Below, one piece after another: positions 1 through 64,000 of a DNA stretch of 64,000 nt. Source of the stretch: an uncultured Prevotellaceae bacterium (lineage in GTDB: Bacteria; Bacteroidota; Bacteroidia; Bacteroidales; Bacteroidaceae); contig CAMHUI010000007.1 of assembly GCA_946188345.1 (NCBI GenBank), positions 1 through 64,000 of the forward strand. Reading direction: 5' to 3'. The notes beneath the pieces are model-generated. The model saw only the letters and a list, made by a program, of their open reading frames with translations, was not told where the DNA came from and did not search any database. Within the stretch, counting starts at the first letter, position 1, and each line of letters begins with the position of its first letter. A program made the position numbers and the translations under genes.

Positions 1-202
1 CCATGCCGTCTTCCGTCACATAACATTCGCCGTGCTCGTAGGGATTGAGCGTACCTGGGTCGATGTTGATGTACGGGTCGAACTTTTGGATGGTGATTTT
101 GTAGCCGCGTGCTTGCATCAGTTTGCCGATGCTGGCGGAGATGATGCCTTTCCCTAACGAGGAGACGACACCGCCCGTGACGAAAATATACTTTGTCTGC
201 AT
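1..202 (-). CDS. pyrG: CTP synthase, N-terminal part (truncated by window edge)
   Basis: Reverse-strand translation M(M)[66 protein letters not shown] matches the conserved CTP synthase N-terminus. Confidence 0.95.
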
Positions 203-288
203 CATATATATATTGTAATAAATGTTATTCTGGGCATAATCCCTCTCCGCCATCGTCCGAGGGCGGAGAGGGGGATACCTGGCGAAGA

Positions 289-993
289 TTAAGGCTGCAG
301 CGTGAAACCGAAAACCAGGTATGCCTTCTGTGAACAAGGGTTGCCCGTCAGCTGTCCGAAGATGGGGATGGAGAACGAGTCGGTCACCCGTATGTCCTTC
401 GTCGCCCGCAACGAGAGGTTGGTGACGGCGAAGCCATTGGTGCCATATGTGGTCGTCGCGTAGGGGACGGCACCGACCGTGGCAGTCCAGTCTACCGTGG
501 CGAGGCGGAAGGGGACGCTGGCCTCCATGTAGCTGCTGTAGGCCCGCTTGCTGCTTTTGTTGGTTCCGTCGTTGCCGGCGAAGTTGGTGTACCACTGCAG
601 GGCCACGGAACCGAAGTCGTAACCGATGTTGGCTTCGAACAGATGGTTGGTGCCGTGGGCATCGAACTTGAAGTAACGTGCGTCGGGGTCGAGTCCCTCT
701 GAGAACCAGTAGTCGGTGATGCCGATATTCAGACCGCCGATGGTGTAGCCAAGCGTCAGGTCGAACTCCTTCACGTCATCCTTGTTCGACAGTCCATACG
801 AGCCCCAAGCGGTCAGGCTCAGTCCTTTGTAGCCCACGCCAAGTGTCGGCTGCACGGCCACGTCGCCCAACTCCAGGCCGCGCCAGACGTATTTGCTCAC
901 GAAGTCGGCGCTGACGGTGGATTCTATGGTGTTCTGTGCATGGGTGGTCGCGACGGCGACCAGACCCATGGCAAACAATACTGTCTTTTTCAT
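289..993 (-). CDS. Outer-membrane beta-barrel-like protein downstream of amtB
   Basis: Signal peptide [20 protein letters not shown], then [28 protein letters not shown]..., alternating beta pattern, terminal aromatic region FGFTLQP. Confidence 0.7.
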
Positions 994-1034
994 CATTGCA
1001 TTCTTACATTCTTGCATTTTTACATTCTTACATT

Positions 1035-2282
1035 TTAATTATAGCAGCTCTCTCCGTGCTCATAAATGTCGAGACCTTCCTCCTCGATGCGGGCTCCGAC
1101 GCGCAGCCCATGCAGTCGCTTGATGCCGAAGAACAGGGCAAAACCGCAGGCGGCAGCCCAGAGGTCGATGACGAGGATGCCGAACAGCTCGGCTCCGAAG
1201 AAGCCCCAGCCGTGGCCGTAGAAGACTCCGTTGTCGACCGCGAACAGACCCGTCATGAGTGTGCCGAGGATGCCGCAGACACCATGAACGCTGCTGGCAC
1301 CGACCGGGTCGTCGATATGCAGGCGATGGTCGATGAACTCGATGCTATAGACGAGCGCCACGCCGCAGACCAGTCCGATGACGACCGCCCCGAGGGGCGA
1401 CACGAGGTCGCAGCCGGCGGTGATGCCCACCAGACCGGCCAGCACGCCGTTGAGGGTCAGCGAGAGCGACGGCTTGCCGTACTTCATCCACGTGAGGAAC
1501 AGCGTGGCCAAGCCTCCGCTTGCAGCGGCGAGGTTGGTGGTCAGGAAGACGTGCGAAATGGCTGAGCGATTCACCTCGCCCGAGGCTGCCAGCTGTGAAC
1601 CGGGGTTGAAGCCGAACCAGCCGAGCCAGAGGATGAACACACCCAGCGAGGCCAGCATCAGATTGTGGCCGGGAATAGCCCGGCTCTTGCCCTCGCTGCT
1701 GTACTTGCCGATGCGTGGCCCGAGGGCCAGGGCACCGATGAGGGCCAGCACGCCGCCCACGCTGTGGACGATGGCCGAACCGGCAAAGTCGTGGAACACG
1801 TCGCCGAACGTCTGCATCATGACCCCGTCGGCAGCATCGTCGCAGAGCCAGCCGCCGCCCCACGTCCAATGGCCCTCAATGGGGTAGATAAACAGCGAGA
1901 TGGCCGCACTGTAGACGAGATACATTGAGAACTTTGTGCGCTCGGCCATGGCACCACTGACAATCGTGGCCGATGTGGCACAGAAGACCGTCTCGAACAT
2001 CAGGAAGCCCTCAACGGGCAGGTCGCCGCTGTAGAAACTCAGGTCGCCCCAGTTGGGTGCCCCGATGAAGCCGGCCCCGCCGGAGCCGAACATGAATCCA
2101 AAACCAATAAAGAAGAACAGCAGGGAGCCGAACATGAAGTCGACGAGGTTCTTCATCAGGATGTTGGCCGTGTTCTTCGACCGCGTAAATCCTGCTTCAC
2201 AGAGCGCAAAACCGGGCTGCATCCAGAAAACTAGCATGGCTGCCAATAGCATCCATACGGTATCAAGTGATAAGTTGTCCAT
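1035..2282 (-). CDS. amtB: Ammonium transporter
   Basis: 415 aa; FWMQPGFALCEAGF, FDFAGSAIVHSVGG-like (FHDFAGSAIVHSVGGV), WLGWFGFNPGS, DDPVGASSVHGVCGILGTL. Confidence 0.97.
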   Translation of the reverse strand: MDNLSLDTVWMLLAAMLVFWMQPGFALCEAGFTRSKNTANILMKNLVDFMFGSLLFFFIGFGFMFGSGGAGFIGAPNWGDLSFYSGDLPVEGFLMFETVFCATSATIVSGAMAERTKFSMYLVYSAAISLFIYPIEGHWTWGGGWLCDDAADGVMMQTFGDVFHDFAGSAIVHSVGGVLALIGALALGPRIGKYSSEGKSRAIPGHNLMLASLGVFILWLGWFGFNPGSQLAASGEVNRSAISHVFLTTNLAAASGGLATLFLTWMKYGKPSLSLTLNGVLAGLVGITAGCDLVSPLGAVVIGLVCGVALVYSIEFIDHRLHIDDPVGASSVHGVCGILGTLMTGLFAVDNGVFYGHGWGFFGAELFGILVIDLWAAACGFALFFGIKRLHGLRVGARIEEEGLDIYEHGESCYN

Positions 2283-2296
2283 ACCGAAAAATCTTT

Positions 2297-2644
2297 TTAT
2301 TTTTTATCTCTTAAAACAATGTCACCATGCTCACCGGTTCGGATGGACCATGTGTCGATGATGTCGCTCACAAATATGCGTCCGTCGCCAATCTCGCCTG
2401 TTCGGGCCACTTCCAGAATGACCTTCACTGTCGGGTCGACGAACTGGTCGCGGCAAACGATGGTCAGCGCCACGCGTTCAATAACGTCGGTGGAATACTG
2501 CACGCCACGGTAGATGCGCTCCTCGCGGCTCTGTCCGATGCCGTGGACGTTGTGATACTCAAACCAGTTGATGTCCGATTGCAGCAAGGCTTCCTTCACA
2601 TCCTCGAACTTGGTCTTGCGGATGATGGCTTCTATCCTTTTCAT
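2297..2644 (-). CDS. glnK: Nitrogen regulatory protein P-II
   Basis: 115 aa; MKRIEAIIRKTKFEDVKEAL... YRGVQYSTDVIERVALTIVCRD...ARTGEIGDGRIFVSDI; immediately upstream of amtB. Confidence 0.93.
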   Translation of the reverse strand: MKRIEAIIRKTKFEDVKEALLQSDINWFEYHNVHGIGQSREERIYRGVQYSTDVIERVALTIVCRDQFVDPTVKVILEVARTGEIGDGRIFVSDIIDTWSIRTGEHGDIVLRDKK

Positions 2645-2697
2645 ACCTTTTTACCTTAATTAATACACTGTCGTTACATTCTGAAAGCTTTCGGCGG

Positions 2698-2705
2698 CAA
2701 AGGTA
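2698..2705 (-). promoter_or_regulatory. Bacteroidota-type -7 element (TACCTTTG on minus strand) upstream of glnK-amtB
   Basis: caaaggta on + strand about 50 bp upstream of the glnK start. Confidence 0.5.
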
Positions 2706-2904
2706 CGACAATTTGTCGGAAACGGCTGAATATTGTTTTCTTTTTAATCTATTGGAATGGAAGGTTGTAACAAAACAGAATATTTTGATGCTTATTAGTT
2801 ATAATCTGTAAGTATCAACATCAAATTAGTTTCTAATTGGTAGTTTAATTGGTGTTTCTGATTAAAACTGACACAATATCGGAAGGCCAATCGACAAAAT
2901 GCAC

Positions 2905-2912
2905 TAACTTTG
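2905..2912 (+). promoter_or_regulatory. Bacteroidota-type -7 element TAACTTTG upstream of gltB
   Basis: TAACTTTGC about 47 bp upstream of the likely gltB ATG (2959). Confidence 0.55.
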
Positions 2913-2958
2913 CATCCGAAAAGAGTGAATGGGCAGTCGCCCCATAATTTGGGATAAT

Positions 2959-5900
2959 ATGAATAAGGTAAAAAGAACAGGCGATGAGCCTTGCCAGCCA
3001 ACACGAGGGCTCTATCAGGAGGCTTACGAGCACGACGCGTGCGGCGTGGGCATGATTGTCAATATTCACGGAAACAAAAGCCACCAGTTGGTGGACGACG
3101 CACTGCGCGTGCTGGAAAATATGCGCCATCGGGGGGCTGAGGTGGGCCGCGACGGCGACGGTGCCGGCATCATGCTGCAGATTCCCCACGAGTTCATCCT
3201 GCTGCAGGGCATCCCCGTGCCCGAGAAGGGTAAATATGGCACGGGGCTGGTATTCCTGCCCAAGGACGTGAAGGCGCAGCAGGAGATTCTTTCGGTGATG
3301 ATAGAGGAGACGGAGCGCGAGGGCTTGCAACTGATGCACCTGCGCACGGTGCCCACCAAAGGAGACTGCCTGGGCGAGCGGGCCCTCGCGACCGAACCTG
3401 CCATCAAGCAGATGTTTGTCACGGGTGTGTCTGACGATAAGCTGGAGTCGTTCGCTCGTACATTATATATAATAAGAAAACGAATCGAGAAACGCATCGA
3501 CAATAAGGACTTCTACATCTGCTCGCTGAGCAACACCAGCATCGTCTACAAGGGCATGTTGTCGTCGATGCAGGTGCGACAGTACTTCCCCGACCTGACC
3601 AACCCTTACTTTACGAGCGGTCTGGCCCTGGTGCATTCGCGATTCTCCACCAACACATTCCCTACGTGGTCGCTGGCACAGCCTTTCAGACTGCTCGCCC
3701 ACAACGGCGAGATCAACACCATTCGCGGCAACCGCGGATGGATGCAGGCTCGTGAGTCGGTGCTCTCGGGCGGTGCTCTCGGCGACGTGGGGGCCCTCTC
3801 GCCCATCGTGCAGCCGGGCATGTCCGACTCGGCCTCGCTCGACAATGTACTGGAGTTTCTGGTCATGTCGGGACTGTCGCTGCCTCACGCCATGTCGGTG
3901 CTGGTGCCTGAGAGCTTTAACGACAAGAATCCCATCCCGGAAGACCTGAAGGCTTTCTACGAATACCATTCCATCCTGATGGAACCATGGGACGGCCCAG
4001 CGGCCCTGTTGTTCAGCGACGGACGCTTTGCCGGCGGCATGCTCGACCGCAACGGTCTGCGACCAGCCCGCTACACCATCACCAAGAGCGACACGATGAT
4101 CGTGGCATCCGAGGTGGGTGTCATCGACTTCGACCCGACAGACATTGCCGAGAAGGGACGTCTGCAGCCAGGCAAGATACTGCTCATCGACACGCAGGAA
4201 GGGCGCATCTACTACGATGGCGAAATCAAACAGCAACTGGCTGCCGGGCACCCCTACCGTCAATGGCTGTCGACCAACTGCATCCAGCTCGAGAAACTGA
4301 AGTCGGGGCGGCACGTAGAGAACGGCGTCGACCATCTCCTGCAGAAGGAAATCCTGTTCGGCTACGGGACCGAGGACATCGAATCGACCATTATTCCGAT
4401 GGCCGTGAGCGGACAGGAACCGACGGCGTCGATGGGCAACGACACGCCGTTGGCCGTACTCTCCGACCGACCGCAGGTCTTCTTCAATTATTTCCGCCAG
4501 CAGTTTGCACAAGTCACTAACCCCGCCATCGATGCCATCCGTGAGGAGCTGGTGATGAGTCTGACGGAGTATATCGGGCGCGTGGGCTCCGGCATTCTGA
4601 CGCCTGATGAGTCGAACTGCAAGATGGTGCGACTGACGCATCCCATCCTGAACAACACGCAGCTGGACATTCTCTGTAATATCCGCTATAAGGGGTTTAA
4701 TACGATAAAACTGAGATTGGCCTACCCTCAACCGCTCCCAAAGGGAGGAGAGTCTGATTACCAACAAGCGGGTGAAAACTTGCGGATGGCAATCGACAAA
4801 CTCTGTAAGGATGCCGAGCAAGCTGTGGACGATGGTTATAACTATATTATCTTAACGGATAAGGAAACTGGAAACATCCCACTGGAGGATGGGGCAGGGT
4901 GGGCCTTCATCCCCTCGCTGCTCGCCGTCTCGGCCGTCCATCACTACCTGATTTCGGTCGGCAAGCGCGTGCAGACCGCCCTCATCGTCGAAAGCGGCGA
5001 GATTCGTGAGACCATGCACGCAGCCCTGCTCTTAGGCTACGGCGCCTCCGCCCTGTGCCCATACATGACCTTTGCCATCCTGGACGACTTAGTGAAACTC
5101 CATAAAATACAGGAGGACTATGCAACGGCTGAGGGAAACTACGTCAAGGCTGTGAAGAAGGGACTCTTCAAAATCATGGCAAAGATGGGCATCTCGACCA
5201 TCCGTTCCTATCGCGGCGCAAAGATATTCGAGAGCATCGGACTCTCGGAGACGCTGCTCAAGACGTACTTCGGTACGGAGGTGAGCACCGTGGGCGGCAT
5301 CGGTCTGGAGAAGATTGCTGCCGACGCCATCGCAAGACATCAGGCCGCCTATGGTCCCGATTGTCGTGAAAATAACGCAACAGACAAGACCTGCCTGCCG
5401 AACCAGGGGCTGTTTCGATGGCGCAAGGACGGCATACGCCATGCCTGGACACCCGAAGTCATTGCCACGCTACAGTTGGCTTGCCGGACGGGCAACTATA
5501 TGAAGTTCAAGGAGTTTAGCCGACTGGCTGACGGGAGAGCGTCTGCGATTTTCATCCGCGACTTCCTCGGATTCAAGCGTCAGCCCATCAGCATTGACGA
5601 GGTGGAGCCTGTCAGCAAGATCGTGAAACATTTCGTGGCCGGTGCCATGTCGTTCGGTGCGCTTAGTAAGGAGGCCCATGAGGCCATCTGCCTGGCAATG
5701 AACGAGCTGGGAGCACGCAGCAACACGGGTGAGGGCGGCGAGGATGCCGAGCGTTTCCATGCGGCGGTCGACGGTGTCTCGCTCTCGAGCAAGACGAAGC
5801 AGGTGGCCAGCGGACGCTTCGGCGTGACCATGGAATATCTGGTCAGCGCTGAGGAGATTCAGATAAAGGTGGCACAAGGCGCCAAGCCAGGCGAGGGCGG

Positions 5901-7524
5901 TCAGTTGCCCGGCTTCAAGGTGAACGAGGTGATTGCCAAGACACGCCATTCGATTCCTGGCATCAGTCTCATCTCGCCGCCGCCGCATCATGATATTTAT
6001 TCGATTGAGGACTTGGCACAGCTCATCTTCGACATGAAGAATGTCAACCCGACGGCTGCCGTCTCGGTGAAACTCGTGGCCGAGAGCGGCGTGGGAACCA
6101 TCGCAGCCGGTGTGGCGAAGGCCAAGGCCGACCTCATCGTCATCTCAGGTGCTGAGGGCGGCACGGGGGCTTCGCCTGCTTCGAGCATGCGCTTTGCCGG
6201 CATCTCGCCCGAGATAGGGCTGAGCGAGACGCAGCAGACGCTCGTCCGCAATGGTCTGCGAGGCAATGTCCGTCTGCAGGTGGATGGCCAACTGAAGACG
6301 GGTCGCGACGTGGTGTTGATGGCTCTCCTTGGTGCAGAGGAGTTTGGGTTCGGCACGGCTGCCTTGATTGTCTTGGGCTGTGTGATGATGCGCAAGTGCA
6401 ATCTGAACACCTGTCCGATGGGCGTGGCTACGCAGGATCCCGAACTGCGTCGGCATTTTATGGGTCGGCATCAGTATCTGGTGAACTATTTCACATTCCT
6501 GGCTCAGGAGGTGCGCGAATACCTCGCCGAGATGGGAGCCAGGCGTCTGAACGACATCGTCGGTCATACGGAGCTCATTGAGACGAAAGATTCGGTGCTC
6601 GACTTCAGACGGCTCTTGCACAAGGAGGAGGGCACGCTGCATTTCACTGGCGACATCCGTCGTCCCAGCGTTCCCCTCGGTATGCAGGACGCTGTGCTCG
6701 ACCAGCAGATGATTGCCGCTGCAGCGAAGTCGTTAGAGAGCGGCGAGGAGGTCTGCCTCGACTACGCAATCAGGAATACCGACCGCGCCGTAGGGGCTAT
6801 GCTCTCAGGCGTGATAGCCAAACACTACGGTCTGGCGGGTCTGCCGGACGACACCATCAGCGTTAAGTTCAAAGGGGCGGCCGGACAGTCGTTCGGAGCA
6901 TTCCTCGAACATGGCATCAGCTTCAAACTCGAGGGCGAGACCAATGACTACTTTGCCAAAGGGCTCAGCGGCGGCCGCATCGCCATCCTGCCGCCGACAC
7001 GCGTGAACTATGCTGCGGAGGACAATATCATCGCCGGTAATACAGGCCTCTACGGCGCCACGAGCGGCCAGCTCTACATCAACGGCAGGGTGGGTGAGCG
7101 TTTCGGGGTGCGCAACAGTGGCGCTATTGCCGTCGTCGAGGGCGCCGGCGACCACTGCTGCGAGTACATGACGGGCGGACGTGTGGTCGTGCTGGGCGAG
7201 ACGGGCCGCAACTTCGCCGCGGGCATGTCGGGCGGCGTGGCCTATGTCTGGGACAAGCACCACAGGTTCGACTACTTCTGCAATATGGATATGGTGGAGA
7301 TTAACCTCGTGGAAGATAGTGTTGCGCGAAAGGAGCTGCATGAACTCGTCCGCCAGCACTACCTCTACACCGGCTCTAAGCTGGCCCGGCAGATGCTCGA
7401 TGACTGGCAGCACTACATAGAAGACTTCATTCAAGTCGTCCCCATCGAGTATAAGCGGGTCTTGCAGGAGGAACAGATGAACAAACTGAAACAGAAAATA
7501 GCTGACATGCAAAGAGATTATTGA
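2959..7524 (+). CDS. gltB: Glutamate synthase, large subunit
   Basis: EAYEHDACGVGMIVNIHG (class II glutamine amidotransferase N-Cys), GGTGASPASSMRFAGISPEIGLSETQQTL FMN domain, GXGXG repeats GLSGGRIAILPP..GNTGLYGATSG. Confidence 0.97.
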   Translation: MNKVKRTGDEPCQPTRGLYQEAYEHDACGVGMIVNIHGNKSHQLVDDALRVLENMRHRGAEVGRDGDGAGIMLQIPHEFILLQGIPVPEKGKYGTGLVFLPKDVKAQQEILSVMIEETEREGLQLMHLRTVPTKGDCLGERALATEPAIKQMFVTGVSDDKLESFARTLYIIRKRIEKRIDNKDFYICSLSNTSIVYKGMLSSMQVRQYFPDLTNPYFTSGLALVHSRFSTNTFPTWSLAQPFRLLAHNGEINTIRGNRGWMQARESVLSGGALGDVGALSPIVQPGMSDSASLDNVLEFLVMSGLSLPHAMSVLVPESFNDKNPIPEDLKAFYEYHSILMEPWDGPAALLFSDGRFAGGMLDRNGLRPARYTITKSDTMIVASEVGVIDFDPTDIAEKGRLQPGKILLIDTQEGRIYYDGEIKQQLAAGHPYRQWLSTNCIQLEKLKSGRHVENGVDHLLQKEILFGYGTEDIESTIIPMAVSGQEPTASMGNDTPLAVLSDRPQVFFNYFRQQFAQVTNPAIDAIREELVMSLTEYIGRVGSGILTPDESNCKMVRLTHPILNNTQLDILCNIRYKGFNTIKLRLAYPQPLPKGGESDYQQAGENLRMAIDKLCKDAEQAVDDGYNYIILTDKETGNIPLEDGAGWAFIPSLLAVSAVHHYLISVGKRVQTALIVESGEIRETMHAALLLGYGASALCPYMTFAILDDLVKLHKIQEDYATAEGNYVKAVKKGLFKIMAKMGISTIRSYRGAKIFESIGLSETLLKTYFGTEVSTVGGIGLEKIAADAIARHQAAYGPDCRENNATDKTCLPNQGLFRWRKDGIRHAWTPEVIATLQLACRTGNYMKFKEFSRLADGRASAIFIRDFLGFKRQPISIDEVEPVSKIVKHFVAGAMSFGALSKEAHEAICLAMNELGARSNTGEGGEDAERFHAAVDGVSLSSKTKQVASGRFGVTMEYLVSAEEIQIKVAQGAKPGEGGQLPGFKVNEVIAKTRHSIPGISLISPPPHHDIYSIEDLAQLIFDMKNVNPTAAVSVKLVAESGVGTIAAGVAKAKADLIVISGAEGGTGASPASSMRFAGISPEIGLSETQQTLVRNGLRGNVRLQVDGQLKTGRDVVLMALLGAEEFGFGTAALIVLGCVMMRKCNLNTCPMGVATQDPELRRHFMGRHQYLVNYFTFLAQEVREYLAEMGARRLNDIVGHTELIETKDSVLDFRRLLHKEEGTLHFTGDIRRPSVPLGMQDAVLDQQMIAAAAKSLESGEEVCLDYAIRNTDRAVGAMLSGVIAKHYGLAGLPDDTISVKFKGAAGQSFGAFLEHGISFKLEGETNDYFAKGLSGGRIAILPPTRVNYAAEDNIIAGNTGLYGATSGQLYINGRVGERFGVRNSGAIAVVEGAGDHCCEYMTGGRVVVLGETGRNFAAGMSGGVAYVWDKHHRFDYFCNMDMVEINLVEDSVARKELHELVRQHYLYTGSKLARQMLDDWQHYIEDFIQVVPIEYKRVLQEEQMNKLKQKIADMQRDY

Positions 7525-8885
7525 TGATGGGAAATCCGAAAGCATTCTTGGAGATACACCGGCAGGAGGCCGGCTATCGTCCGATTCATGATAGAATTCA
7601 CGACTTCGGTGAGGTGGAACAGACACTGAACACCCGCGAACGCAAGTTGCAGGCATCACGCTGCATGGATTGCGGCGTCCCATTCTGCCATTGGGCTTGT
7701 CCATTAGGCAATAAACCGCCTGAGTGGAACGACGTGCTCTACAAAGGAGAATGGGAACTGGCTTACAGACTGCTCAATGCGACGAACCCCTTCCCAGAGT
7801 TCACGGGGCGCATCTGTCCGGCCCTGTGCGAGAAGGCTTGCGTGCTGAATCTTTACAACCATGAGCCCACGACCAACCGCGAGAACGAGGCTGCCATCAC
7901 CGAAGGCGCCTTCCGCGAGGGGTATATTCAGCCACGGTTGCCTGTCCGTAACGGTAAGAGCGTCGCTGTCATCGGTGCCGGGCCCGCCGGTCTGGCTGCT
8001 GCCGACGCCCTCAACCAAATGGGCTACAGCGTCAACGTCTTCGACAAGAACGAAGCCGCAGGTGGCTTGTTGCGCTATGGCATCCCCAACTTCAAACTCA
8101 ACAAGGCCATCATCGACCGCCGCATCCGGCTCATGGAGCAGGAAGGCATCGAGTTCCACTACGGTGAGGCTGTCGAGTATAATGCCGTATCATTGCAGCT
8201 AAGAGGTCAATACGACGCCGTCGTCGTTGCCACCGGCACACCGACAGCCCGCAACCTCAGCATCCCCGGCCGCGAGCTGAAGGGGGTTCACTTCGCTCTC
8301 GAACTGCTCTCGCAGCAGAACCGCGTACTGGCCGGTGCCGAATACAGCAAGGAGGAGCGCATCACGGCCAAAGGAAAAGACGTGCTGGTCATTGGTGGCG
8401 GCGACACGGGCAGCGACTGCATCGGCACGGCCCACCGACAGGGCTGCAGAAGTGTCACGCAGATTGAAATCATGCCCAAACCCGTTGAGGGGCTCGTCGA
8501 TCCGCTGAACCCCTGGCCCAACTATCCGCGCACGCTGAAGACCACAAGTAGCCACGAGGAAGGCTGCACCCGCCGTTGGAACATCAACACGCTGGAGTTT
8601 ATCGGTAAGGACGGCAGACTGACGGGTGTCCGCGTGCAGGAAATCGACTGGCAGCCGAATCCTGACGGGGGGCGTCCGAAGATGGTAGCCAAGGGTGAGC
8701 CTGAAGTGCTGAAAGCAGAACTCGTGCTGTTGGCCATGGGATTTCTAAAGCCTGACCTTCCAGCGTATCCCGAGAACGTCTTCGTCTGCGGCGATGCCGC
8801 CAGCGGTGCCAGTCTTGTTGTCAGGGCTATGGCCAGCGGCATTCAGACTGCTGCCCGTGTCCATGCCAGTCTCAGTAAGCAATAA
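7524..8885 (+). CDS. gltD: Glutamate synthase, small subunit (NADPH)
   Basis: CMDCGVPFCHWACPLGNKPPEWND Fe-S motif; AVIGAGPAGLAAADALNQMGYSVNVFDKNEAAGGLLRYGIPNFKL; overlaps gltB stop. Confidence 0.97.
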   Translation: MMGNPKAFLEIHRQEAGYRPIHDRIHDFGEVEQTLNTRERKLQASRCMDCGVPFCHWACPLGNKPPEWNDVLYKGEWELAYRLLNATNPFPEFTGRICPALCEKACVLNLYNHEPTTNRENEAAITEGAFREGYIQPRLPVRNGKSVAVIGAGPAGLAAADALNQMGYSVNVFDKNEAAGGLLRYGIPNFKLNKAIIDRRIRLMEQEGIEFHYGEAVEYNAVSLQLRGQYDAVVVATGTPTARNLSIPGRELKGVHFALELLSQQNRVLAGAEYSKEERITAKGKDVLVIGGGDTGSDCIGTAHRQGCRSVTQIEIMPKPVEGLVDPLNPWPNYPRTLKTTSSHEEGCTRRWNINTLEFIGKDGRLTGVRVQEIDWQPNPDGGRPKMVAKGEPEVLKAELVLLAMGFLKPDLPAYPENVFVCGDAASGASLVVRAMASGIQTAARVHASLSKQ

Positions 8886-8913
8886 AACATCCATTATTAA
8901 AAACGTTAGCAAT

Positions 8914-11151
8914 ATGTCAAACTTAAGATTTCAGGTCGTCGGCGAGGCTTTCGCAAAGAAGCCGCTCGACGTCAGTGCACCGGAGGAGAGACCTTGTGAT
9001 TACTTCGGCAAGAAGGTCTTCAACCGCAAGAAAATGTACAAGTATCTGCCGAAGGACGTCTATGCCAAGATGGTCGACGTCATCGACCGCGGCGCCCGGC
9101 TCGACCGCGACGTGGCCGACCAGGTGGCTGCCGGCATGAGGCAGTGGGCGCAGGAGATGGGCGCCACGCACTACACCCACTGGTTTCAGCCCCTGACCGA
9201 AGGCACGGCCGAGAAGCACGACGCGTTCATCGAACATGACGGGAAGGGCGGCATGGTCGAGGAGTTCAGCGGCAAGTTGCTCGTTCAGCAGGAGCCTGAC
9301 GCCTCCAGCTTTCCCAGCGGCGGCATCCGCTCCACGTTCGAGGCCCGCGGCTATTCGGCCTGGGACCCCACCAGTCCTGTCTTCATCATCGACAACGCGC
9401 TCTGCATCCCCACAGTCTTTATATCCTATAGCGGCGAGTCGCTCGACTATAAGGCTCCGCTGCTGCGCGCCCTGAAGGCCGTCAGCCAGGCGGCCACCGA
9501 CGTCTGTCACTACTTCTATCCCGAGGTGAAGAAGGTGGTGGCCAACCTGGGGTGGGAGCAGGAGTATTTCCTCGTCGACGAGGGCCTCTACTCGGCCCGC
9601 CCCGACCTGCTGCTGACCGGTCGCACCCTGATGGGCCACGACTCGGCCAAGAACCAGCAGATGGACGACCACTACTTCGGTGCCATTCCGGAGCGGGTGG
9701 CGGCCTTCATGAAGGATCTTGAAATCCAGGCCTTGGAACTCGGCATCCCCTGCAAGACGCGCCACAACGAGGTGGCCCCCAACCAGTTTGAGGTGGCGCC
9801 CATCTTCGAGGAGTGCAACCTGGCCGTCGACCACAACATGCTGCTCATGTCGCTCATGCGGCGCGTGGCCCGCAAGCATGGTTTCCGGGCACTGCTCCAC
9901 GAGAAGCCTTTCGCCGGCATCAACGGCTCTGGCAAGCACAACAACTGGAGCCTGTCGACCGACACGGGCGTACTGCTCCATGCCCCGGGCAGGACGTCGG
10001 CCGACAAGGGCGCGGCGGCCACTGAGAACCTGCGCTTCGCTGTCTTCATCGTCGAGACCCTCATGGGCGTCTGTCGGCACAACGGACTCATCAAGGCCAG
10101 CATCATGTCGGCCTCGAATGCTCACCGGCTGGGCGCCAACGAGGCGCCACCAGCCATCATCTCGTCGTTCCTCGGCAAACAGGTGTCTGAACTCCTCGAC
10201 CACATCGAGAAGGCCGACGTCTCCGACATCCTCGCCATGGCCGGCAAGCAGGGACTGAAGATGGATATTCCCGAGATTCCCGAACTCTTCATCGACAACA
10301 CCGACCGCAACCGCACGTCGCCCTTCGCCTTCACCGGCAACCGATTTGAGTTCCGCGCCGTAGGCTCCGAGGCCAACTGCGCCTCAGCCATGATTGCCCT
10401 CAACAGTGCGGTGGCCGAAGCCTTGGTGGAGTTCAAGAAGCGAGTGGATGCCCGCATCCCTGAGTTCGAGAAGAAACTGGCAGGCACAGAACACAGCGCC
10501 GTGTTCCACGCCATCATCGACATCCTCCGCGAGGACATCAAGGTGTGCAAGCCCATCCGCTTCGATGGCAACGGCTACAGCGACGCGTGGAAGGCAGAAG
10601 CCGCCAAGCGTGGACTAGACACAGAAACTTCCTGCCCCGTCATCTTCGAGCGTTATCTCGACGAGGACAGCATCCGTATGTTCGAGAGCCTCGGTGTGAT
10701 GACAAAGAAGGAACTGGAGGCTCGCAACGAAGTGAAGTGGGAAACCTACACCAAGAAGATTCAGATTGAAGCTCGTGTGCTAGGCGACCTCTCCATGAAC
10801 CACATCATCCCCATTGCCACCAGCTATCAGAGCCAGCTCCTAAGAAACGTTGAGCGCATGTCGGGCGTATTCCCGAAGGAGAAGGCCAGCCAGCTGAATG
10901 TGCGCAACCTTAAGCTCATCGAGGAGATAGCAGAGCGCACAGCCACCATCGAAACACAGGTGGAGGAGCTTGTCAAGGTCCGCAAGGTTGCCAACAAGAT
11001 TGCAGACGAGCACCAGAAAGCCATCGCCTACCACGACACCATCGCCCCGATGTTCGACAAGATTCGCTACCAGATAGACAAGCTCGAACTCATCGTTGAC
11101 GACGGCCTCTGGCCTCTGCCCAAGTACCGCGAACTGTTGTTCATCAGGTAA
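8914..11151 (+). CDS. glnN: Type III glutamine synthetase (GSIII)
   Basis: About 745 aa from MSNLRFQVVGEAFAKKP; THYTHWFQPLTEGTAEKHDAF, CKTRHNEVAPNQFEVAPIFEE, KPFAGINGSGKHNNWSL. Confidence 0.96.
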   Translation: MSNLRFQVVGEAFAKKPLDVSAPEERPCDYFGKKVFNRKKMYKYLPKDVYAKMVDVIDRGARLDRDVADQVAAGMRQWAQEMGATHYTHWFQPLTEGTAEKHDAFIEHDGKGGMVEEFSGKLLVQQEPDASSFPSGGIRSTFEARGYSAWDPTSPVFIIDNALCIPTVFISYSGESLDYKAPLLRALKAVSQAATDVCHYFYPEVKKVVANLGWEQEYFLVDEGLYSARPDLLLTGRTLMGHDSAKNQQMDDHYFGAIPERVAAFMKDLEIQALELGIPCKTRHNEVAPNQFEVAPIFEECNLAVDHNMLLMSLMRRVARKHGFRALLHEKPFAGINGSGKHNNWSLSTDTGVLLHAPGRTSADKGAAATENLRFAVFIVETLMGVCRHNGLIKASIMSASNAHRLGANEAPPAIISSFLGKQVSELLDHIEKADVSDILAMAGKQGLKMDIPEIPELFIDNTDRNRTSPFAFTGNRFEFRAVGSEANCASAMIALNSAVAEALVEFKKRVDARIPEFEKKLAGTEHSAVFHAIIDILREDIKVCKPIRFDGNGYSDAWKAEAAKRGLDTETSCPVIFERYLDEDSIRMFESLGVMTKKELEARNEVKWETYTKKIQIEARVLGDLSMNHIIPIATSYQSQLLRNVERMSGVFPKEKASQLNVRNLKLIEEIAERTATIETQVEELVKVRKVANKIADEHQKAIAYHDTIAPMFDKIRYQIDKLELIVDDGLWPLPKYRELLFIR

Positions 11152-11174
11152 GTCTAACACCTAAACTTTATATC

Positions 11175-11204
11175 AAAGGGAACCAAGCAAACTTGGTTCC
11201 CTTT
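11175..11204 (+). terminator. Rho-independent terminator after glnN
   Basis: AAAGGGAACCAAG-caaa-CTTGGTTCCCTTT perfect hairpin followed by T-rich tract. Confidence 0.85.
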
Positions 11205-11441
11205 TCTTATGACTTTCTTTTCCCCTATATTTTTCATCCTTTTTGAATTCAAGCAACTTTAGACAGATTCGTTCTCATATAGGATTAAAATTCATCTTAT
11301 CAAAATTGACAATAAAACAGTATAAGTAGTATATTGCGCAGTGTGTTAAGAAAGATTTTCGTAAGTTTCATACGATACGAATCATTTGTTTGTCCAATTT
11401 ACCTTCTAATCGCTCCACATCGTCTCTGATAGTGTGGTATA

Positions 11442-11531
11442 TTTGGCTAAAAATAGTTAAAGAAAGTTTAGTCAACTGATAATCAGTACAAAAGCGTCTG
11501 AAATAAAGTTTTCAACGAGGATGAGTATTAA
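11442..11531. repeat. Left copy of a bipartite direct repeat
   Basis: tttggctaaaaatagttaa (11442-11460) and agttttcaacgaggatgagtattaa (11507-11531), both recurring in the same order and orientation at 12845-12924. Confidence 0.8.
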
Positions 11532-11534
11532 GAA

Positions 11535-11570
11535 AACAAGCGAAGTAACTTGAATGCTACTTCGCTTGTT
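11535..11570 (-). terminator. Hairpin terminator downstream of the winged-helix regulator
   Basis: AACAAGCGAAGTA...TACTTCGCTTGTT inverted repeat just 3' of the 94-aa minus-strand ORF. Confidence 0.7.
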
Positions 11571-11603
11571 TACTATTTGTAAATTAAGCCAATAATTGCA
11601 TTT

Positions 11604-11888
11604 TCATATTTTCAAATAACTCTTTAATGATTCAACATACTCCCCGAAGGCTTTCACCCCTATTGGCGTGATGCGGCAGAGCGTGCAGGGGCGCTTACCC
11701 TTGAAGGTCTTCTCCACCTCTATGTAGCCCGCCGCCGAGAGCTTGTCTATCTGTACACTCAGATTGCCCGCTGTAGCTCCCGTTTGCTCCTTGATATATG
11801 GGAACTCGGCCTCGTCGGCACTGATGAGCAGCGACATGACGGCCAGTCGCAATTCGGAATGGAGCAATGGGTCTAGTGGTTTGAACAT
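11604..11888 (-). CDS. Winged-helix transcriptional regulator (ArsR/MarR-like)
   Basis: 94 aa; LHSELRLAVMSLLISADEAEFPYIKEQTGATAGNLSVQIDKLSAAGYIEVEKTFKGKRPCTLCRITPIGVKAFGEYV. Confidence 0.85.
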   Translation of the reverse strand: MFKPLDPLLHSELRLAVMSLLISADEAEFPYIKEQTGATAGNLSVQIDKLSAAGYIEVEKTFKGKRPCTLCRITPIGVKAFGEYVESLKSYLKI

Positions 11889-11900
11889 GATTGTTCCTCC

Positions 11901-12527
11901 TTATTTTTGATTTTGTATGAGAATTGCCAATCCAGGTACAATCAATCCAATAGTGGCCACACCTGCCATCACGTAGAGTTGCGTATGCTCAGGGAAATGC
12001 AATGCACTAAAGAATCCTCCGATACCCGCTATGAGTCCACATATTTGAATGATGCGATTGCTGATGACGAGGCCTGTGATGGTTGTGCCCATTCCGAAAC
12101 ACAGGGAGATAACGCTGGTGATGCAACCGAAGACATACACTTTGGGCATAATCAGTTCCATTGGTAACATTCCGCAGCCGATAAAACCGAATATCATGCC
12201 TACGCCACAGCAGAACACTCCAAAAGTTGCCCACACATGTCCAATGACCTTCCCGACAAAGGTTGTCGGCACGCGCTCTCTTCGCTTGTCAATGAGCCAG
12301 TTGCCTGCATATCCTACCAGCCATAGTATGGCCCAAAGCATATTCCACGCCGGCCCGCCATGATTCTTCCACAGATATGCGATAAATAGCGAGAACGCTA
12401 CAACGCAGGCTCCCCACCAGATGAGTGGAATTGCCGAGTTTTTGTTGATGGTGCGTTGGCTGCGCTCTATAGATTCTCTAATGATCTCCAGACTGCGCTC
12501 GGCAGTCATGTTGTTCTTTTCTTCCAT
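11901..12527 (-). CDS. Multi-pass inner-membrane protein paired with the regulator
   Basis: 208 aa; several hydrophobic segments (IPLIWWGACVVAFSLFIAYLW, MLWAILWLVGYAGNWLI, VIGHVWATFGVFCCGVGMIFGFIGCG); about 12 bp from the regulator gene. Confidence 0.75.
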   Translation of the reverse strand: MEEKNNMTAERSLEIIRESIERSQRTINKNSAIPLIWWGACVVAFSLFIAYLWKNHGGPAWNMLWAILWLVGYAGNWLIDKRRERVPTTFVGKVIGHVWATFGVFCCGVGMIFGFIGCGMLPMELIMPKVYVFGCITSVISLCFGMGTTITGLVISNRIIQICGLIAGIGGFFSALHFPEHTQLYVMAGVATIGLIVPGLAILIQNQK

Positions 12528-12844
12528 TGTTGTTTCATTTTTTAATGATGTTTTACTTTTGATTTACTACTCTCTGGCCTTGTCCGTGCTCCTGCAGAAA
12601 GCACATCGAAAGCCAATTGTGTCCGGTTCACGGTGCAAAGATAGAGAAGTTTATAATATAAACCAAATTATATCGTAAATATTTTGTTTTAGAAGCTAAT
12701 ATTTAACATTTAGTAAGAGATAGTGTAGATGTAATAGGGTGATTTTAATACTTTCGAATTCTTTCTATAGTGAAAGAGGTCGCAGGATATGTTTGTCAAA
12801 TATGTCAGCGAACCGCCTTTGACCGCCTTAGACCGTGCGGTTTG

Positions 12845-12924
12845 TTTGGCTATAAATAGTTAAGATTGATGATAGTTGCTGACAATCAATTGCGAGTCAA
12901 GTTTTCAACGAGGATGAGTATTAA
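12845..12924. repeat. Right copy of the bipartite direct repeat
   Basis: tttggctataaatagttaa (12845-12863) and agttttcaacgaggatgagtattaa (12900-12924). Confidence 0.8.
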
Positions 12925-13096
12925 TAGGCTTGTCTTTAAGCCTAAATTGCTTACCCCGGCGAGCAACAGCATCTATCATAGCTATAGAGACCTTCTGATC
13001 ATCGACAGAAACAATAAGTGAGAACCTTACGTTGTGAGTATTCCATCTTTCTTTGGCTTTATGATTGACAAAACTTGTTGTATAAGCATCACCACG
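12905..13096 (-). pseudogene. 3'-terminal fragment of an unidentified protein gene
   Basis: In-frame reading RGDAYTTSFVNHKAKERWNTHNVRFSLIVSVDDQKVSIAMIDAVARRGKQFRLKDKPINTHPR* preceded by an in-frame stop, no start codon; its end (NTHPR*) lies in the repeated sequence. Confidence 0.4.
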
Positions 13097-13508
13097 TTAT
13101 TGTACAGAGAAGGAATGCGTATGCTTTTTCTGTATCGGAAAACCCGGAAAAATTTGGAGTTATGAAAAAAACAATGTATCTTTGCACCATATTCCTAAAA
13201 TGCGACGAATATGAGTTACACTGAAATAGCTACCCCTATGCCCCTTCTCCCCCTGACATACACCCGCGACGCTGCGCCCTGCCCGACATTCTTGGACAGG
13301 ACGGGCGAGGCCGTCCGTAGCACCGGCGGCGTCTGTGGCGGCAGGTGCGAGGTAAAAGCTAACCCCCATTACCTATATTTAAGGAATATAAAAAATGTGC
13401 CTGTGCGCGCAGTAACTCATACGACACGTTTCAATCACGACAGAAAAGATTGAGGCATGCCGCACTTGTATTTATCTTTTTTGTTTCACACTAAAAACAA
13501 CAAATTTT

Positions 13509-14726
13509 ATGAAAACTAGACAAATTCTATTATTGGCTGTGCTCTTTGCGATAGCATTGGGCACGCGGGCGCAAATCACACTGCTGGACCCCGTTGTCAC
13601 AGACTCGTACATGGCATTTGTGGGCGAGAATCAAACGAACAACTACCGATTTACACTCGACACCTATGAATGGGAGGAAGATCACGGACCGCAGTTCCAA
13701 CTCACTATTGAGCCGCTTGATGCAACGAAGCCTTCACAATTCACTTCGTCTGACCTCAGCGACCCCAACTATTGGGAGCCGATGTTTCGTAGTATTACGA
13801 AGCAGATGGCTGGTGAAGAGATGACAGCACAAGACAACGTGAAGCGGCTGTACGTGAAGAACGTGGCGTTGCTGGACGCTCAGTTCGGTGACTACGAGGA
13901 ACTGCATATTATCAGCATAGAGGCGGCTGGTGACTATACTATTCCCAATGGAAGCTTCAACGGCTGCAAAAAACTGGAAACGCTTGACTGCAATGTGCAA
14001 GGCACACTGACTCTCGGTTCAAACATAGTGAACAACCAACCGGCTTTCACGGTAAAGGTATATACCAAGCAGAGTGTTCAGGCTTGGAATGAGTATAAAG
14101 CGAATTCGGGGGCAAACTTTACGGTGGATGACAGTGAGGTTGTTGATACCAACGCTCCGAAGATTAACGCTGTAAACTTGAATCTTACGGTAAATGACGA
14201 GAACCGCATCTTCGACCTGCTTGACCAAAGCGGAAAGCAGGAGGAAGGCGAGTCCATCGTCAAATATGTGCTCAACAGTTTCAAGGCGACGACTTCGGGC
14301 GACGTGAAGGAACTCTTCATGGAATATAGTGTTTTCCCTGCCTCTGAAAGTGGTCAGCAGCATGAATGGAAACAGTTGTATGCCAGCAACGAGGGCAATG
14401 GTGCTTGGAGTTATTCCGGGCCTGCTATTAACGTGACTCAGGGTTTGCAGAGCAACACAGAGTACCGTTTGGAGTTTTCTTTCAATACAGACTATATTGA
14501 TCAATATGGCCGCACACATTACCCGACTGACGGGCAAACCGTCCGTATCGCTTTCAATACCGGCGACCTCTCGACGGGTATCCACAACGTGCATACAACC
14601 GCTGCGACCTCCAGCCTCCGATACAACCTCAACGGACAGCGTGTCGCAGACAGTTATAAGGGCATAATCGTTACAGATGGTAAGAAAATCATTGTTAATA
14701 CTAAACCCTCTGCCCATATCCTCTGA
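13509..14726 (+). CDS. Secreted protein, BspA-like/leucine-rich-repeat flavour, with C-terminal sorting-like tail
   Basis: Signal peptide MKTRQILLLAVLFAIALGTRAQ; YTIPNGSFNGCKKLETLDCN resembles LRR_5 units; C-term LRYNLNGQRVADSYKGIIVTDGKKIIVN is typical of Prevotella secreted proteins. Confidence 0.6.
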   Translation: MKTRQILLLAVLFAIALGTRAQITLLDPVVTDSYMAFVGENQTNNYRFTLDTYEWEEDHGPQFQLTIEPLDATKPSQFTSSDLSDPNYWEPMFRSITKQMAGEEMTAQDNVKRLYVKNVALLDAQFGDYEELHIISIEAAGDYTIPNGSFNGCKKLETLDCNVQGTLTLGSNIVNNQPAFTVKVYTKQSVQAWNEYKANSGANFTVDDSEVVDTNAPKINAVNLNLTVNDENRIFDLLDQSGKQEEGESIVKYVLNSFKATTSGDVKELFMEYSVFPASESGQQHEWKQLYASNEGNGAWSYSGPAINVTQGLQSNTEYRLEFSFNTDYIDQYGRTHYPTDGQTVRIAFNTGDLSTGIHNVHTTAATSSLRYNLNGQRVADSYKGIIVTDGKKIIVNTKPSAHIL

Positions 14727-14756
14727 TGTTTTGTGTTACTAAGCAATAGGAACTCA

Positions 14757-14790
14757 AAAGGCTGAATCCCAAGCAAGAGATTCAGCCTTT
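14757..14790 (+). terminator. Rho-independent terminator
   Basis: AAAGGCTGAATC-ccaagcaaga-GATTCAGCCTTT then cttc. Confidence 0.8.
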
Positions 14791-15159
14791 CTTCATTACG
14801 TGAGAAGAGCAGCAAACTGCAATTCCGAAACGGTGCTTTTACTCTTCTGTATCCCAATCACCTTGTGCCCGGACGCGGGCCGGACCTCTGCCGCCGCCAT
14901 AGCCCAAGCCGGAATCTCCTCCTTCTACAGAGGTAACACTCCCCTGCAAGAATCTCCGCCTGCCGACGCAAAGACTCAAAGATATTTGGGAAATATCGTT
15001 TCCCGATGCATTGGATGACAAGGGCGGTGAAAACCTAAAAAGAACTAAATCTTCGCACGAAAGTGCACCTTCTATGCAGAAAATGACTATATTTGCATCA
15101 CCATGCAAACCTCTTAGAGGTGTAACAGGAAATAAACAACAGATAAAAACATCAGTATT

Positions 15160-15618
15160 ATGACACTATTCGACCAAATCAGTGAAGACATCAAGGCCGC
15201 GATGAAAGCTCGCGACAAAGTGCGTCTGGAGACGCTGCGCAATATCAAGAAAGTATTTCTGGAGGCGAAGACTGCTCCCGGAGCCAACGACACATTGGCC
15301 GATGCCGACGCCCTGAAGATTATCGCCAAGCTGGCCAAGCAGGGCAAAGAGACGGCAACGACCTACACGCAGGCAGGCCGTCAGGACCTGGCCGATGCCG
15401 AGCTGGCACAGGTGGAGGTTCTGGAGAGCTACCTGCCGAAGCAGCTCTCCCCGGAGGAGATAGCGGCTGAGGTGAAGAAGATTATCGCTGAGGTGGGAGC
15501 CACGAGCATGAAGGAGATGGGTCGCGTGATGGGTACCGCCAGCAAGCTGCTGGCCGGCAAGGCCGACGGCCGCGTCATCTCAGAAATCGTCAAGAAACTC
15601 CTGGCAGGGAGCAATTAG
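15160..15618 (+). CDS. yqeY: GatB/YqeY domain protein
   Basis: 152 aa; MTLFDQISEDIKAAMKARDKVRLETLRNIKKVFLEAK...ELAQVEVLESYLPKQLSPEEIAAEVKKIIAEVGATSMKEMGRVMGTASKLLAGKADGRVISEIVKKLL. Confidence 0.92.
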   Translation: MTLFDQISEDIKAAMKARDKVRLETLRNIKKVFLEAKTAPGANDTLADADALKIIAKLAKQGKETATTYTQAGRQDLADAELAQVEVLESYLPKQLSPEEIAAEVKKIIAEVGATSMKEMGRVMGTASKLLAGKADGRVISEIVKKLLAGSN

Positions 15619-15947
15619 TCATTAACTGTCCACAGCGAATACTGCGAGCCCCAGAATGGCAGGGACAAATAGTCTGGTTGCCTGAAGCCCCAGTATTGGT
15701 TTCTCACCTTCACTTTTTTTGAGGTGGGTGCTTTGAAAATAGTTGACAAAAATCCCTTTTTGGGGCTCAGGGAATCGCATCTTTTGAAAATTTTTTCCTG
15801 GCGGGCGCAAATAACGCAGCCATGGGTTACTATGGCTAATAGTCTGATAATGAAGCAGATGGGGCTGTCGCGGTCGCCGGAAGGTGATAAAACGGCCACT
15901 TGAGACGAGTTTTCGGACAGCGCCAAACGACGCTTCACCCAGACTTT

Positions 15948-16057
15948 CGGTACAAAAGTCTTGACGATTTGCCGCTAATCGTATGATGATTTGGTACAAA
16001 AGTCCTCACGATTTGGTACAAAAGTCTTGACGATTTGTACCAAAAGTCTGTAAAGGT
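15948..16057. repeat. 22-bp-period tandem array 1 (5 units)
   Basis: cggtacaaaagtcttgacgatt / tgccgctaatcgtatgatgatt / tggtacaaaagtcctcacgatt / tggtacaaaagtcttgacgatt / tgtaccaaaagtctgtaaaggt, each 22 nt. Confidence 0.9.
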
Positions 16058-16230
16058 AGCAAGTTCCCCCTCGGAAGGTTGGCCTAAAAGGTCTGGTTTT
16101 TTCGCTGGAACGAGGAGTTTCCATGACAGGATTTTTCAGGCAAAAATCTTGACAAAAGGTATGGCCGATGGATGGCGGATGGTCGTCGTTCGCGGTCAAT
16201 TGTTGCATTTTGGAAATACTTTTTGTTGAT

Positions 16231-16995
16231 ATGATGAAGGCAAAGGATATTATCAGTTATATGGAGTCGTTGCGCGATGATGAGCAGCGGCGGGTGCTGA
16301 TGCGTTTCTTCAAGACGGGTCCTGGTGAGTATGGCTACGGCGATGAGTTTCTGGGTCTGAAGGTTCCCGTGACGCGCGAGGTGGTTGCTCTTGTGGTTCG
16401 TGACACGTCGCTGGCGGAGGTTCCCCAGCTGCTGGAGTGTCGCTGGCATGAGGTTCGTCTGTGTGGGTTGCTGATGTTGGTATGGCACTTCGAACGGCTG
16501 TCGACGCGCCGGCTGGCCACCGACGGCGAGGCGATGCGTCGGCGGGACGAACTGCTGACGCTCTATCTTACGTATGGCCACCGGGCAAACAACTGGGACT
16601 TGGTTGACATGTCGGCTCCGAAGATTCTGGGTCATTGGCTCATGCTGCCGTCGGCACTGGGCGGCGAGGACTATAAGCGGCAGCTGATGGACGAGCTGGC
16701 GGCGAGCCCGTGCCTGTGGAAGCAGCGGATGTCGATGGTGTGCACGTGGAAGACGATGCAGCTGGGCGATGCGTCTTGGTGCCTGCGCTATGCCGAGCGC
16801 CACCTGCACCATCCTCACGACCTGATGCACAAGGCCGTGGGTTGGATGCTGCGCGAGCTGGGCAAGCGGGTGTCGATGGACCTGCTGCGCGACTTTCTGG
16901 CGCAACACGCCCATGAGATGTCACGCACGACGCTGCGCTATGCCATCGAGAAGATGGACGAGGAGGAGAGAAAAACATATCTGATTAGTAGTTAG
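16231..16995 (+). CDS. DNA alkylation repair enzyme, AlkD-like
   Basis: MMKAKDIISYMESLRDDEQRRVLMRFFKTGPGEYGYGDEFLGLKVP...ECRWHEVRLCGLLMLVWHFE...ANNWDLVDMSAPKILGHWL. Confidence 0.9.
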   Translation: MMKAKDIISYMESLRDDEQRRVLMRFFKTGPGEYGYGDEFLGLKVPVTREVVALVVRDTSLAEVPQLLECRWHEVRLCGLLMLVWHFERLSTRRLATDGEAMRRRDELLTLYLTYGHRANNWDLVDMSAPKILGHWLMLPSALGGEDYKRQLMDELAASPCLWKQRMSMVCTWKTMQLGDASWCLRYAERHLHHPHDLMHKAVGWMLRELGKRVSMDLLRDFLAQHAHEMSRTTLRYAIEKMDEEERKTYLISS

Positions 16996-17099
16996 TTATT
17001 AGGATGCCCATCGTCAGGGGGGAGGACTGATGGGTAATAAGTAATAGCTGTTTTTTGATGGTTGACACAATAAAACGCCTGCCTGTGCGTTATTAAGAT

Positions 17100-18041
17100 G
17101 TGTTGAATCGCAGATTTATCATATTGACAGTGATATTTGCGTGTGGGTTGTTGTCGGCTCATGCGCAATATGACGTTTCGTTCAGCCACTATTTCGACAT
17201 GGAGCCTTCGTTCAACCCCGCGGCAGTGGGTAAGGAGTCGAAGCTGAATGTGGATGTGGCTTATGCGATGGACCTGGCAGGCTTCGAGCACAACCCTCAG
17301 ACGATGTATGGAGCTGCTGACATTCCGTTCTATGCCATGAAGGCCTACCACGGTGCCGGCGTGCAGTTCATGAACGACCGCATCGGCGTGTTCACGCACC
17401 AACGGCTGGCACTGCAGTATTCGCTGAAGATGAAGCTGCTGAAGGGTCAGCTGGGCATCGGCGTTCAGGCCGGCCTGCTGAGCGAGGGCTTGGACGGTTC
17501 GAAGGTGGACCTTGAGGACTCCAACGACCCGGCTTTCTCCACGTCGCAGGTTGACGGCCAGGGCTTAGACGTGGCCGTGGGCCTCTACTACAAGCGCGGT
17601 CCGTGGTATGTGGGCGCCTCGGCGCAGCATGTGAACGCACCCCTCGTGGAGCTGGGCGAGACGAACGAGCTGAAGGTGGATCCGGCATTTTATTTGACGG
17701 GCGGATACAATATAAAGCTGAGAAATCCGTTATTATCCATAAAGTCGTCGTTTCTGGTGCGGAGCGACGGGGTGGGCTATCGCGGCGACGTGACAGGCCG
17801 GCTGGTCTACCAATATGAGAAGAAGACGATGTATGCCGGCTTGAGCTACAGCCCCACGAACTCGGTGACACTGCTCATCGGCGGCGTGGTGCAGGGCATC
17901 ATGCTGGGCTACAGCTACGAATACTACACATCGGCCATCAATCCAGGCAACGGCTCGCACGAGTTGCACATCGGCTACCAGATGGACATCAACCTGTTCA
18001 AGAAAGGCCGCAACCGCCACCAGAGCGTGAGAATACTGTAG
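17100..18041 (+). CDS. porP: PorP/SprF family type IX secretion membrane protein
   Basis: 313 aa (GTG start likely); QYDVSFSHYFDMEPSFNPAAVGKESKLNVDVAY...; directly upstream of gldK-N. Confidence 0.9.
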   Translation: MLNRRFIILTVIFACGLLSAHAQYDVSFSHYFDMEPSFNPAAVGKESKLNVDVAYAMDLAGFEHNPQTMYGAADIPFYAMKAYHGAGVQFMNDRIGVFTHQRLALQYSLKMKLLKGQLGIGVQAGLLSEGLDGSKVDLEDSNDPAFSTSQVDGQGLDVAVGLYYKRGPWYVGASAQHVNAPLVELGETNELKVDPAFYLTGGYNIKLRNPLLSIKSSFLVRSDGVGYRGDVTGRLVYQYEKKTMYAGLSYSPTNSVTLLIGGVVQGIMLGYSYEYYTSAINPGNGSHELHIGYQMDINLFKKGRNRHQSVRIL

Positions 18042-18084
18042 GAAACAAGACACATTATTAATATAATTATATAGATAGCAGAAA

Positions 18085-19578
18085 ATGACTATGATGAAAT
18101 TATCAAATAAGAAAGGCAATCAGGCTCCGCTGCAGATGCGTGGAGCCGTGGGCGGGCTCCTGCTCCTCATTCTGTTGTTGGCCTCGTGCATGGGTTCGAA
18201 GACGGCCTCGTCGACGGGCCGCGGCGGTGAGGTCATCGGTGTCAGTGGCCGCGCCTTCTCAGAGCCGGCACCCTATGGCATGACGCGCATCGGACGCGGA
18301 TACCTGCACATGGGTATCGACCAGCAGGACTCGCTGTGGGGCAAGCAGACACCCGTGCGCGACATCTCCGTCGACGGATTCTGGATGGACGAGACCGAGG
18401 TGACCAACTCGGAGTATAAGCAGTTTGTGATGTGGGTTCGCGACTCCATCCTCCGCACCCGTATGGCCGACCCGAACTACGCCGGCGACGAGTCGTACAT
18501 CATCACCGAGGACAAGAACGGCGACCCCGTGACCCCGCACCTCGACTGGAAGAAGAACCTGCCGCGCAAACCCAATGAGGAAGAACAGCGCGCCATCGAG
18601 AGCCTCTACGTGACCAATCCCGTCACCGGCGAGAAGATGCTCGACGCCAGCCAGCTGAACTACCGCTATGAGGTCTACGACTACACCACGGCAGCCCTGC
18701 GACGCAACCGACTCAACGCGCAGGAGAGAAACCTGAACACCGACGTCGTCGTAGACCCCGACGAAGTGGTGATGATATCGAAAGACACCGCCTATATCGA
18801 CGACGAAGGGCGCATCGTGCGCGAGACCATCAACCGTCCGCTCTCCGGACCGTGGGACTTCCTCAATACCTATATCGTGAATGTCTACCCCGACACAACA
18901 TGCTGGGTGAACGACTTCCAGAACGTAGACAACGAGGTCTACCTGCGCAACTACTTTTCGAATCCCGCCTACAACGACTATCCCGTCGTCGGCGTGACGT
19001 GGGAGCAGGCCAATGCCTTCTGCGCCTGGCGCACCGACTACCTGCTGAAAGGCCTCGGTGCCGAGGCACGCTACATCCAGCGCTACCGTCTGCCGACGGA
19101 GGCCGAGTGGGAGTATGCCGCCCGCGGTAAGGACGGCAACGAGTTCCCCTGGGAGAACCCTGACGTGAAGAGCGGCGACGGATGCTTCTATGCCAACTTC
19201 AAACCCGACCGCGGCAACTATACCAAGGACGGCAACCTCATCACCTCGAAGGTGGGCATCTACAGCGCCAACAGCAACGGCCTCTACGACATGGCCGGCA
19301 ACGTGGCCGAATGGACCTCGACACTCTACACCGAGGCCGGCGTGGAAGCCATGCACGACTTCAACCCGCAACTCGAATACAAGGCCGCCAAGGAAGACCC
19401 CTACAAACTGAAGAAGAAGAGCGTAAGAGGCGGCTCATGGAAAGACCCCGAGTCGTATATCCGCTCAGCCTGGCGCACATGGGAATACCAAAACCAGCCA
19501 CGCTCGTACATCGGATTCCGCTGCGTGCGCTCCTTGGCTAACACTACCAGTACTAAACAAAAGAAAGGAAAGAAATAA
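18085..19578 (+). CDS. gldK: T9SS/gliding lipoprotein GldK/PorK (SUMF1-like)
   Basis: Lipobox-like LLASCMGS; GFWMDETEVTNSEYKQFV, YRLPTEAEWEYAARG, LYDMAGNVAEWT, SYIGFRCVRS. Confidence 0.93.
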   Translation: MTMMKLSNKKGNQAPLQMRGAVGGLLLLILLLASCMGSKTASSTGRGGEVIGVSGRAFSEPAPYGMTRIGRGYLHMGIDQQDSLWGKQTPVRDISVDGFWMDETEVTNSEYKQFVMWVRDSILRTRMADPNYAGDESYIITEDKNGDPVTPHLDWKKNLPRKPNEEEQRAIESLYVTNPVTGEKMLDASQLNYRYEVYDYTTAALRRNRLNAQERNLNTDVVVDPDEVVMISKDTAYIDDEGRIVRETINRPLSGPWDFLNTYIVNVYPDTTCWVNDFQNVDNEVYLRNYFSNPAYNDYPVVGVTWEQANAFCAWRTDYLLKGLGAEARYIQRYRLPTEAEWEYAARGKDGNEFPWENPDVKSGDGCFYANFKPDRGNYTKDGNLITSKVGIYSANSNGLYDMAGNVAEWTSTLYTEAGVEAMHDFNPQLEYKAAKEDPYKLKKKSVRGGSWKDPESYIRSAWRTWEYQNQPRSYIGFRCVRSLANTTSTKQKKGKK

Positions 19579-20375
19579 TGACACAGTATAGCAAATTCAA
19601 CGTCATCTACCGTCTGCAGAAGTGGCTCGACAGCGTGCCCGGACAGACGTTCATGAACTACGCCTACAGCTGGGGTGCCTCTATCGTCATCCTCGGTGCA
19701 TTGTTCAAGCTGACCCACCTGCCAGGGGCCAACTTCTGGCTGTTCCTCGGAATGGGTACGGAAGTGTTTGTGTTCTTCATCGCCGGCTTCGACCGTCCGT
19801 TCGACAAGACGGAAGACGGCTACGACCTGCCCATCCACGTCAACAGTGAGGAAGAGGGCGAAGGCGAGGAGACTGCCGACACCCAGGCCGCAGCCGTTGT
19901 CGGCGGCGGCATCGGCGGCGGTACCATCATCATCGGCGGCGGCTCGGGTTCGGGCGTTGCAGCCATGGGCGAACAGGCCGGCGTCGTGGCCAACGGCGAA
20001 GGACCTATCGTAGCCGGAGGCGGTGTCATTGGCGGTGCCGTCGTGCCTACCGTCAACGACGAGATGGAAGATGCCCAAAAGAACTATGTAGAGCAGCTGA
20101 AGAAGTTCAGCGAGGTCCTGGCCGCCGTCTCCGAGCAGATAGAGCACATCACGCGCGACAGTGCCGAGATGGAGAACCTCAACCGCACGCTCACCGGCAT
20201 CACCCGCGTCTACGAGATGCAGCTCAAGGGTGCCAGCCAGCAGATTGGCACCATCGACGAAATCAACGAGCAGAGCCGCCGCATGGCAGGGCAGATAGCA
20301 GAGCTCAACAAAATCTATACCCGCATGATTGAAGCCATGACGGTGAATATGCGCAATGCCGGTCCGCAAATTTAA
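19578..20375 (+). CDS. gldL: T9SS inner-membrane protein GldL/PorL
   Basis: MNYAYSWGASIVILGALFKLTHLPGANFWLFLGMGTEVFVFFIAGFDRPF, followed by Gly-rich linker and coiled coil. Confidence 0.93.
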   Translation: MTQYSKFNVIYRLQKWLDSVPGQTFMNYAYSWGASIVILGALFKLTHLPGANFWLFLGMGTEVFVFFIAGFDRPFDKTEDGYDLPIHVNSEEEGEGEETADTQAAAVVGGGIGGGTIIIGGGSGSGVAAMGEQAGVVANGEGPIVAGGGVIGGAVVPTVNDEMEDAQKNYVEQLKKFSEVLAAVSEQIEHITRDSAEMENLNRTLTGITRVYEMQLKGASQQIGTIDEINEQSRRMAGQIAELNKIYTRMIEAMTVNMRNAGPQI

Positions 20376-20437
20376 ACTATAGTAGCTATAGTAACTATAG
20401 TATCTATAGGAACTATCAATAAAAAAAGGAAACAACT

Positions 20438-21982
20438 ATGGCAATAAAGAAAAGACCCGTCTCTCCTCGCCAGAAGATGATCAACCTCATGTACGTGGTG
20501 TTGATGGCCATGCTGGCGCTGAACGTCTCGACTGAGGTGCTCAACGGCTTCTCCGTAGTAGAGGAAAGCCTGAACCGCACCACGGCGAACTCAGCCAAGG
20601 AGAACGGTGCCATCTATGATAACTTCGCCGAACAGATGAAGAAGAACCCCGAAAAGGTTAAGGCGTGGTTCGACAAAGCCCAGCAGGTGCAGCAGATGAG
20701 CGACTCGCTCTATAACTTCGCGCAGCACCTGAAGGAAGCCATCGTGCGTGAGGCCGACGGCAAGAACGGCGACGTCCACAACATCCGCGGCAAGGAAGAC
20801 CTGGAGGCCGCCTCGCAGGTGATGCTCTCGCCCTCGAAAGGCCAGGGCAAGAAACTCTACGATGCCATCAACAGCTACCGCGAACAACTGCTCAAGATGG
20901 TCAGCGACCCTCAGCAGCAGAAGATTATTCGCGATAACCTCACGACTGAGCTTCCTCCCAATGCCCACGCCCTGGGCAAGAACTGGCAGGAGTATATGTT
21001 CGAGTCGATGCCTGTAGCCGCTGCCGTGACACTGCTCTCGAAGCTGCAGAGCGACGTGCGCTATGCCGAGGGAGAAGTGCTGCATAAGCTCGTTTCAAAT
21101 ATCGACGTGAAAGATATCCGCGTGAACAAGCTCGAGGCCTTCGTCATCCCCGAGTCGCGCACCGTCATCAGCGGCGACCGCTTCTCGGCACAGATTGTCA
21201 TGGCTGCCGTCGATACGACCCTGCAACCGGAAATCTACGTTGGTGGCCAGAAACTCAGCAGCAGTGACTATAGCTTCACAGCCGGCAGCGTGGGCGAGCA
21301 CTCTTTCGGAGGCTATATCACGATGATTGACGGCAGTGGCGAGGAGATTCGCCGCGAGTTCACACAGAAATATAATGTGGTGGCCCCCTCGGCAACGGTG
21401 TCGGCCGACCTGATGAACGTGCTCTATGCCGGCTACGACAACCCGATGTCTATCAGCATCCCGGGTGTTCCCCTGAATGCCGTGTCGGCATCGATGAGCA
21501 GCGGCTCGTTCAAGTCGCTGGGAATGGGTAAGTTCATCGCCAAGCCAGCCACGGTGGGCGAGGACGTGACCATCACGGTGTCAGCCACTGAAGGTGGCCG
21601 GGCCCGACAGATGGGCGCCTTCAAGTTCAAGGTGCGCAAACTGCCCGATCCTACACCTTATGCCGTCGTCGGTACCGACCGCTTCAAGGGTGGTGGACTG
21701 GCCAAGCAATCGCTCATGTCGCTGACGGCGCTCAGCGCTGCCATCGACGACGGACTGCTCGACATCCCATTCCGTGTGAACAGCTTCGAGGTGGTGTTCT
21801 TCGACGGTATGGGTAATGCCATCCCGATGGCCTCCGACGGTGCCAACTTCTCGGCCCGACAGAAGACAGAGTTCCGCCGGCTCTCACGCAACCGACGCTT
21901 CTATATCCGTGGCGTGCAGGCTGTAGGACCTGACGGCATCACTCGCACCCTGCCCGGAGCCATGGAGGTAATAGTGAAATAA
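20438..21982 (+). CDS. gldM: T9SS protein GldM/PorM
   Basis: SPRQKMINLMYVVLMAMLALNVSTEVLNGFSVVEESL. Confidence 0.94.
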   Translation: MAIKKRPVSPRQKMINLMYVVLMAMLALNVSTEVLNGFSVVEESLNRTTANSAKENGAIYDNFAEQMKKNPEKVKAWFDKAQQVQQMSDSLYNFAQHLKEAIVREADGKNGDVHNIRGKEDLEAASQVMLSPSKGQGKKLYDAINSYREQLLKMVSDPQQQKIIRDNLTTELPPNAHALGKNWQEYMFESMPVAAAVTLLSKLQSDVRYAEGEVLHKLVSNIDVKDIRVNKLEAFVIPESRTVISGDRFSAQIVMAAVDTTLQPEIYVGGQKLSSSDYSFTAGSVGEHSFGGYITMIDGSGEEIRREFTQKYNVVAPSATVSADLMNVLYAGYDNPMSISIPGVPLNAVSASMSSGSFKSLGMGKFIAKPATVGEDVTITVSATEGGRARQMGAFKFKVRKLPDPTPYAVVGTDRFKGGGLAKQSLMSLTALSAAIDDGLLDIPFRVNSFEVVFFDGMGNAIPMASDGANFSARQKTEFRRLSRNRRFYIRGVQAVGPDGITRTLPGAMEVIVK

Positions 21983-21997
21983 ATAAAAACAGAAGAT

Positions 21998-23143
21998 ATG
22001 AGACGTATTTTTTTCATAATGACGGTGCTCTGTCTGTCGCAGCTGGCAACAGCCCAGCCTCAGACACGTCGTGTGGCCCAGCAGCAGGCCCGTTCGCAGC
22101 AGGCCCAGACTCAGACACAGACCAAGAAGTCGAACGGCAACAATATGACCACTCGTGCCCAGATATCTTTCCCCACGCAGACAAGGATGGACGGCGATGT
22201 GGACTGGCGACGGGACATCTACCGCGAGATTAACCTCATGGACGATGCCAATGCCGGACTCTACTACCCGAAGGTGGCCGTGGGTTCGCAGATGAACCTC
22301 TTCTCCTACATGTTCAACCTCATCATGCGCGGACAACTGAAGGCCTATGAATACCGTACCGACGGCAATGAGGTGTTCAACGACTCGTCACGGGTGAAAC
22401 CCCTGCAGTTTCTCGACGACCAGGGCATCCTCTATACCCGCACCGACCGAGGCATGCGCATCGATCCCAGCGACATCCCTTCGGAAGAGGTGAAGGTCTA
22501 CTATGTAAAGGAGAGCACCTACTACGACCAGCGCACGTCGACCTTCCACACGAAGGTGCAAGCCCTGTGCCCCATCCGCGTGATGGGTGACTATAGCGAC
22601 GCCGAGAAGCGTCCGCTCTTCTGGGTGGAGTATGACGAGCTGGCTCCCTTCCTGGCCAAGCAGACCATGATGACGAGCAACAAGAACAACGCCGCCACGA
22701 TGAGCATCGACGACTTCTTCACGAAGAACATGTATAAGGGCAACATCTACAAGACCAACAACATGCAGGGGCTTGTGCTTGGGCAGACGCTCGGCGGAAA
22801 CGATGTCGTCTATTCCTACGACAGCTTCGGCGATGAAGGCACCGACGACTTCGGCGACCCCGTCGCTGCCACCGACTCTACGAAGATTAAGGCTCAGCAG
22901 GCCATCGAGGGCGAGATTAAGTCGTTTGAGAACAACATGTGGGGCAATCAGGCCCGCAAGGATTCGCTCGACAGCATCGCCAAGATGGACGTGAAGGACA
23001 AGAAGGCGCTGAAGAGGAAGTCGCGCAGCAATGCCTCGGCAGCCTCTAAGAGCCAGAAGACCGTGAAAGAGAAGCGCCAGCGTAGCTCATCGCCGAAGGC
23101 CTCGAGCACGGGCCGCGTCTCCGTGCGTCGTGAGCGACACTGA
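21998..23143 (+). CDS. gldN: T9SS protein GldN/PorN
   Basis: VDWRRDIYREINLMDDANAGLYYPKV...NLFSYMFNLIMRGQLKAYEYRTDGNEVFN; basic low-complexity C-terminus. Confidence 0.92.
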   Translation: MRRIFFIMTVLCLSQLATAQPQTRRVAQQQARSQQAQTQTQTKKSNGNNMTTRAQISFPTQTRMDGDVDWRRDIYREINLMDDANAGLYYPKVAVGSQMNLFSYMFNLIMRGQLKAYEYRTDGNEVFNDSSRVKPLQFLDDQGILYTRTDRGMRIDPSDIPSEEVKVYYVKESTYYDQRTSTFHTKVQALCPIRVMGDYSDAEKRPLFWVEYDELAPFLAKQTMMTSNKNNAATMSIDDFFTKNMYKGNIYKTNNMQGLVLGQTLGGNDVVYSYDSFGDEGTDDFGDPVAATDSTKIKAQQAIEGEIKSFENNMWGNQARKDSLDSIAKMDVKDKKALKRKSRSNASAASKSQKTVKEKRQRSSSPKASSTGRVSVRRERH

Positions 23144-23193
23144 GAAAGCTAAGTTCATTTCAAGAGGTAAAAAGCAAAAAGGGGGTAGAGCCT

Positions 23194-23868
23194 ATGGATG
23201 GATTCTTCAGCATACATGGTGAGAAGGCCAACCTGTTGAGACGCTCGACGGCCTTTCTGCTTTTTTGCCTTTTTGCGTTGCAGCCTGTCCGCGGACAGGT
23301 GGACTTCGGGGTGAGGGCCGGCTTGAACATGAGCGAGACCACCCTGGAAGGCATCAGCCATACAACCGTCGGCGACCTTTTCAAGATGGAGCGGCACGAC
23401 GGCTATTTCTTTGGTCCCGTCTTGCGGGTGGGACTGCCCGTCTCCTGCCTGGGTATCGATGTGGCCGCACTCTACGACGTAAGAAAGACGGAAATCAGCG
23501 GCAAGCAAATCTCGATGCGCAGTGTCGTCGTTCCTGTCAATGCGCGACTCGACCTGCCGTTGCTGCGTGAACTATTCGGCATCTATCTGACGGCCGGACC
23601 GCAGCTGAGCTTTAACATTGGCCATGAGGGCTTCTCGTGGACCGACGTCAATAGCGTGCAGAACACGTTCCGCGTGCAGTCGTCGAACTTCGGGTTCAAT
23701 GCCGGAGCAGGCGTCAGGGTTTTCCAGCTCGAGGTCGGCGTCATATACCATATGCCCATTGGGCGCACTGCTGACCTCGTAAGCCTCTCGCAGACGGCAC
23801 AGCAGATTTACGAGATACGTTCGGCAAACACCAATAACTGGCAGATAAACCTTGCCTGGTATTTCTGA
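23194..23868 (+). CDS. Outer-membrane beta-barrel protein (OMP_b-brl/PorT-like)
   Basis: 224 aa; GQVDFGVRAGLNMSETTLEGISHT...LYDVRKTEISG...LTAGPQLSFNIG...GFNAGAGVRVFQLEVGVIYHMPIGRT...NTNNWQINLAWYF. Confidence 0.8.
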   Translation: MDGFFSIHGEKANLLRRSTAFLLFCLFALQPVRGQVDFGVRAGLNMSETTLEGISHTTVGDLFKMERHDGYFFGPVLRVGLPVSCLGIDVAALYDVRKTEISGKQISMRSVVVPVNARLDLPLLRELFGIYLTAGPQLSFNIGHEGFSWTDVNSVQNTFRVQSSNFGFNAGAGVRVFQLEVGVIYHMPIGRTADLVSLSQTAQQIYEIRSANTNNWQINLAWYF

Positions 23869-23997
23869 CATTTCTTGAGCGAGATACCATGGACGGGTAG
23901 CGGCCTGAACTTGTGGAAAGATGCAAAAATACATGCTTTTCACACAAAATTACCCTTAAAAACCTTTCCAAGTTGCGGTTTTTCTGAGATTTCTTCT

Positions 23998-24005
23998 TAA
24001 CTTTG
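23998..24005 (+). promoter_or_regulatory. Bacteroidota-type -7 element TAACTTTG upstream of the GH43 gene
   Basis: TAACTTTGCAACC 47 bp upstream of the ATG at 24052. Confidence 0.6.
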
Positions 24006-24051
24006 CAACCTGTAACAGGGAGAAATCTGAATCTAATAACATAAACAAAAT

Positions 24052-26751
24052 ATGAAAAAGTTTATCCTCATGACGGTTTTGACCGTTGTCAATGTCACCA
24101 TTGCGCTCGCTGTCGGCGGCGTGAGTAAGGTTCCTTTTGCCGACCCGTATATCCTGCTAGACGGCGACACCTACTATGCCTACGGCACTCATTCGGGCGA
24201 CGGCATCGAGTGTTATTCATCGCCCAATCTGCGGGAGTGGACCTATGAAGGACTGGCCCTGCAGAAGGGGAATACCACGGAGACTCGCTGGTTCTGGGCT
24301 CCCGAGGTGTATAACTTCGGAGGAACCTACTATATGTATTTCTCAGCCAACGAGCATCTCTATGCCGCCACGGCAACATCGCCGAAGGGACCCTTCAAGC
24401 AGGTGGGCAGCTATCAGATGGAGCCGCTGCTCGGCTCGGAGAAGTGCATCGACTCGTCGGTCTTCACCGATGATGACGGAAAACAGTATATGTACTTTGT
24501 GCGCTTCACCGACGGCAACTGCATCTGGAGCGTACAGCTGAGTGATGACCACATCACACCTGTGGAGGGAACACTGAAGCACTGCTTCTCCGTGTCGCAG
24601 TCGTGGGAGAATGTCCTGGGCCGTGTCAACGAAGGACCGAACATGATTAAGCACGACGGAACCTACTACCTGACCTATTCAGGCAACGACTATCAGAGCC
24701 CGGACTACGGCGTGGGCTATGCCACAGCGAAGAGCCCGCAAGGATCGTGGTCGAAGTATACGCGCAACCCCATCCTTCAGAAGGCCTTCGGCATGCAGGG
24801 TACAGGCCACCACTCGCTCTTTACCGACAAAGAGGGTCAATTGCGCATGGTCTTCCATGCCCATAACTCTTCAACAGAGATACATCCCCGACTGATGTAT
24901 ATTGCCAGCATGAAGTGGGTGAACTCCTCGTTGGTTGTTGATAAGGACGTACCCATCATCCGTCCCTCGCTGCCTGGCTATCCCTATATGCCCGATGATG
25001 TGCTTACCAAGTGGGGCTATCAGCGTGGCTATGCCACCGTGGCCGACCTAAATGGTGACGGATGGCTCGATATTGTGGCTGGAGGATCAGGAAACACCAT
25101 GCGCAATGAAGAGGCATCGAACGCTTTCACGAAGAAACGTCAGATGGATATCCAGCTATTCCTGCCGAAGTTGAAGAACTGGACCACGCTGGTCAGTAGC
25201 GAGAGTGTTATCCGTGTGGCAGATATGCCGAGCATCGTGCCCTGTGACATCAACCGCGACGGAGTAACAGATATCGTTGCCTTTGAGGCTGTGGGCACAA
25301 AGACCACTGACGAAGCTTATACCGGCAACTACGGCACCGAAGGCATCTTCCTGGGCAAGGGCGACGGCAAGTTCACCATGGCCGAGGTTGAATTCAAAGG
25401 CATCGACTATGAATTCGACATCAAAGCCCCGGCCAAGGGCGATGTGCTCGACATCGACAACGATGGCTTGATGGATGTCGTCTGCGCAGGCTATCAGGGA
25501 GAGCAGTCATACAACGTCGTGCTCCATAACCTTGGCTACGAGGACGGAAAGTTCACCTTCGAGGTAATGCCCTATGAGACGGAACTGAACTTCTCAAACA
25601 TCATCCTTGAGGCCTACGACATGAATAACGATGGTCTGACCGACTTCCTCATCTCGGCCTACGTCGACAACGTGAGCAACATGACACGCTTTACGGATAT
25701 CTATCTGAACTCGCCAGAGCAGCCGGGTACCTTCAGCCGTCTCGGCCTCGGCGATGCTGAGAGCGGAGTGTTGCGCAAGGCCTATGGAGCCCTGCAGGTG
25801 GCCGATATGAACAACGACGGTCATCTCGACTTCATCCTTGCCGGAGCTGGCGATGCCAACACAGGTGAGTCGGGGTTCCGCCAGCGTCTCTTCCTGAACA
25901 ATGGGGAGGCCAGACCTACCTTCACCCTGAAGGAGAGTGACTTTACCGAAGATGGACTCAAGACCACCACGGCCGTTGACAATGCCTTTGGTGTCATCGA
26001 CTGGATGGGCGACGGCAACTTCCACGTGTTTGCCTCAGGCATCAATTCCCGCGAGACAACGACCAGTTCGGTCTTGTATGTCAACGACGGAACGGGCAAT
26101 CTCGTTAAACAAGGTGTTTATTCGGGCAGCTACAATCATTCGATTATCTTCCCCGACTATAACGGTGATGGCGTGAAAGATATGATGATTGTCGGACAGA
26201 CCACCGACGACCACTATCTCATTGAGTCGCAGCGAGGCAAGACAGTCATCTACTATCAGAACCAGCAGGCAGCCCCCCAGCGGCCCGAGCCACCTACAAA
26301 CCTGAAGGCTGAGGTCAAGGGCGATGCCGTCGTACTCTCATGGGAGGCTCCGGCATCGGCCAAGGGAAACGTTACCTTCGACTTCTTCGTGAGCGATGCT
26401 GAAGGCAATCTGGTCTTTGCTCCCAATACCATTGTCGGCGGTACCAACGACGGCAAGCGCAAGGTGAACCATCTCGGTGCAGCCGGACAGAACCACACCA
26501 TCACCATCCATCCTTCTAAATCGGGTACGTTCACGTGGGGAGTCCAGACAGTGAATGCCGCCTACGACGGCTCTGTCTTTGCCGAGGGAACGCCCTTTGC
26601 CTTCACACTGACCGGCATCAACGAAGTCCAGGCCGCAGGCCGCTCTGCACAGGCAACCTTCAACACCCTTGGGCAGCAGGTCAACGACGGCCAGAAAGGA
26701 CTCGTCATTGTTCGTAAGAGTGATGGAAAGAGCCAGAAGATTATCCGCTAA
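24052..26751 (+). CDS. Secreted glycoside hydrolase family 43-like enzyme fused to FG-GAP/VCBS repeats
   Basis: N-term FADPYILLDGDTYYAYGTH...FWAPEVYNFGGTYYMYFSA...NEGPNMIKHDGTYYLTYSGNDY; then DLNGDGWLDIVAGG, DINRDGVTDIVAF, DIDNDGLMDVVCAG, DMNNDGLTDFLISA, DMNNDGHLDFILAG, DYNGDGVKDMMIVG. Confidence 0.88.
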   Translation: MKKFILMTVLTVVNVTIALAVGGVSKVPFADPYILLDGDTYYAYGTHSGDGIECYSSPNLREWTYEGLALQKGNTTETRWFWAPEVYNFGGTYYMYFSANEHLYAATATSPKGPFKQVGSYQMEPLLGSEKCIDSSVFTDDDGKQYMYFVRFTDGNCIWSVQLSDDHITPVEGTLKHCFSVSQSWENVLGRVNEGPNMIKHDGTYYLTYSGNDYQSPDYGVGYATAKSPQGSWSKYTRNPILQKAFGMQGTGHHSLFTDKEGQLRMVFHAHNSSTEIHPRLMYIASMKWVNSSLVVDKDVPIIRPSLPGYPYMPDDVLTKWGYQRGYATVADLNGDGWLDIVAGGSGNTMRNEEASNAFTKKRQMDIQLFLPKLKNWTTLVSSESVIRVADMPSIVPCDINRDGVTDIVAFEAVGTKTTDEAYTGNYGTEGIFLGKGDGKFTMAEVEFKGIDYEFDIKAPAKGDVLDIDNDGLMDVVCAGYQGEQSYNVVLHNLGYEDGKFTFEVMPYETELNFSNIILEAYDMNNDGLTDFLISAYVDNVSNMTRFTDIYLNSPEQPGTFSRLGLGDAESGVLRKAYGALQVADMNNDGHLDFILAGAGDANTGESGFRQRLFLNNGEARPTFTLKESDFTEDGLKTTTAVDNAFGVIDWMGDGNFHVFASGINSRETTTSSVLYVNDGTGNLVKQGVYSGSYNHSIIFPDYNGDGVKDMMIVGQTTDDHYLIESQRGKTVIYYQNQQAAPQRPEPPTNLKAEVKGDAVVLSWEAPASAKGNVTFDFFVSDAEGNLVFAPNTIVGGTNDGKRKVNHLGAAGQNHTITIHPSKSGTFTWGVQTVNAAYDGSVFAEGTPFAFTLTGINEVQAAGRSAQATFNTLGQQVNDGQKGLVIVRKSDGKSQKIIR

Positions 26752-26766
26752 GCAATCCTGAAAATT

Positions 26767-29043
26767 ATGAGAAAAAGATTCATATTGGCTGCCTTGGCTA
26801 TTGGGGCAGTCGTTGTTGCTCATGCCCAGCAGGACATGAAGACCTTCGTCGACGACCTGATGTCGCGCATGACGTTAGAAGAGAAGATTGGCCAGTTGAA
26901 CCTGCAGGTGGGTGGTGATATTACCACCGGCCGGCCACAGGACACAGAGATTGGCAATCTTGTTGCTGAAGGCAAGGTGGGCGGCGTCTTTAATTTGAAG
27001 GGCGTTGAGAAGATACGAGCCCTTCAGGAGGTGGCCGTGAAGCAGAGCCGACTGGGCATCCCCCTCATCGTGGGCATGGATGTCATCCATGGCTTCGAGA
27101 CCATCTTTCCTATACCCTTAGCTATGTCGTGCTCGTGGGACGTGGAGGCTGTAGAGGAGGCCGCTCGCATCGCAGCCAAGGAAGCAACGGCCGATGGCAT
27201 CAACTGGACCTTCTCGCCCATGGTCGACATCGCCCTCGATGCCCGTTGGGGCCGCATTGCCGAGGGCAACGGCGAAGACCCGTTCCTTGGAAGCCAGATG
27301 GCCGCAGCCTATGTTAGAGGATATCAAGGAGACGGCGCCCCCCAATCATCCATCGCCCAGGAACACCTTATGGCCTGTGTCAAGCACTATGCCCTCTATG
27401 GAGCTGCGGAGGCCGGACGCGACTATAACACCGTGGACATGAGCCATTGGCGCATGTACAACCAGTATTTCCCGCCCTATAAGGCAGCCGTTGAAGCCGG
27501 TGCAGGTTCCGTCATGTCGTCGTTCAATATCGTTGACGGCCAACATGCCACGGCCAATCGCTGGCTGCTCACTGATGTGCTGCGCAACCAATGGAAGTTC
27601 AACGGCTTCGTCGTCACTGACTATGGCTCGATAGGCGAGATGCAGGTGCACGGCTTCGGCGACCTGGCCCACAACTCCGCCCTGGCCCTGCATGCCGGTA
27701 CTGACATGGACATGTGTTCGCAGGGATTCCTGAAGACGTTGAAGGATTCGTATGAGAAGGGGCAGGTGACTATCGAAGACATCAACCAGGCTTGTCGTCG
27801 CATCCTCGAGGCGAAATACAAGCTCGGTCTCTTTGAAGACCCTTATCGCTATCTCGACCCCAAGCGTCGTGCACGCGATATATATAATAAGGAGAACCGG
27901 CAGCAGGCACGCGACCTGGCTGCCGAGACCTTCGTGCTGTTAGAGAACAAGGGTGCCGTTCTGCCATTGAAGAAAGAAGGCAAGATAGCCATCATTGGTC
28001 CGTTGGCCAATACCCGGTCCAATATGGCCGGAACGTGGAGTGTGGCCTATACCCCCGACCGCTACACGACGCTAAAGGAAGCCATGGAGCGGGCAGTGGG
28101 CAAACGGGCCCAGGTGCTCTATGCCCAAGGCTCTAACATCCTTCGCGATGAGGCTTTGCAGCGTGAAGCGGAGTTTGGCAAGAATATCGACCGTGTTGAC
28201 GATGCCATGGCCCATGACGAAGCTATGCAGGTTGCCCGCGAGGCCGATGTCATTGTCTGTGCCATGGGCGAATGTGCCGAATTCTCGGGTGAGGCTTCCA
28301 GCAGGGCATTGCTTGAGATGCCCGATGTGCAGCGTGAGCTGTTGGCAGACCTCGTTACCTTAGGCAAGCCTGTTGTCTTGTTGCATTTCTCCGGCCGTCC
28401 CACCATCCTGACCTGGGAGAAAGAGCATGTCGATGCCATCCTGAATGTCTGGTTTGGCGGCTCTGAGGCAGGCGATGCCATCTGCGACGTGTTGTTTGGC
28501 GACAAGGTGCCGAGTGGCAAGCTCACGACCAGCTTCCCGCAGGCAGTCGGACAGCTGCCGCTGTATTATAATCACTTGAATACGGGGCGCCCAGTGGCAG
28601 AAGATGCCGACCGTTATTCAAAGTATGCCAGCAACTACTTCGAGGTGCGCAACGACCCGCTCTATCCCTTTGGCTACGGCCTGTCGTATACAACCTTCGA
28701 GTATAGTCCCATCATGCTCAGTGCCGACTGCATGAAGGCCGACGGACAGCTGACAGCCAAGGTGACGGTGACAAATACCGGCAGCTATGATGCCGATGAG
28801 GTTGTGCAGCTGTATGTCCACGACGTCTTTGCATCGAATGCCCGACCCGTGAAGGAGCTGAAGGGCTTCCAGCGCATCCATCTGAAGAAGGGAGAGAATC
28901 GCGAGGTCAGCTTCACCATTACGCCCGACCTCCTGCGCTACTATAACGTCCAACTGGAGTGGGTGCTCGAGCCTGGTGACTTCGAAGTCTTCATCGGTCC
29001 CGACAGCAAGCACGTGCAAAAAGCAGCGTTCAGGGTAGAGTAA
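26767..29043 (+). CDS. bglX: Glycoside hydrolase family 3 (beta-glucosidase, BglX-like)
   Basis: 758 aa; LGIPLIVGMDVIHGFETIFPIPLAMSCSWDVEAVEEAARIAAKEATADGINWTFSPMVDIALDARWGRIAEGNGEDPFLGS, VVTDYGSIGEMQ. Confidence 0.94.
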   Translation: MRKRFILAALAIGAVVVAHAQQDMKTFVDDLMSRMTLEEKIGQLNLQVGGDITTGRPQDTEIGNLVAEGKVGGVFNLKGVEKIRALQEVAVKQSRLGIPLIVGMDVIHGFETIFPIPLAMSCSWDVEAVEEAARIAAKEATADGINWTFSPMVDIALDARWGRIAEGNGEDPFLGSQMAAAYVRGYQGDGAPQSSIAQEHLMACVKHYALYGAAEAGRDYNTVDMSHWRMYNQYFPPYKAAVEAGAGSVMSSFNIVDGQHATANRWLLTDVLRNQWKFNGFVVTDYGSIGEMQVHGFGDLAHNSALALHAGTDMDMCSQGFLKTLKDSYEKGQVTIEDINQACRRILEAKYKLGLFEDPYRYLDPKRRARDIYNKENRQQARDLAAETFVLLENKGAVLPLKKEGKIAIIGPLANTRSNMAGTWSVAYTPDRYTTLKEAMERAVGKRAQVLYAQGSNILRDEALQREAEFGKNIDRVDDAMAHDEAMQVAREADVIVCAMGECAEFSGEASSRALLEMPDVQRELLADLVTLGKPVVLLHFSGRPTILTWEKEHVDAILNVWFGGSEAGDAICDVLFGDKVPSGKLTTSFPQAVGQLPLYYNHLNTGRPVAEDADRYSKYASNYFEVRNDPLYPFGYGLSYTTFEYSPIMLSADCMKADGQLTAKVTVTNTGSYDADEVVQLYVHDVFASNARPVKELKGFQRIHLKKGENREVSFTITPDLLRYYNVQLEWVLEPGDFEVFIGPDSKHVQKAAFRVE

Positions 29044-29093
29044 AAGAAAGGAATTGATTGCAAGGTGACAGATCTGTAGGAAGGCGAATAAAG

Positions 29094-29127
29094 AGAAAGC
29101 CCCGCGTCAGTAGATGCGGGGCTTTCT
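29094..29127. terminator. Bidirectional hairpin terminator between the convergent GH3 and waaA genes
   Basis: AGAAAGCCCCGC-gtcagtagat-GCGGGGCTTTCT. Confidence 0.85.
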
Positions 29128-29132
29128 TTTTG

Positions 29133-30377
29133 TTACCCTATGGTGGCGGCGAGGACTTTCTGTGTTGCTCCGGCGTGGCTGGCAACATAGTCGCCGGCCT
29201 GCTGGCTGCAGCGACGGAGGTAGTCTGGGTCGGCAGAGAAGCGGTCCATGAGGGTGGCGAAGGACTGGGCATCGGTGATTTCGAAGCCGCCCTCGCAGGC
29301 TTTCAGCTCTTGTGCCTCCTGGAACTTCTGGTTGTTGGGTCCGAAGATGACGGGCTTGCCCCATACGGCAGCCTCCACGGTGTTATGGATGCTCACGCCG
29401 AAGCCGCCGCCGACATAGCAGACGTCGGCATACTGGTAGATGCTGGACAGCAGGCCGTAGCAGTCGATTAATAAAGCCCCGCCCCCAAGGTGTTTTTCCT
29501 CAGCGAGTTGGCTATAGCGGATGACATGGAAGGCGGAGAGTTTCTGCTCCAGCTGCTGCATACGTTCTTCGCTGACAACATGAGGTGCAATGATGAGCGT
29601 CCACTCGGGATGCTGCTGGAAGTAGGGGATATAGATGTCTTCGTCGGGTTCCCACGAGGAGCCTACGACGAATACTTTCCGGTCTTTCGAGACGAATCTG
29701 CTGACGATGTCGAGGTTTTTGGCCTGCTCCTTGATTTGCAGTACGCGGTCGAAGCGGGTGTCGCCTACGACGTCGACGTTGGTGATGCCGATGGTGGCGA
29801 GCAGCTGCCGGCTCTGCTCGTTCTGCACGAAGAAGCGGGTGAAGCACTTCAGCACGCGGCTGTAGTTGCGGCCGTACCAGCGGAAGAACACCTGTCCTGG
29901 CCGGAAGATGCTCGAGACGGAGTATACGGGCACGCCGCGATGCTTCAGGATGTGCAGGTAGTTATACCAGAACTCATACTTGATGAAGAAAGCCATGACG
30001 GGTCTCACGGTGCGCAGGAAGCGGCGGGCGTTGCGGATGGTGTCGAGTGGCAGGTAGGTGATGAGGTCGGCTCCCGGGTAGTTCTTCCTGACTTCGTAGC
30101 CCGAAGGCGAGAAGAAGGTCAGCAGTATCTTATACTCCGGGTGTTCTTGGCGCAGCTGTTCCATCAGTGGTCGGCCTTGCTCGAACTCGCCGAGCGAAGC
30201 GGCATGGAACCAGACATACTGCGCCTGCGGGTCCATTTTCTCCTTGAGAATCTTGATGGCCTCGCGTTCACCTCGCCACATGGTGCGCACCTTCTTGTTG
30301 AAGCAGCTGTAGATGGCAACGCCGATGAGGTATAGGTATATGGCTATCTGATACATGATTGAACTATAGCGTTTCAA
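29133..30377 (-). CDS. waaA: 3-deoxy-D-manno-octulosonic acid transferase
   Basis: [23 protein letters not shown]...[13 protein letters not shown]...[11 protein letters not shown]...[10 protein letters not shown]...[35 protein letters not shown]. Confidence 0.94.
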
Positions 30378-31878
30378 TGGCTCTGCGCATGCGCTTCAGG
30401 GTTTCTTCCTTGCCGAGGAAAGCCGAGATGTCGAACATGCCGGGACCTTTGCCTTCGCCGACGAGGGTCAGTCGCCAAGCGTTCATCACGTCACCCAGCT
30501 TGTATTCCTTCTGCTCAATCCACTGGTGGACGGTCTGCTCCTGCGACTCCACGGAGAAGTCGTCGAGGCCTTCGAGCACCTGCATGAGCTCGGTCATCTG
30601 CTGCGCTGAGTATTCTTTCCAGCGTTTCTTCACGGTCTTTTCGTCGTAGCTCGTGGGAGCGATGAAGAAGAACGAGCACAGGGGCCACAGCTCCTTGACG
30701 AACGAGACGCGGTCTTTCATCATCGAGACGACCTTCGTGACGCGCTCCAGCGACTCTTCCACACCGTTGTTGGCCACGATGGGGGCGAAGAGGCCTGCTA
30801 TCTCCTCGTTAGATTTCTTCAGGATATATTCGTGGTTGAACCAGATGCCTTTCAGGTAGTCGTATTTGGCTCCTGCCTTCGAGCAGCGCGAGATGTCGAA
30901 CGCCTCGACGAGTTCGTCGAGGGTGAACAGTTCCTGCTCTGTGCCGGGGTTCCACCCCAGCAGGGCCAGGAAGTTCACTACAGCCTCGGGGAAGTAGCCG
31001 CTCTCGCGGTAGCCGCTGCTGACTTCGCCCGTCTTCGGGTCGTGCCACTCCAGTGGGAACACGGGGAATCCCAGCCGGTCGCCGTCGCGCTTCGACAGTT
31101 TTCCCTTGCCTTCCGGCTTGAGGAGCAGGGGCAGGTGGGCAAACTGCGGCATGGTGTCCTGCCATCCGAAGGCCTCGTAGAGCAGCACGTGGAGCGGTGC
31201 CGACGGCAGCCATTCCTCTCCCCGGATGACATGGGTAATCTCCATCAGGTGGTCATCGACGATGTTGGCCAGATGGTAGGTGGGCAGTTCGTCGGCACTC
31301 TTATAGAGCACCTTGTCGTCTAGGATGTCGCTCTTGACGACCACCTCTCCGCGTATCATGTCGTGCACATGCACCTCGCGCCCGGGTTCAATCTTGATAC
31401 GCACGACATATTGGCGTCCGTCGGCGATGAGCTCGTCGACCTCTTCCTTCGGCATTGTCAGCGAGTTGCGCATCAGCAGGCGTGTGCGGCTATCATATTG
31501 GAAGTTCTGTATCTCCTGACGCTTCTGCTCCAGCTCTTCAGGCGTGTCGAAGGCGATGTAGGCCTTTCCGTCGGCCAGCAGCTGGTCTACGTACTTCTTA
31601 TAGATGGGCCGGCGCTCGCTCTGGCGGTAGGGGCCTTTGTCGCCACCGAAGGAGACGCCTTCGTCGAACTTGATGCCGAGCCAGCGGAACGACTCGATGA
31701 TATACTCTTCAGCGCCGGGCACGAAGCGTGTCGAGTCGGTGTCCTCGATGCGGAACACAAGGTCGCCGCCGTGCTGACGGGCAAACAGATAGTTATACAA
31801 AGCTGTGCGCACGCCGCCGATGTGCAGCGCGCCTGTGGGACTTGGTGCAAAGCGCACCCTTACTCTTCTTTCTGACAT
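30364..31878 (-). CDS. gltX: Glutamyl-tRNA synthetase
   Basis: [64 protein letters not shown]. Confidence 0.97.
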
Positions 31879-32159
31879 GAGTTTTTCTTTTTTTCTTTTA
31901 CGGCTGCAAAATTACACATTTTTCTTCAAAAACCTGCTAACAGACAGAGGTTTTTGCCATAGAAAGAGAAGAAATTGACACTGGCCGCCCATGTAGTCCT
32001 TTTGGAATGTCTCCTGCTATCCGTCAGTCGGCCTGACAGATGGCGGGGAAACAGGGTGGTCGAAGCCTTCTCTCTGGGCACCCCAGCGACGGCAGTTTCC
32101 GAGGTCTTTAGGTGTGATTGTATACGATTGTGTTTCAGATAGATAGCATAAGTGAAAGT

Positions 32160-32246
32160 AAAATCGGCGATTTTGCCGACCAAAATCGCCGAAATTGGTG
32201 ACCAAAATCGGCGATTTTACTGACCAAAATCGGCGATTTTACTTTA
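32160..32246. repeat. 22-bp-period tandem array 2 (3 full units plus a nearly complete fourth)
   Basis: aaaatcggcgattttgccgacc / aaaatcgccgaaattggtgacc / aaaatcggcgattttactgacc / aaaatcggcgattttacttta. Confidence 0.92.
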
Positions 32247-32264
32247 CGATGTCTTGCCAAAGTG

Positions 32265-32374
32265 GTGCCGAGGGGTAAGAACTCGCTTGCCATTGGGTAT
32301 GAAATTGCTTGCCGAGGGGTAAGAAATTGCCAGGTAATGGGTATGGGATTGTCAGACGAGGGGTATGAATTGGC
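32265..32374. repeat. 22-bp-period tandem array 3 (5 units, different sequence from array 2)
   Basis: gtgccgaggggtaagaactcgc / ttgccattgggtatgaaattgc / ttgccgaggggtaagaaattgc / caggtaatgggtatgggattgt / cagacgaggggtatgaattggc. Confidence 0.9.
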
Positions 32375-32394
32375 AAGGGTAAGGTGTGCAAAAT

Positions 32395-32451
32395 GCCGAA
32401 GGCCTGACGTTGTCCGGGGCTGTTTCCCCTTGTCTTCGTCAGGCCTTCGGC
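32395..32451 (-). terminator. Long hairpin downstream of the HDIG gene (likely terminator or 3' structure)
   Basis: GCCGAAGGCCTGACG...CGTCAGGCCTTCGGC 15-bp perfect stem. Confidence 0.6.
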
Positions 32452-32472
32452 GCTATGTGGGTGGTTGGAAAG

Positions 32473-34581
32473 TCAGTCTACGTCGGGCACGGGTTCTTCG
32501 TGTTGCTCTTCCTGCTGTGGCTCCGGGTAGGCGATGCGGGTGTGATAGAGGGCCTTGAGGCGCTCGATGAGCACTTCCTTGGAGAGCTTGATGTCGAGGA
32601 ATGTGATGGGGCAGTCGGCGAAGTAGCCTGCCTGCACCATGCCGTCGACCATGCGGTTGACGAGCGTGGCGATGGCTTCCTCGGTGTATTCGGTGAGCGA
32701 CCGGGAGGCTGCTTCCACGCCGTCGGCCATCATCAGGATGGCCTGCTCGCGGGTGAAGGGGTTCGGACCGGGGTAGGAGAACTGCCGCGTGTCGACTTCT
32801 TCGTCGGGATGCTCGTTCTTGTATTTGATGTAGAAGTATTTGGCCATGCCTGTTCCGTGGTGGGTCGCGATGAAGTCTTTGATGACCTGCGGCACGTTGT
32901 AGCGGTCGGCAATGGTGAGTCCGTCGTTGACGTGGCTGATGATTTTCCTTGCGCTCTCGGTGTATGGCATGCCGTCGTGTGGCGAGACGCCTGCTTGGTT
33001 CTCGGTGAAGTATACGGGGTCGGCCATCTTGCCGATGTCGTGGTAGAGGGCTCCGGTGCGCACGAGCAGCGTGTTGGCTCCGATGCGTCGGGCTATCTCG
33101 GCGGCGAGGTTGCCCACGGTGATGGAGTGCTGGAAGGTGCCTGGTGCCACCTCTGACAGCTCGCGCAGGGCACCGCGGTTGGTGTCTGAGAGCTCGACAA
33201 GGCTGACGTCGGAGGTGAAGCCGAAGAGCTTCTCGACGAGATACATCAGCGGGTAGCTCAGGAGGAGCAGCACGCCGTTGACGATGAAGTACTTATACAT
33301 GAATCCTCCGAGGCGCTTGATCTCGTCGACCTGGATGAGTTGCAGGGCCAGGTAGACGGCTATGCTGGCGGCTGTGACGAGCAGTGCCGACTTGAAGAGC
33401 TGCGAACGGCTGGTGAGCTCGCGCAGAGAGTAGATGGCTACGAGGCCGGCCACCAGCTGGATGATGATGAATTCGAAGTGATAGCCCACGACGATGGAGC
33501 ACAGCAGGATGGTGATGACGTGGGTGAAGAAGGCTGTGCGCGAGTCCATGAAGACGCGCACGAAGATGGGCGCCATCGCAAACGGCAGCAGATAGATGTT
33601 GAGCACGTTGTGGCTCATCATCAGCGACACGACGACGGGGAAGAGCGTCACCACGGCATAGAGCATGAGCATCGTGCGCGGATTGTAGAAGTAGTCCTTG
33701 CGGAAGAGGTAGAGGTAGATGGTGAAGAGCACGACGAGCAGCACCACGTAGAGCAGTTGTCCGAAGAGCGTCGTCGATCGTTGCTCGAGCGACATCTGTC
33801 GGTCCAGCTCGTCGATATACGACTGCAGTATCAGCGCCCGCTCGGCATCTACCATCTCGCCGCGGTCGATAATCTTCTGGCCCTCCTTGATGGTGTCGGT
33901 CGAGGCAATGTCGATGGCCGCGATGATGGAGTCCAGCTCAAGCTGGTTCTGCTCGGCCAGGCCGACGAGGTTGGGCTGTATGCAGGCGGCCAGGGCGGCG
34001 CTGTCGAGCTGAGAGCGGATGCCGTCCAGGCGATCGTCGGCCATCAGCAGGTCGAGGGCCACGGCGGGCGAGAAGACGAAGTTGATGCGGCGGCTCACCG
34101 TGTCGGCATCGCCAATCAGCCGCACGTGCTTGTCGGCGTCGGCAATGAGCTCGCTATACTCTCCTTCGTTCATCACACCGGCTTCGTAGATATGCTTCAG
34201 GCGCGTCAGAAGCAGGTTGGCAGAGCGGGCGGGGATGGCGGCGGAGTCGGCCGTCAGAACAGTGCGCAGGGCCTCGGCCTGGAGGCTGTCGACATGGTGG
34301 TTGTAACGATAGTAGGGTTGGAAAACACGGCGCAGCGAGTCGGCTTCGAGCTCGATGGCCTGGGGAGATTTGTTCACTGCGAAGGCAAACTTCGCCATCA
34401 GCAGGTCAGACTTCCAGGGCGCGTTTCGGTCGTATTGGAACCGCTGGTGGGCACCGCGCGGCAGAAACCACACAATCAAGAAGATGGAGGCTGCAGCCAT
34501 AGCAAGACGCATCCAACGGTTGCGCCAGGAAGTGTTGATGGAGAGATTATATCTTGCCATAACTTTTGAAACGTTTCGCAT
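32473..34581 (-). CDS. 7TM-HD (HDIG) family phosphohydrolase, PgpH-like c-di-AMP phosphodiesterase candidate
   Basis: 702 aa; N-terminal extracellular region, multiple TMs, APGTFQHSITVGNLAAEIARRIGANTLLVRTGALYHDIGKMADPVYFTENQAG. Confidence 0.92.
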   Translation of the reverse strand: MRNVSKVMARYNLSINTSWRNRWMRLAMAAASIFLIVWFLPRGAHQRFQYDRNAPWKSDLLMAKFAFAVNKSPQAIELEADSLRRVFQPYYRYNHHVDSLQAEALRTVLTADSAAIPARSANLLLTRLKHIYEAGVMNEGEYSELIADADKHVRLIGDADTVSRRINFVFSPAVALDLLMADDRLDGIRSQLDSAALAACIQPNLVGLAEQNQLELDSIIAAIDIASTDTIKEGQKIIDRGEMVDAERALILQSYIDELDRQMSLEQRSTTLFGQLLYVVLLVVLFTIYLYLFRKDYFYNPRTMLMLYAVVTLFPVVVSLMMSHNVLNIYLLPFAMAPIFVRVFMDSRTAFFTHVITILLCSIVVGYHFEFIIIQLVAGLVAIYSLRELTSRSQLFKSALLVTAASIAVYLALQLIQVDEIKRLGGFMYKYFIVNGVLLLLSYPLMYLVEKLFGFTSDVSLVELSDTNRGALRELSEVAPGTFQHSITVGNLAAEIARRIGANTLLVRTGALYHDIGKMADPVYFTENQAGVSPHDGMPYTESARKIISHVNDGLTIADRYNVPQVIKDFIATHHGTGMAKYFYIKYKNEHPDEEVDTRQFSYPGPNPFTREQAILMMADGVEAASRSLTEYTEEAIATLVNRMVDGMVQAGYFADCPITFLDIKLSKEVLIERLKALYHTRIAYPEPQQEEQHEEPVPDVD

Positions 34582-34582
34582 G

Positions 34583-34590
34583 CAAAGGTA
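34583..34590 (-). promoter_or_regulatory. Bacteroidota-type -7 element (TACCTTTG) for the HDIG gene
   Basis: caaaggta on + strand just upstream of the 34581 start; close spacing means the true start codon may be internal. Confidence 0.35.
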
Positions 34591-34748
34591 CGAAAAATCG
34601 ACTAAACAAGGAAGAATTAAGATATTTATTTTCCTCTCAGGAAGTTTTTTGTGCGTTCAAGAAAGGACAAACAACCATAAACATTCGCCGTTTTGTTAAT
34701 AAAACTAAAAACAAACACCCCTATTAGTTACAAATCGAACAATTTATG

Positions 34749-34756
34749 TAACTTTG
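34749..34756 (+). promoter_or_regulatory. Bacteroidota-type -7 element TAACTTTG upstream of the FadL-like gene
   Basis: TAACTTTGCAACC 30 bp upstream of the ATG at 34786. Confidence 0.6.
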
Positions 34757-34785
34757 CAACCAAATTATTTAAATAACTTTTAAAA

Positions 34786-36189
34786 ATGAACAAAATCAAA
34801 CTGGCCCTTGCGGCCTTATTGCTTTCAGGTAATGCTGCTTTTGCAGGCGGTTTTTTAACTAACACGAATCAGAGCGTACTCTTTCTTCGCAACCCGGCAC
34901 GCGATGCTGCCATCGGCATCGACGGTGTCTATACGAACCCTGCCGGTGTAGCCTTCATGAATGATGGCTGGCATCTGTCGTTCAACTGGCAGAACGCCCA
35001 TCAGACCCGTACCATCAACTCTGCTTACGGACCGCTGTTCCACTATAACGCCAATGCCCCCGCCGAGCTTGATGCCGAAGGTCTGGCCTGGCGCGAATTC
35101 AAAGGTGTGGCCGATGCACCCTTCCTGCCTTCCCTGCAGGCTGCCTATAACAAAGACCGCTGGAGTTTCCAGTTCAACGTAGCCGTGAGCGGCGGAGGCG
35201 GCAAGTGTGAGTTTGACAATGGACTCGGCTCGCTCGAAGGCCTCGTAGCTTCCCAGATTGTTCCGAAGGCTCAGGACATGGTCACCCAGCAGGCACTGGC
35301 CCTCACCCAGGGTATCATGCTCAATGGGCAGTATGGTCTCGACTCCTATATGAAAGGCCGGCAGTACTACTTCGGTACGACGCTCGGCGCTGCCTATAAG
35401 GTGATGGACAACCTGTCGGTCTACGGCGGTGTGCGACTGCTCTACGGAACGGCCCGCTACGAAGGCTACGTGAAGAACATCCAGATGGGTGTCATGCCCC
35501 TCAACCCGGCCACAGGCCAGCCGATGCCCGAGGCTGCACAGCTTGTGCCCGCCGGACAGGACGACATCACACTCGACTGCAAACAGTCGGGATTCGGTAT
35601 CGCTCCCATCCTCGGCGTAGACTATAAGATTGGAAAGCTGAATCTTGCCACGAAGTTCGACTTCAAGGTTCGCATGCGGCTGAAGAACGACACCTCGACG
35701 CCCGTCACCGTGCCGCAGCTGGCCAAGTATGCCGACGGCAACGTCGTGGCTGAGGACTCACCCGCACTCTTCACCTTCGGTGCCCAGTATGAGATTACCG
35801 ACCAGTGGCGCGTCATGGCAGGCTATCACCACTACTTCGACGTTGACACCAAGCAGTGGACGAAAAACCTCATCAGCGACACCAACGAGTTCAACGTCGG
35901 TACGGAATACGACATCACCGACTGGCTGCAGGTGAGCGGAGGACTCCAGAAGACGAACTACGACATGGAGGAGGACTTCATGAACGACATCTCGTTCAAC
36001 GTCAGCTCATACACCTTTGGCTTTGGAGTCGGTGTGAAAGTATGCGACAACGTCAAGCTCAATGCCGCCTACTTCCAGACGAATTACGACACCTACAACA
36101 AGGCCCAGCAGGTCAGCGGCATCACGGTGAAGAACGACTTCACCCGCACCAACCGCGTCTTCGGTCTCGGCGTAGAGTGGGACTTCTAA
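34786..36189 (+). CDS. OmpP1/FadL/TodX-family outer-membrane transporter
   Basis: 467 aa; signal peptide, GGFLTNTNQSVLFLRNPARDAAIGIDGVYTNPAGVAFMNDGWHLSFNWQ; FGLGVEWDF C-terminus. Confidence 0.85.
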   Translation: MNKIKLALAALLLSGNAAFAGGFLTNTNQSVLFLRNPARDAAIGIDGVYTNPAGVAFMNDGWHLSFNWQNAHQTRTINSAYGPLFHYNANAPAELDAEGLAWREFKGVADAPFLPSLQAAYNKDRWSFQFNVAVSGGGGKCEFDNGLGSLEGLVASQIVPKAQDMVTQQALALTQGIMLNGQYGLDSYMKGRQYYFGTTLGAAYKVMDNLSVYGGVRLLYGTARYEGYVKNIQMGVMPLNPATGQPMPEAAQLVPAGQDDITLDCKQSGFGIAPILGVDYKIGKLNLATKFDFKVRMRLKNDTSTPVTVPQLAKYADGNVVAEDSPALFTFGAQYEITDQWRVMAGYHHYFDVDTKQWTKNLISDTNEFNVGTEYDITDWLQVSGGLQKTNYDMEEDFMNDISFNVSSYTFGFGVGVKVCDNVKLNAAYFQTNYDTYNKAQQVSGITVKNDFTRTNRVFGLGVEWDF

Positions 36190-36248
36190 GCCAGTATTCC
36201 GGAAACCATCTTTTAGACAGTTGCCGTCTGACGGCACGAAAAAAAATA

Positions 36249-36284
36249 AAAAGCCTGCATCCCTCTGCAAGAGTGCAGGCTTTT
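36249..36284. terminator. Bidirectional hairpin terminator between the FadL gene and the C1A-protease operon
   Basis: AAAAGCCTGCA-tccctctgcaagag-TGCAGGCTTTT. Confidence 0.8.
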
Positions 36285-36303
36285 GCTTGTCAGGAGAGCA
36301 GCC

Positions 36304-39300
36304 TTATCTGAACATTGTGATGTTGTCGACGGGCATGTATTCAATCTGTATCTCCTGAATACGGAACGGATTGCCCGTCTGGCCGAAGCTGAGGCTTCCG
36401 GAGCTGTTGCGTCGGCAGAGGCTTTCCCATTCCTGCGTGTTCTCCTGCGTAATGTTACGGACGAAGAAGTTCTTTTGTGTCGGCAGGCTGTTGAACTCCT
36501 GTAGGAAAGGCTCTGAATAGTTGTCCAGCTGTTGCACCAGATGATTCAGGTCGCCTTGGCTCTGGGCTTTCAGGAAGTAGTAGCGTTGCAGTCCGGCCAC
36601 GTGGTCGTAGATATTGAAGTCTCTGACGGCAGCAGCCAGTTGTACGAGGACTTTCTGCTTCAACTTGTTCTTGAAGTTGAAAATCTTCTCGTCATTAATC
36701 TCGTATTCTCCGTGCAGGCATTCATAGAGCCTGATGTCGCGGGTGAGCTCTTCCTTGTGCTGCTCGAAGTAGGCATCAAGTGTGGCGTTGTCGAGCACGG
36801 TCAGGAAGGGCACGTGTTCGTCTGGCCTCATGTCGTTGATACTGGCATTCTCTTCTTCGTACCAGACAGCAAGGTTGTTGATGTAGGAGCGCATGGAGTT
36901 GCGCAGGGCATAGAGATTCGTGCTCAGGTTGGCCAGTCCGTCGATAACCATTCCTGCTACAAAGGAACGTATCTTCAGCCTGGCGTGCTGCTTCTCTACT
37001 TCTCCCAGCCGGCGGCTCAGCGATTGTATCTCTTCGTCAAGCAGCTGTTCTAGTTTGCGACGCTTCGACAGCCGTTGTTGGTGATAGACAATGAATGTCA
37101 GCACGGCGCAGGCGATGGCGCCGACCGCATAGTAGGTGGCTTTCATGAAGGCTTCCATGTCTATCAGCATGCTCACCCACGACCAGTTGAAGCGAACGTA
37201 GGTGAAGAGGGCGTAGATTAAGACGAGTGCGCCTCCTGAGAGCAGCATCCTACCTTTCGTCTGCGTTGTCAAGGCATCGAACTCAGAGAGTCTTTCACCC
37301 TTTGTCGATATAATCCGGTTTCTGCGGCGGCGCAGTTCTTCGGCCTGTGCTCTGTATTGCAAGGCTGCCTCATCGGTGATTCTTTCGCGTACGGAGGGAT
37401 CTTCCAGCGTCTGCAGCAGCTGTTCGTACTGGGTATATACCTTATTGTATATGCCAGCTAGTCGCGACTGGACTTTCCTCTTCGAAGCTATCATGTTCGA
37501 GATAATCGTCATGCGGATGTTGAGGTCGGCCGTATCGAGCGAGACACGATGGCGGCCTTTTACGCCGTTGACTTGGATGGTGTTGTCGTTGACCTCTGTG
37601 ATGATGCAGGCATAATGGCATAAGTCGGCATCACACATATAGGCATAAGGCACATAGCAGTAGCCCTTCCTGCCAAACGTCTCGCCCCAGGAATTGCGAA
37701 CGAGGAACAGTTCGTTGGCATCGTCGTATCCGCAGATGACCATGGCATGCAGGTCCCTGCTGTCGTTGGCAAGGTCGTCGTCGGTAGGCATGGGCACAAG
37801 TCCGTTGTTGCCTTGCAGGTGGAAGAAGGGTTCGAAGAGACGGAGGGCAATGATGACGGGATAACCCTCTGCAATGGCAGAGCGCAGCAGGTCACGGTTC
37901 TTCTCAATATCGTTGCCCAGCCTGACGTTCATGGCTGTCTTAATCTTGCGCAGCTCTGCATCGCGGTAGGCTTCTTCCGTCGGACGGATGTTATAGTCGG
38001 TCTCTGAATAGGGGCACATTTCTTCCGTGCAGATGCCTTTGGCATGGACGCTGCGGATGACATCCGTGATGGCAGAACCTTCCGAGTCGAGCCGGTTGTG
38101 CTCCTCGCGGACGTTGTAGTAGATGAAGCGCTCGCTCAGGTCATAGTCGGTGCGGTCGTTTTTCTTCATGATATACTCAAAGACCGACGACACGGCGAAG
38201 GTCGTGCAAGATCCTACACCTCCCTGGTTCTTCACGGGTGTGAACTCATGCGACAAGTCAATGTTGGCTTCTTGCGTTGGCTTGGGTACGTAGTCTTCGT
38301 CGAAGGGGTCCTCGGTGATACCCTCGTCAATGAGCTTGAACTTGCGGAAGTCATCGCCCACAATAACCTCTTCCGTCATCCGGTTTTGTTGCCTGGTGGT
38401 GTCAAGCTGGTTGAGTTGCTCGGTCTTCTGCCGGATGTATTCCGAGGCCTGCCGAATCTCAATGCGCAGTCGCTTGATTTCGTCAGTGGGAAGGAAAATC
38501 TTACCGTCCTGGCCTTGGGGGATGGTGATGATGCCAGACTCAATGATGGGAATGTCGGTGTCGGGATCGTTGACAACATCGCCATTCTCGTCTTTCTTGA
38601 AGACCAGCATATTGTTGTTGTAGTTCAGGAAGTAATCAACGGGCTCTCGGAAGAGGTCGATGAAGGTGGGCTGCTCCTTGTCGTAGAGGTTTCCGGAAAG
38701 CGAGTCTTCATCCATGACCAGTACCTGTGCCAAGACGGCAAACTTCTCGGGCAGCGACATGTCTGGCTTGTTGATATATCCCGTGATGACATTCTCCAGC
38801 TCGCTCATGAACGTGTCGAACTCCGGACGCAGTGAGGGGATGATGTCCTCGGCACTTTTACCCTTGTCAAGCTCAGGCTGAACATAGCGGTTGTAGAAGT
38901 CCGTCATGATGTTCTGTCTTCCTTTCAGCACATCCGTGGCCATGCTGGCAGCCTTGTTGATGTCGACATCTCGCTGAGCCACCTTTTCCCGTTCCATCAT
39001 CCACAGGTAGGCATGATGAAGCAGGTAATGCTGGAAGTAGTATCTGTCCATCGACAGACACGACACGCCGATGCCGACAATCTTGTCGTCATTGTCGTCT
39101 TGGAGGACTAAGTTGGGATTGTATAACTGGCGATAGTTCTCGATGCAAGCCATGGCATACTCACCAATCATGCGGGTGAAGGTTTCGAAATCGAGGTTTA
39201 GGCTTGCTCCGTGCTTGTTGCGGTTTTGGAATAAGACAATCTGCAGCTTGCTCTGGCTTTGCTTGCGGAGGCTGAGCAATTCCGTAACTTGCTTTTTGGC

Positions 39301-39837
39301 CGATTGATGATAGGAGTCGAGTGATTTGTCGAGTTCCTGCAGGAATGACTCGTCTTCGGCGAATACCTTGTAAAGGTCAGGAGCGGGAAGCAGAAGTTCA
39401 ATGTCGTATCTCGCAGTCTCGTTGTCAATGATGCTGACGATATGCGCGGCTTGTTCCTTGAGCTTTTCATCAGCCGAAGGGAATACGATGGAAACCAAAA
39501 GGTTTTCGCTTGCCCCCTCGGTACCTACGACCACATGGTTGTCATGCCAGTCGCGGAAGAACGCTTTTATCTGTTCGTCGCGGCGGTCGTTGGTAAGAGT
39601 CGTCAAGGGTTCCTCTCCGACCTGATACAGGTAGTCTTCGCTCGGATAGAACTTGCTTTCGTCGGCAGGCTGGTGTTCTAAGCTGTTGATGACTACTCCT
39701 TCATCCGTTTCCAACCATTCGAGTGCACGGAAATGCTGGCGCACGTCCTCGGTGCCATGCTTCAAGATATGACGCATGACACCTTTGGCCGTACTTCCCA
39801 GGTCCGCACCCAGGAAGATATAAAGACTATGTTTCAT
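36304..39837 (-). CDS. 1177-aa multidomain membrane protein with papain-like (C1A) cysteine-peptidase domain
   Basis: FTPVKNQGGVGSCTTFAVSSVFEYI (Gln, Cys544), SRDLHAMVICGYDD (His697), LFLVRNSWGETFGRKGYCYVPY (Asn715); no signal peptide; two hydrophobic segments (LLSGGALVLIYALFTYVRF, ATYYAVGAIACAVLTFIVY) after the protease domain. Confidence 0.85.
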   Translation of the reverse strand: MKHSLYIFLGADLGSTAKGVMRHILKHGTEDVRQHFRALEWLETDEGVVINSLEHQPADESKFYPSEDYLYQVGEEPLTTLTNDRRDEQIKAFFRDWHDNHVVVGTEGASENLLVSIVFPSADEKLKEQAAHIVSIIDNETARYDIELLLPAPDLYKVFAEDESFLQELDKSLDSYHQSAKKQVTELLSLRKQSQSKLQIVLFQNRNKHGASLNLDFETFTRMIGEYAMACIENYRQLYNPNLVLQDDNDDKIVGIGVSCLSMDRYYFQHYLLHHAYLWMMEREKVAQRDVDINKAASMATDVLKGRQNIMTDFYNRYVQPELDKGKSAEDIIPSLRPEFDTFMSELENVITGYINKPDMSLPEKFAVLAQVLVMDEDSLSGNLYDKEQPTFIDLFREPVDYFLNYNNNMLVFKKDENGDVVNDPDTDIPIIESGIITIPQGQDGKIFLPTDEIKRLRIEIRQASEYIRQKTEQLNQLDTTRQQNRMTEEVIVGDDFRKFKLIDEGITEDPFDEDYVPKPTQEANIDLSHEFTPVKNQGGVGSCTTFAVSSVFEYIMKKNDRTDYDLSERFIYYNVREEHNRLDSEGSAITDVIRSVHAKGICTEEMCPYSETDYNIRPTEEAYRDAELRKIKTAMNVRLGNDIEKNRDLLRSAIAEGYPVIIALRLFEPFFHLQGNNGLVPMPTDDDLANDSRDLHAMVICGYDDANELFLVRNSWGETFGRKGYCYVPYAYMCDADLCHYACIITEVNDNTIQVNGVKGRHRVSLDTADLNIRMTIISNMIASKRKVQSRLAGIYNKVYTQYEQLLQTLEDPSVRERITDEAALQYRAQAEELRRRRNRIISTKGERLSEFDALTTQTKGRMLLSGGALVLIYALFTYVRFNWSWVSMLIDMEAFMKATYYAVGAIACAVLTFIVYHQQRLSKRRKLEQLLDEEIQSLSRRLGEVEKQHARLKIRSFVAGMVIDGLANLSTNLYALRNSMRSYINNLAVWYEEENASINDMRPDEHVPFLTVLDNATLDAYFEQHKEELTRDIRLYECLHGEYEINDEKIFNFKNKLKQKVLVQLAAAVRDFNIYDHVAGLQRYYFLKAQSQGDLNHLVQQLDNYSEPFLQEFNSLPTQKNFFVRNITQENTQEWESLCRRNSSGSLSFGQTGNPFRIQEIQIEYMPVDNITMFR

Positions 39838-39840
39838 AGG

Positions 39841-42618
39841 CTACTCCAACATTCTGACTATGTAGTCTACTTCCTCGGTAATCTGCTTGTTGATATTCTC
39901 GTATCCGGCGTTGTTCAGGGTTTCGCGTCTGAGGTTGATTTGTGAAACGTTGTCATAGTAGAAGTCGACGTCTCTTACCTGTTGAAGTTTCTCTTGATAT
40001 TGGTCGTCTCCAATCTTACTGATGCGTTTCTGCAGTTCCTCGACGAAGGCACGGTGGATGTCTTCATTCATCATCTTCTGCTTGAACAGGGCAAAGGCCG
40101 TGGCACGGTCGCCTGACTTTGGGTGGTCAAGGTCTACCCAATAGCCCTGCAGGGCTCTGGAGCTTTCGTTGAAGTCTTGGTATTGATAGCGTCCCTTCTC
40201 GTTGCGGATGAGATTGAAGATAAAACCTTTTATCCACAACTGCAGGGCGTCGCTGGCGGCTTCCGTGGGATAGAGGCTCCAGCCTTCGCGATTCATGCGG
40301 GCTTCGATGATGCAGTCGAAGTGGACATCCCATTTCGACTTTTCGGCAGCCTCCTTGTAAGAGTTCAGCTCCAACAGTGTGCAGGGAGGGATGGTTCCTA
40401 TCTGGCGGTAGAGGATGACGGAGGTCTTCGAGCCGATGTTGCAGAAGCTTGGTCGGTCGGCCGCATCGAGATGGCGGCGCATGATGTCTGGCGTGAGGAC
40501 GGAATGGTCTTTGTCGTAGACACCGACATAGAAGAAGTTCTGTGCCGTTACATTGGGGAATTTGCCGAGGTGTTGATAGTCGAAGTTCAGGAGCGGTTCC
40601 GATTTTCTGACGGCGCGGTCCAGCATGCGGTCGAGTGCAGCCTCGTCCATATCGTGCATGACGTTCTCGATGGTCTTCTCGCACCATTCCTTGGCACCGG
40701 CAAGATTGTTGGTGTAGCTGAGGAAGATTTGTTGCAGTTCTGCTTCCTTCTTGGTCGACATGTTGAAGATGTCGGCCTGCTGGAGGAAGTAGGATACAAG
40801 ACTTTCCTCTTCACTGACCTTCACCTTGTCTATAAACTCCTTGGTGAGGTCAATCTGAAAGATTTGTTCGCCAGCCTCAATGCCGTGTCTGCGCTTGGCA
40901 ATGTCGTTCTCCAGCTTCTTGTGGAAGTCGATGAGGCGGTGCTCGATGTCGTTCACCTTCTGCAGATAGTCAGCCAACATCTCCTTTAGTCCGCTATAGA
41001 AGTTGATGGCAGCTTCTCGGCGGGCTTTCTCGCGGAGGTTGACGGCCAGGTTGCGGGCAGCTCCGGCCACGGCTTCCTTATATTCTTCCGTGCGGCTTTT
41101 GCCGAAGAAGGGCTTCTTGTAGGTGGCCAAGACGCTGATGGCAGCTTTCAGTGAGCCTTCCAGCATCTCGGTGCGGTCTTGCTCGTGTTTCAGTTCTTCA
41201 TGCATCTCATCGTCGCAGAGCTCAATCTGCGCGAGGATGGCAGTCAGGATGTTCTCGGTGTCTTTGACACCTCCGGGCTGGTTCAGGTGAGACTTGACGA
41301 AGGCATCAAGGTCTAGGCCTACCTTCTCGCTCAGTTCCCTCACCTTTGCAGGATAGTTGCGGATGTCGTCAGCCTCTCTGGCCACTCTTCTGAGCCATCC
41401 CTCTACTTCGTCGGTGGGAGCCTCGGTCGACATAATCTCAGGCATGGTCTGGCGTGGCATCTTCGGCAACATATAGTCGATGACCTGGTCGTGATGCTCG
41501 TTTTCACGAATCTCCATCTTGTTGATCCAGTTTGTGGCCACGTCAGTAGCATCAGCCTTGGCAGCCAGCAGGTTGTTGATGATTCTCTGAGCGGCTTTCA
41601 TGCTGTAGAGAGCACCCAGCGCCTGGCTGTTGACGGTGATTTCGCAGACACCCAGTCCTGATGCCCAGGCTTGCTTGCCGTCAACGTCCATGTCGCCGCT
41701 GTCTACCTGCTTCATGATATTGTCCAGCGTACTGGCGTTGGCAACAGATACTTCACCCGCAGCAGCTACCAATGAAAGGCTGAGCATCTGGCTGATCTGG
41801 TCAACCTTGGTCAGCGTGTCGCCGTTGTTGTTCTTGTTGTCTATCAGCATGAACGCATCAAACGGACGCACGTTCGTGCTCCAGTGGTCTTTCATGTTGG
41901 CAATGTCGAAGGGTGCGCGGTCCAGGTCGCCATACATCAGGTAGTCGAGGTCTTTCAATGCGCCATAGGCGTTGGCTCTCACATTCGGCATCTTCAGTTC
42001 GTCCATGGCGATGAATACGCCGGGCAGCACGCCATAGCCCACGAGTTTGGGCTGGGGAACCGTCGTGAGGTTCTTCTTGATGAGGTAGGCAACGCTCAGG
42101 AATGTGCCGCAACCTGTTCCGCCGCACAGCGAGAATACCATGTGGATTTCAGGAGTAGCATTGCTCAGCAGCGAATACTTCTCGTTGTCCACATGCTCCA
42201 TGCGACGAATCTGATGCAACTTCTCATTGATGCTGGTCAGCACCTCCTTATGGTTGCACCAGAAGGCAAACCGGCCATTGCTTCTTATTTGTCCGGCACC
42301 GGTCTTCATTCCGTTCAGACCTCGGCTGTTGCGCTCTTTTGGAAACCAGGCCAAGTCGTCGGGGTTCTTCTGATAGAGCGGGCGAGGGTCTCCTACGAGG
42401 ATGGCGCGCTGCTCGTCGGGAGCCAGCTTGGTGCGCTCGCCATTCTTCAAAAGCACTTCTTTGTCGTATTCGCCACCATCGGTATCAATGCCCAGAAAGG
42501 CAATCATCGGCGGTACCTCTCCATAGGTGTCAAGGTACATCTTCTTAGTGTTAAGAATCGCGTTCATACCGGTTCCACCTAAACCGATATACAAGCAAGG
42601 TCTGATTTTTGTAGTCAT
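39841..42618 (-). CDS. Tubulin/FtsZ-superfamily-like protein (large 'Tubulin-like' family)
   Basis: 925 aa; N-term PCLYIGLGGTGMNAILNTKKMYLDTYGEVPPMIAFLGIDTDGG; tubulin signature HMVFSLCGGTGCGTFLSVAYLIKKNL (residues 166-171 GGTGCG). Confidence 0.85.
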   Translation of the reverse strand: MTTKIRPCLYIGLGGTGMNAILNTKKMYLDTYGEVPPMIAFLGIDTDGGEYDKEVLLKNGERTKLAPDEQRAILVGDPRPLYQKNPDDLAWFPKERNSRGLNGMKTGAGQIRSNGRFAFWCNHKEVLTSINEKLHQIRRMEHVDNEKYSLLSNATPEIHMVFSLCGGTGCGTFLSVAYLIKKNLTTVPQPKLVGYGVLPGVFIAMDELKMPNVRANAYGALKDLDYLMYGDLDRAPFDIANMKDHWSTNVRPFDAFMLIDNKNNNGDTLTKVDQISQMLSLSLVAAAGEVSVANASTLDNIMKQVDSGDMDVDGKQAWASGLGVCEITVNSQALGALYSMKAAQRIINNLLAAKADATDVATNWINKMEIRENEHHDQVIDYMLPKMPRQTMPEIMSTEAPTDEVEGWLRRVAREADDIRNYPAKVRELSEKVGLDLDAFVKSHLNQPGGVKDTENILTAILAQIELCDDEMHEELKHEQDRTEMLEGSLKAAISVLATYKKPFFGKSRTEEYKEAVAGAARNLAVNLREKARREAAINFYSGLKEMLADYLQKVNDIEHRLIDFHKKLENDIAKRRHGIEAGEQIFQIDLTKEFIDKVKVSEEESLVSYFLQQADIFNMSTKKEAELQQIFLSYTNNLAGAKEWCEKTIENVMHDMDEAALDRMLDRAVRKSEPLLNFDYQHLGKFPNVTAQNFFYVGVYDKDHSVLTPDIMRRHLDAADRPSFCNIGSKTSVILYRQIGTIPPCTLLELNSYKEAAEKSKWDVHFDCIIEARMNREGWSLYPTEAASDALQLWIKGFIFNLIRNEKGRYQYQDFNESSRALQGYWVDLDHPKSGDRATAFALFKQKMMNEDIHRAFVEELQKRISKIGDDQYQEKLQQVRDVDFYYDNVSQINLRRETLNNAGYENINKQITEEVDYIVRMLE

Positions 42619-42667
42619 AGGTTGTTATATTTTTTTGTTATTTTTTTTACTGTTACTTAGCGAGTTT

Positions 42668-44407
42668 CTAATTGACGCTGAGCACTAACTTCATGTTGCT
42701 GTTGTCCACACTTTCTATTGTCACCTCTTCGCCCACCTTGCAGGTGAAGTTGTCGACAAAGAATTTCTGCCCGGCGGCAATGTGGATTCCTCTGTCGCAG
42801 GGGGTGATGACAATCGGGGCCACCCAGCGCTCGTTCACCTCATAGCACACCGGACCGAGGAAGAGCTTATTCAGGGCGCTCTGTTCCTGTTTCTTGTTGC
42901 AAAGGATGATTTCCCGGTATCCCTTCGCCTTGACGTTCTGGTAATAGGATGGGTCTTTCTTGTCTTCCAGAGTCAGATAGCGCACTCCCTTGAAGCATGG
43001 GTAGCTCAGCCGTTTCAGCAGGCACATCCACAGGATGAGCAAGCCCAGCAGGATGACGAGGAGCCAGAACAGGATGGTGGCCAGCGGATTCCAGCCAGTG
43101 CTGTATCTGGCCTCCACGTTCAGGTCGAAGTCTTCGGGTGCCGACTGGTTGATGCGGTCAATCTCAAAGTTCTTTATGGGCTTGACCGTGAAATGATGCT
43201 TGCCGGTCTGGGCATTCTTGGCAAAGACCACTTGCATCACGGTCTGTCCGTTCGACTGCTCGTCGATGGTAAAGGTCTTGTCGGCACATTCCTTTCCGTT
43301 AAATAATAAGGTATAATCTGAGGGCTGTATGTCGGCCTCTACTTTCATCGTGGCCGACGAGTGTGCCCTGACGGCATCCTCGTTAAGTGTAGCCTTGAGG
43401 TCGAAGGCCAGCGTGTCGATGTTGCGCTCGCCCCAGAAGAGGAAGCTGGAATAGTAGCTGGCCTTGCCCATCTTGCCGCCACCCTCCACCTCGGTGTTGA
43501 TGACGCGTTCGGGCTTGTTCTGTACCAGCACCTCTATCTCAGGCTGGTTGATGGTGTAGTCTTGGCGGGGAGTCTTCACGGTGAAGGTGAAGCGATAGTC
43601 CGCCGCATGGTCGATAGCCTCATTGAAGTCTTCGAGCGGAACCTTCGGCACTACGGTGAAGTCTGCCACGCTACCGGCCAGGATTTTTTCCTCCTTCACG
43701 ACAACATCGAAGTATTTGTCATCAACGGCAACCTCCAAGGGCAGACCCTCCGGGGCGTCGGAGTGCAGGCGAACGGCCTTCTCCAGCTCGCGGGTGTTGA
43801 CGGTCATCTCATGCTTGTCGAAGCTCATGAAGTGGTTGTGCACCGACCCGATGATGTTGAAGTTGCAGCTGTTGCGGATGGCCTGCTCAATCTCAGGCTT
43901 GTGGGCATCCTTATAGAGTTCCACGAAGTAGGCCTGCGAGTCCTTGAAGCGTCCGCACCATTCGGCAATGCGTTTGCAGACGGCGGGTGTCTTCTCCACG
44001 TTGTCCTCGCCGTCGGTCATCAGGTAGACATAGTTATATCGGCTGTCGTCAACATATTTCATGGCTTCGTCCCATGCGGCACAGATATTCGTGTTGGTCA
44101 CGTTCTGCGCATGGCTCCTGACGTTTTTCTCGATGTCGTCCCACTTCTTCTGGCTGAATTCGTCGGCATCAAACTGATATACCTTCAGGGGCTTGCCCTG
44201 GAAGAGTACGATGGTGATGTCGCCGTTTGCGCGTCCCTCGAGGTCGTCGTGCAGATAGTCGAGTGTGGAGTCAAGGATGTTGTTGAATATCATTGACTTG
44301 GTGCAGTCGAAGATATAGATGAAGTTGCTGCGCTTCACCTGTGACTGGGCAAACAGAGTGGTTGTGGAAAGAAGAACGGCCAATATGAAGCCAAGGAATC
44401 GTCTCAT
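42668..44407 (-). CDS. vWA-domain protein with signal peptide, C-terminal TM and cytosolic tail
   Basis: 579 aa; MRRFLGFILAVLLSTTTLFAQ; NFIYIFDCTKSMIFNNILDSTLDYL (MIDAS-like), TNICAAWDEAMKYV, YVYLMTDGEDNVEKT; TM NPLATILFWLLVILLGLLILWMCLL. Confidence 0.85.
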   Translation of the reverse strand: MRRFLGFILAVLLSTTTLFAQSQVKRSNFIYIFDCTKSMIFNNILDSTLDYLHDDLEGRANGDITIVLFQGKPLKVYQFDADEFSQKKWDDIEKNVRSHAQNVTNTNICAAWDEAMKYVDDSRYNYVYLMTDGEDNVEKTPAVCKRIAEWCGRFKDSQAYFVELYKDAHKPEIEQAIRNSCNFNIIGSVHNHFMSFDKHEMTVNTRELEKAVRLHSDAPEGLPLEVAVDDKYFDVVVKEEKILAGSVADFTVVPKVPLEDFNEAIDHAADYRFTFTVKTPRQDYTINQPEIEVLVQNKPERVINTEVEGGGKMGKASYYSSFLFWGERNIDTLAFDLKATLNEDAVRAHSSATMKVEADIQPSDYTLLFNGKECADKTFTIDEQSNGQTVMQVVFAKNAQTGKHHFTVKPIKNFEIDRINQSAPEDFDLNVEARYSTGWNPLATILFWLLVILLGLLILWMCLLKRLSYPCFKGVRYLTLEDKKDPSYYQNVKAKGYREIILCNKKQEQSALNKLFLGPVCYEVNERWVAPIVITPCDRGIHIAAGQKFFVDNFTCKVGEEVTIESVDNSNMKLVLSVN

Positions 44408-44456
44408 AGTTTTTTATTGATATAGGTGTTGCGTTTATAGAATAAGATAACGACTG

Positions 44457-44464
44457 CAAAGATA
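44457..44464 (-). promoter_or_regulatory. Bacteroidota-type -7 element (TATCTTTG) for the vWA/tubulin-like/C1A operon
   Basis: caaagata on + strand 50 bp upstream of the vWA start codon. Confidence 0.55.
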
Positions 44465-44565
44465 ACAATAAATCTCTAACAAATCAAGCAAAAAGGCATT
44501 TTTTTAAAAGAAACTCACTCTGTTCCTGTCAACTGCGGCAGGCAAGGCAATTGACTGGCTCTCTG

Positions 44566-46848
44566 CTACATGGGGTCTACGTCGTAGAAGATTTGCAGGG
44601 CGGCGTATTGTTTCTCCTGCATGATTTTCTGCTGCACGTCGCGGAGGCACTGTCGTACGCGGCGCAGGTCGATGCCTTGCTCCAGTTTGATGACGAGCTT
44701 TCGCAGGTGGAGCGACTTGACGCGGGCGACGCCGGGTTTGTCGGGACCTAAGATGCGGTCGCCGAGCTGTTGGCGCAGGAGTCCGCCCATATAGATGGCG
44801 GCTGATTCGACGAGGGGTTCCTTGGCATGGCGCAGGTTGACGTAGACGAGGTGGTAGAAGGGTGGGTAGTGGAACTGCCGGCGTTCTTCGAGCAGGTCTT
44901 GATAGAAGCCCGTATAGTCGTTGTTGACGACTTGTCGTACCACGGGCAGGTCTTTGTTGCGTGTCTGCAGCAGGACGAGTCCGCGGGCTCCCTTTCGTCC
45001 GGCTCGTCCTGCCACCTGGGCCATCATCATGAAGGCGTGTTCGTAGGCGCGGAAGTCGGGATAGTTTAGCATGGTGTCGGCGTCAAGGATGCCGACGACG
45101 GCCACGCGGTCGAAGTCGAGGCCCTTGCTGATCATCTGCGTGCCGATGAGGACATTGGTCTTGCCATTGGCGAAGTCGCCGATGAGGCGTTCGTAGGCAT
45201 TGCGTGTGCGGGTGGTGTCGAGGTCCATCCGTGCCACGCGGGCCTCGGGGAAGAGCTCGCGTATCTGGTCTTCTATCTTCTCTGTGCCGTAGCCTCGGCC
45301 GAGCAGCTTGGTCTCGAAGCAGCTGGGGCAGCTGGTGGGCACGGGATAGGTGTAGCCGCAATAGTGGCAGGTGAGCAGGTTGCTGTTTTTGTGGAGTGTG
45401 AGGGCCACGTCGCAGTTTTTGCACCGGGGCACCCATCCGCACACCTTGCACTCTACCATGGGCGCGAAGCCGCGGCGGTTTTGGAAGAGGATGACCTGCT
45501 TCTGCTCGTCCAGAGCCTTCCTGATGGCTGCCAGCAGCTGGGGTGAGAAGGGGCCGGGCATCATCTTCCGCCGACGGAGGTCTTTCACGTCGACAATCTG
45601 TATCTCGGGCAGCTGGATGTCTTGGTATCTGGTGGTGAGGGTGACGAGCCCGTACTTACCCTGTTGGGCGTTGTAGTAGCTCTCCATCGAGGGCGTGGCC
45701 GTGCCCAGAAGCACCTTTGCCTTTGCCGCCTGCGCCATCATGATGGCCACGGAGCGGGCGTGGTAGCGTGGGGCGGGGTCTTGCTGCTTGAAGGAGGTCT
45801 CGTGTTCCTCGTCGATGATGACGAGTCCGAGCCGCTGGAAGGGCAGGAAGACGGCCGAACGGGCTCCGAGGATGACGTCGTAGGGGTTCTTCGAGAGTTG
45901 TTTCTGCCATATCTCCACGCGCTCGGCGTCGCTGTAGCGTGAGTGGTAGATGCCCAGGCGGTTGCCGAATACCTGTCGCAGACGGTCCATCATCTGCACC
46001 GTCAGGGCTATCTCGGGCAGCAGGTAGAGCACCTGCCGGCCTTCGTCGAGGGCTTTCTGGATGAGGTGGATGTATAGCTCGGTCTTGCCGCTCGACGTCA
46101 CGCCGTGCAGCAGAACGACGTTGCGCTTCAGATGTTGGAAGAGCACCTGATTGTAGGCCTCCTGCTGAGCCTGGCTGAGGGGCTTGATGCGTTCGGGATG
46201 AGGCTCTCCGCCGCTGCCCAGCCTGCCCACCTCCTTTTCGTAGGTCTCGAGCATGTGGCGGTCGGTGAGGGCCTTCATGACGGCAGACGTGGCGTGCGTC
46301 TCGTTCATCAGTTCCTCGCGCGTCACCTCCACGATGGGCTCCTGCGGTGTGGCACCCTCTGTCGAGTCCCAGTGGGAGAGGGTCAGATAGGTCTCCAGCA
46401 CTCGCTTCTGCCCGGTGGCACGGGCCAGGATGTTCAGGGCATTGTGCAGTGCCTGCTCGTTGCGGTAGGGCTCAGAAAGCCTCACGTAGGTCTCTGTCTT
46501 CGGCCGGTAGCCGTCTTCAGCCTTGAGGCCCGATGGCAGGGCAGCCTTGAAGATGTCTCCGATGGGGGCCATGTAGTAGTCGCTGATCCACTGCCACAGC
46601 CGCAGCTGGTCCTCCAGGAGGATGGGCTGCTGGTCGAGCACCTCGTGGACGGCCTTCACCTCTACGTCCTGGCGCAGGTGGCTCGGTCGCTCATCGTGGA
46701 TGTTGCAGACCATGGCCGTGTAGGTCTTCTTCCCGCCCAGCGGCACGAGCACGCGCACGCCGCGCTGCACCTTCTCCCTGAGCCCGTCGGGCACGGAGTA
46801 GGTAAACAAGCCGTCGAGCGGCAGTGGAAGAATCACGTCTACATACAT
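44566..46848 (-). CDS. priA: Primosomal protein N' (PriA helicase)
   Basis: Likely start MYVDVILPLPLDGLFTYSVPDGL (46848); LLHGVTSSGKTELYIHLI, VIIDEEHETSFKQQDPAPRYHARSVAIMMA, Zn-binding CKVCGWVPRCKNCDVALTLHKNSNLLTCHYCGY. Confidence 0.96.
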   Translation of the reverse strand: MYVDVILPLPLDGLFTYSVPDGLREKVQRGVRVLVPLGGKKTYTAMVCNIHDERPSHLRQDVEVKAVHEVLDQQPILLEDQLRLWQWISDYYMAPIGDIFKAALPSGLKAEDGYRPKTETYVRLSEPYRNEQALHNALNILARATGQKRVLETYLTLSHWDSTEGATPQEPIVEVTREELMNETHATSAVMKALTDRHMLETYEKEVGRLGSGGEPHPERIKPLSQAQQEAYNQVLFQHLKRNVVLLHGVTSSGKTELYIHLIQKALDEGRQVLYLLPEIALTVQMMDRLRQVFGNRLGIYHSRYSDAERVEIWQKQLSKNPYDVILGARSAVFLPFQRLGLVIIDEEHETSFKQQDPAPRYHARSVAIMMAQAAKAKVLLGTATPSMESYYNAQQGKYGLVTLTTRYQDIQLPEIQIVDVKDLRRRKMMPGPFSPQLLAAIRKALDEQKQVILFQNRRGFAPMVECKVCGWVPRCKNCDVALTLHKNSNLLTCHYCGYTYPVPTSCPSCFETKLLGRGYGTEKIEDQIRELFPEARVARMDLDTTRTRNAYERLIGDFANGKTNVLIGTQMISKGLDFDRVAVVGILDADTMLNYPDFRAYEHAFMMMAQVAGRAGRKGARGLVLLQTRNKDLPVVRQVVNNDYTGFYQDLLEERRQFHYPPFYHLVYVNLRHAKEPLVESAAIYMGGLLRQQLGDRILGPDKPGVARVKSLHLRKLVIKLEQGIDLRRVRQCLRDVQQKIMQEKQYAALQIFYDVDPM

Positions 46849-46853
46849 GCCTG

Positions 46854-46861
46854 CAAAGGTA
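46854..46861 (-). promoter_or_regulatory. Bacteroidota-type -7 element (TACCTTTG) upstream of priA
   Basis: caaaggta on + strand immediately upstream of the likely start at 46848; very short leader. Confidence 0.4.
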
Positions 46862-46988
46862 CAATTAAAAATGAAGAATGAAGAAAGACATCTGAAGAAA
46901 TTTCGTTTTTTTTCGACATAGAGCACATCTTGGCATAGGGATGGCATGAACGCTGTGTCGGGAAAAGCGCTCTGTAAAGGGAGAAATC

Positions 46989-47019
46989 TGTCAAGATTTC
47001 TTACTGTTTTTAACACTTC
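46989..47019. repeat. Imperfect 31-bp direct repeat, copy A
   Basis: tgtcaagatttcttactgtttttaacacttc, 26/31 identical to 47351-47381. Confidence 0.7.
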
Positions 47020-47115
47020 TGGGAGGGGTGAAAGAGAATTGGTTCTTGCACAGACGGGCTGTTTTGTGCAAGTTTTTGGGGGTGGTTGATGGGGCGTTTC
47101 GGCGAAGGTCGGGGA

Positions 47116-47225
47116 CTTTTGGTACTAATCGTGGTGACTTTTGCCGCTAATCGCGTTGCGATTTGCTGCTTATCTTCAAGACTTTTGGTACAAATCGCAC
47201 CATGATTTGTACCAAAAGTCTGACG
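47116..47225. repeat. 22-bp-period tandem array 4 (5 units), related to array 1
   Basis: cttttggtactaatcgtggtga / cttttgccgctaatcgcgttgc / gatttgctgcttatcttcaaga / cttttggtacaaatcgcaccat / gatttgtaccaaaagtctgacg. Confidence 0.88.
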
Positions 47226-47350
47226 CTGCACGGGTGGAGTGGGAATGGTTTTTTGTGTAAGTGATTGGAAATGTGCCTGATATGAAAAATGTAAAAAATA
47301 AGGCCTCTTTCCTCCATTTTTCGGGTGGTTGGGAGGAAAGGGGCGCTGTT

Positions 47351-47381
47351 TGTCAAGATTTTTCTATGATTTTAACACTTC
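47351..47381. repeat. Imperfect 31-bp direct repeat, copy B (overlaps 3' end of the malY-like gene)
   Basis: tgtcaagatttttctatgattttaacacttc. Confidence 0.7.
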
Positions 47382-48518
47382 GTCGAGGGTTTTGGCGAGT
47401 CGCTGCAGGCCTTCCGTCATGCGGCTTCTGGGGCATGCGATGTTCAGCCGGATGTAGCCTTCGCCGTGGTAGAGGGTGCCGCTGCTGACGTAGAGGTGGG
47501 CTTGGCTGAGGAGCAGGTAGGTGACTTGGTCGGAGGTGAGGCCTGTGGGGCGGATGTCTACCCAGACGAGGTAGGTGCCTTCGAGGGGTGTGACGGTAAG
47601 TTGTGGCAGGTGCTCGTCGAAGAAGGCGAGCAGGGCCTGGTAGTTGCCGTAGAGGTATTGGTTGAGCTGTTGGAGCCATTCCTCGCCGTGGTTGTAGGCA
47701 GCCTGGAGGGCAATGACGCCGAAGGGGTTGACGTCGCAGACCTCGTTGATGTTGATGGCGCGGTCGATGCGCCGTCGCGTTTCAGCGTCGCGGCAGATGA
47801 TGTTGGCAATCTGCAGTCCGGCTGTGTTGAAGGATTTCGAGGGTGATGTGAGGATGACGGCGTCGGGGTCGACGGTGCCGAAGGGCACGTATTGGTGGCC
47901 GGGCATGACGAGTTCGCAGTGTATCTCGTCGCTGACGATGCGCACGTGGTTGCGGCGGCAGATGTCGCGCAGCTGCTCGAGTTCGTCTCTCCTCCAGACG
48001 CGCCCTGCAGGGTTGTGGGGGTTGCAGAGCACGAAGAGGGTGGTCTTCTCGTCGGCGCAGAGGGCTTCGAAGACGGCATAGTCGACCTCGAAGGTGTTGT
48101 TGCTGCGGCGTTGCAGCATACATTCCAGTGGCTCGCAGCCGTTGTTGCGGATGGAGGAGAAGAAGCAGTTGTAGACGGGTGTGCAGACGAGTACTCGCTC
48201 GCCGGGCATCGTGAGTGCCTTGATGGCGCACGAGAGGGCGGGAACGACGCCTGAGGTGTAGAGCATCCACGTGGGGTCGATGGTCCACTGGTGGCGCCGT
48301 TGGAACCAGCTGACGACGGCCTGGTAGTAGCTGTCGGGCACGAAGGTGTAGCCGAAGATGGCATGGTCGACGCGCCGGTGGAGGGCTTCGGTGATGCAGG
48401 GTGCTACCTCGAAGTCCATGTCGGCTACCCACATGGGCAGGGCGTCGGGATGCTCGTCCCATTTGTAGCTGTTGGTGCCCAGTCGATGGGTGGGCTTGTC
48501 AAAGTCGTAGGGTTGCAT
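47364..48518 (-). CDS. MalY/PatB-type PLP-dependent aminotransferase / C-S lyase
   Basis: 384 aa; LPMWVADMDFEVAPCITEALHRRVDHAIFGYT, LFVLCNPHNPAGRVWRRDEL, VSDEIHCELVMPGHQYVPFG, SPSKSFNTAGLQIA. Confidence 0.94.
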   Translation of the reverse strand: MQPYDFDKPTHRLGTNSYKWDEHPDALPMWVADMDFEVAPCITEALHRRVDHAIFGYTFVPDSYYQAVVSWFQRRHQWTIDPTWMLYTSGVVPALSCAIKALTMPGERVLVCTPVYNCFFSSIRNNGCEPLECMLQRRSNNTFEVDYAVFEALCADEKTTLFVLCNPHNPAGRVWRRDELEQLRDICRRNHVRIVSDEIHCELVMPGHQYVPFGTVDPDAVILTSPSKSFNTAGLQIANIICRDAETRRRIDRAININEVCDVNPFGVIALQAAYNHGEEWLQQLNQYLYGNYQALLAFFDEHLPQLTVTPLEGTYLVWVDIRPTGLTSDQVTYLLLSQAHLYVSSGTLYHGEGYIRLNIACPRSRMTEGLQRLAKTLDEVLKS

Positions 48519-48520
48519 GG

Positions 48521-49366
48521 TTATTGGCGTACTTCGATGACGCAGTCGTGTGGCTGGCGGGCAAACTTGTCGTAGGTGACGCGTCCGATGACATCAGCCA
48601 CGATGTGTCCGCTGATGGGGTTTTTGATTTCCGTAATGGCCCCGCGGATGTCGGCCTCGACGTAGGAGTCTTCGAAGGCTCGGTCGCAGGCGGCATCGAA
48701 GGTGCAGTTCTCGAGCACGAGGTCGCGCACGTAGCAGAGGGGCTGCTCGCCGGCGATGTGGCAGTTGACGAGTCGGACGCCCTTCGAGTGCCACGCCAGG
48801 TACTCGCCGTCGATGACGGAGTCGTAGATGACGACGTTCTCGCACTCCCAGAAGGAGTCCTTCGTCGTGATGCGGGCATTGTGAACCTCGACGTTCTTGC
48901 AGTACTGGAAGACATACTTCGAGTCGCTCTCGAGGCCGTCGACGTAGACGTTCTCGCAGTACATGAAGGGATAGGTGCCGTCGTGCAGACGGACGTTCTT
49001 GATGCGCAGGTCGCGGATGTTCCAGAAGGTTTCGTCGGCGTCGTTGATGGTGACGTTTTCGAGGGTCAGTCCCTGCATCTCGCGGAAGAGCTTGGGTGCG
49101 TCGATGACGGTGTCGCGCATGGTCATGTTGTTGGAATACCAGATGGCCGAGCGTGAGCCCACCTCGAAGTAGCAGTTGGTGAGGAGCGAGCCGTCGACGT
49201 GCCACCAGGGGTATTTCCCGATGAAGCGGCAGTGGTCGGCCTCGATGTTGCGGCACATCTTGATGCCTGATTCGCCCTCGGTGATCGTGACGTTCTCGAG
49301 TCGGGTGTCGTGCATCCCGAAGAGGGGGCGTTCCCCTCCGAATGATTTATCTTTAATGAGTTCCAT
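48521..49366 (-). CDS. DUF3737 family protein (right-handed beta-helix-like)
   Basis: MELIKDKSFGGERPLFGMHDTRLENVTITEGESGIK...; repeated hydrophobic/N-x pattern typical of a beta-helix. Confidence 0.85.
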   Translation of the reverse strand: MELIKDKSFGGERPLFGMHDTRLENVTITEGESGIKMCRNIEADHCRFIGKYPWWHVDGSLLTNCYFEVGSRSAIWYSNNMTMRDTVIDAPKLFREMQGLTLENVTINDADETFWNIRDLRIKNVRLHDGTYPFMYCENVYVDGLESDSKYVFQYCKNVEVHNARITTKDSFWECENVVIYDSVIDGEYLAWHSKGVRLVNCHIAGEQPLCYVRDLVLENCTFDAACDRAFEDSYVEADIRGAITEIKNPISGHIVADVIGRVTYDKFARQPHDCVIEVRQ

Positions 49367-49391
49367 AGTCTGTAATGGGTCTTTTGCTTTG

Positions 49392-49399
49392 CAAAGGTA
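49392..49399 (-). promoter_or_regulatory. Bacteroidota-type -7 element (TACCTTTG) upstream of the DUF3737 gene
   Basis: caaaggta on + strand 26 bp upstream of start. Confidence 0.5.
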
Positions 49400-49563
49400 C
49401 AAAGAAAAAGGCGTTTTGGTATTAAACGCAACCAACGTTTACGTTTTTTTATGTTTTTCGGCCGGTGGGAAATGAGAAATGAGAAAAAAGAATGAGGAAT
49501 GAGGATTGTCGGACGGTTTGCGCCAACATATTCCTCATTCCTCAATTCTTATGCCTCTTTCAA

Positions 49564-50556
49564 TCAGAGGTTCGGGTTGATCTCGTTCCACTTGTCGATG
49601 CTGGGAACGATGTTCAGCGTGACAAGCTCGTCGCGCATCTTGCAAAGGTGCTCATAGCTCTGGTCGAGCTTAGCGTTCTCCTCGGCAGTACCCTGCGGAA
49701 CCTCGAAGTGTGCGCCCGTGGTGTCGAGTGTGGTCTTCATGGCCATCATGATGTGGTCGTACTTGTCGGTCTTCACGTAAGTGCCAACGGGGAAGCGGAA
49801 GGGCTCACCACCCATCACCGAGCGAATCATCTCAACGGAGAGATAGGCCGGGCTCTGGAAGGATGAGCGTCCGCGCAGCTTGATGATGGCAGCTCCGCCC
49901 TGGGTGACATCCTTCTTCATCTGCTCCCACTCCTCGGCGGGGAACTCTGCGGTGCCGATGATGTCGGTCAGCTTGCGACCGTCAATCTCGACGTGGCTGC
50001 CGAAGACGGCCATCTGCTCGCCGTGTCCGCCATAGGTGGCGCAACCGGTAATCTCGCTCTGCATCACATTGAACTTCTTGGCCAGGGCCGACTGCAGACG
50101 GGTGGTGTCGAGGGCTGCCAGGGTGGTCACCTGTGAGGGCTTCAGACCGGAGTAGAGCAGCGTCACCAGACCGGTGAGGTCGGCGGGGTTGAAGATGATG
50201 ACGACGTGCTTCACATCGGGGCAGTACTGCTTGATGTTCTTACCAAGCTCCTCGGCAATCTTGCAGTTGCCGGCCAGCAGGTCTTCGCGGGTCATACCTT
50301 CCTTACGGGGAGCACCACCGCTGGAGATGATGTACTTAGCGTTGGTGAAAGCCTCTACGGGGTCGGTGGTGGCGGTGATCTTCACGTCGCCGAAGCCACT
50401 CTGGCGCATCTCCTCGGCTACGCCCTCGGGAGAGAATACGTCGTAGAGACAGATGTCGTTAGTAAGACCCATGGTCAGAGCTGTCTGCACCATGTTCGAT
50501 CCGATCATGCCGGCTGCGCCGACGATGGTCAGTTTGTCGTTTGTCAAAAATGCCAT
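49564..50556 (-). CDS. mdh: Malate dehydrogenase (lactate/malate dehydrogenase family)
   Basis: 330 aa; KLTIVGAAGMIGSNMVQTALTMGLTNDICLYDVF, ITGCATYGGHGEQMAVFGS. Confidence 0.92.
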   Translation of the reverse strand: MAFLTNDKLTIVGAAGMIGSNMVQTALTMGLTNDICLYDVFSPEGVAEEMRQSGFGDVKITATTDPVEAFTNAKYIISSGGAPRKEGMTREDLLAGNCKIAEELGKNIKQYCPDVKHVVIIFNPADLTGLVTLLYSGLKPSQVTTLAALDTTRLQSALAKKFNVMQSEITGCATYGGHGEQMAVFGSHVEIDGRKLTDIIGTAEFPAEEWEQMKKDVTQGGAAIIKLRGRSSFQSPAYLSVEMIRSVMGGEPFRFPVGTYVKTDKYDHIMMAMKTTLDTTGAHFEVPQGTAEENAKLDQSYEHLCKMRDELVTLNIVPSIDKWNEINPNL

Positions 50557-50607
50557 AATTCTTTTTGTTGTTTAAATTTATGATTAAGTTTTTTCTTTTT
50601 CGTGGTG

Positions 50608-50615
50608 CAAAGATA
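50608..50615 (-). promoter_or_regulatory. Bacteroidota-type -7 element (TATCTTTG) upstream of mdh
   Basis: caaagata on + strand about 52 bp upstream of start. Confidence 0.55.
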
Positions 50616-50722
50616 CACAAAAAAAAGCGGAAGCCGTGAAAAAAGCTACCGCTTTTAATGTTTATTTACTATCTGAGCCGATGCTTTGCCAAGTCGATGT
50701 GGCAAAACGGTGCCGGGAAACC

Positions 50723-51544
50723 TTATTTCAGTTCAACATCCTGTGTGGCAAGCCACTGGGCATAGTATTCGATGGGGTTGTTCTGCGAGAGTCCGGAATC
50801 GTTCAGACGGCTTTGGGCGGCTTCCAGCTGGTGCTTCCACCCTTCGGTCTGGCCGAGACGTGTGCCCAGCTGCAACTCTTCAATGGTCACAAGGGGGTAG
50901 TAGCAGTGCAGGACCATCGCCTTGAGATTGTCCTGCAGGTAGGTAAGCATCTGCTCTATACGGCGAGAGTCCTTGTCCTTGGGAGCTTTCTGGAGCATGT
51001 TCACAATGCCTCCGATAAGGTCCTCCATCGTGGAGACTTCGTAGTAACGGTCAAAGGCCTCCAGGTAGTCTGACGGATACTGCTCATCGTAGCTGACGGG
51101 CTCCATCTCCTTGACGTCCTTGCCGCCCATGAGCAACTTCATGATGATGCCTGTCATCTCTGTGTTCATCTGCGAAGCAGCCGTGCCTGAATGGGCAAGG
51201 AACGACCGCCCGAGCTCGTTGTCGATGATGACGGTCATCTCCTGTAGCTCCTCTAAGCTGACATGACCTTTATAGATGTTCACCATCATATCAGTCATGT
51301 CCTCTTTCCACTGTGTAGCCAGATAGCGCTTGGCAAGCGTTTCGGAAGTCTTTTCAGAGTAGTTGGCCAGGGCCTGCATGTTGTAGACCTTCAGCAAAGC
51401 CTCTGTCTTGTCTTCGTTGCTGAACTGCTTCGAAGGACTCAGATCCATGTATTTCCTGACAGCCTCTCGGTAGGCGTCCTGTGCGCTGACAGTCATGGCG
51501 AAGACCATGAGCAGCAGGGTGATGGTGATTCTAAGCTTATTCAT
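50723..51544 (-). CDS. Secreted hypothetical protein (DUF2059-like helical protein)
   Basis: 273 aa; signal peptide MNKLRITITLLLMVFAMTVSAQ, YREAVRKYMDLSPSKQF...; helical composition. Confidence 0.65.
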   Translation of the reverse strand: MNKLRITITLLLMVFAMTVSAQDAYREAVRKYMDLSPSKQFSNEDKTEALLKVYNMQALANYSEKTSETLAKRYLATQWKEDMTDMMVNIYKGHVSLEELQEMTVIIDNELGRSFLAHSGTAASQMNTEMTGIIMKLLMGGKDVKEMEPVSYDEQYPSDYLEAFDRYYEVSTMEDLIGGIVNMLQKAPKDKDSRRIEQMLTYLQDNLKAMVLHCYYPLVTIEELQLGTRLGQTEGWKHQLEAAQSRLNDSGLSQNNPIEYYAQWLATQDVELK

Positions 51545-51647
51545 ATGAATAGGTAATGTGGTTTGTCATTTGGCCGCAAAATTATCAAAAAACCAGCAAA
51601 ACTCCAAAAAAAACGATTGTTTTTCTGTTTTTTACAAGGAAAAAGCC

Positions 51648-51655
51648 TACCTTTG
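51648..51655 (+). promoter_or_regulatory. Bacteroidota-type -7 element TACCTTTG upstream of the aminopeptidase P gene
   Basis: TACCTTTGCATGG 47 bp upstream of the ATG at 51702. Confidence 0.55.
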
Positions 51656-51701
51656 CATGGTGGACTTCCTTTTTTGTCCCATAACAAGAAACTCGAAGGA
51701 T

Positions 51702-53492
51702 ATGAAGAATAGTAATCAGATTGCGGAGCGGCTGTCGGCGCTGCGCGAGGTGATGCGGCGCGAGCGATTGGGAGCGTTCATCGTGCCGAGTAGCGACCCC
51801 CATGGGTCGGAATATGTGGCCGACCACTGGAAGTGCCGCGAGTGGGTGAGTGGCTTTGACGGCTCTGCCGGCACTGCCGTGGTGACGATGAAGAGCGCTG
51901 CACTATGGACTGACTCGCGCTACTTCATCGCGGCTGCCGACCAGCTCAGCGGCACGGAGTTCCAACTCATGCGGCAGCGGGTAGAGGGCACGCCTACCAT
52001 CGCCGAGTGGATAGCACGGGAACTCTCCGGCGGCGACACTACCGAGGTGGCCATCGACGGAATGGTCACCCCTGCTGCCGATGTGGAAGACCTCATCGCT
52101 GACCTGCGCAGCCACGGGGGCTTCACCCTGAGGACCAATCTCGACCCCTTCGACACAATCTGGACCGACCGTCCGCCGATGCCCCTTGATACCGTTGCCC
52201 TGCACGACCTGCGCTTTGCCGGCGAGAGCATCGACGACAAGCTTCACCGCATCCGACAGGGACTGCGCCAGCAGCACGCCGACGGCATGCTCGTCTGTGC
52301 GCTCGACGACATCGCCTGGACGCTGAACCTCAGAGGCTCCGACATCCACTGCAACCCAGTCTTCGTCAGCTACCTGCTGATTTCATCCACTCAGGTCACG
52401 CTGTTCGTCGACCGGCGCAAGCTGCCACTCGAGGTGCAGACCTATCTGGCCGACCATCATGTTGACATTGACGACTATCAGAACGTGATACGTGCCCTGC
52501 GCTCCTACTTCGAATACAATATCCTCATCGACCGTCAGCAGACTAACTACACCCTCTTCAAGGCAGCCCAGCAGAGCCAACGTCTTGTCCTCGGTACCTC
52601 ACCCATACCAGCTATGAAGGCTGTCAAGAACCCCACCGAGCAGGCGGGTTTTAGGGAGGCGATGCTTCGCGACGGCATCGCCATGACCCGATTCCTGCAT
52701 TGGCTCCAGCCCGCCGTTGAGGCAGGCGGACAGACAGAGCTCAGTGTCGCGCAGAAGCTCGAGTCATTCCGCCGCGAACAGCCCGGCTACCATGGCCCTT
52801 CGTTTGATACCATCTCTGCCTATCAGCAGCACGGCGCCATCGTTCACTATGAACCTACTCCCGCGACCGACATCCCTCTGAAGCCCGAGGGACTCCTGCT
52901 CCTTGACAGTGGCGGGCAATACGACTCAGGCACCACCGACATTACGCGCACCATCGCCCTCGGATCGCTTACCGAAGAGCAGCGGCGTGTCTACACCCTG
53001 GTGCTGAAGGCACATATACAACTCGAGCTGGCCTGCTTCCCCGATGGTTGCTCGGGCACACAGATAGATGCCCTGGCCCGTGAACCGCTATGGCGCGAGG
53101 GACTGAACTTCTTCCATGGCACAGGCCACGGCGTGGGCTCCTACCTCTGTGTGCATGAAGGTCCTCATCAGGTCCGTATGAACTATATCCCTGCGCCCCT
53201 TCACGCAGGGATGACCATTACCGACGAGCCCGGCGTCTATCTCGAAGGACGCTTTGGCGTGCGAATAGAGAATGTGTTAATGATTAAAGAAGCTGTTGAA
53301 ACAGAGTTCGGGCGCTTTCTCAAGATGGAAAGCCTGACGCTCTGTCCCATTGACATGCGGCCTGTCATACCCGAACTCCTTACGGAAGAAGAGCGGCAGT
53401 GGATTAACGACTACCACCGACGCGTCTGTGAAACACTCTCTCCTTACCTCGACGATGATACCCGCCAATGGCTGGAGGAGAATGTAAAGTGA
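51702..53492 (+). CDS. Xaa-Pro aminopeptidase (M24B)
   Basis: RLGAFIVPSSDPHGSEYVADHWKCREWVSGFDGSAGTAVV; LLLLDSGGQYDSGTTDITRTIALG; FFHGTGHGVGSYLCVHEGPHQV; TITDEPGVYLEGRFGVRIENVLMI. Confidence 0.95.
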   Translation: MKNSNQIAERLSALREVMRRERLGAFIVPSSDPHGSEYVADHWKCREWVSGFDGSAGTAVVTMKSAALWTDSRYFIAAADQLSGTEFQLMRQRVEGTPTIAEWIARELSGGDTTEVAIDGMVTPAADVEDLIADLRSHGGFTLRTNLDPFDTIWTDRPPMPLDTVALHDLRFAGESIDDKLHRIRQGLRQQHADGMLVCALDDIAWTLNLRGSDIHCNPVFVSYLLISSTQVTLFVDRRKLPLEVQTYLADHHVDIDDYQNVIRALRSYFEYNILIDRQQTNYTLFKAAQQSQRLVLGTSPIPAMKAVKNPTEQAGFREAMLRDGIAMTRFLHWLQPAVEAGGQTELSVAQKLESFRREQPGYHGPSFDTISAYQQHGAIVHYEPTPATDIPLKPEGLLLLDSGGQYDSGTTDITRTIALGSLTEEQRRVYTLVLKAHIQLELACFPDGCSGTQIDALAREPLWREGLNFFHGTGHGVGSYLCVHEGPHQVRMNYIPAPLHAGMTITDEPGVYLEGRFGVRIENVLMIKEAVETEFGRFLKMESLTLCPIDMRPVIPELLTEEERQWINDYHRRVCETLSPYLDDDTRQWLEENVK

Positions 53493-53521
53493 AAAGTATT
53501 ATAAAGTGAAAATACCGAAGT

Positions 53522-54538
53522 TTAAGGAACTTCAAGCTCGAACTCGTTGATAAGCGTAGATACGGCGGGGAACTTTGACGTTATCTCCGCCATAGCCTCT
53601 GGAGTGTCGGCTGGATTCCTGAATATGGGAGGCTCTGCCGTGGCAGGGCCTTCTTCATTAAATTCGTCAGGCTCAATCCCCCAAAGCAGCCGAGTAGCAG
53701 GCTTCGTGCAAAGCGGCAGCTTGGGATTTGACCGTTTGTATTTGTCGTCAATGGCACGACTGATGTAATGGAGCCCGATGCTCAAACGCCTTTGGTAGTA
53801 TGTTTCGTCATCAATGGCTTCCTGATTCAAGGCTGCAAATTCTTCTCCTTGGAGCATCTCTTCGATTCTGTCATGGTCCCATTGGCGGAGCCTAACTACC
53901 AGATTGTCGAGATCTAACTGTCGGAATATGTTCTCGAGGGAATTGATAAAGTCAATGTTGAAAACACTGAACGCACATCCCCTTCCCAAGTTACGGATGT
54001 TAGTGAGTATCTGCACATCGGTCTGTGTATGGCGGTATAGTGATCGGAAGAAGATGCTTTCGGCTTCTTCCTCACTTACCTCGCGGTGGGCGTTGAGCAT
54101 CACCAGCAGGTATTGTCTGTCGTAGAGTTTTGTCTTGTCTATGTGATAGTCAGGCTCTTCGGCCATCCGCATGCACAGATGATAGTAATGGTTGACTTCC
54201 TCGAGCTTATCGGCATTGGCCTTCACATAGTCAAGGGGGAAGTGTTGGATGACAGACCAAGCGCACACTTCCTCATGGTATTTCTCCCAGAGCTCTTTGA
54301 CGGGCTGCAGGTAGCTGTCGTCCCACTGGCTATATATCTTCCTGTAGGCCCATTGGCGGTCGGTCTTGCCCGACTGGAGAAAGGCCATGATGATGCGTTT
54401 CTGGTCTTTCCAGTCGAGGAAGTCGAACCGTTTCTGAATCTCATTGCGGGCATCGGTCACCTTGCCGCTCTTCTTGTCGGCGTACCACTTGATGAGGGTG
54501 GCTATGGGGCGGTTCCGGGGTATTTGTCGGTATGGCAT
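53522..54538 (-). CDS. Conserved hypothetical protein, domain not recognised
   Basis: 338 aa ORF MPYRQIPRNRPIATLIKWYADKKSGKVTDARNEIQKRFDFLDWKDQKRIIMAFLQSGKTDRQWAYRKI...; 4 bp from the TonB receptor gene. Confidence 0.75.
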   Translation of the reverse strand: MPYRQIPRNRPIATLIKWYADKKSGKVTDARNEIQKRFDFLDWKDQKRIIMAFLQSGKTDRQWAYRKIYSQWDDSYLQPVKELWEKYHEEVCAWSVIQHFPLDYVKANADKLEEVNHYYHLCMRMAEEPDYHIDKTKLYDRQYLLVMLNAHREVSEEEAESIFFRSLYRHTQTDVQILTNIRNLGRGCAFSVFNIDFINSLENIFRQLDLDNLVVRLRQWDHDRIEEMLQGEEFAALNQEAIDDETYYQRRLSIGLHYISRAIDDKYKRSNPKLPLCTKPATRLLWGIEPDEFNEEGPATAEPPIFRNPADTPEAMAEITSKFPAVSTLINEFELEVP

Positions 54539-54541
54539 GGT

Positions 54542-56935
54542 TTAGAAGTCGATGCGGTAGTAGAGGTTGGGGTAGGAAGCGGTGCTCTGCCACGTCTTCA
54601 CCGTACGGGTGACGAAGTTGTAACTGTCGTAGGTGGGCGACTTGGCGTCGAAGAGGTTGATGCCGTGGAAGGCGATGGTGTGGCTGACCTTTCGGCCGGT
54701 AATCTTGTAGCTGAGGGTCAGGTCGAAGACGAACATCGGGTCGTACTGTTCGGCCATGGCACGGCTTTCATCGTAGATGACTTCATAGAGATACTGTCCG
54801 CCATCATATGCAGCGCTGGTGGCAACGATGTCGATGGGGGTGTGGTGGATACCGCCCATGTAGGTGCCCTTGGCACTGACGTTGAGTACATTCCTGCCCT
54901 TGTTGCCGAGCATCCACTCTTTTCCGCCGAGCAGCTTGACAAGATAGCCGCGGTTCAGACGGGTGTCGCGCCAGACGCCGTCCTGGGCGCGGTATTTCAT
55001 GCTGTATACGGAACCGTTGAGGGTGGCATAGAATCCGTTGTTCATGTAGTGTTCCAGGGTGGCGTCGATGCCGTAATTGCGCAGGTTGCCTTTGGCGGTG
55101 AGCGGTTCGGTAGGGATGATGTCGAGGCGGTTGACCAGACAGAATGTCCCGTTGGGGTCGGCACTGACGGGGATGTGGAAGCCGTACTGATAGAATCCTT
55201 CAACGGTGAGGTTGATGTCCTCGTTGAACAGGTGGCTGTAGGAGAGGGTCATCTGGTGGTTTTTCGAGAGTCCGAGGTCGCGGCCTTCGCCCTTTATGCC
55301 GTATCGGTCGGGAGTGAAGTAGACGTCGAGTTTCTCCATGTAGCTATTTAGTCCGTATCCGGCCGAGAGGGTGTTGCGGGTGTCGGGTTTCCACTGTGCC
55401 TGCAGTCGGGGTTCTACGCTCAGTTCCTTGGAGAGCAGGAAGTAGTTGGCCGCCAGTCCGAAGTTCAAGGTGAAGAGGCTGCCGCGCGGTTTCCATGAGT
55501 TGGATACGTAGGCGTTGGCCAGACCGGTGTTGCCACTGGCATCGATGAGTTGGCGGATGGTCTGGGGCTGGTAGATGAAGTCGGCCTCGCTGTAGGTCAG
55601 GTTGTAAAAGTTATGGGTGTAGCTGCCGCCGAACTTGGTATAGAACTGGGGCGTGAACTGTCGGGCCAGGCTGGTGGTGAGCGTCATCTGCTGGTTCTCC
55701 TGCTTGGTGTGGTCATAGTCGAGGGTGTTGGTACCGTCGAGCAGCTGGTGGTTAATGAAGTCGAAGGGGTAGTAGGAGTCGTCGCCCTTGATGAGGTTGT
55801 AGTTGTAGACGGCCGTGGTCTGCCAGATCCAGTTCTTGGGCAGCTGTATGCGGTGCTTGGCGCCGACGATGGCCAGGGCGTTGCGGGTGGTAAACTTCTC
55901 GGCATCCATCAGCGACTCCCATGAGGCGATGTTGTTGGGCTCTTCCTGGGTCGACTTGTCGAACATACCGATGCCGAAGATGTTAAAGGTGCCGCTATTG
56001 CGGGTGGGGAAGCTCAGGTTGAAGTTCAGGTCCTGAAAGTCTACGCGCTCTCCTTCCATGTCCACAGCTCCGAGGTCGTTGGCCACTGAGGTGAGGCTGT
56101 AGCGGTAGTTGACGATATAGCTTGAGCGTCCGTTCTTCGACAGGGGTCCTTCCGATGACAGCTCGGCGCCCATGGTTCCTATCTGGGCGGCGTGTTCGTA
56201 CTTGGTGTTGTTGCCCTGTCGCAGTCGCATGTCGAACACGCCGCTGAAGGCGTTGCTGTATTCAGCGCCGTAGGCTGACGAATAGAAGTCACTGTTGGCC
56301 ATGATGTTTGAGTTGATGGCTCCGATGACTCCTGCCCCGCTTTCCAGCACGTCGGCAAAGTGGTTGGGCGAATAGATCTGTACCCCCTCCAGACGCCACT
56401 GCAGCGACGATGGCGAGTGTCCATGGACGCTGATACCATTGTTGTCGCTGGTGCCGCCGATGCCTGCGAACGATGACACGATGCGGGCCGGATCGTTGAA
56501 GCCTCCGGCGTAGCGGCTGGCCTCTTCCATCGACAGCATCCTGCCGCCGACGAGCGACAGCGGGTTGACGGGTTCCATCTTGTTCACGCGGGGACGCACC
56601 ACGACTTCGCCCAGCGTGCTGGCCGACTCCTTCATGCCTATATCGACACGCACATCCTTCGTGCCCGCCACGAGCACTTCCTTCACTATCGAGGGGTCGT
56701 AGCCCATGTAGCTTGTCTCCAAGTCGTAGCGCCCGGACTTCAGCGAGGTGATGGAGTATTCGCCCAAGGCATTGGTCACGGTCATTGCTTCTGTGCCCGT
56801 CACCTTGACAGTGGCGCCAATCAAGGCCTCGCCTGTGGTGGCATCGGTCACCGTTCCGCGCAGGGTCTGTGCCGTCAATGCATGGCTACTGAGTATGAGG
56901 ATGGCTGCAAGCGCCCATTGTTTCATTCTGTCCAT
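54542..56935 (-). CDS. TonB-dependent outer-membrane receptor with N-terminal carboxypeptidase-regulatory-like domain
   Basis: TLRGTVTDATTGEALIGATVKVTGTEAMTVTNALGEYSITSLKSGRYDLETSYMGYDP; plug GGRMLSMEEASRYAGGFNDPARIVSSFAGIGGTSDNNGISVHGHSPSSLQWRLEGVQIYSPNHFAD; C-term YPNLYYRIDF. Confidence 0.92.
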   Translation of the reverse strand: MDRMKQWALAAILILSSHALTAQTLRGTVTDATTGEALIGATVKVTGTEAMTVTNALGEYSITSLKSGRYDLETSYMGYDPSIVKEVLVAGTKDVRVDIGMKESASTLGEVVVRPRVNKMEPVNPLSLVGGRMLSMEEASRYAGGFNDPARIVSSFAGIGGTSDNNGISVHGHSPSSLQWRLEGVQIYSPNHFADVLESGAGVIGAINSNIMANSDFYSSAYGAEYSNAFSGVFDMRLRQGNNTKYEHAAQIGTMGAELSSEGPLSKNGRSSYIVNYRYSLTSVANDLGAVDMEGERVDFQDLNFNLSFPTRNSGTFNIFGIGMFDKSTQEEPNNIASWESLMDAEKFTTRNALAIVGAKHRIQLPKNWIWQTTAVYNYNLIKGDDSYYPFDFINHQLLDGTNTLDYDHTKQENQQMTLTTSLARQFTPQFYTKFGGSYTHNFYNLTYSEADFIYQPQTIRQLIDASGNTGLANAYVSNSWKPRGSLFTLNFGLAANYFLLSKELSVEPRLQAQWKPDTRNTLSAGYGLNSYMEKLDVYFTPDRYGIKGEGRDLGLSKNHQMTLSYSHLFNEDINLTVEGFYQYGFHIPVSADPNGTFCLVNRLDIIPTEPLTAKGNLRNYGIDATLEHYMNNGFYATLNGSVYSMKYRAQDGVWRDTRLNRGYLVKLLGGKEWMLGNKGRNVLNVSAKGTYMGGIHHTPIDIVATSAAYDGGQYLYEVIYDESRAMAEQYDPMFVFDLTLSYKITGRKVSHTIAFHGINLFDAKSPTYDSYNFVTRTVKTWQSTASYPNLYYRIDF

Positions 56936-57035
56936 GGTATTTTTAGGATGTCGATGTTCAATATCTACCTTGTTTTTACTCGTATTCCCGTTTTCTTCAG
57001 CTTGTGTGGGTATTGCAGGGAACAGAGCTTTTTTG

Positions 57036-57794
57036 TTATTCCTCAATCAGCTCAAAATGCTGGAAGTCTTTGCAAGAAGTCCAGTCGCCGCCCCACTCGA
57101 AGCCTGCCTCGGTGAAGAGGCGGAAGCAGAGGTCGTCATGGTCTATCTTGTAGGGGAAGTCACCTGTTCGGTCGCAGTAGGCTGCAGCCGTGGCAGGCTG
57201 GATGAAGCGCGTGCCGTCGGCGCGGTCTTTGTAATAGGGGTTGTAGAGGGTATTGATGTCGACAGCCAGCCCGCGGGCATGCTTCGAGAGTTTGGTGGTT
57301 CCGGCAATGGCCCGGTAGCAGAAGCACGACGAGTTGTTGTCTTGCATCTGCTTCTCGTCGTCGGCATCGTAGACGTCGGGCAGCAGCATGCGCTGGATGG
57401 GATAGTTGGCATCGAAGAGCTGGCGCAGGATGGCAGCCACGCGCTCGGCAATCTCCTTGTTGCATATCATCTCTCCCACGTGCATCTGGTTGTCATAGTC
57501 CCAGTGCAGAGCGCGGACGTGGCGCAGGTCGCTGCGCTGGATATAGGGGTTCTCCTTGTAGGTCTTGCCCTGCATGCGCTGCCAGACTCCGTCGGGAATG
57601 GGCTCTGCGGCGAAGCACTTGTCGATGCCTCCGAAGGCCTCTACAGCCTCTTGACTGACAATACTTCCTGCCTGCCATTCTGCGAGTGCCGTCGTGTCGG
57701 TTTTCTCTTTGTCGTCATGGGCAGAACATGATGCTGCCATCGTCGGGCCGCAAAAAAGGATGGCGACCAACATCCAGTTGAGAATCTTATTCAT
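57036..57794 (-). CDS. M15-family D-Ala-D-Ala carboxypeptidase-like protein (VanY-like)
   Basis: SKHARGLAVDINTLYNPYY...DHDDLCFRLFTEAGFEWGGDWTSCKDFQHFEL. Confidence 0.85.
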   Translation of the reverse strand: MNKILNWMLVAILFCGPTMAASCSAHDDKEKTDTTALAEWQAGSIVSQEAVEAFGGIDKCFAAEPIPDGVWQRMQGKTYKENPYIQRSDLRHVRALHWDYDNQMHVGEMICNKEIAERVAAILRQLFDANYPIQRMLLPDVYDADDEKQMQDNNSSCFCYRAIAGTTKLSKHARGLAVDINTLYNPYYKDRADGTRFIQPATAAAYCDRTGDFPYKIDHDDLCFRLFTEAGFEWGGDWTSCKDFQHFELIEE

Positions 57795-57963
57795 GTCGTT
57801 TGTTTTTATGGTTTTCTTTAGTACTGCAAAGTTACGACTTTTTTTAGTATTATTGAACGTTCGCAATAAGTTTTCTGCAAAAAAACGCAGAAGACTCAAA
57901 AGCAGTCGGGATAAGCTTGCAGTTAATTAGTTGCAAGCGTTTCTTTCGCTGTGCCATTTGGCC

Positions 57964-57994
57964 TTTCTGCTCTTCTGGCTAATCGAAAAGGTTG
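57964..57994. repeat. Perfect 31-bp direct repeat, copy A (intergenic)
   Basis: tttctgctcttctggctaatcgaaaaggttg, identical to 58033-58063. Confidence 0.9.
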
Positions 57995-58032
57995 GCTATT
58001 CCGACCTTTTCTCGCCAAGGCATAAAGCAAGT

Positions 58033-58063
58033 TTTCTGCTCTTCTGGCTAATCGAAAAGGTTG
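58033..58063. repeat. Perfect 31-bp direct repeat, copy B (spans stop codon of the STAS gene)
   Basis: tttctgctcttctggctaatcgaaaaggttg; offset 69 bp from copy A. Confidence 0.9.
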
Positions 58064-58344
58064 ATAAAACCGGTCATGGCGAAGACCGACTTCAGGTCGT
58101 CGTTCAGACCGGTCAGATAGACCTTGCTTCCGTGGGGTTTGGCGTTCTTGAGTACGCCGAGGAACAGGCGCAGTCCGCTTGAGGAGATATACTCCAGCCG
58201 GGTGCAGTCGAGGATGATGTCCTGTCCGTCGCAGTTGTTCAGTGGCTGCAGGTCTTTCTCTGTCTGCAGACTTGCCGCCGTGTCGAGGCGGCCTTCGAAA
58301 ATGGCAACCAGTGTGCCGTTCTTCTCTTCGATGGTGGTATTCAT
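58048..58344 (-). CDS. STAS-domain anti-sigma-factor-antagonist-like protein
   Basis: 98 aa; LVAIFEGRLDTAASLQTEKDLQPLNNCDGQDIILDCTRLEYISSSGLRLFLGVLKNAKPHGSKVYLTGL. Confidence 0.9.
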   Translation of the reverse strand: MNTTIEEKNGTLVAIFEGRLDTAASLQTEKDLQPLNNCDGQDIILDCTRLEYISSSGLRLFLGVLKNAKPHGSKVYLTGLNDDLKSVFAMTGFINLFD

Positions 58345-60530
58345 AGCTTCTTTCTTAGTGTCAGAATGTTCTTTCCGTCGGTACGCTCGTAGTTGATGCT
58401 GTCCATGAGCTGTCTGACGAGGTGGATGCCGAGACCTCCGATGGGCCGGTCCTCTACGTTTAGCGTGGTGTCTACTTCCTCCTTGGCTGTGGGGTCGAAG
58501 GGTGCGCCGCTGTCGGTGATGACGAACTTTAGGCGCACGTCGTTGGCTTGGGCCTCGATGTGGATATCGCCGATGGTGCCGTGGGGATAGGCGTAGTTCA
58601 TTACGTTGACGACGGCCTCCTCAATGGCGAGGTTCATCTGCATCGTGGTGGAGGCATCAAAGCCAACGGCCTCGCATACCTCGTCCACCCATCCGGCCAG
58701 CGTAGGCACCTGTTGCACGTCGTTCTGGAGGGTGAGGCTGCGCGTGAGACGCACGTCAAGTTGGGCCTTCGTATATTGGATGGCGAGCATGGTCAGGTCG
58801 TCACTCTGCTCGGCATCGCCCACAAAGGCATGCACGGCAGTGGTCATCTGGTTGACAATATCCAGGGGCGTATGCGTGCCCATCCGCTTCATCTCCTTCA
58901 CCATCCTTTCTTCGCCGAACTGCCCGTGGGAAGCATCTTCGGCTTCGGTCAGTCCGTCGGTATAGAGGAAGATGGTGGTCTGGGGATAGATGAGCAGCTC
59001 CTGACCCTCAAATTTCCAGCCTGCCATGGGGCCTATGGGGAGATTAGACTTGATGGGTACGAATCCCACCCGTTCTCCCACCAGTACTGGCGGGCAGTGG
59101 CCGGCATTGCAATAGCGCAGGCGGCCCGTCGGGAGGTCGAGGACTCCGAGGAAGAAGGTGACAAACATGTTGGTCTCGTTCATCTGGGCCATCGAGTCGT
59201 TCATCATGGTGACGATGCGCTCAGGACTGGCTTCATGGGCAGACACGGTGCGGAAGAGACTGCGTGTGACGGCCATGACAAGCGATGCGGGAACACCCTT
59301 TCCGCTGACGTCGCCGATGCAGAAGAATAGCTTCTCGTCGCGGATGAAGAAGTCGTAGAGGTCGCCACCCACCTCCTTGGCGGGCACCAGCGAACCATAG
59401 ACCTCTACGTCGTCGCGCTCGGGGAAGGGTGGAAAAATCTTGGGTAGCATGCCTTTCTGTATCTCGCTGGCAATATGGAGTTCGCTGCCCATGCGCTCCT
59501 TCTCGGCGTTGGCAGCGACGAGGCTTTTGGCGTTGCGGGCCGCACGCCAGATGATGAATCCCAGCAGGGCCAGGCCGATGAGCATCAGCAGCATCAGGTT
59601 GAAGCCAACCTGGCGCAGGCTGTAGTAGATTTCGCGGTCGGTACAGACCACGGCCATCGACCAGCCGGTCTCATCGTCCATCTGGGCATAGAAGACGTAG
59701 TTCTTCTCGCCCTTCTCGTCGCGTATGGTGGCCTGTCCGCTGCCACCGGCCATCATCTGTCGGTTGATATAGCTGATGGTGGTGTCTTCCAAGTCGGCTG
59801 TCACTTGTTCGATATTACGGCGCATGACGAGACTCTCGACGGGGCAGGCCATAATCTGGCCCGTGCGCGAAAGCAGCAGGTTATACGATGAGGGATAGAT
59901 GTGTCGGGCGTTGATGAGCTGGGAGAGCCAGTCGAGCGACACGTCGGCAGTGAAGACGGCGACACACTGACCGGCAGCATTGCGGATGGGCATGCTGTAG
60001 GTCGACATCATCATCTCGCCGCCACCCTCGTCGAAGTAGGGCTCACTCCAATGGCCGCAGCCCGACTGCATCGGAGCCGTGTACCACTCCATCGTGTGGT
60101 AGTCATACTCATCGGTGCCCAGCTGCTTGCTCGTCGTCGTGCCGTCGTGCTTGTAGGAGTAGGGAGAAAACTGTCGGCCTTTACTTTTATAATAATAAGG
60201 TTCGAAGGCCACGGCACTGCCCACGATATTCTCGTTGTCAGCCAAGAGCTTCTGTGTGACGGCTATCATGGAGTCGGGCTGTGAGAGGCGTTGCTCAACG
60301 GCCCAAGCCATGTTCTCGACAGCCACCTTGACAACGTTCATCACATTCTGTATCTCCAGACTCTTGGCATGCAGCTCGCTCTCGGCACGGTGCTCCACCT
60401 CTTCGCGGATGCCGTTCTTGGCGAAGAAATACTGCACGGCACTCGTCGCCTCCACCAGCGCAGCGGCGGTAATGATGATGGCAAGGCTACTCGTTGAGCG
60501 TAGGGCCTTTGGGATAAATCGCTTCAGCAT
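58341..60530 (-). CDS. Cache-like sensor / SpoIIE-type PP2C phosphatase / RsbW-like HATPase fusion
   Basis: 729 aa; EIQKGMLPKIFPPFPERDDVEVYGSLVPAKEVGGDLYDFFIRDEKLFFCIGDVSGKGVPASLVMAVTRSLFR; C-term MQMNLAIEEAVVNVMNYAYPHGTIGDIHIEA...FDPTAKEEVDTTLNVEDRPIGGLGIHLVRQLMD. Confidence 0.92.
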   Translation of the reverse strand: MLKRFIPKALRSTSSLAIIITAAALVEATSAVQYFFAKNGIREEVEHRAESELHAKSLEIQNVMNVVKVAVENMAWAVEQRLSQPDSMIAVTQKLLADNENIVGSAVAFEPYYYKSKGRQFSPYSYKHDGTTTSKQLGTDEYDYHTMEWYTAPMQSGCGHWSEPYFDEGGGEMMMSTYSMPIRNAAGQCVAVFTADVSLDWLSQLINARHIYPSSYNLLLSRTGQIMACPVESLVMRRNIEQVTADLEDTTISYINRQMMAGGSGQATIRDEKGEKNYVFYAQMDDETGWSMAVVCTDREIYYSLRQVGFNLMLLMLIGLALLGFIIWRAARNAKSLVAANAEKERMGSELHIASEIQKGMLPKIFPPFPERDDVEVYGSLVPAKEVGGDLYDFFIRDEKLFFCIGDVSGKGVPASLVMAVTRSLFRTVSAHEASPERIVTMMNDSMAQMNETNMFVTFFLGVLDLPTGRLRYCNAGHCPPVLVGERVGFVPIKSNLPIGPMAGWKFEGQELLIYPQTTIFLYTDGLTEAEDASHGQFGEERMVKEMKRMGTHTPLDIVNQMTTAVHAFVGDAEQSDDLTMLAIQYTKAQLDVRLTRSLTLQNDVQQVPTLAGWVDEVCEAVGFDASTTMQMNLAIEEAVVNVMNYAYPHGTIGDIHIEAQANDVRLKFVITDSGAPFDPTAKEEVDTTLNVEDRPIGGLGIHLVRQLMDSINYERTDGKNILTLRKKL

Positions 60531-60606
60531 TGATTTCTCGTTTGTCTTCTTTTCTGTTGATGAATTCTTTCCTGGATGCTAAGGGGCAAGCATCCCTTTG
60601 CCGCCA

Positions 60607-61395
60607 TTATTGCGGCAGCTGTCTCACGGGGAAGGTGAAGTAGGTGTCGGGGAAGGGCTCGTCTTTCAGCGTGAAGTGCCACCACTCGGAGTCGAGTGCC
60701 TTGAAGCCGTGGTCGAGCATGGCCTTGCGCAGGATCATGCGGTGACGGAACTGCTCTTCTGTGATAGAGCGGCCTGCCGGGCTCTTGCTGTTGTCGCCTG
60801 TATATTCGCCTGTCTCGGGATTGCCGCAGAAGTCGGGATGGCTCTCAGGACCGAACCAGTCGAAAGTGCCTCCCATGTCGAGCTCTTTCTCCGTCTGCAT
60901 GTCGAAGAGGGTCAGGTCGACGGTGCTTCCGCGGGTGTGGCCGCTCTTCTCGTAGATATACTCCTGCTCGAAGAGAACGCTCTTGTCAAGATCGGGATAG
61001 AAGTAAGGTTTCATCTCCGTAGCCGTCAGGTCGGCTGCCCAGCGTACGAAGTGGTCGACGCCCTTCTGCGGGCGATAGGCATCGTATATCTTCAGGCGAT
61101 AGCCCTGAGCCATGACATCGTCGCTTACAGCCTTCAGCGCCTTGGCAGCCTGACGGGTCATCAAGGCCGTAGGCTCCTCGTAGCCGTCGATGCGGGTGCC
61201 GACGAAGTTATAGGTGCCGAAGTAGCGAATCTCCAGGATGGCATCGGGCACGGCATCGGTCAAGGTGACGAACTGGCTGCTGTCGTCGGTCGGACTGACG
61301 GCAAGGTTGTCGTCGTTATTGTTGCAGCAGGTGATTAAGCATGCGCCGCTGATGGTCAGGATGGCGGCGAGAATCCAAAGTGTCTTTTTTCTCAT
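60607..61395 (-). CDS. D-alanyl-D-alanine dipeptidase (M15D, VanX-like)
   Basis: 262 aa; FVTLTDAVPDAILEIRYFGTYNFVGTRIDGYEEPTALMTRQAAKALKAVSDDVMAQGYRLKIYDAYRPQKGVDHFVRWA, SGHTRGSTVDLTLFD, SEWWHFTL. Confidence 0.94.
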   Translation of the reverse strand: MRKKTLWILAAILTISGACLITCCNNNDDNLAVSPTDDSSQFVTLTDAVPDAILEIRYFGTYNFVGTRIDGYEEPTALMTRQAAKALKAVSDDVMAQGYRLKIYDAYRPQKGVDHFVRWAADLTATEMKPYFYPDLDKSVLFEQEYIYEKSGHTRGSTVDLTLFDMQTEKELDMGGTFDWFGPESHPDFCGNPETGEYTGDNSKSPAGRSITEEQFRHRMILRKAMLDHGFKALDSEWWHFTLKDEPFPDTYFTFPVRQLPQ

Positions 61396-61421
61396 TTTTG
61401 CTATTTTATGATCTTATCTTT

Positions 61422-62426
61422 TTAATGTGTATCGGTGAAAGCCTCGAGGCGCGTCTGAATATTCCGGCGCAGTTGGTCGCGGTAGAGCCAGACTTCCCGT
61501 GAGTGGTAGTTGCCTTCGCGGCCGATGAGCGGGACCATGTAGTCGGTGGCGGTATATCCGTCGACAAGTAGCAGGTTGGAGGCTGTGTCGAGTTGTACGG
61601 AGAGCTTCTCGGGTCTCTGTAGGTCGAGTGCCACGAGGGGCGACGGCTCTGTAGAGAAGGATGCCGGTTCTGTATCTGTGCGCCAGTTGGCCGGGTTGAT
61701 GGCAAAGGCGCTGCGGGACCATATCCCACAGGAGCTGTCACGTGCGGAGTTATAGCTGATGACGACTCCCGTGTCGTCGGCTCGCCGGGCTGGACGGATG
61801 CGTCGTCCGCCATCCTTGTCGACTACCTCCTGGGGTATGCTGATGCCGATGAGGTAGGCTGCCACCATCTTATGATAGGTGGTGTCATCCATCTCGCGCA
61901 GCAGCTGCAGGGCAATCATGGCCCCTTGGCTGAATCCGGCCAGGATGAAGGGGCGTCCCTGGTTCTCATGCTTCAGATAGTGGGCGAAGGCCCGGCTCAC
62001 GTCGTCGACGGCTATGGGTAGCCGTGCATCGATGAGGCTGTCGCTGGTGAAGGTTTGCAGTGAGCACTGCCGATAGTAGGGCGAATAGTAATTCAGCGTC
62101 CCGGCTAACAGTTCGGCTACTCCCTGCATCTCAGCGAGCATGGGCTGTCGCAGGCTGTCGGCGCGGGTGTCGGCATAATGGCATAAGGTGCCGTCGCTCA
62201 GTTTGTGGTCGCCGGTCTCGGTAGAGATGACATAGAAGATGTCGGCCAGCCCCTGCCTGTCGATGGCGTACCACTGCGACGCATCGCTGTAGTCGGGTGC
62301 AGGAGGTACCAGCAGCTGCTGTTCAGCCAAGTGGTCTTTACCTGATGGGTAGAATCCCGACAATGCCAAACAGCCTATGGCCAGCAGGGCGGCCAGCGAC
62401 CAGCATATCTTTTGTTTCTCAGACAT
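61422..62426 (-). CDS. DUF3089-family alpha/beta-hydrolase-like protein
   Basis: 334 aa; ADIFYVISTETGD, YSPYYRQCSLQTF, RAFAHYLKHENQGRPFILAGFSQGAMIALQLLREM. Confidence 0.82.
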   Translation of the reverse strand: MSEKQKICWSLAALLAIGCLALSGFYPSGKDHLAEQQLLVPPAPDYSDASQWYAIDRQGLADIFYVISTETGDHKLSDGTLCHYADTRADSLRQPMLAEMQGVAELLAGTLNYYSPYYRQCSLQTFTSDSLIDARLPIAVDDVSRAFAHYLKHENQGRPFILAGFSQGAMIALQLLREMDDTTYHKMVAAYLIGISIPQEVVDKDGGRRIRPARRADDTGVVISYNSARDSSCGIWSRSAFAINPANWRTDTEPASFSTEPSPLVALDLQRPEKLSVQLDTASNLLLVDGYTATDYMVPLIGREGNYHSREVWLYRDQLRRNIQTRLEAFTDTH

Positions 62427-63442
62427 TATCTGTTATGTTTCTCTTCATTCCATTTCCTGGCCTGCTGCACCAGCACCTTGAAATAGCGCAGCGCCTCGTC
62501 GTAGCTCATGAACAGCGATGCATTGGGGTCGTTGTCGAGGTGCTTGACGAGGGCAGCCTCGGGATGATACTGCAGGCCGATGCAGAAGGTCTTGTCTGTA
62601 CGCTCGATGGCTTCAATGATGTCGATGCCTTGGGCCGAGGTGACTCCTGTTGCTGTGAGAGGCGTGCCGTCGATGCTGCCCACACACTGGTGGTGCCACG
62701 AGGGGGCACCCGTGATGCTGTCGGTGGCTGCCAGCTGATAGTGCAGCGACTCATGGGTGGTCACCGCGACATGATGGGCTGCATAGTCGCGATAGGTGCC
62801 GGGGTCGGCCACATTGCGGTGCGTGTACTCATAGTCGATGCCTTGGGCGGCCATATAGGTGGGGATGTCTTGGATGATGGTTGCTCCTGAGATGACTCCG
62901 AGCATCTGCATGCCACGGCACAGGCCCATGACGGGCATGTCCTGTTCGAGGCAGTAGGCCATCGTGAGATAGTCGGAGACGTCTCGTGTGGCGTTATAGT
63001 CGAGTTCGGCCTCGATGCCATGCCACGGCTCAGGTGTGCTGAGCAACGTTGTCGAGATGTCTTCTCCGCCGGTAAAGACCACGGCGCTCACGGTGCCAAG
63101 GGTCTCCCTGACGTTTGAGCTGTCAGCGGGCAGCATCTTTACCTGCTCGGCATAGATTGGCAGCAGCATGCCCTGTTCGTCGGTGTAGGCCGGCAGAAGG
63201 GTGCTGTCGGCCAGCTGATAACTGTTGGGCATTACTTGCTTCAAGAGCACTGGTGTGCCACCAGCCTCCTCGATGGCCCGCACGACATTGGTGTAGAACT
63301 CTGATTCCGTGTCGGCCCGCCAAGCAATACCAATGCGCACTTTCTCGGCAGGCTTCTCTGCCTGACGCAGGTGGAGGGCAACGGCGCACCCTCCGATGAT
63401 AAGGAGGGTGGCGGGCAGCCATAGGAATTTATGCTTATTCAT
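62426..63442 (-). CDS. Gamma-glutamyl-gamma-aminobutyrate hydrolase-like class I amidotransferase (peptidase C26)
   Basis: 338 aa; AVVFTGGEDISTTLLSTPEPWHGIEAELDYNATRDVSDYLTMAYCLEQDMPVMGLCRGMQMLGVISGATIIQDIP; FCIGLQYHPEAAL. Confidence 0.92.
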   Translation of the reverse strand: MNKHKFLWLPATLLIIGGCAVALHLRQAEKPAEKVRIGIAWRADTESEFYTNVVRAIEEAGGTPVLLKQVMPNSYQLADSTLLPAYTDEQGMLLPIYAEQVKMLPADSSNVRETLGTVSAVVFTGGEDISTTLLSTPEPWHGIEAELDYNATRDVSDYLTMAYCLEQDMPVMGLCRGMQMLGVISGATIIQDIPTYMAAQGIDYEYTHRNVADPGTYRDYAAHHVAVTTHESLHYQLAATDSITGAPSWHHQCVGSIDGTPLTATGVTSAQGIDIIEAIERTDKTFCIGLQYHPEAALVKHLDNDPNASLFMSYDEALRYFKVLVQQARKWNEEKHNR

Positions 63443-64000
63443 TGTCTTGTAGGGTGATGTCAGTAACCTCTGTCATGCCTTCGTCGCTGATGGACAGGGT
63501 GGCGCGGAGGGTGGGCATGTCGTCGTAGAGGAGCACGAGCCCCGTATTGAATTTCACTCCCGGCGTAACGAGCAGGGTGGGCGTGTCGCCGCTCAGGTCG
63601 TATCGCAGTTGCTCGCCAATCCACACGGGTTGTTCATCGTCGAAGCCGCCCATGTCGGTGATGGAGCTCGTGACAGTGCAGAGGGGCCGTTGCCCGTCGT
63701 AGAGGGTGACCTGCTGTCCGTCGATGCTGAATCCCAGCCGCTGGCAGAGGGCCTGCTGCATATCGTAGGGCTCGACGGTGTTGCTGACGAAAGCTTGGCC
63801 GTCGCTGTGGAAGCGAATCTGATAGAGCCGCTCCACCTGAACGCCTGTTCCCTCTATGGCGCTGCTGGTCAGCCATAGCTGTCCTGACGCGCTATCGTAG
63901 CGGGCTTGCGGCTGGCGCACGTTGCGGAGGTGGGGTAGGGTGGTCGAGACGGAGCCGTTGACGATGACGATGCCGTAGCCTTCGGTGGGTTGCTGGTCTG
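63435..64000 (-). CDS. Hypothetical protein, truncated by the window edge
   Basis: Open frame continues to the window end (...DQQPTEGYGIVIVNGSVSTTLPHLRNVRQPQARYDSASGQLW...); overlaps the C26 gene start by 8 bp. Confidence 0.6.
   Translation of the reverse strand, partial: DQQPTEGYGIVIVNGSVSTTLPHLRNVRQPQARYDSASGQLWLTSSAIEGTGVQVERLYQIRFHSDGQAFVSNTVEPYDMQQALCQRLGFSIDGQQVTLYDGQRPLCTVTSSITDMGGFDDEQPVWIGEQLRYDLSGDTPTLLVTPGVKFNTGLVLLYDDMPTLRATLSISDEGMTEVTDITLQDNE

Follow-up and report, generated by a model that had tools for sequence, protein, structure and literature searches.

A three-gene operon from an uncultured Prevotellaceae bacterium joins a vWA protein, a tubulin-superfamily protein and a papain-like protease carried by a putative tubulin paralogue

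What might a bacterium do with a tubulin-superfamily protein encoded between a vWA protein and a papain-like protease? The question is raised by an operon on the minus strand of the window, a 64,000-nucleotide stretch of DNA from an uncultured Prevotellaceae bacterium, in which the vWA gene is followed after 49 bp by the gene for TUB, our shorthand for the operon's 925-aa tubulin-superfamily protein (Tubulin_2/FtsZl1), and then after 3 bp by a third (C1A) gene. The layout is that of the initial annotation: the ORF coordinates agree with three same-strand genes and these gaps, the upstream box is present in the sequence, and the 3′ terminator folds on both strands. The box belongs to a motif class (TANNTTTG) that is enriched in the window (27 versus 14.1 +/- 3.5 in shuffles), and a single box proves nothing.

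44457..44464, minus strand: promoter box TATCTTTG, Bacteroidota-type -7, identified from sequence, 50 bp upstream of the vWA start
42668..44407, minus strand: vWA gene (579 aa; signal peptide, periplasmic vWA domain, one TM helix, cytosolic tail)
43019..43075, minus strand: TM helix of the vWA protein (residues 445-463), hydropathy 2.99, followed by LKRL
39841..42618, minus strand: TUB gene (FtsZl1/Tubulin_2, 925 aa), from Pfam Tubulin_2 PF13809 (E=7.6e-50), AF2 and Foldseek
41578..42594, minus strand: Tubulin_2 domain (PF13809) with GLGGTG and GGTGCGT loops; GGTGxG in 57/57 homologues
36304..39837, minus strand: third gene (1177 aa; apparently tubulin-like scaffold without GTP motif, papain-like insert, TM hairpin in a long coiled coil)
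36251..36283, both strands: bidirectional terminator hairpin common to the operon and a convergent outer-membrane-protein gene; fold z -2.7 and -3.0

The first two products are much as initially described. The vWA protein has its signal peptide, a single C-terminal TM helix and a cytosolic tail, and it carries the MIDAS residues D34, T36, S38, T106, and D132. The window's own protein has no Pfam vWA match; within its family, VWA_2 is matched by 13/30 members, VWA is matched as well, and a profile of the family finds solved vWA structures at E=1e-10. The predicted topology also fits the suggestion that this protein couples a periplasmic sensor or adhesive domain to the cytosol, but nothing we found points to adhesion. 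For TUB, the assignment to the tubulin superfamily on sequence signatures is borne out by both the Pfam match and structure prediction: its AlphaFold (AF2) model (pLDDT 89) adopts a tubulin fold, with CetZ, tubulin, and TubZ as the best Foldseek matches. Past the tubulin domain, the model shows a coiled coil (helices 450-499 and 510-582) and a C-terminal region of mixed alpha/beta structure.

The third protein carries both a protease and a membrane hairpin, and its parts are as follows.

38938..39837, minus strand: putative N-terminal tubulin-like domain (residues 1-300), from hhalign and secondary structure in register
37588..38292, minus strand: papain-like C1A protease domain (~residues 516-750); Peptidase_C1 PF00112, E=4.9e-18 at residues 531-731
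38206..38208, minus strand: catalytic Cys544, by alignment, kept in 57/58 homologues
37747..37749, minus strand: catalytic His697, kept in 58/58 homologues
37693..37695, minus strand: catalytic Asn715, kept in 58/58 homologues
37084..37245, minus strand: TM hairpin (TMs 865-883 and 900-918), with K+R asymmetry
36307..36831, minus strand: C-terminal domain homologous to that of TUB; hhalign E=2.2e-5, reversed control 0.029

With Gln538 of the active site kept in 58/58 homologues, the full C1A motif set and the two TM helices read earlier from the letters are both sound (Gln-Cys-His-Asn kept in 58, 57, 58, and 58 of 58). The closest solved relative of the protease domain is xylellain (PDB 3ois, E=1.2e-48), which is also a structure match. 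Around the hairpin, the K+R fraction is 0.268 outside versus 0.038 in the loop (41 homologues), and the protease and both hairpin flanks are predicted to be cytosolic.

Gene neighborhoods were surveyed at 80 loci from Bacteroidota, Fibrobacterota, and Ignavibacteriota, with counts limited to loci with room. The vWA gene lies upstream of TUB in 77/77 such loci (at three of them it is overlapped by a long antisense ORF and was identified by tblastn), and the C1A protein lies directly downstream of TUB in 60/74, with gaps all <=113 bp (median, 10.5 bp); the three genes are consistently linked, as the initial annotation had supposed. The system is nonetheless sparse: a Tubulin_2 protein above cut-off occurs in 9/100 relatives and the whole trio in 4/100. 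One cultured carrier of the operon is Bacteroides sp. 519 (L075). Each of the four full-length C1A proteins among these 100 relatives adjoins TUB, and among 393 Bacteroidales the window's protein is the only full-length C1A match.

At loci without the C1A protein, the slot holds a related scaffold with a calpain, a transglutaminase core, or no hydrolase. The third proteins of Fibrobacter, Ignavibacteria, four Bacteroidales, and Myroides have no recognisable hydrolase, so the scaffold can do without proteolysis. Calpain and papain occupy different scaffold positions and therefore point to separate acquisitions, and because the protease insert is absent in some lineages and swapped for other hydrolases elsewhere, papain is better described as the commonest filling of the slot. 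The proposal of a Bacteroidota variant with a papain-like membrane protein among its core partners thus survives in part: it describes 60/74 loci, but papain is replaceable and the partner is not general to FtsZl1 in Bacteroidota, where the other subfamilies sampled have no recognisable third-protein homologue. Two further sets of candidate fillings were set aside, namely a BSP metallopeptidase and PDZ-like genes by a distant Tubulin_2 protein (L018), in which no homology to the C1A scaffold could be detected, and the ~1140-1170 aa partners of short 540-aa Tubulin_2-like proteins (L027-L029, L180), likewise with no scaffold homology.

To call the third product a protease membrane protein was correct but incomplete. 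Outside the protease and the TM hairpin, the protein appears from sequence comparison to be a tubulin-like paralogue that has diverged and lacks the GTP-binding GGTGxG motif, a part missed earlier; the case is strong for the family and moderate for the papain branch. GGTGxG is present in 57/57 TUB partners versus 0/58 third proteins. The Ignavibacterial third protein, which is the calpain-type third protein minus the calpain insert, matches Tubulin_2 (E=1.5e-9) and gives a collinear alignment with TUB (E=1.2e-7). The C1A scaffold groups with the Ignavibacterial/calpain third proteins (E=1.7e-6 for the N-terminal part, 8e-11 for the C-terminal part), and in Fibrobacter the third protein consists of the C1A scaffold with a clean gap in place of the protease. 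By hhalign, the N-terminal domain of the C1A third protein matches calpain/L128-type third proteins at E=9.5e-4 and the tubulin domain of TUB at E=0.013, the latter weak alone (reversed controls, 0.12 to 0.14). Scoring secondary structure did not improve the N-domain score; the alignment is in register over 175 columns, whereas the reversed control is unaligned. Comparison of the third protein with the vWA family, and across reversed profiles, gave no similarity.

Makarova and Koonin (2010) described operons of FtsZl1 with vWA and proposed membrane remodelling (PMC2875224), and the present operon belongs with these systems as a previously undescribed variant. Like those operons, it has an N-terminal tubulin-like GTP domain, a coiled coil, an adjoining vWA gene, and a patchy distribution. 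A P-loop GTPase, kinase, or OmpA partner is frequent, though not universal, in the 2010-type operons (PMC2875224), whereas none stands beside the window operon and none is recurrent among 144 neighbor genes; here there is instead a GTP-motif-less paralogue with a cysteine protease, and the main text of the 2010 paper makes no mention of a protease. By analogy, the logic of the operon also seems akin to that of the tubulin-vWA conflict systems predicted, along with peptidase-nuclease ones, in the sections of Kaur et al. (2020; PMC7159879) on which we draw throughout. There, the Firmicutes form of the GAP1-N2 GTPase-centric systems has two tubulin-coiled-coil genes plus vWA genes, one vWA being extracellular, and assembles near the membrane; TUB and the tubulin-like third protein could correspond to that pair. 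DO-GTPase, GAP1, and GASH are, however, absent beside our operon, no GTPase family is recurrent among its neighbors, and those sections report no protease-tubulin fusion. The Peptidase-NucA systems (System 3 in the same sections) resemble ours in joining a peptidase operon to Endonuclease_NS, which applies to ~1/10 of relatives, but their peptidases are of trypsin type, and here the nuclease is exported, in another compartment than the cytosolic protease, with no nuclease in the window. The protease shares the C1A fold and catalytic residues of xylellain but, unlike stand-alone xylellain, sits within a tubulin-like protein that is anchored in the membrane. Eukaryotic alpha/beta-tubulin and other paired tubulins would offer a parallel of two co-made paralogues, one with an intact GTP motif, although our second subunit lacks GGTGxG and has a protease and a TM hairpin. 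In the literature searched, we found no tubulin-protease system and no experimental study of FtsZl1 function.

We propose, with a probability of roughly 0.45, that a periplasmic vWA receptor and a GTP-dependent two-tubulin assembly control a cytosolic, membrane-anchored protease. The domain and gene architecture is well supported. The periplasmic part of the vWA protein would be its metal-binding vWA domain, from which a signal would cross via the single TM helix to the cytosolic tail, which would engage a complex of two tubulin-superfamily paralogues: the active-looking, GTP-binding TUB and the GTP-motif-less subunit, anchored by its TM hairpin and carrying the papain-like protease. GTP-dependent co-assembly would then cluster or free the protease, which would cut cytosolic or membrane substrates. 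Contact of TUB with the third protein and with vWA is suggested by linkage and paralogy; polymerisation, signalling direction, and protease activation by assembly we infer, since a GTP-motif-less tubulin relative with a protease inside suggests that filament assembly turns on intracellular protein cutting. More tentatively, the same scheme may extend to the family, as a two-subunit tubulin assembly whose GTP-motif-less subunit carries a papain, calpain, or transglutaminase-fold hydrolase, separately acquired per lineage, making a filament-gated protease under a transmembrane vWA receptor. Such a device would follow the activation logic of the inflammasome or apoptosome but be built from tubulin. 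As to function, surveillance or conflict (a response to phages, toxins, or damage to the envelope) is, we infer, most likely, ahead of membrane remodelling.

It is unlikely that the operon is instead a remodelling or vesicle machine, in which a tubulin-like filament acts on the inner membrane through the vWA and third proteins, bending or scaffolding it, and proteolysis by the third protein trims or recycles the complex. The initial annotation invoked this role from Makarova and Koonin; the system is indeed of that tubulin-superfamily/vWA type, but the role is a published guess, drawn for the FtsZl1 family from genomic context (PMC2875224). Two of the three components are membrane proteins and both tubulin-like ones have long coiled coils, yet none is of known membrane-bending function, remodelling does not predict repeated hydrolase swaps, and an accessory distribution (9/100 for Tubulin_2, 4/100 for the trio) is not what a role in shape or vesicles would lead one to expect. 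That accessory character is visible in the window, where the operon, with a GC content of 51 to 54% versus ~57% in its surroundings, is inserted between genes for an OMP_b-brl protein and PriA that adjoin in congeners (priA and OMP gene ends <=60 bp apart in 10/29, among them the three that have the operon elsewhere).

Patchy accessory spread, varied genomic sites, and swapped hydrolases would suit a strict anti-phage or toxin-response abortive system, with vWA sensing infection or envelope damage, GTP-dependent assembly following, and proteolysis being lethal. Analogous systems are predicted in the same sections of PMC7159879, and although an extra effector gene is lacking at most loci, an exported Endonuclease_NS is the recurrent fourth gene, behind the operon in eight loci, an Ion_trans channel family adjoins it in three, and a TIR-Sel1 gene in one. 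We hold this strict form to be just as improbable as remodelling: PADLOC on the 144 neighbor genes, run with no control set and so weak negative evidence on a defence-island setting, found families once or twice and no recurrent defence family, its run on the operon's three proteins gave one chance-level match only, and our search of phages and plasmids for the full system returned only partial, distant Tubulin_2 matches. Least probable is that the third protein is a mere membrane-anchored, papain-like housekeeping protease whose resemblance to tubulin reflects its coiled coils and a Rossmann-like topology, a reading that draws on the weak direct N-domain comparison to TUB and on a whole-model Foldseek search with only papain-like proteins among the matches listed (because the protease dominates the model), but that faces a C-terminal match that the coiled coil does not cover and whose reversed control is a thousandfold weaker, a strong homology chain via L128 and calpain proteins, and a scaffold that persists without the protease.

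FtsZl1 proteins were recognised as a branch of the tubulin superfamily in 2010 (PMC2875224), and a conserved three-gene form with its catalytic output on a second, GTP-motif-less tubulin-like subunit makes FtsZl1 function directly testable. If assembly gates the protease, as in the receptor-controlled reading that we prefer, the operon would represent tubulin-based, proximity-activated proteolysis. Under the same reading, it would be one more instance of tubulin duplication in which the second copy gave up GTP binding and took on a different job.

All three genes lie on the minus strand, separated by gaps of 49 bp and 3 bp, as the initial annotation had placed them, and the TATCTTTG box and 3′ hairpin were found at the locations it gave. 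The source assembly is 1.96 Mb and 57% complete, with the window forming part of contig 7; among named organisms, Prevotella from the rumen and gut are closest to it.

36304-44464, minus strand: operon encoding a 579-aa vWA protein (first gene), a 925-aa Tubulin_2/FtsZl1 protein (TUB, middle gene), and an 1177-aa protein with a papain-like domain and a transmembrane (TM) hairpin (C1A protein, last gene)
48521-49435: DUF3737 protein (E = 7e-120), flanked by an aminotransferase and a lactate/malate dehydrogenase-like gene

TUB matches Pfam Tubulin_2 (E = 7.6e-50), and its AlphaFold2 model, built from an alignment of 57 relatives, has a mean pLDDT of 89. Because CetZ, tubulins, and TubZ lead the Foldseek matches of this model in the PDB, the tubulin fold originally proposed for the middle protein is supported at the level of the predicted structure. 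The third protein probably belongs to the same superfamily. In homologue alignments, GGTGxG is present in 57/57 TUB partners versus 0/58 C1A proteins. Fibrobacter third proteins, which have no protease, align to the C1A protein on both sides of it (hhalign probability 100% each). In Chitinophagales third proteins, the domain present is calpain (E = 5.5e-21 and 1.4e-21), and an Ignavibacterial one is the calpain version minus calpain, its residues 1-169 and 176-1041 aligning to residues 1-167 and 460-1350; it matches Pfam Tubulin_2 (E = 1.5e-9) and, starting at residue 1, is collinear with the TUB beside which it is encoded (E = 1.2e-7). It is therefore near certain that third proteins of the calpain branch, which includes locus L128, are tubulin-like paralogues. 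The scaffold (nonprotease part) of the C1A protein matches the calpain/Ignavibacterial group (E = 1.7e-6 and 8e-11) and, in its C-terminal domain outside the coiled coil, TUB (E = 2.2e-5; reversed control, 0.029). Its N-terminal domain alone gives weaker matches to TUB (E = 0.013; reversed control, 0.14) and to the calpain/L128 group (E = 9.5e-4; reversed control, 0.12), and helices and strands of AlphaFold2 models of scaffold and TUB are in register across the aligned region. We put the probability that the papain-branch third protein is also a tubulin-like paralogue at about 0.85.

The attached hydrolase varies. In another form, from Prevotella, the C terminus is a transglutaminase core (E = 6e-18 and 1.7e-9); related Bacteroidales proteins have the same N-terminal region but not that domain. 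Calpain is inserted inside the tubulin-like domain, just past the point that corresponds to TUB 204, and papain follows the tubulin-like and helical parts, ahead of the coiled coil; the two insertion sites differ. On a TUB tree made by a quick method, with some weak branches, calpain forms one clade and protease-less Fibrobacter rows sit among papain rows, so papain was probably lost in Fibrobacter.

The papain domain matches Pfam with E = 4.9e-18, and its closest PDB relative is xylellain (E = 1.2e-48); each catalytic residue is kept in at least 57 of 58 homologues. The predicted TM hairpin lies within a long coiled coil; lysine and arginine make up 27% of its flanks versus 4% of its loop across 41 homologues, and the protease is therefore predicted to be cytosolic. 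For the upstream protein, a Pfam search with the window's sequence alone gave no vWA match; 13/30 relatives match VWA_2, and the family profile matches solved vWA domains. By these profiles it is a member of the vWA family, and MIDAS residues D34, S38, T106, and D132 do not vary among the 30 sequences compared. Since a predicted signal peptide precedes the vWA domain and one predicted TM helix follows it, the domain is predicted to be periplasmic, with a cytosolic tail of ∼115 residues.

Linkage of the three families, also proposed initially, was borne out by the 80 loci obtained when 85,462 species, each represented by a single genome, were scanned; the patterns used derived from the query family, so that the figures describe this subfamily. 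The vWA gene is upstream in 77/77 loci with room (one fused gene in 39, two genes in 30, partly seen in 5, recovered by tblastn in 3), and the C1A protein is downstream in 60/74 loci with room on that side, always within 113 bp. Conversely, all four full-length C1A proteins among 100 relatives adjoin a tubulin gene; among 393 Bacteroidales, the window's is the only full-length match, the remainder being papain domains alone. No third-protein homologue was recognizable in the other Bacteroidota Tubulin_2 subfamilies sampled. A same-genus locus of another FtsZl1 subfamily (L018:257-11887) encodes an 1176-aa Tubulin_2 protein, a 1230-aa protein with a weak BSP-type metallopeptidase match, and a PDZ-like protein. 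Several Bacteroidota (L027, L028, L029, L180) carry a separate conserved pair (L028:5924-10965), a Tubulin_2-like protein of ∼530 to 540 aa followed by a partner of ∼1140 to 1170 aa with no Pfam match.

Only 9/100 relatives have a Tubulin_2 protein above the cutoff. The window's operon, at 51 to 54% GC versus ∼57% in its surroundings, is flanked by priA and an outer-membrane-protein gene, whose ends are ≤60 bp apart in 10/29 congeners, including all three that carry the operon elsewhere. Flanking genes are highly varied (329 neighbor ORFs in 281 families), and a PADLOC search of 144 neighbors found no recurrent defense family. Eight loci (L060, L065, L071, L078, L080, L082, L086, L107) share a family of exported DNA/RNA nonspecific endonucleases encoded downstream of the C1A gene: six have it as the next gene, L078 has it next but one, and in L082 it is 215 bp away. 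Three loci share an Ion_trans-type family. In Fibrobacter with the protease-less third protein, a conserved gene pair follows it (L085:14386-18532, L090:7756-12166), with Fib_succ_major in L085 and an Ion_trans channel in both. In another locus (L051:3101-7096), the gene directly upstream of the operon encodes a TIR domain and 26 Sel1 repeats.

The tubulin-vWA pairing is already known; the papers searched, including the main text of Makarova and Koonin (2010), yielded no description of a tubulin-like paralogue that lacks the GTP motif and bears papain, calpain, or transglutaminase domains. We suggest that the operon's parts make up an outside-in signaling chain, in which the vWA domain would sense a ligand or strain, the signal would pass via that protein's TM helix, the two tubulin-like subunits would contact each other and co-assemble in a GTP-dependent manner, and the protease would then be activated. 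Makarova and Koonin proposed membrane remodeling (PMC2875224), and Kaur et al. proposed conflict roles for tubulin-vWA and peptidase-NucA systems (PMC7159879). Because of the accessory distribution and the changing hydrolases, we lean toward a role in surveillance or conflict.
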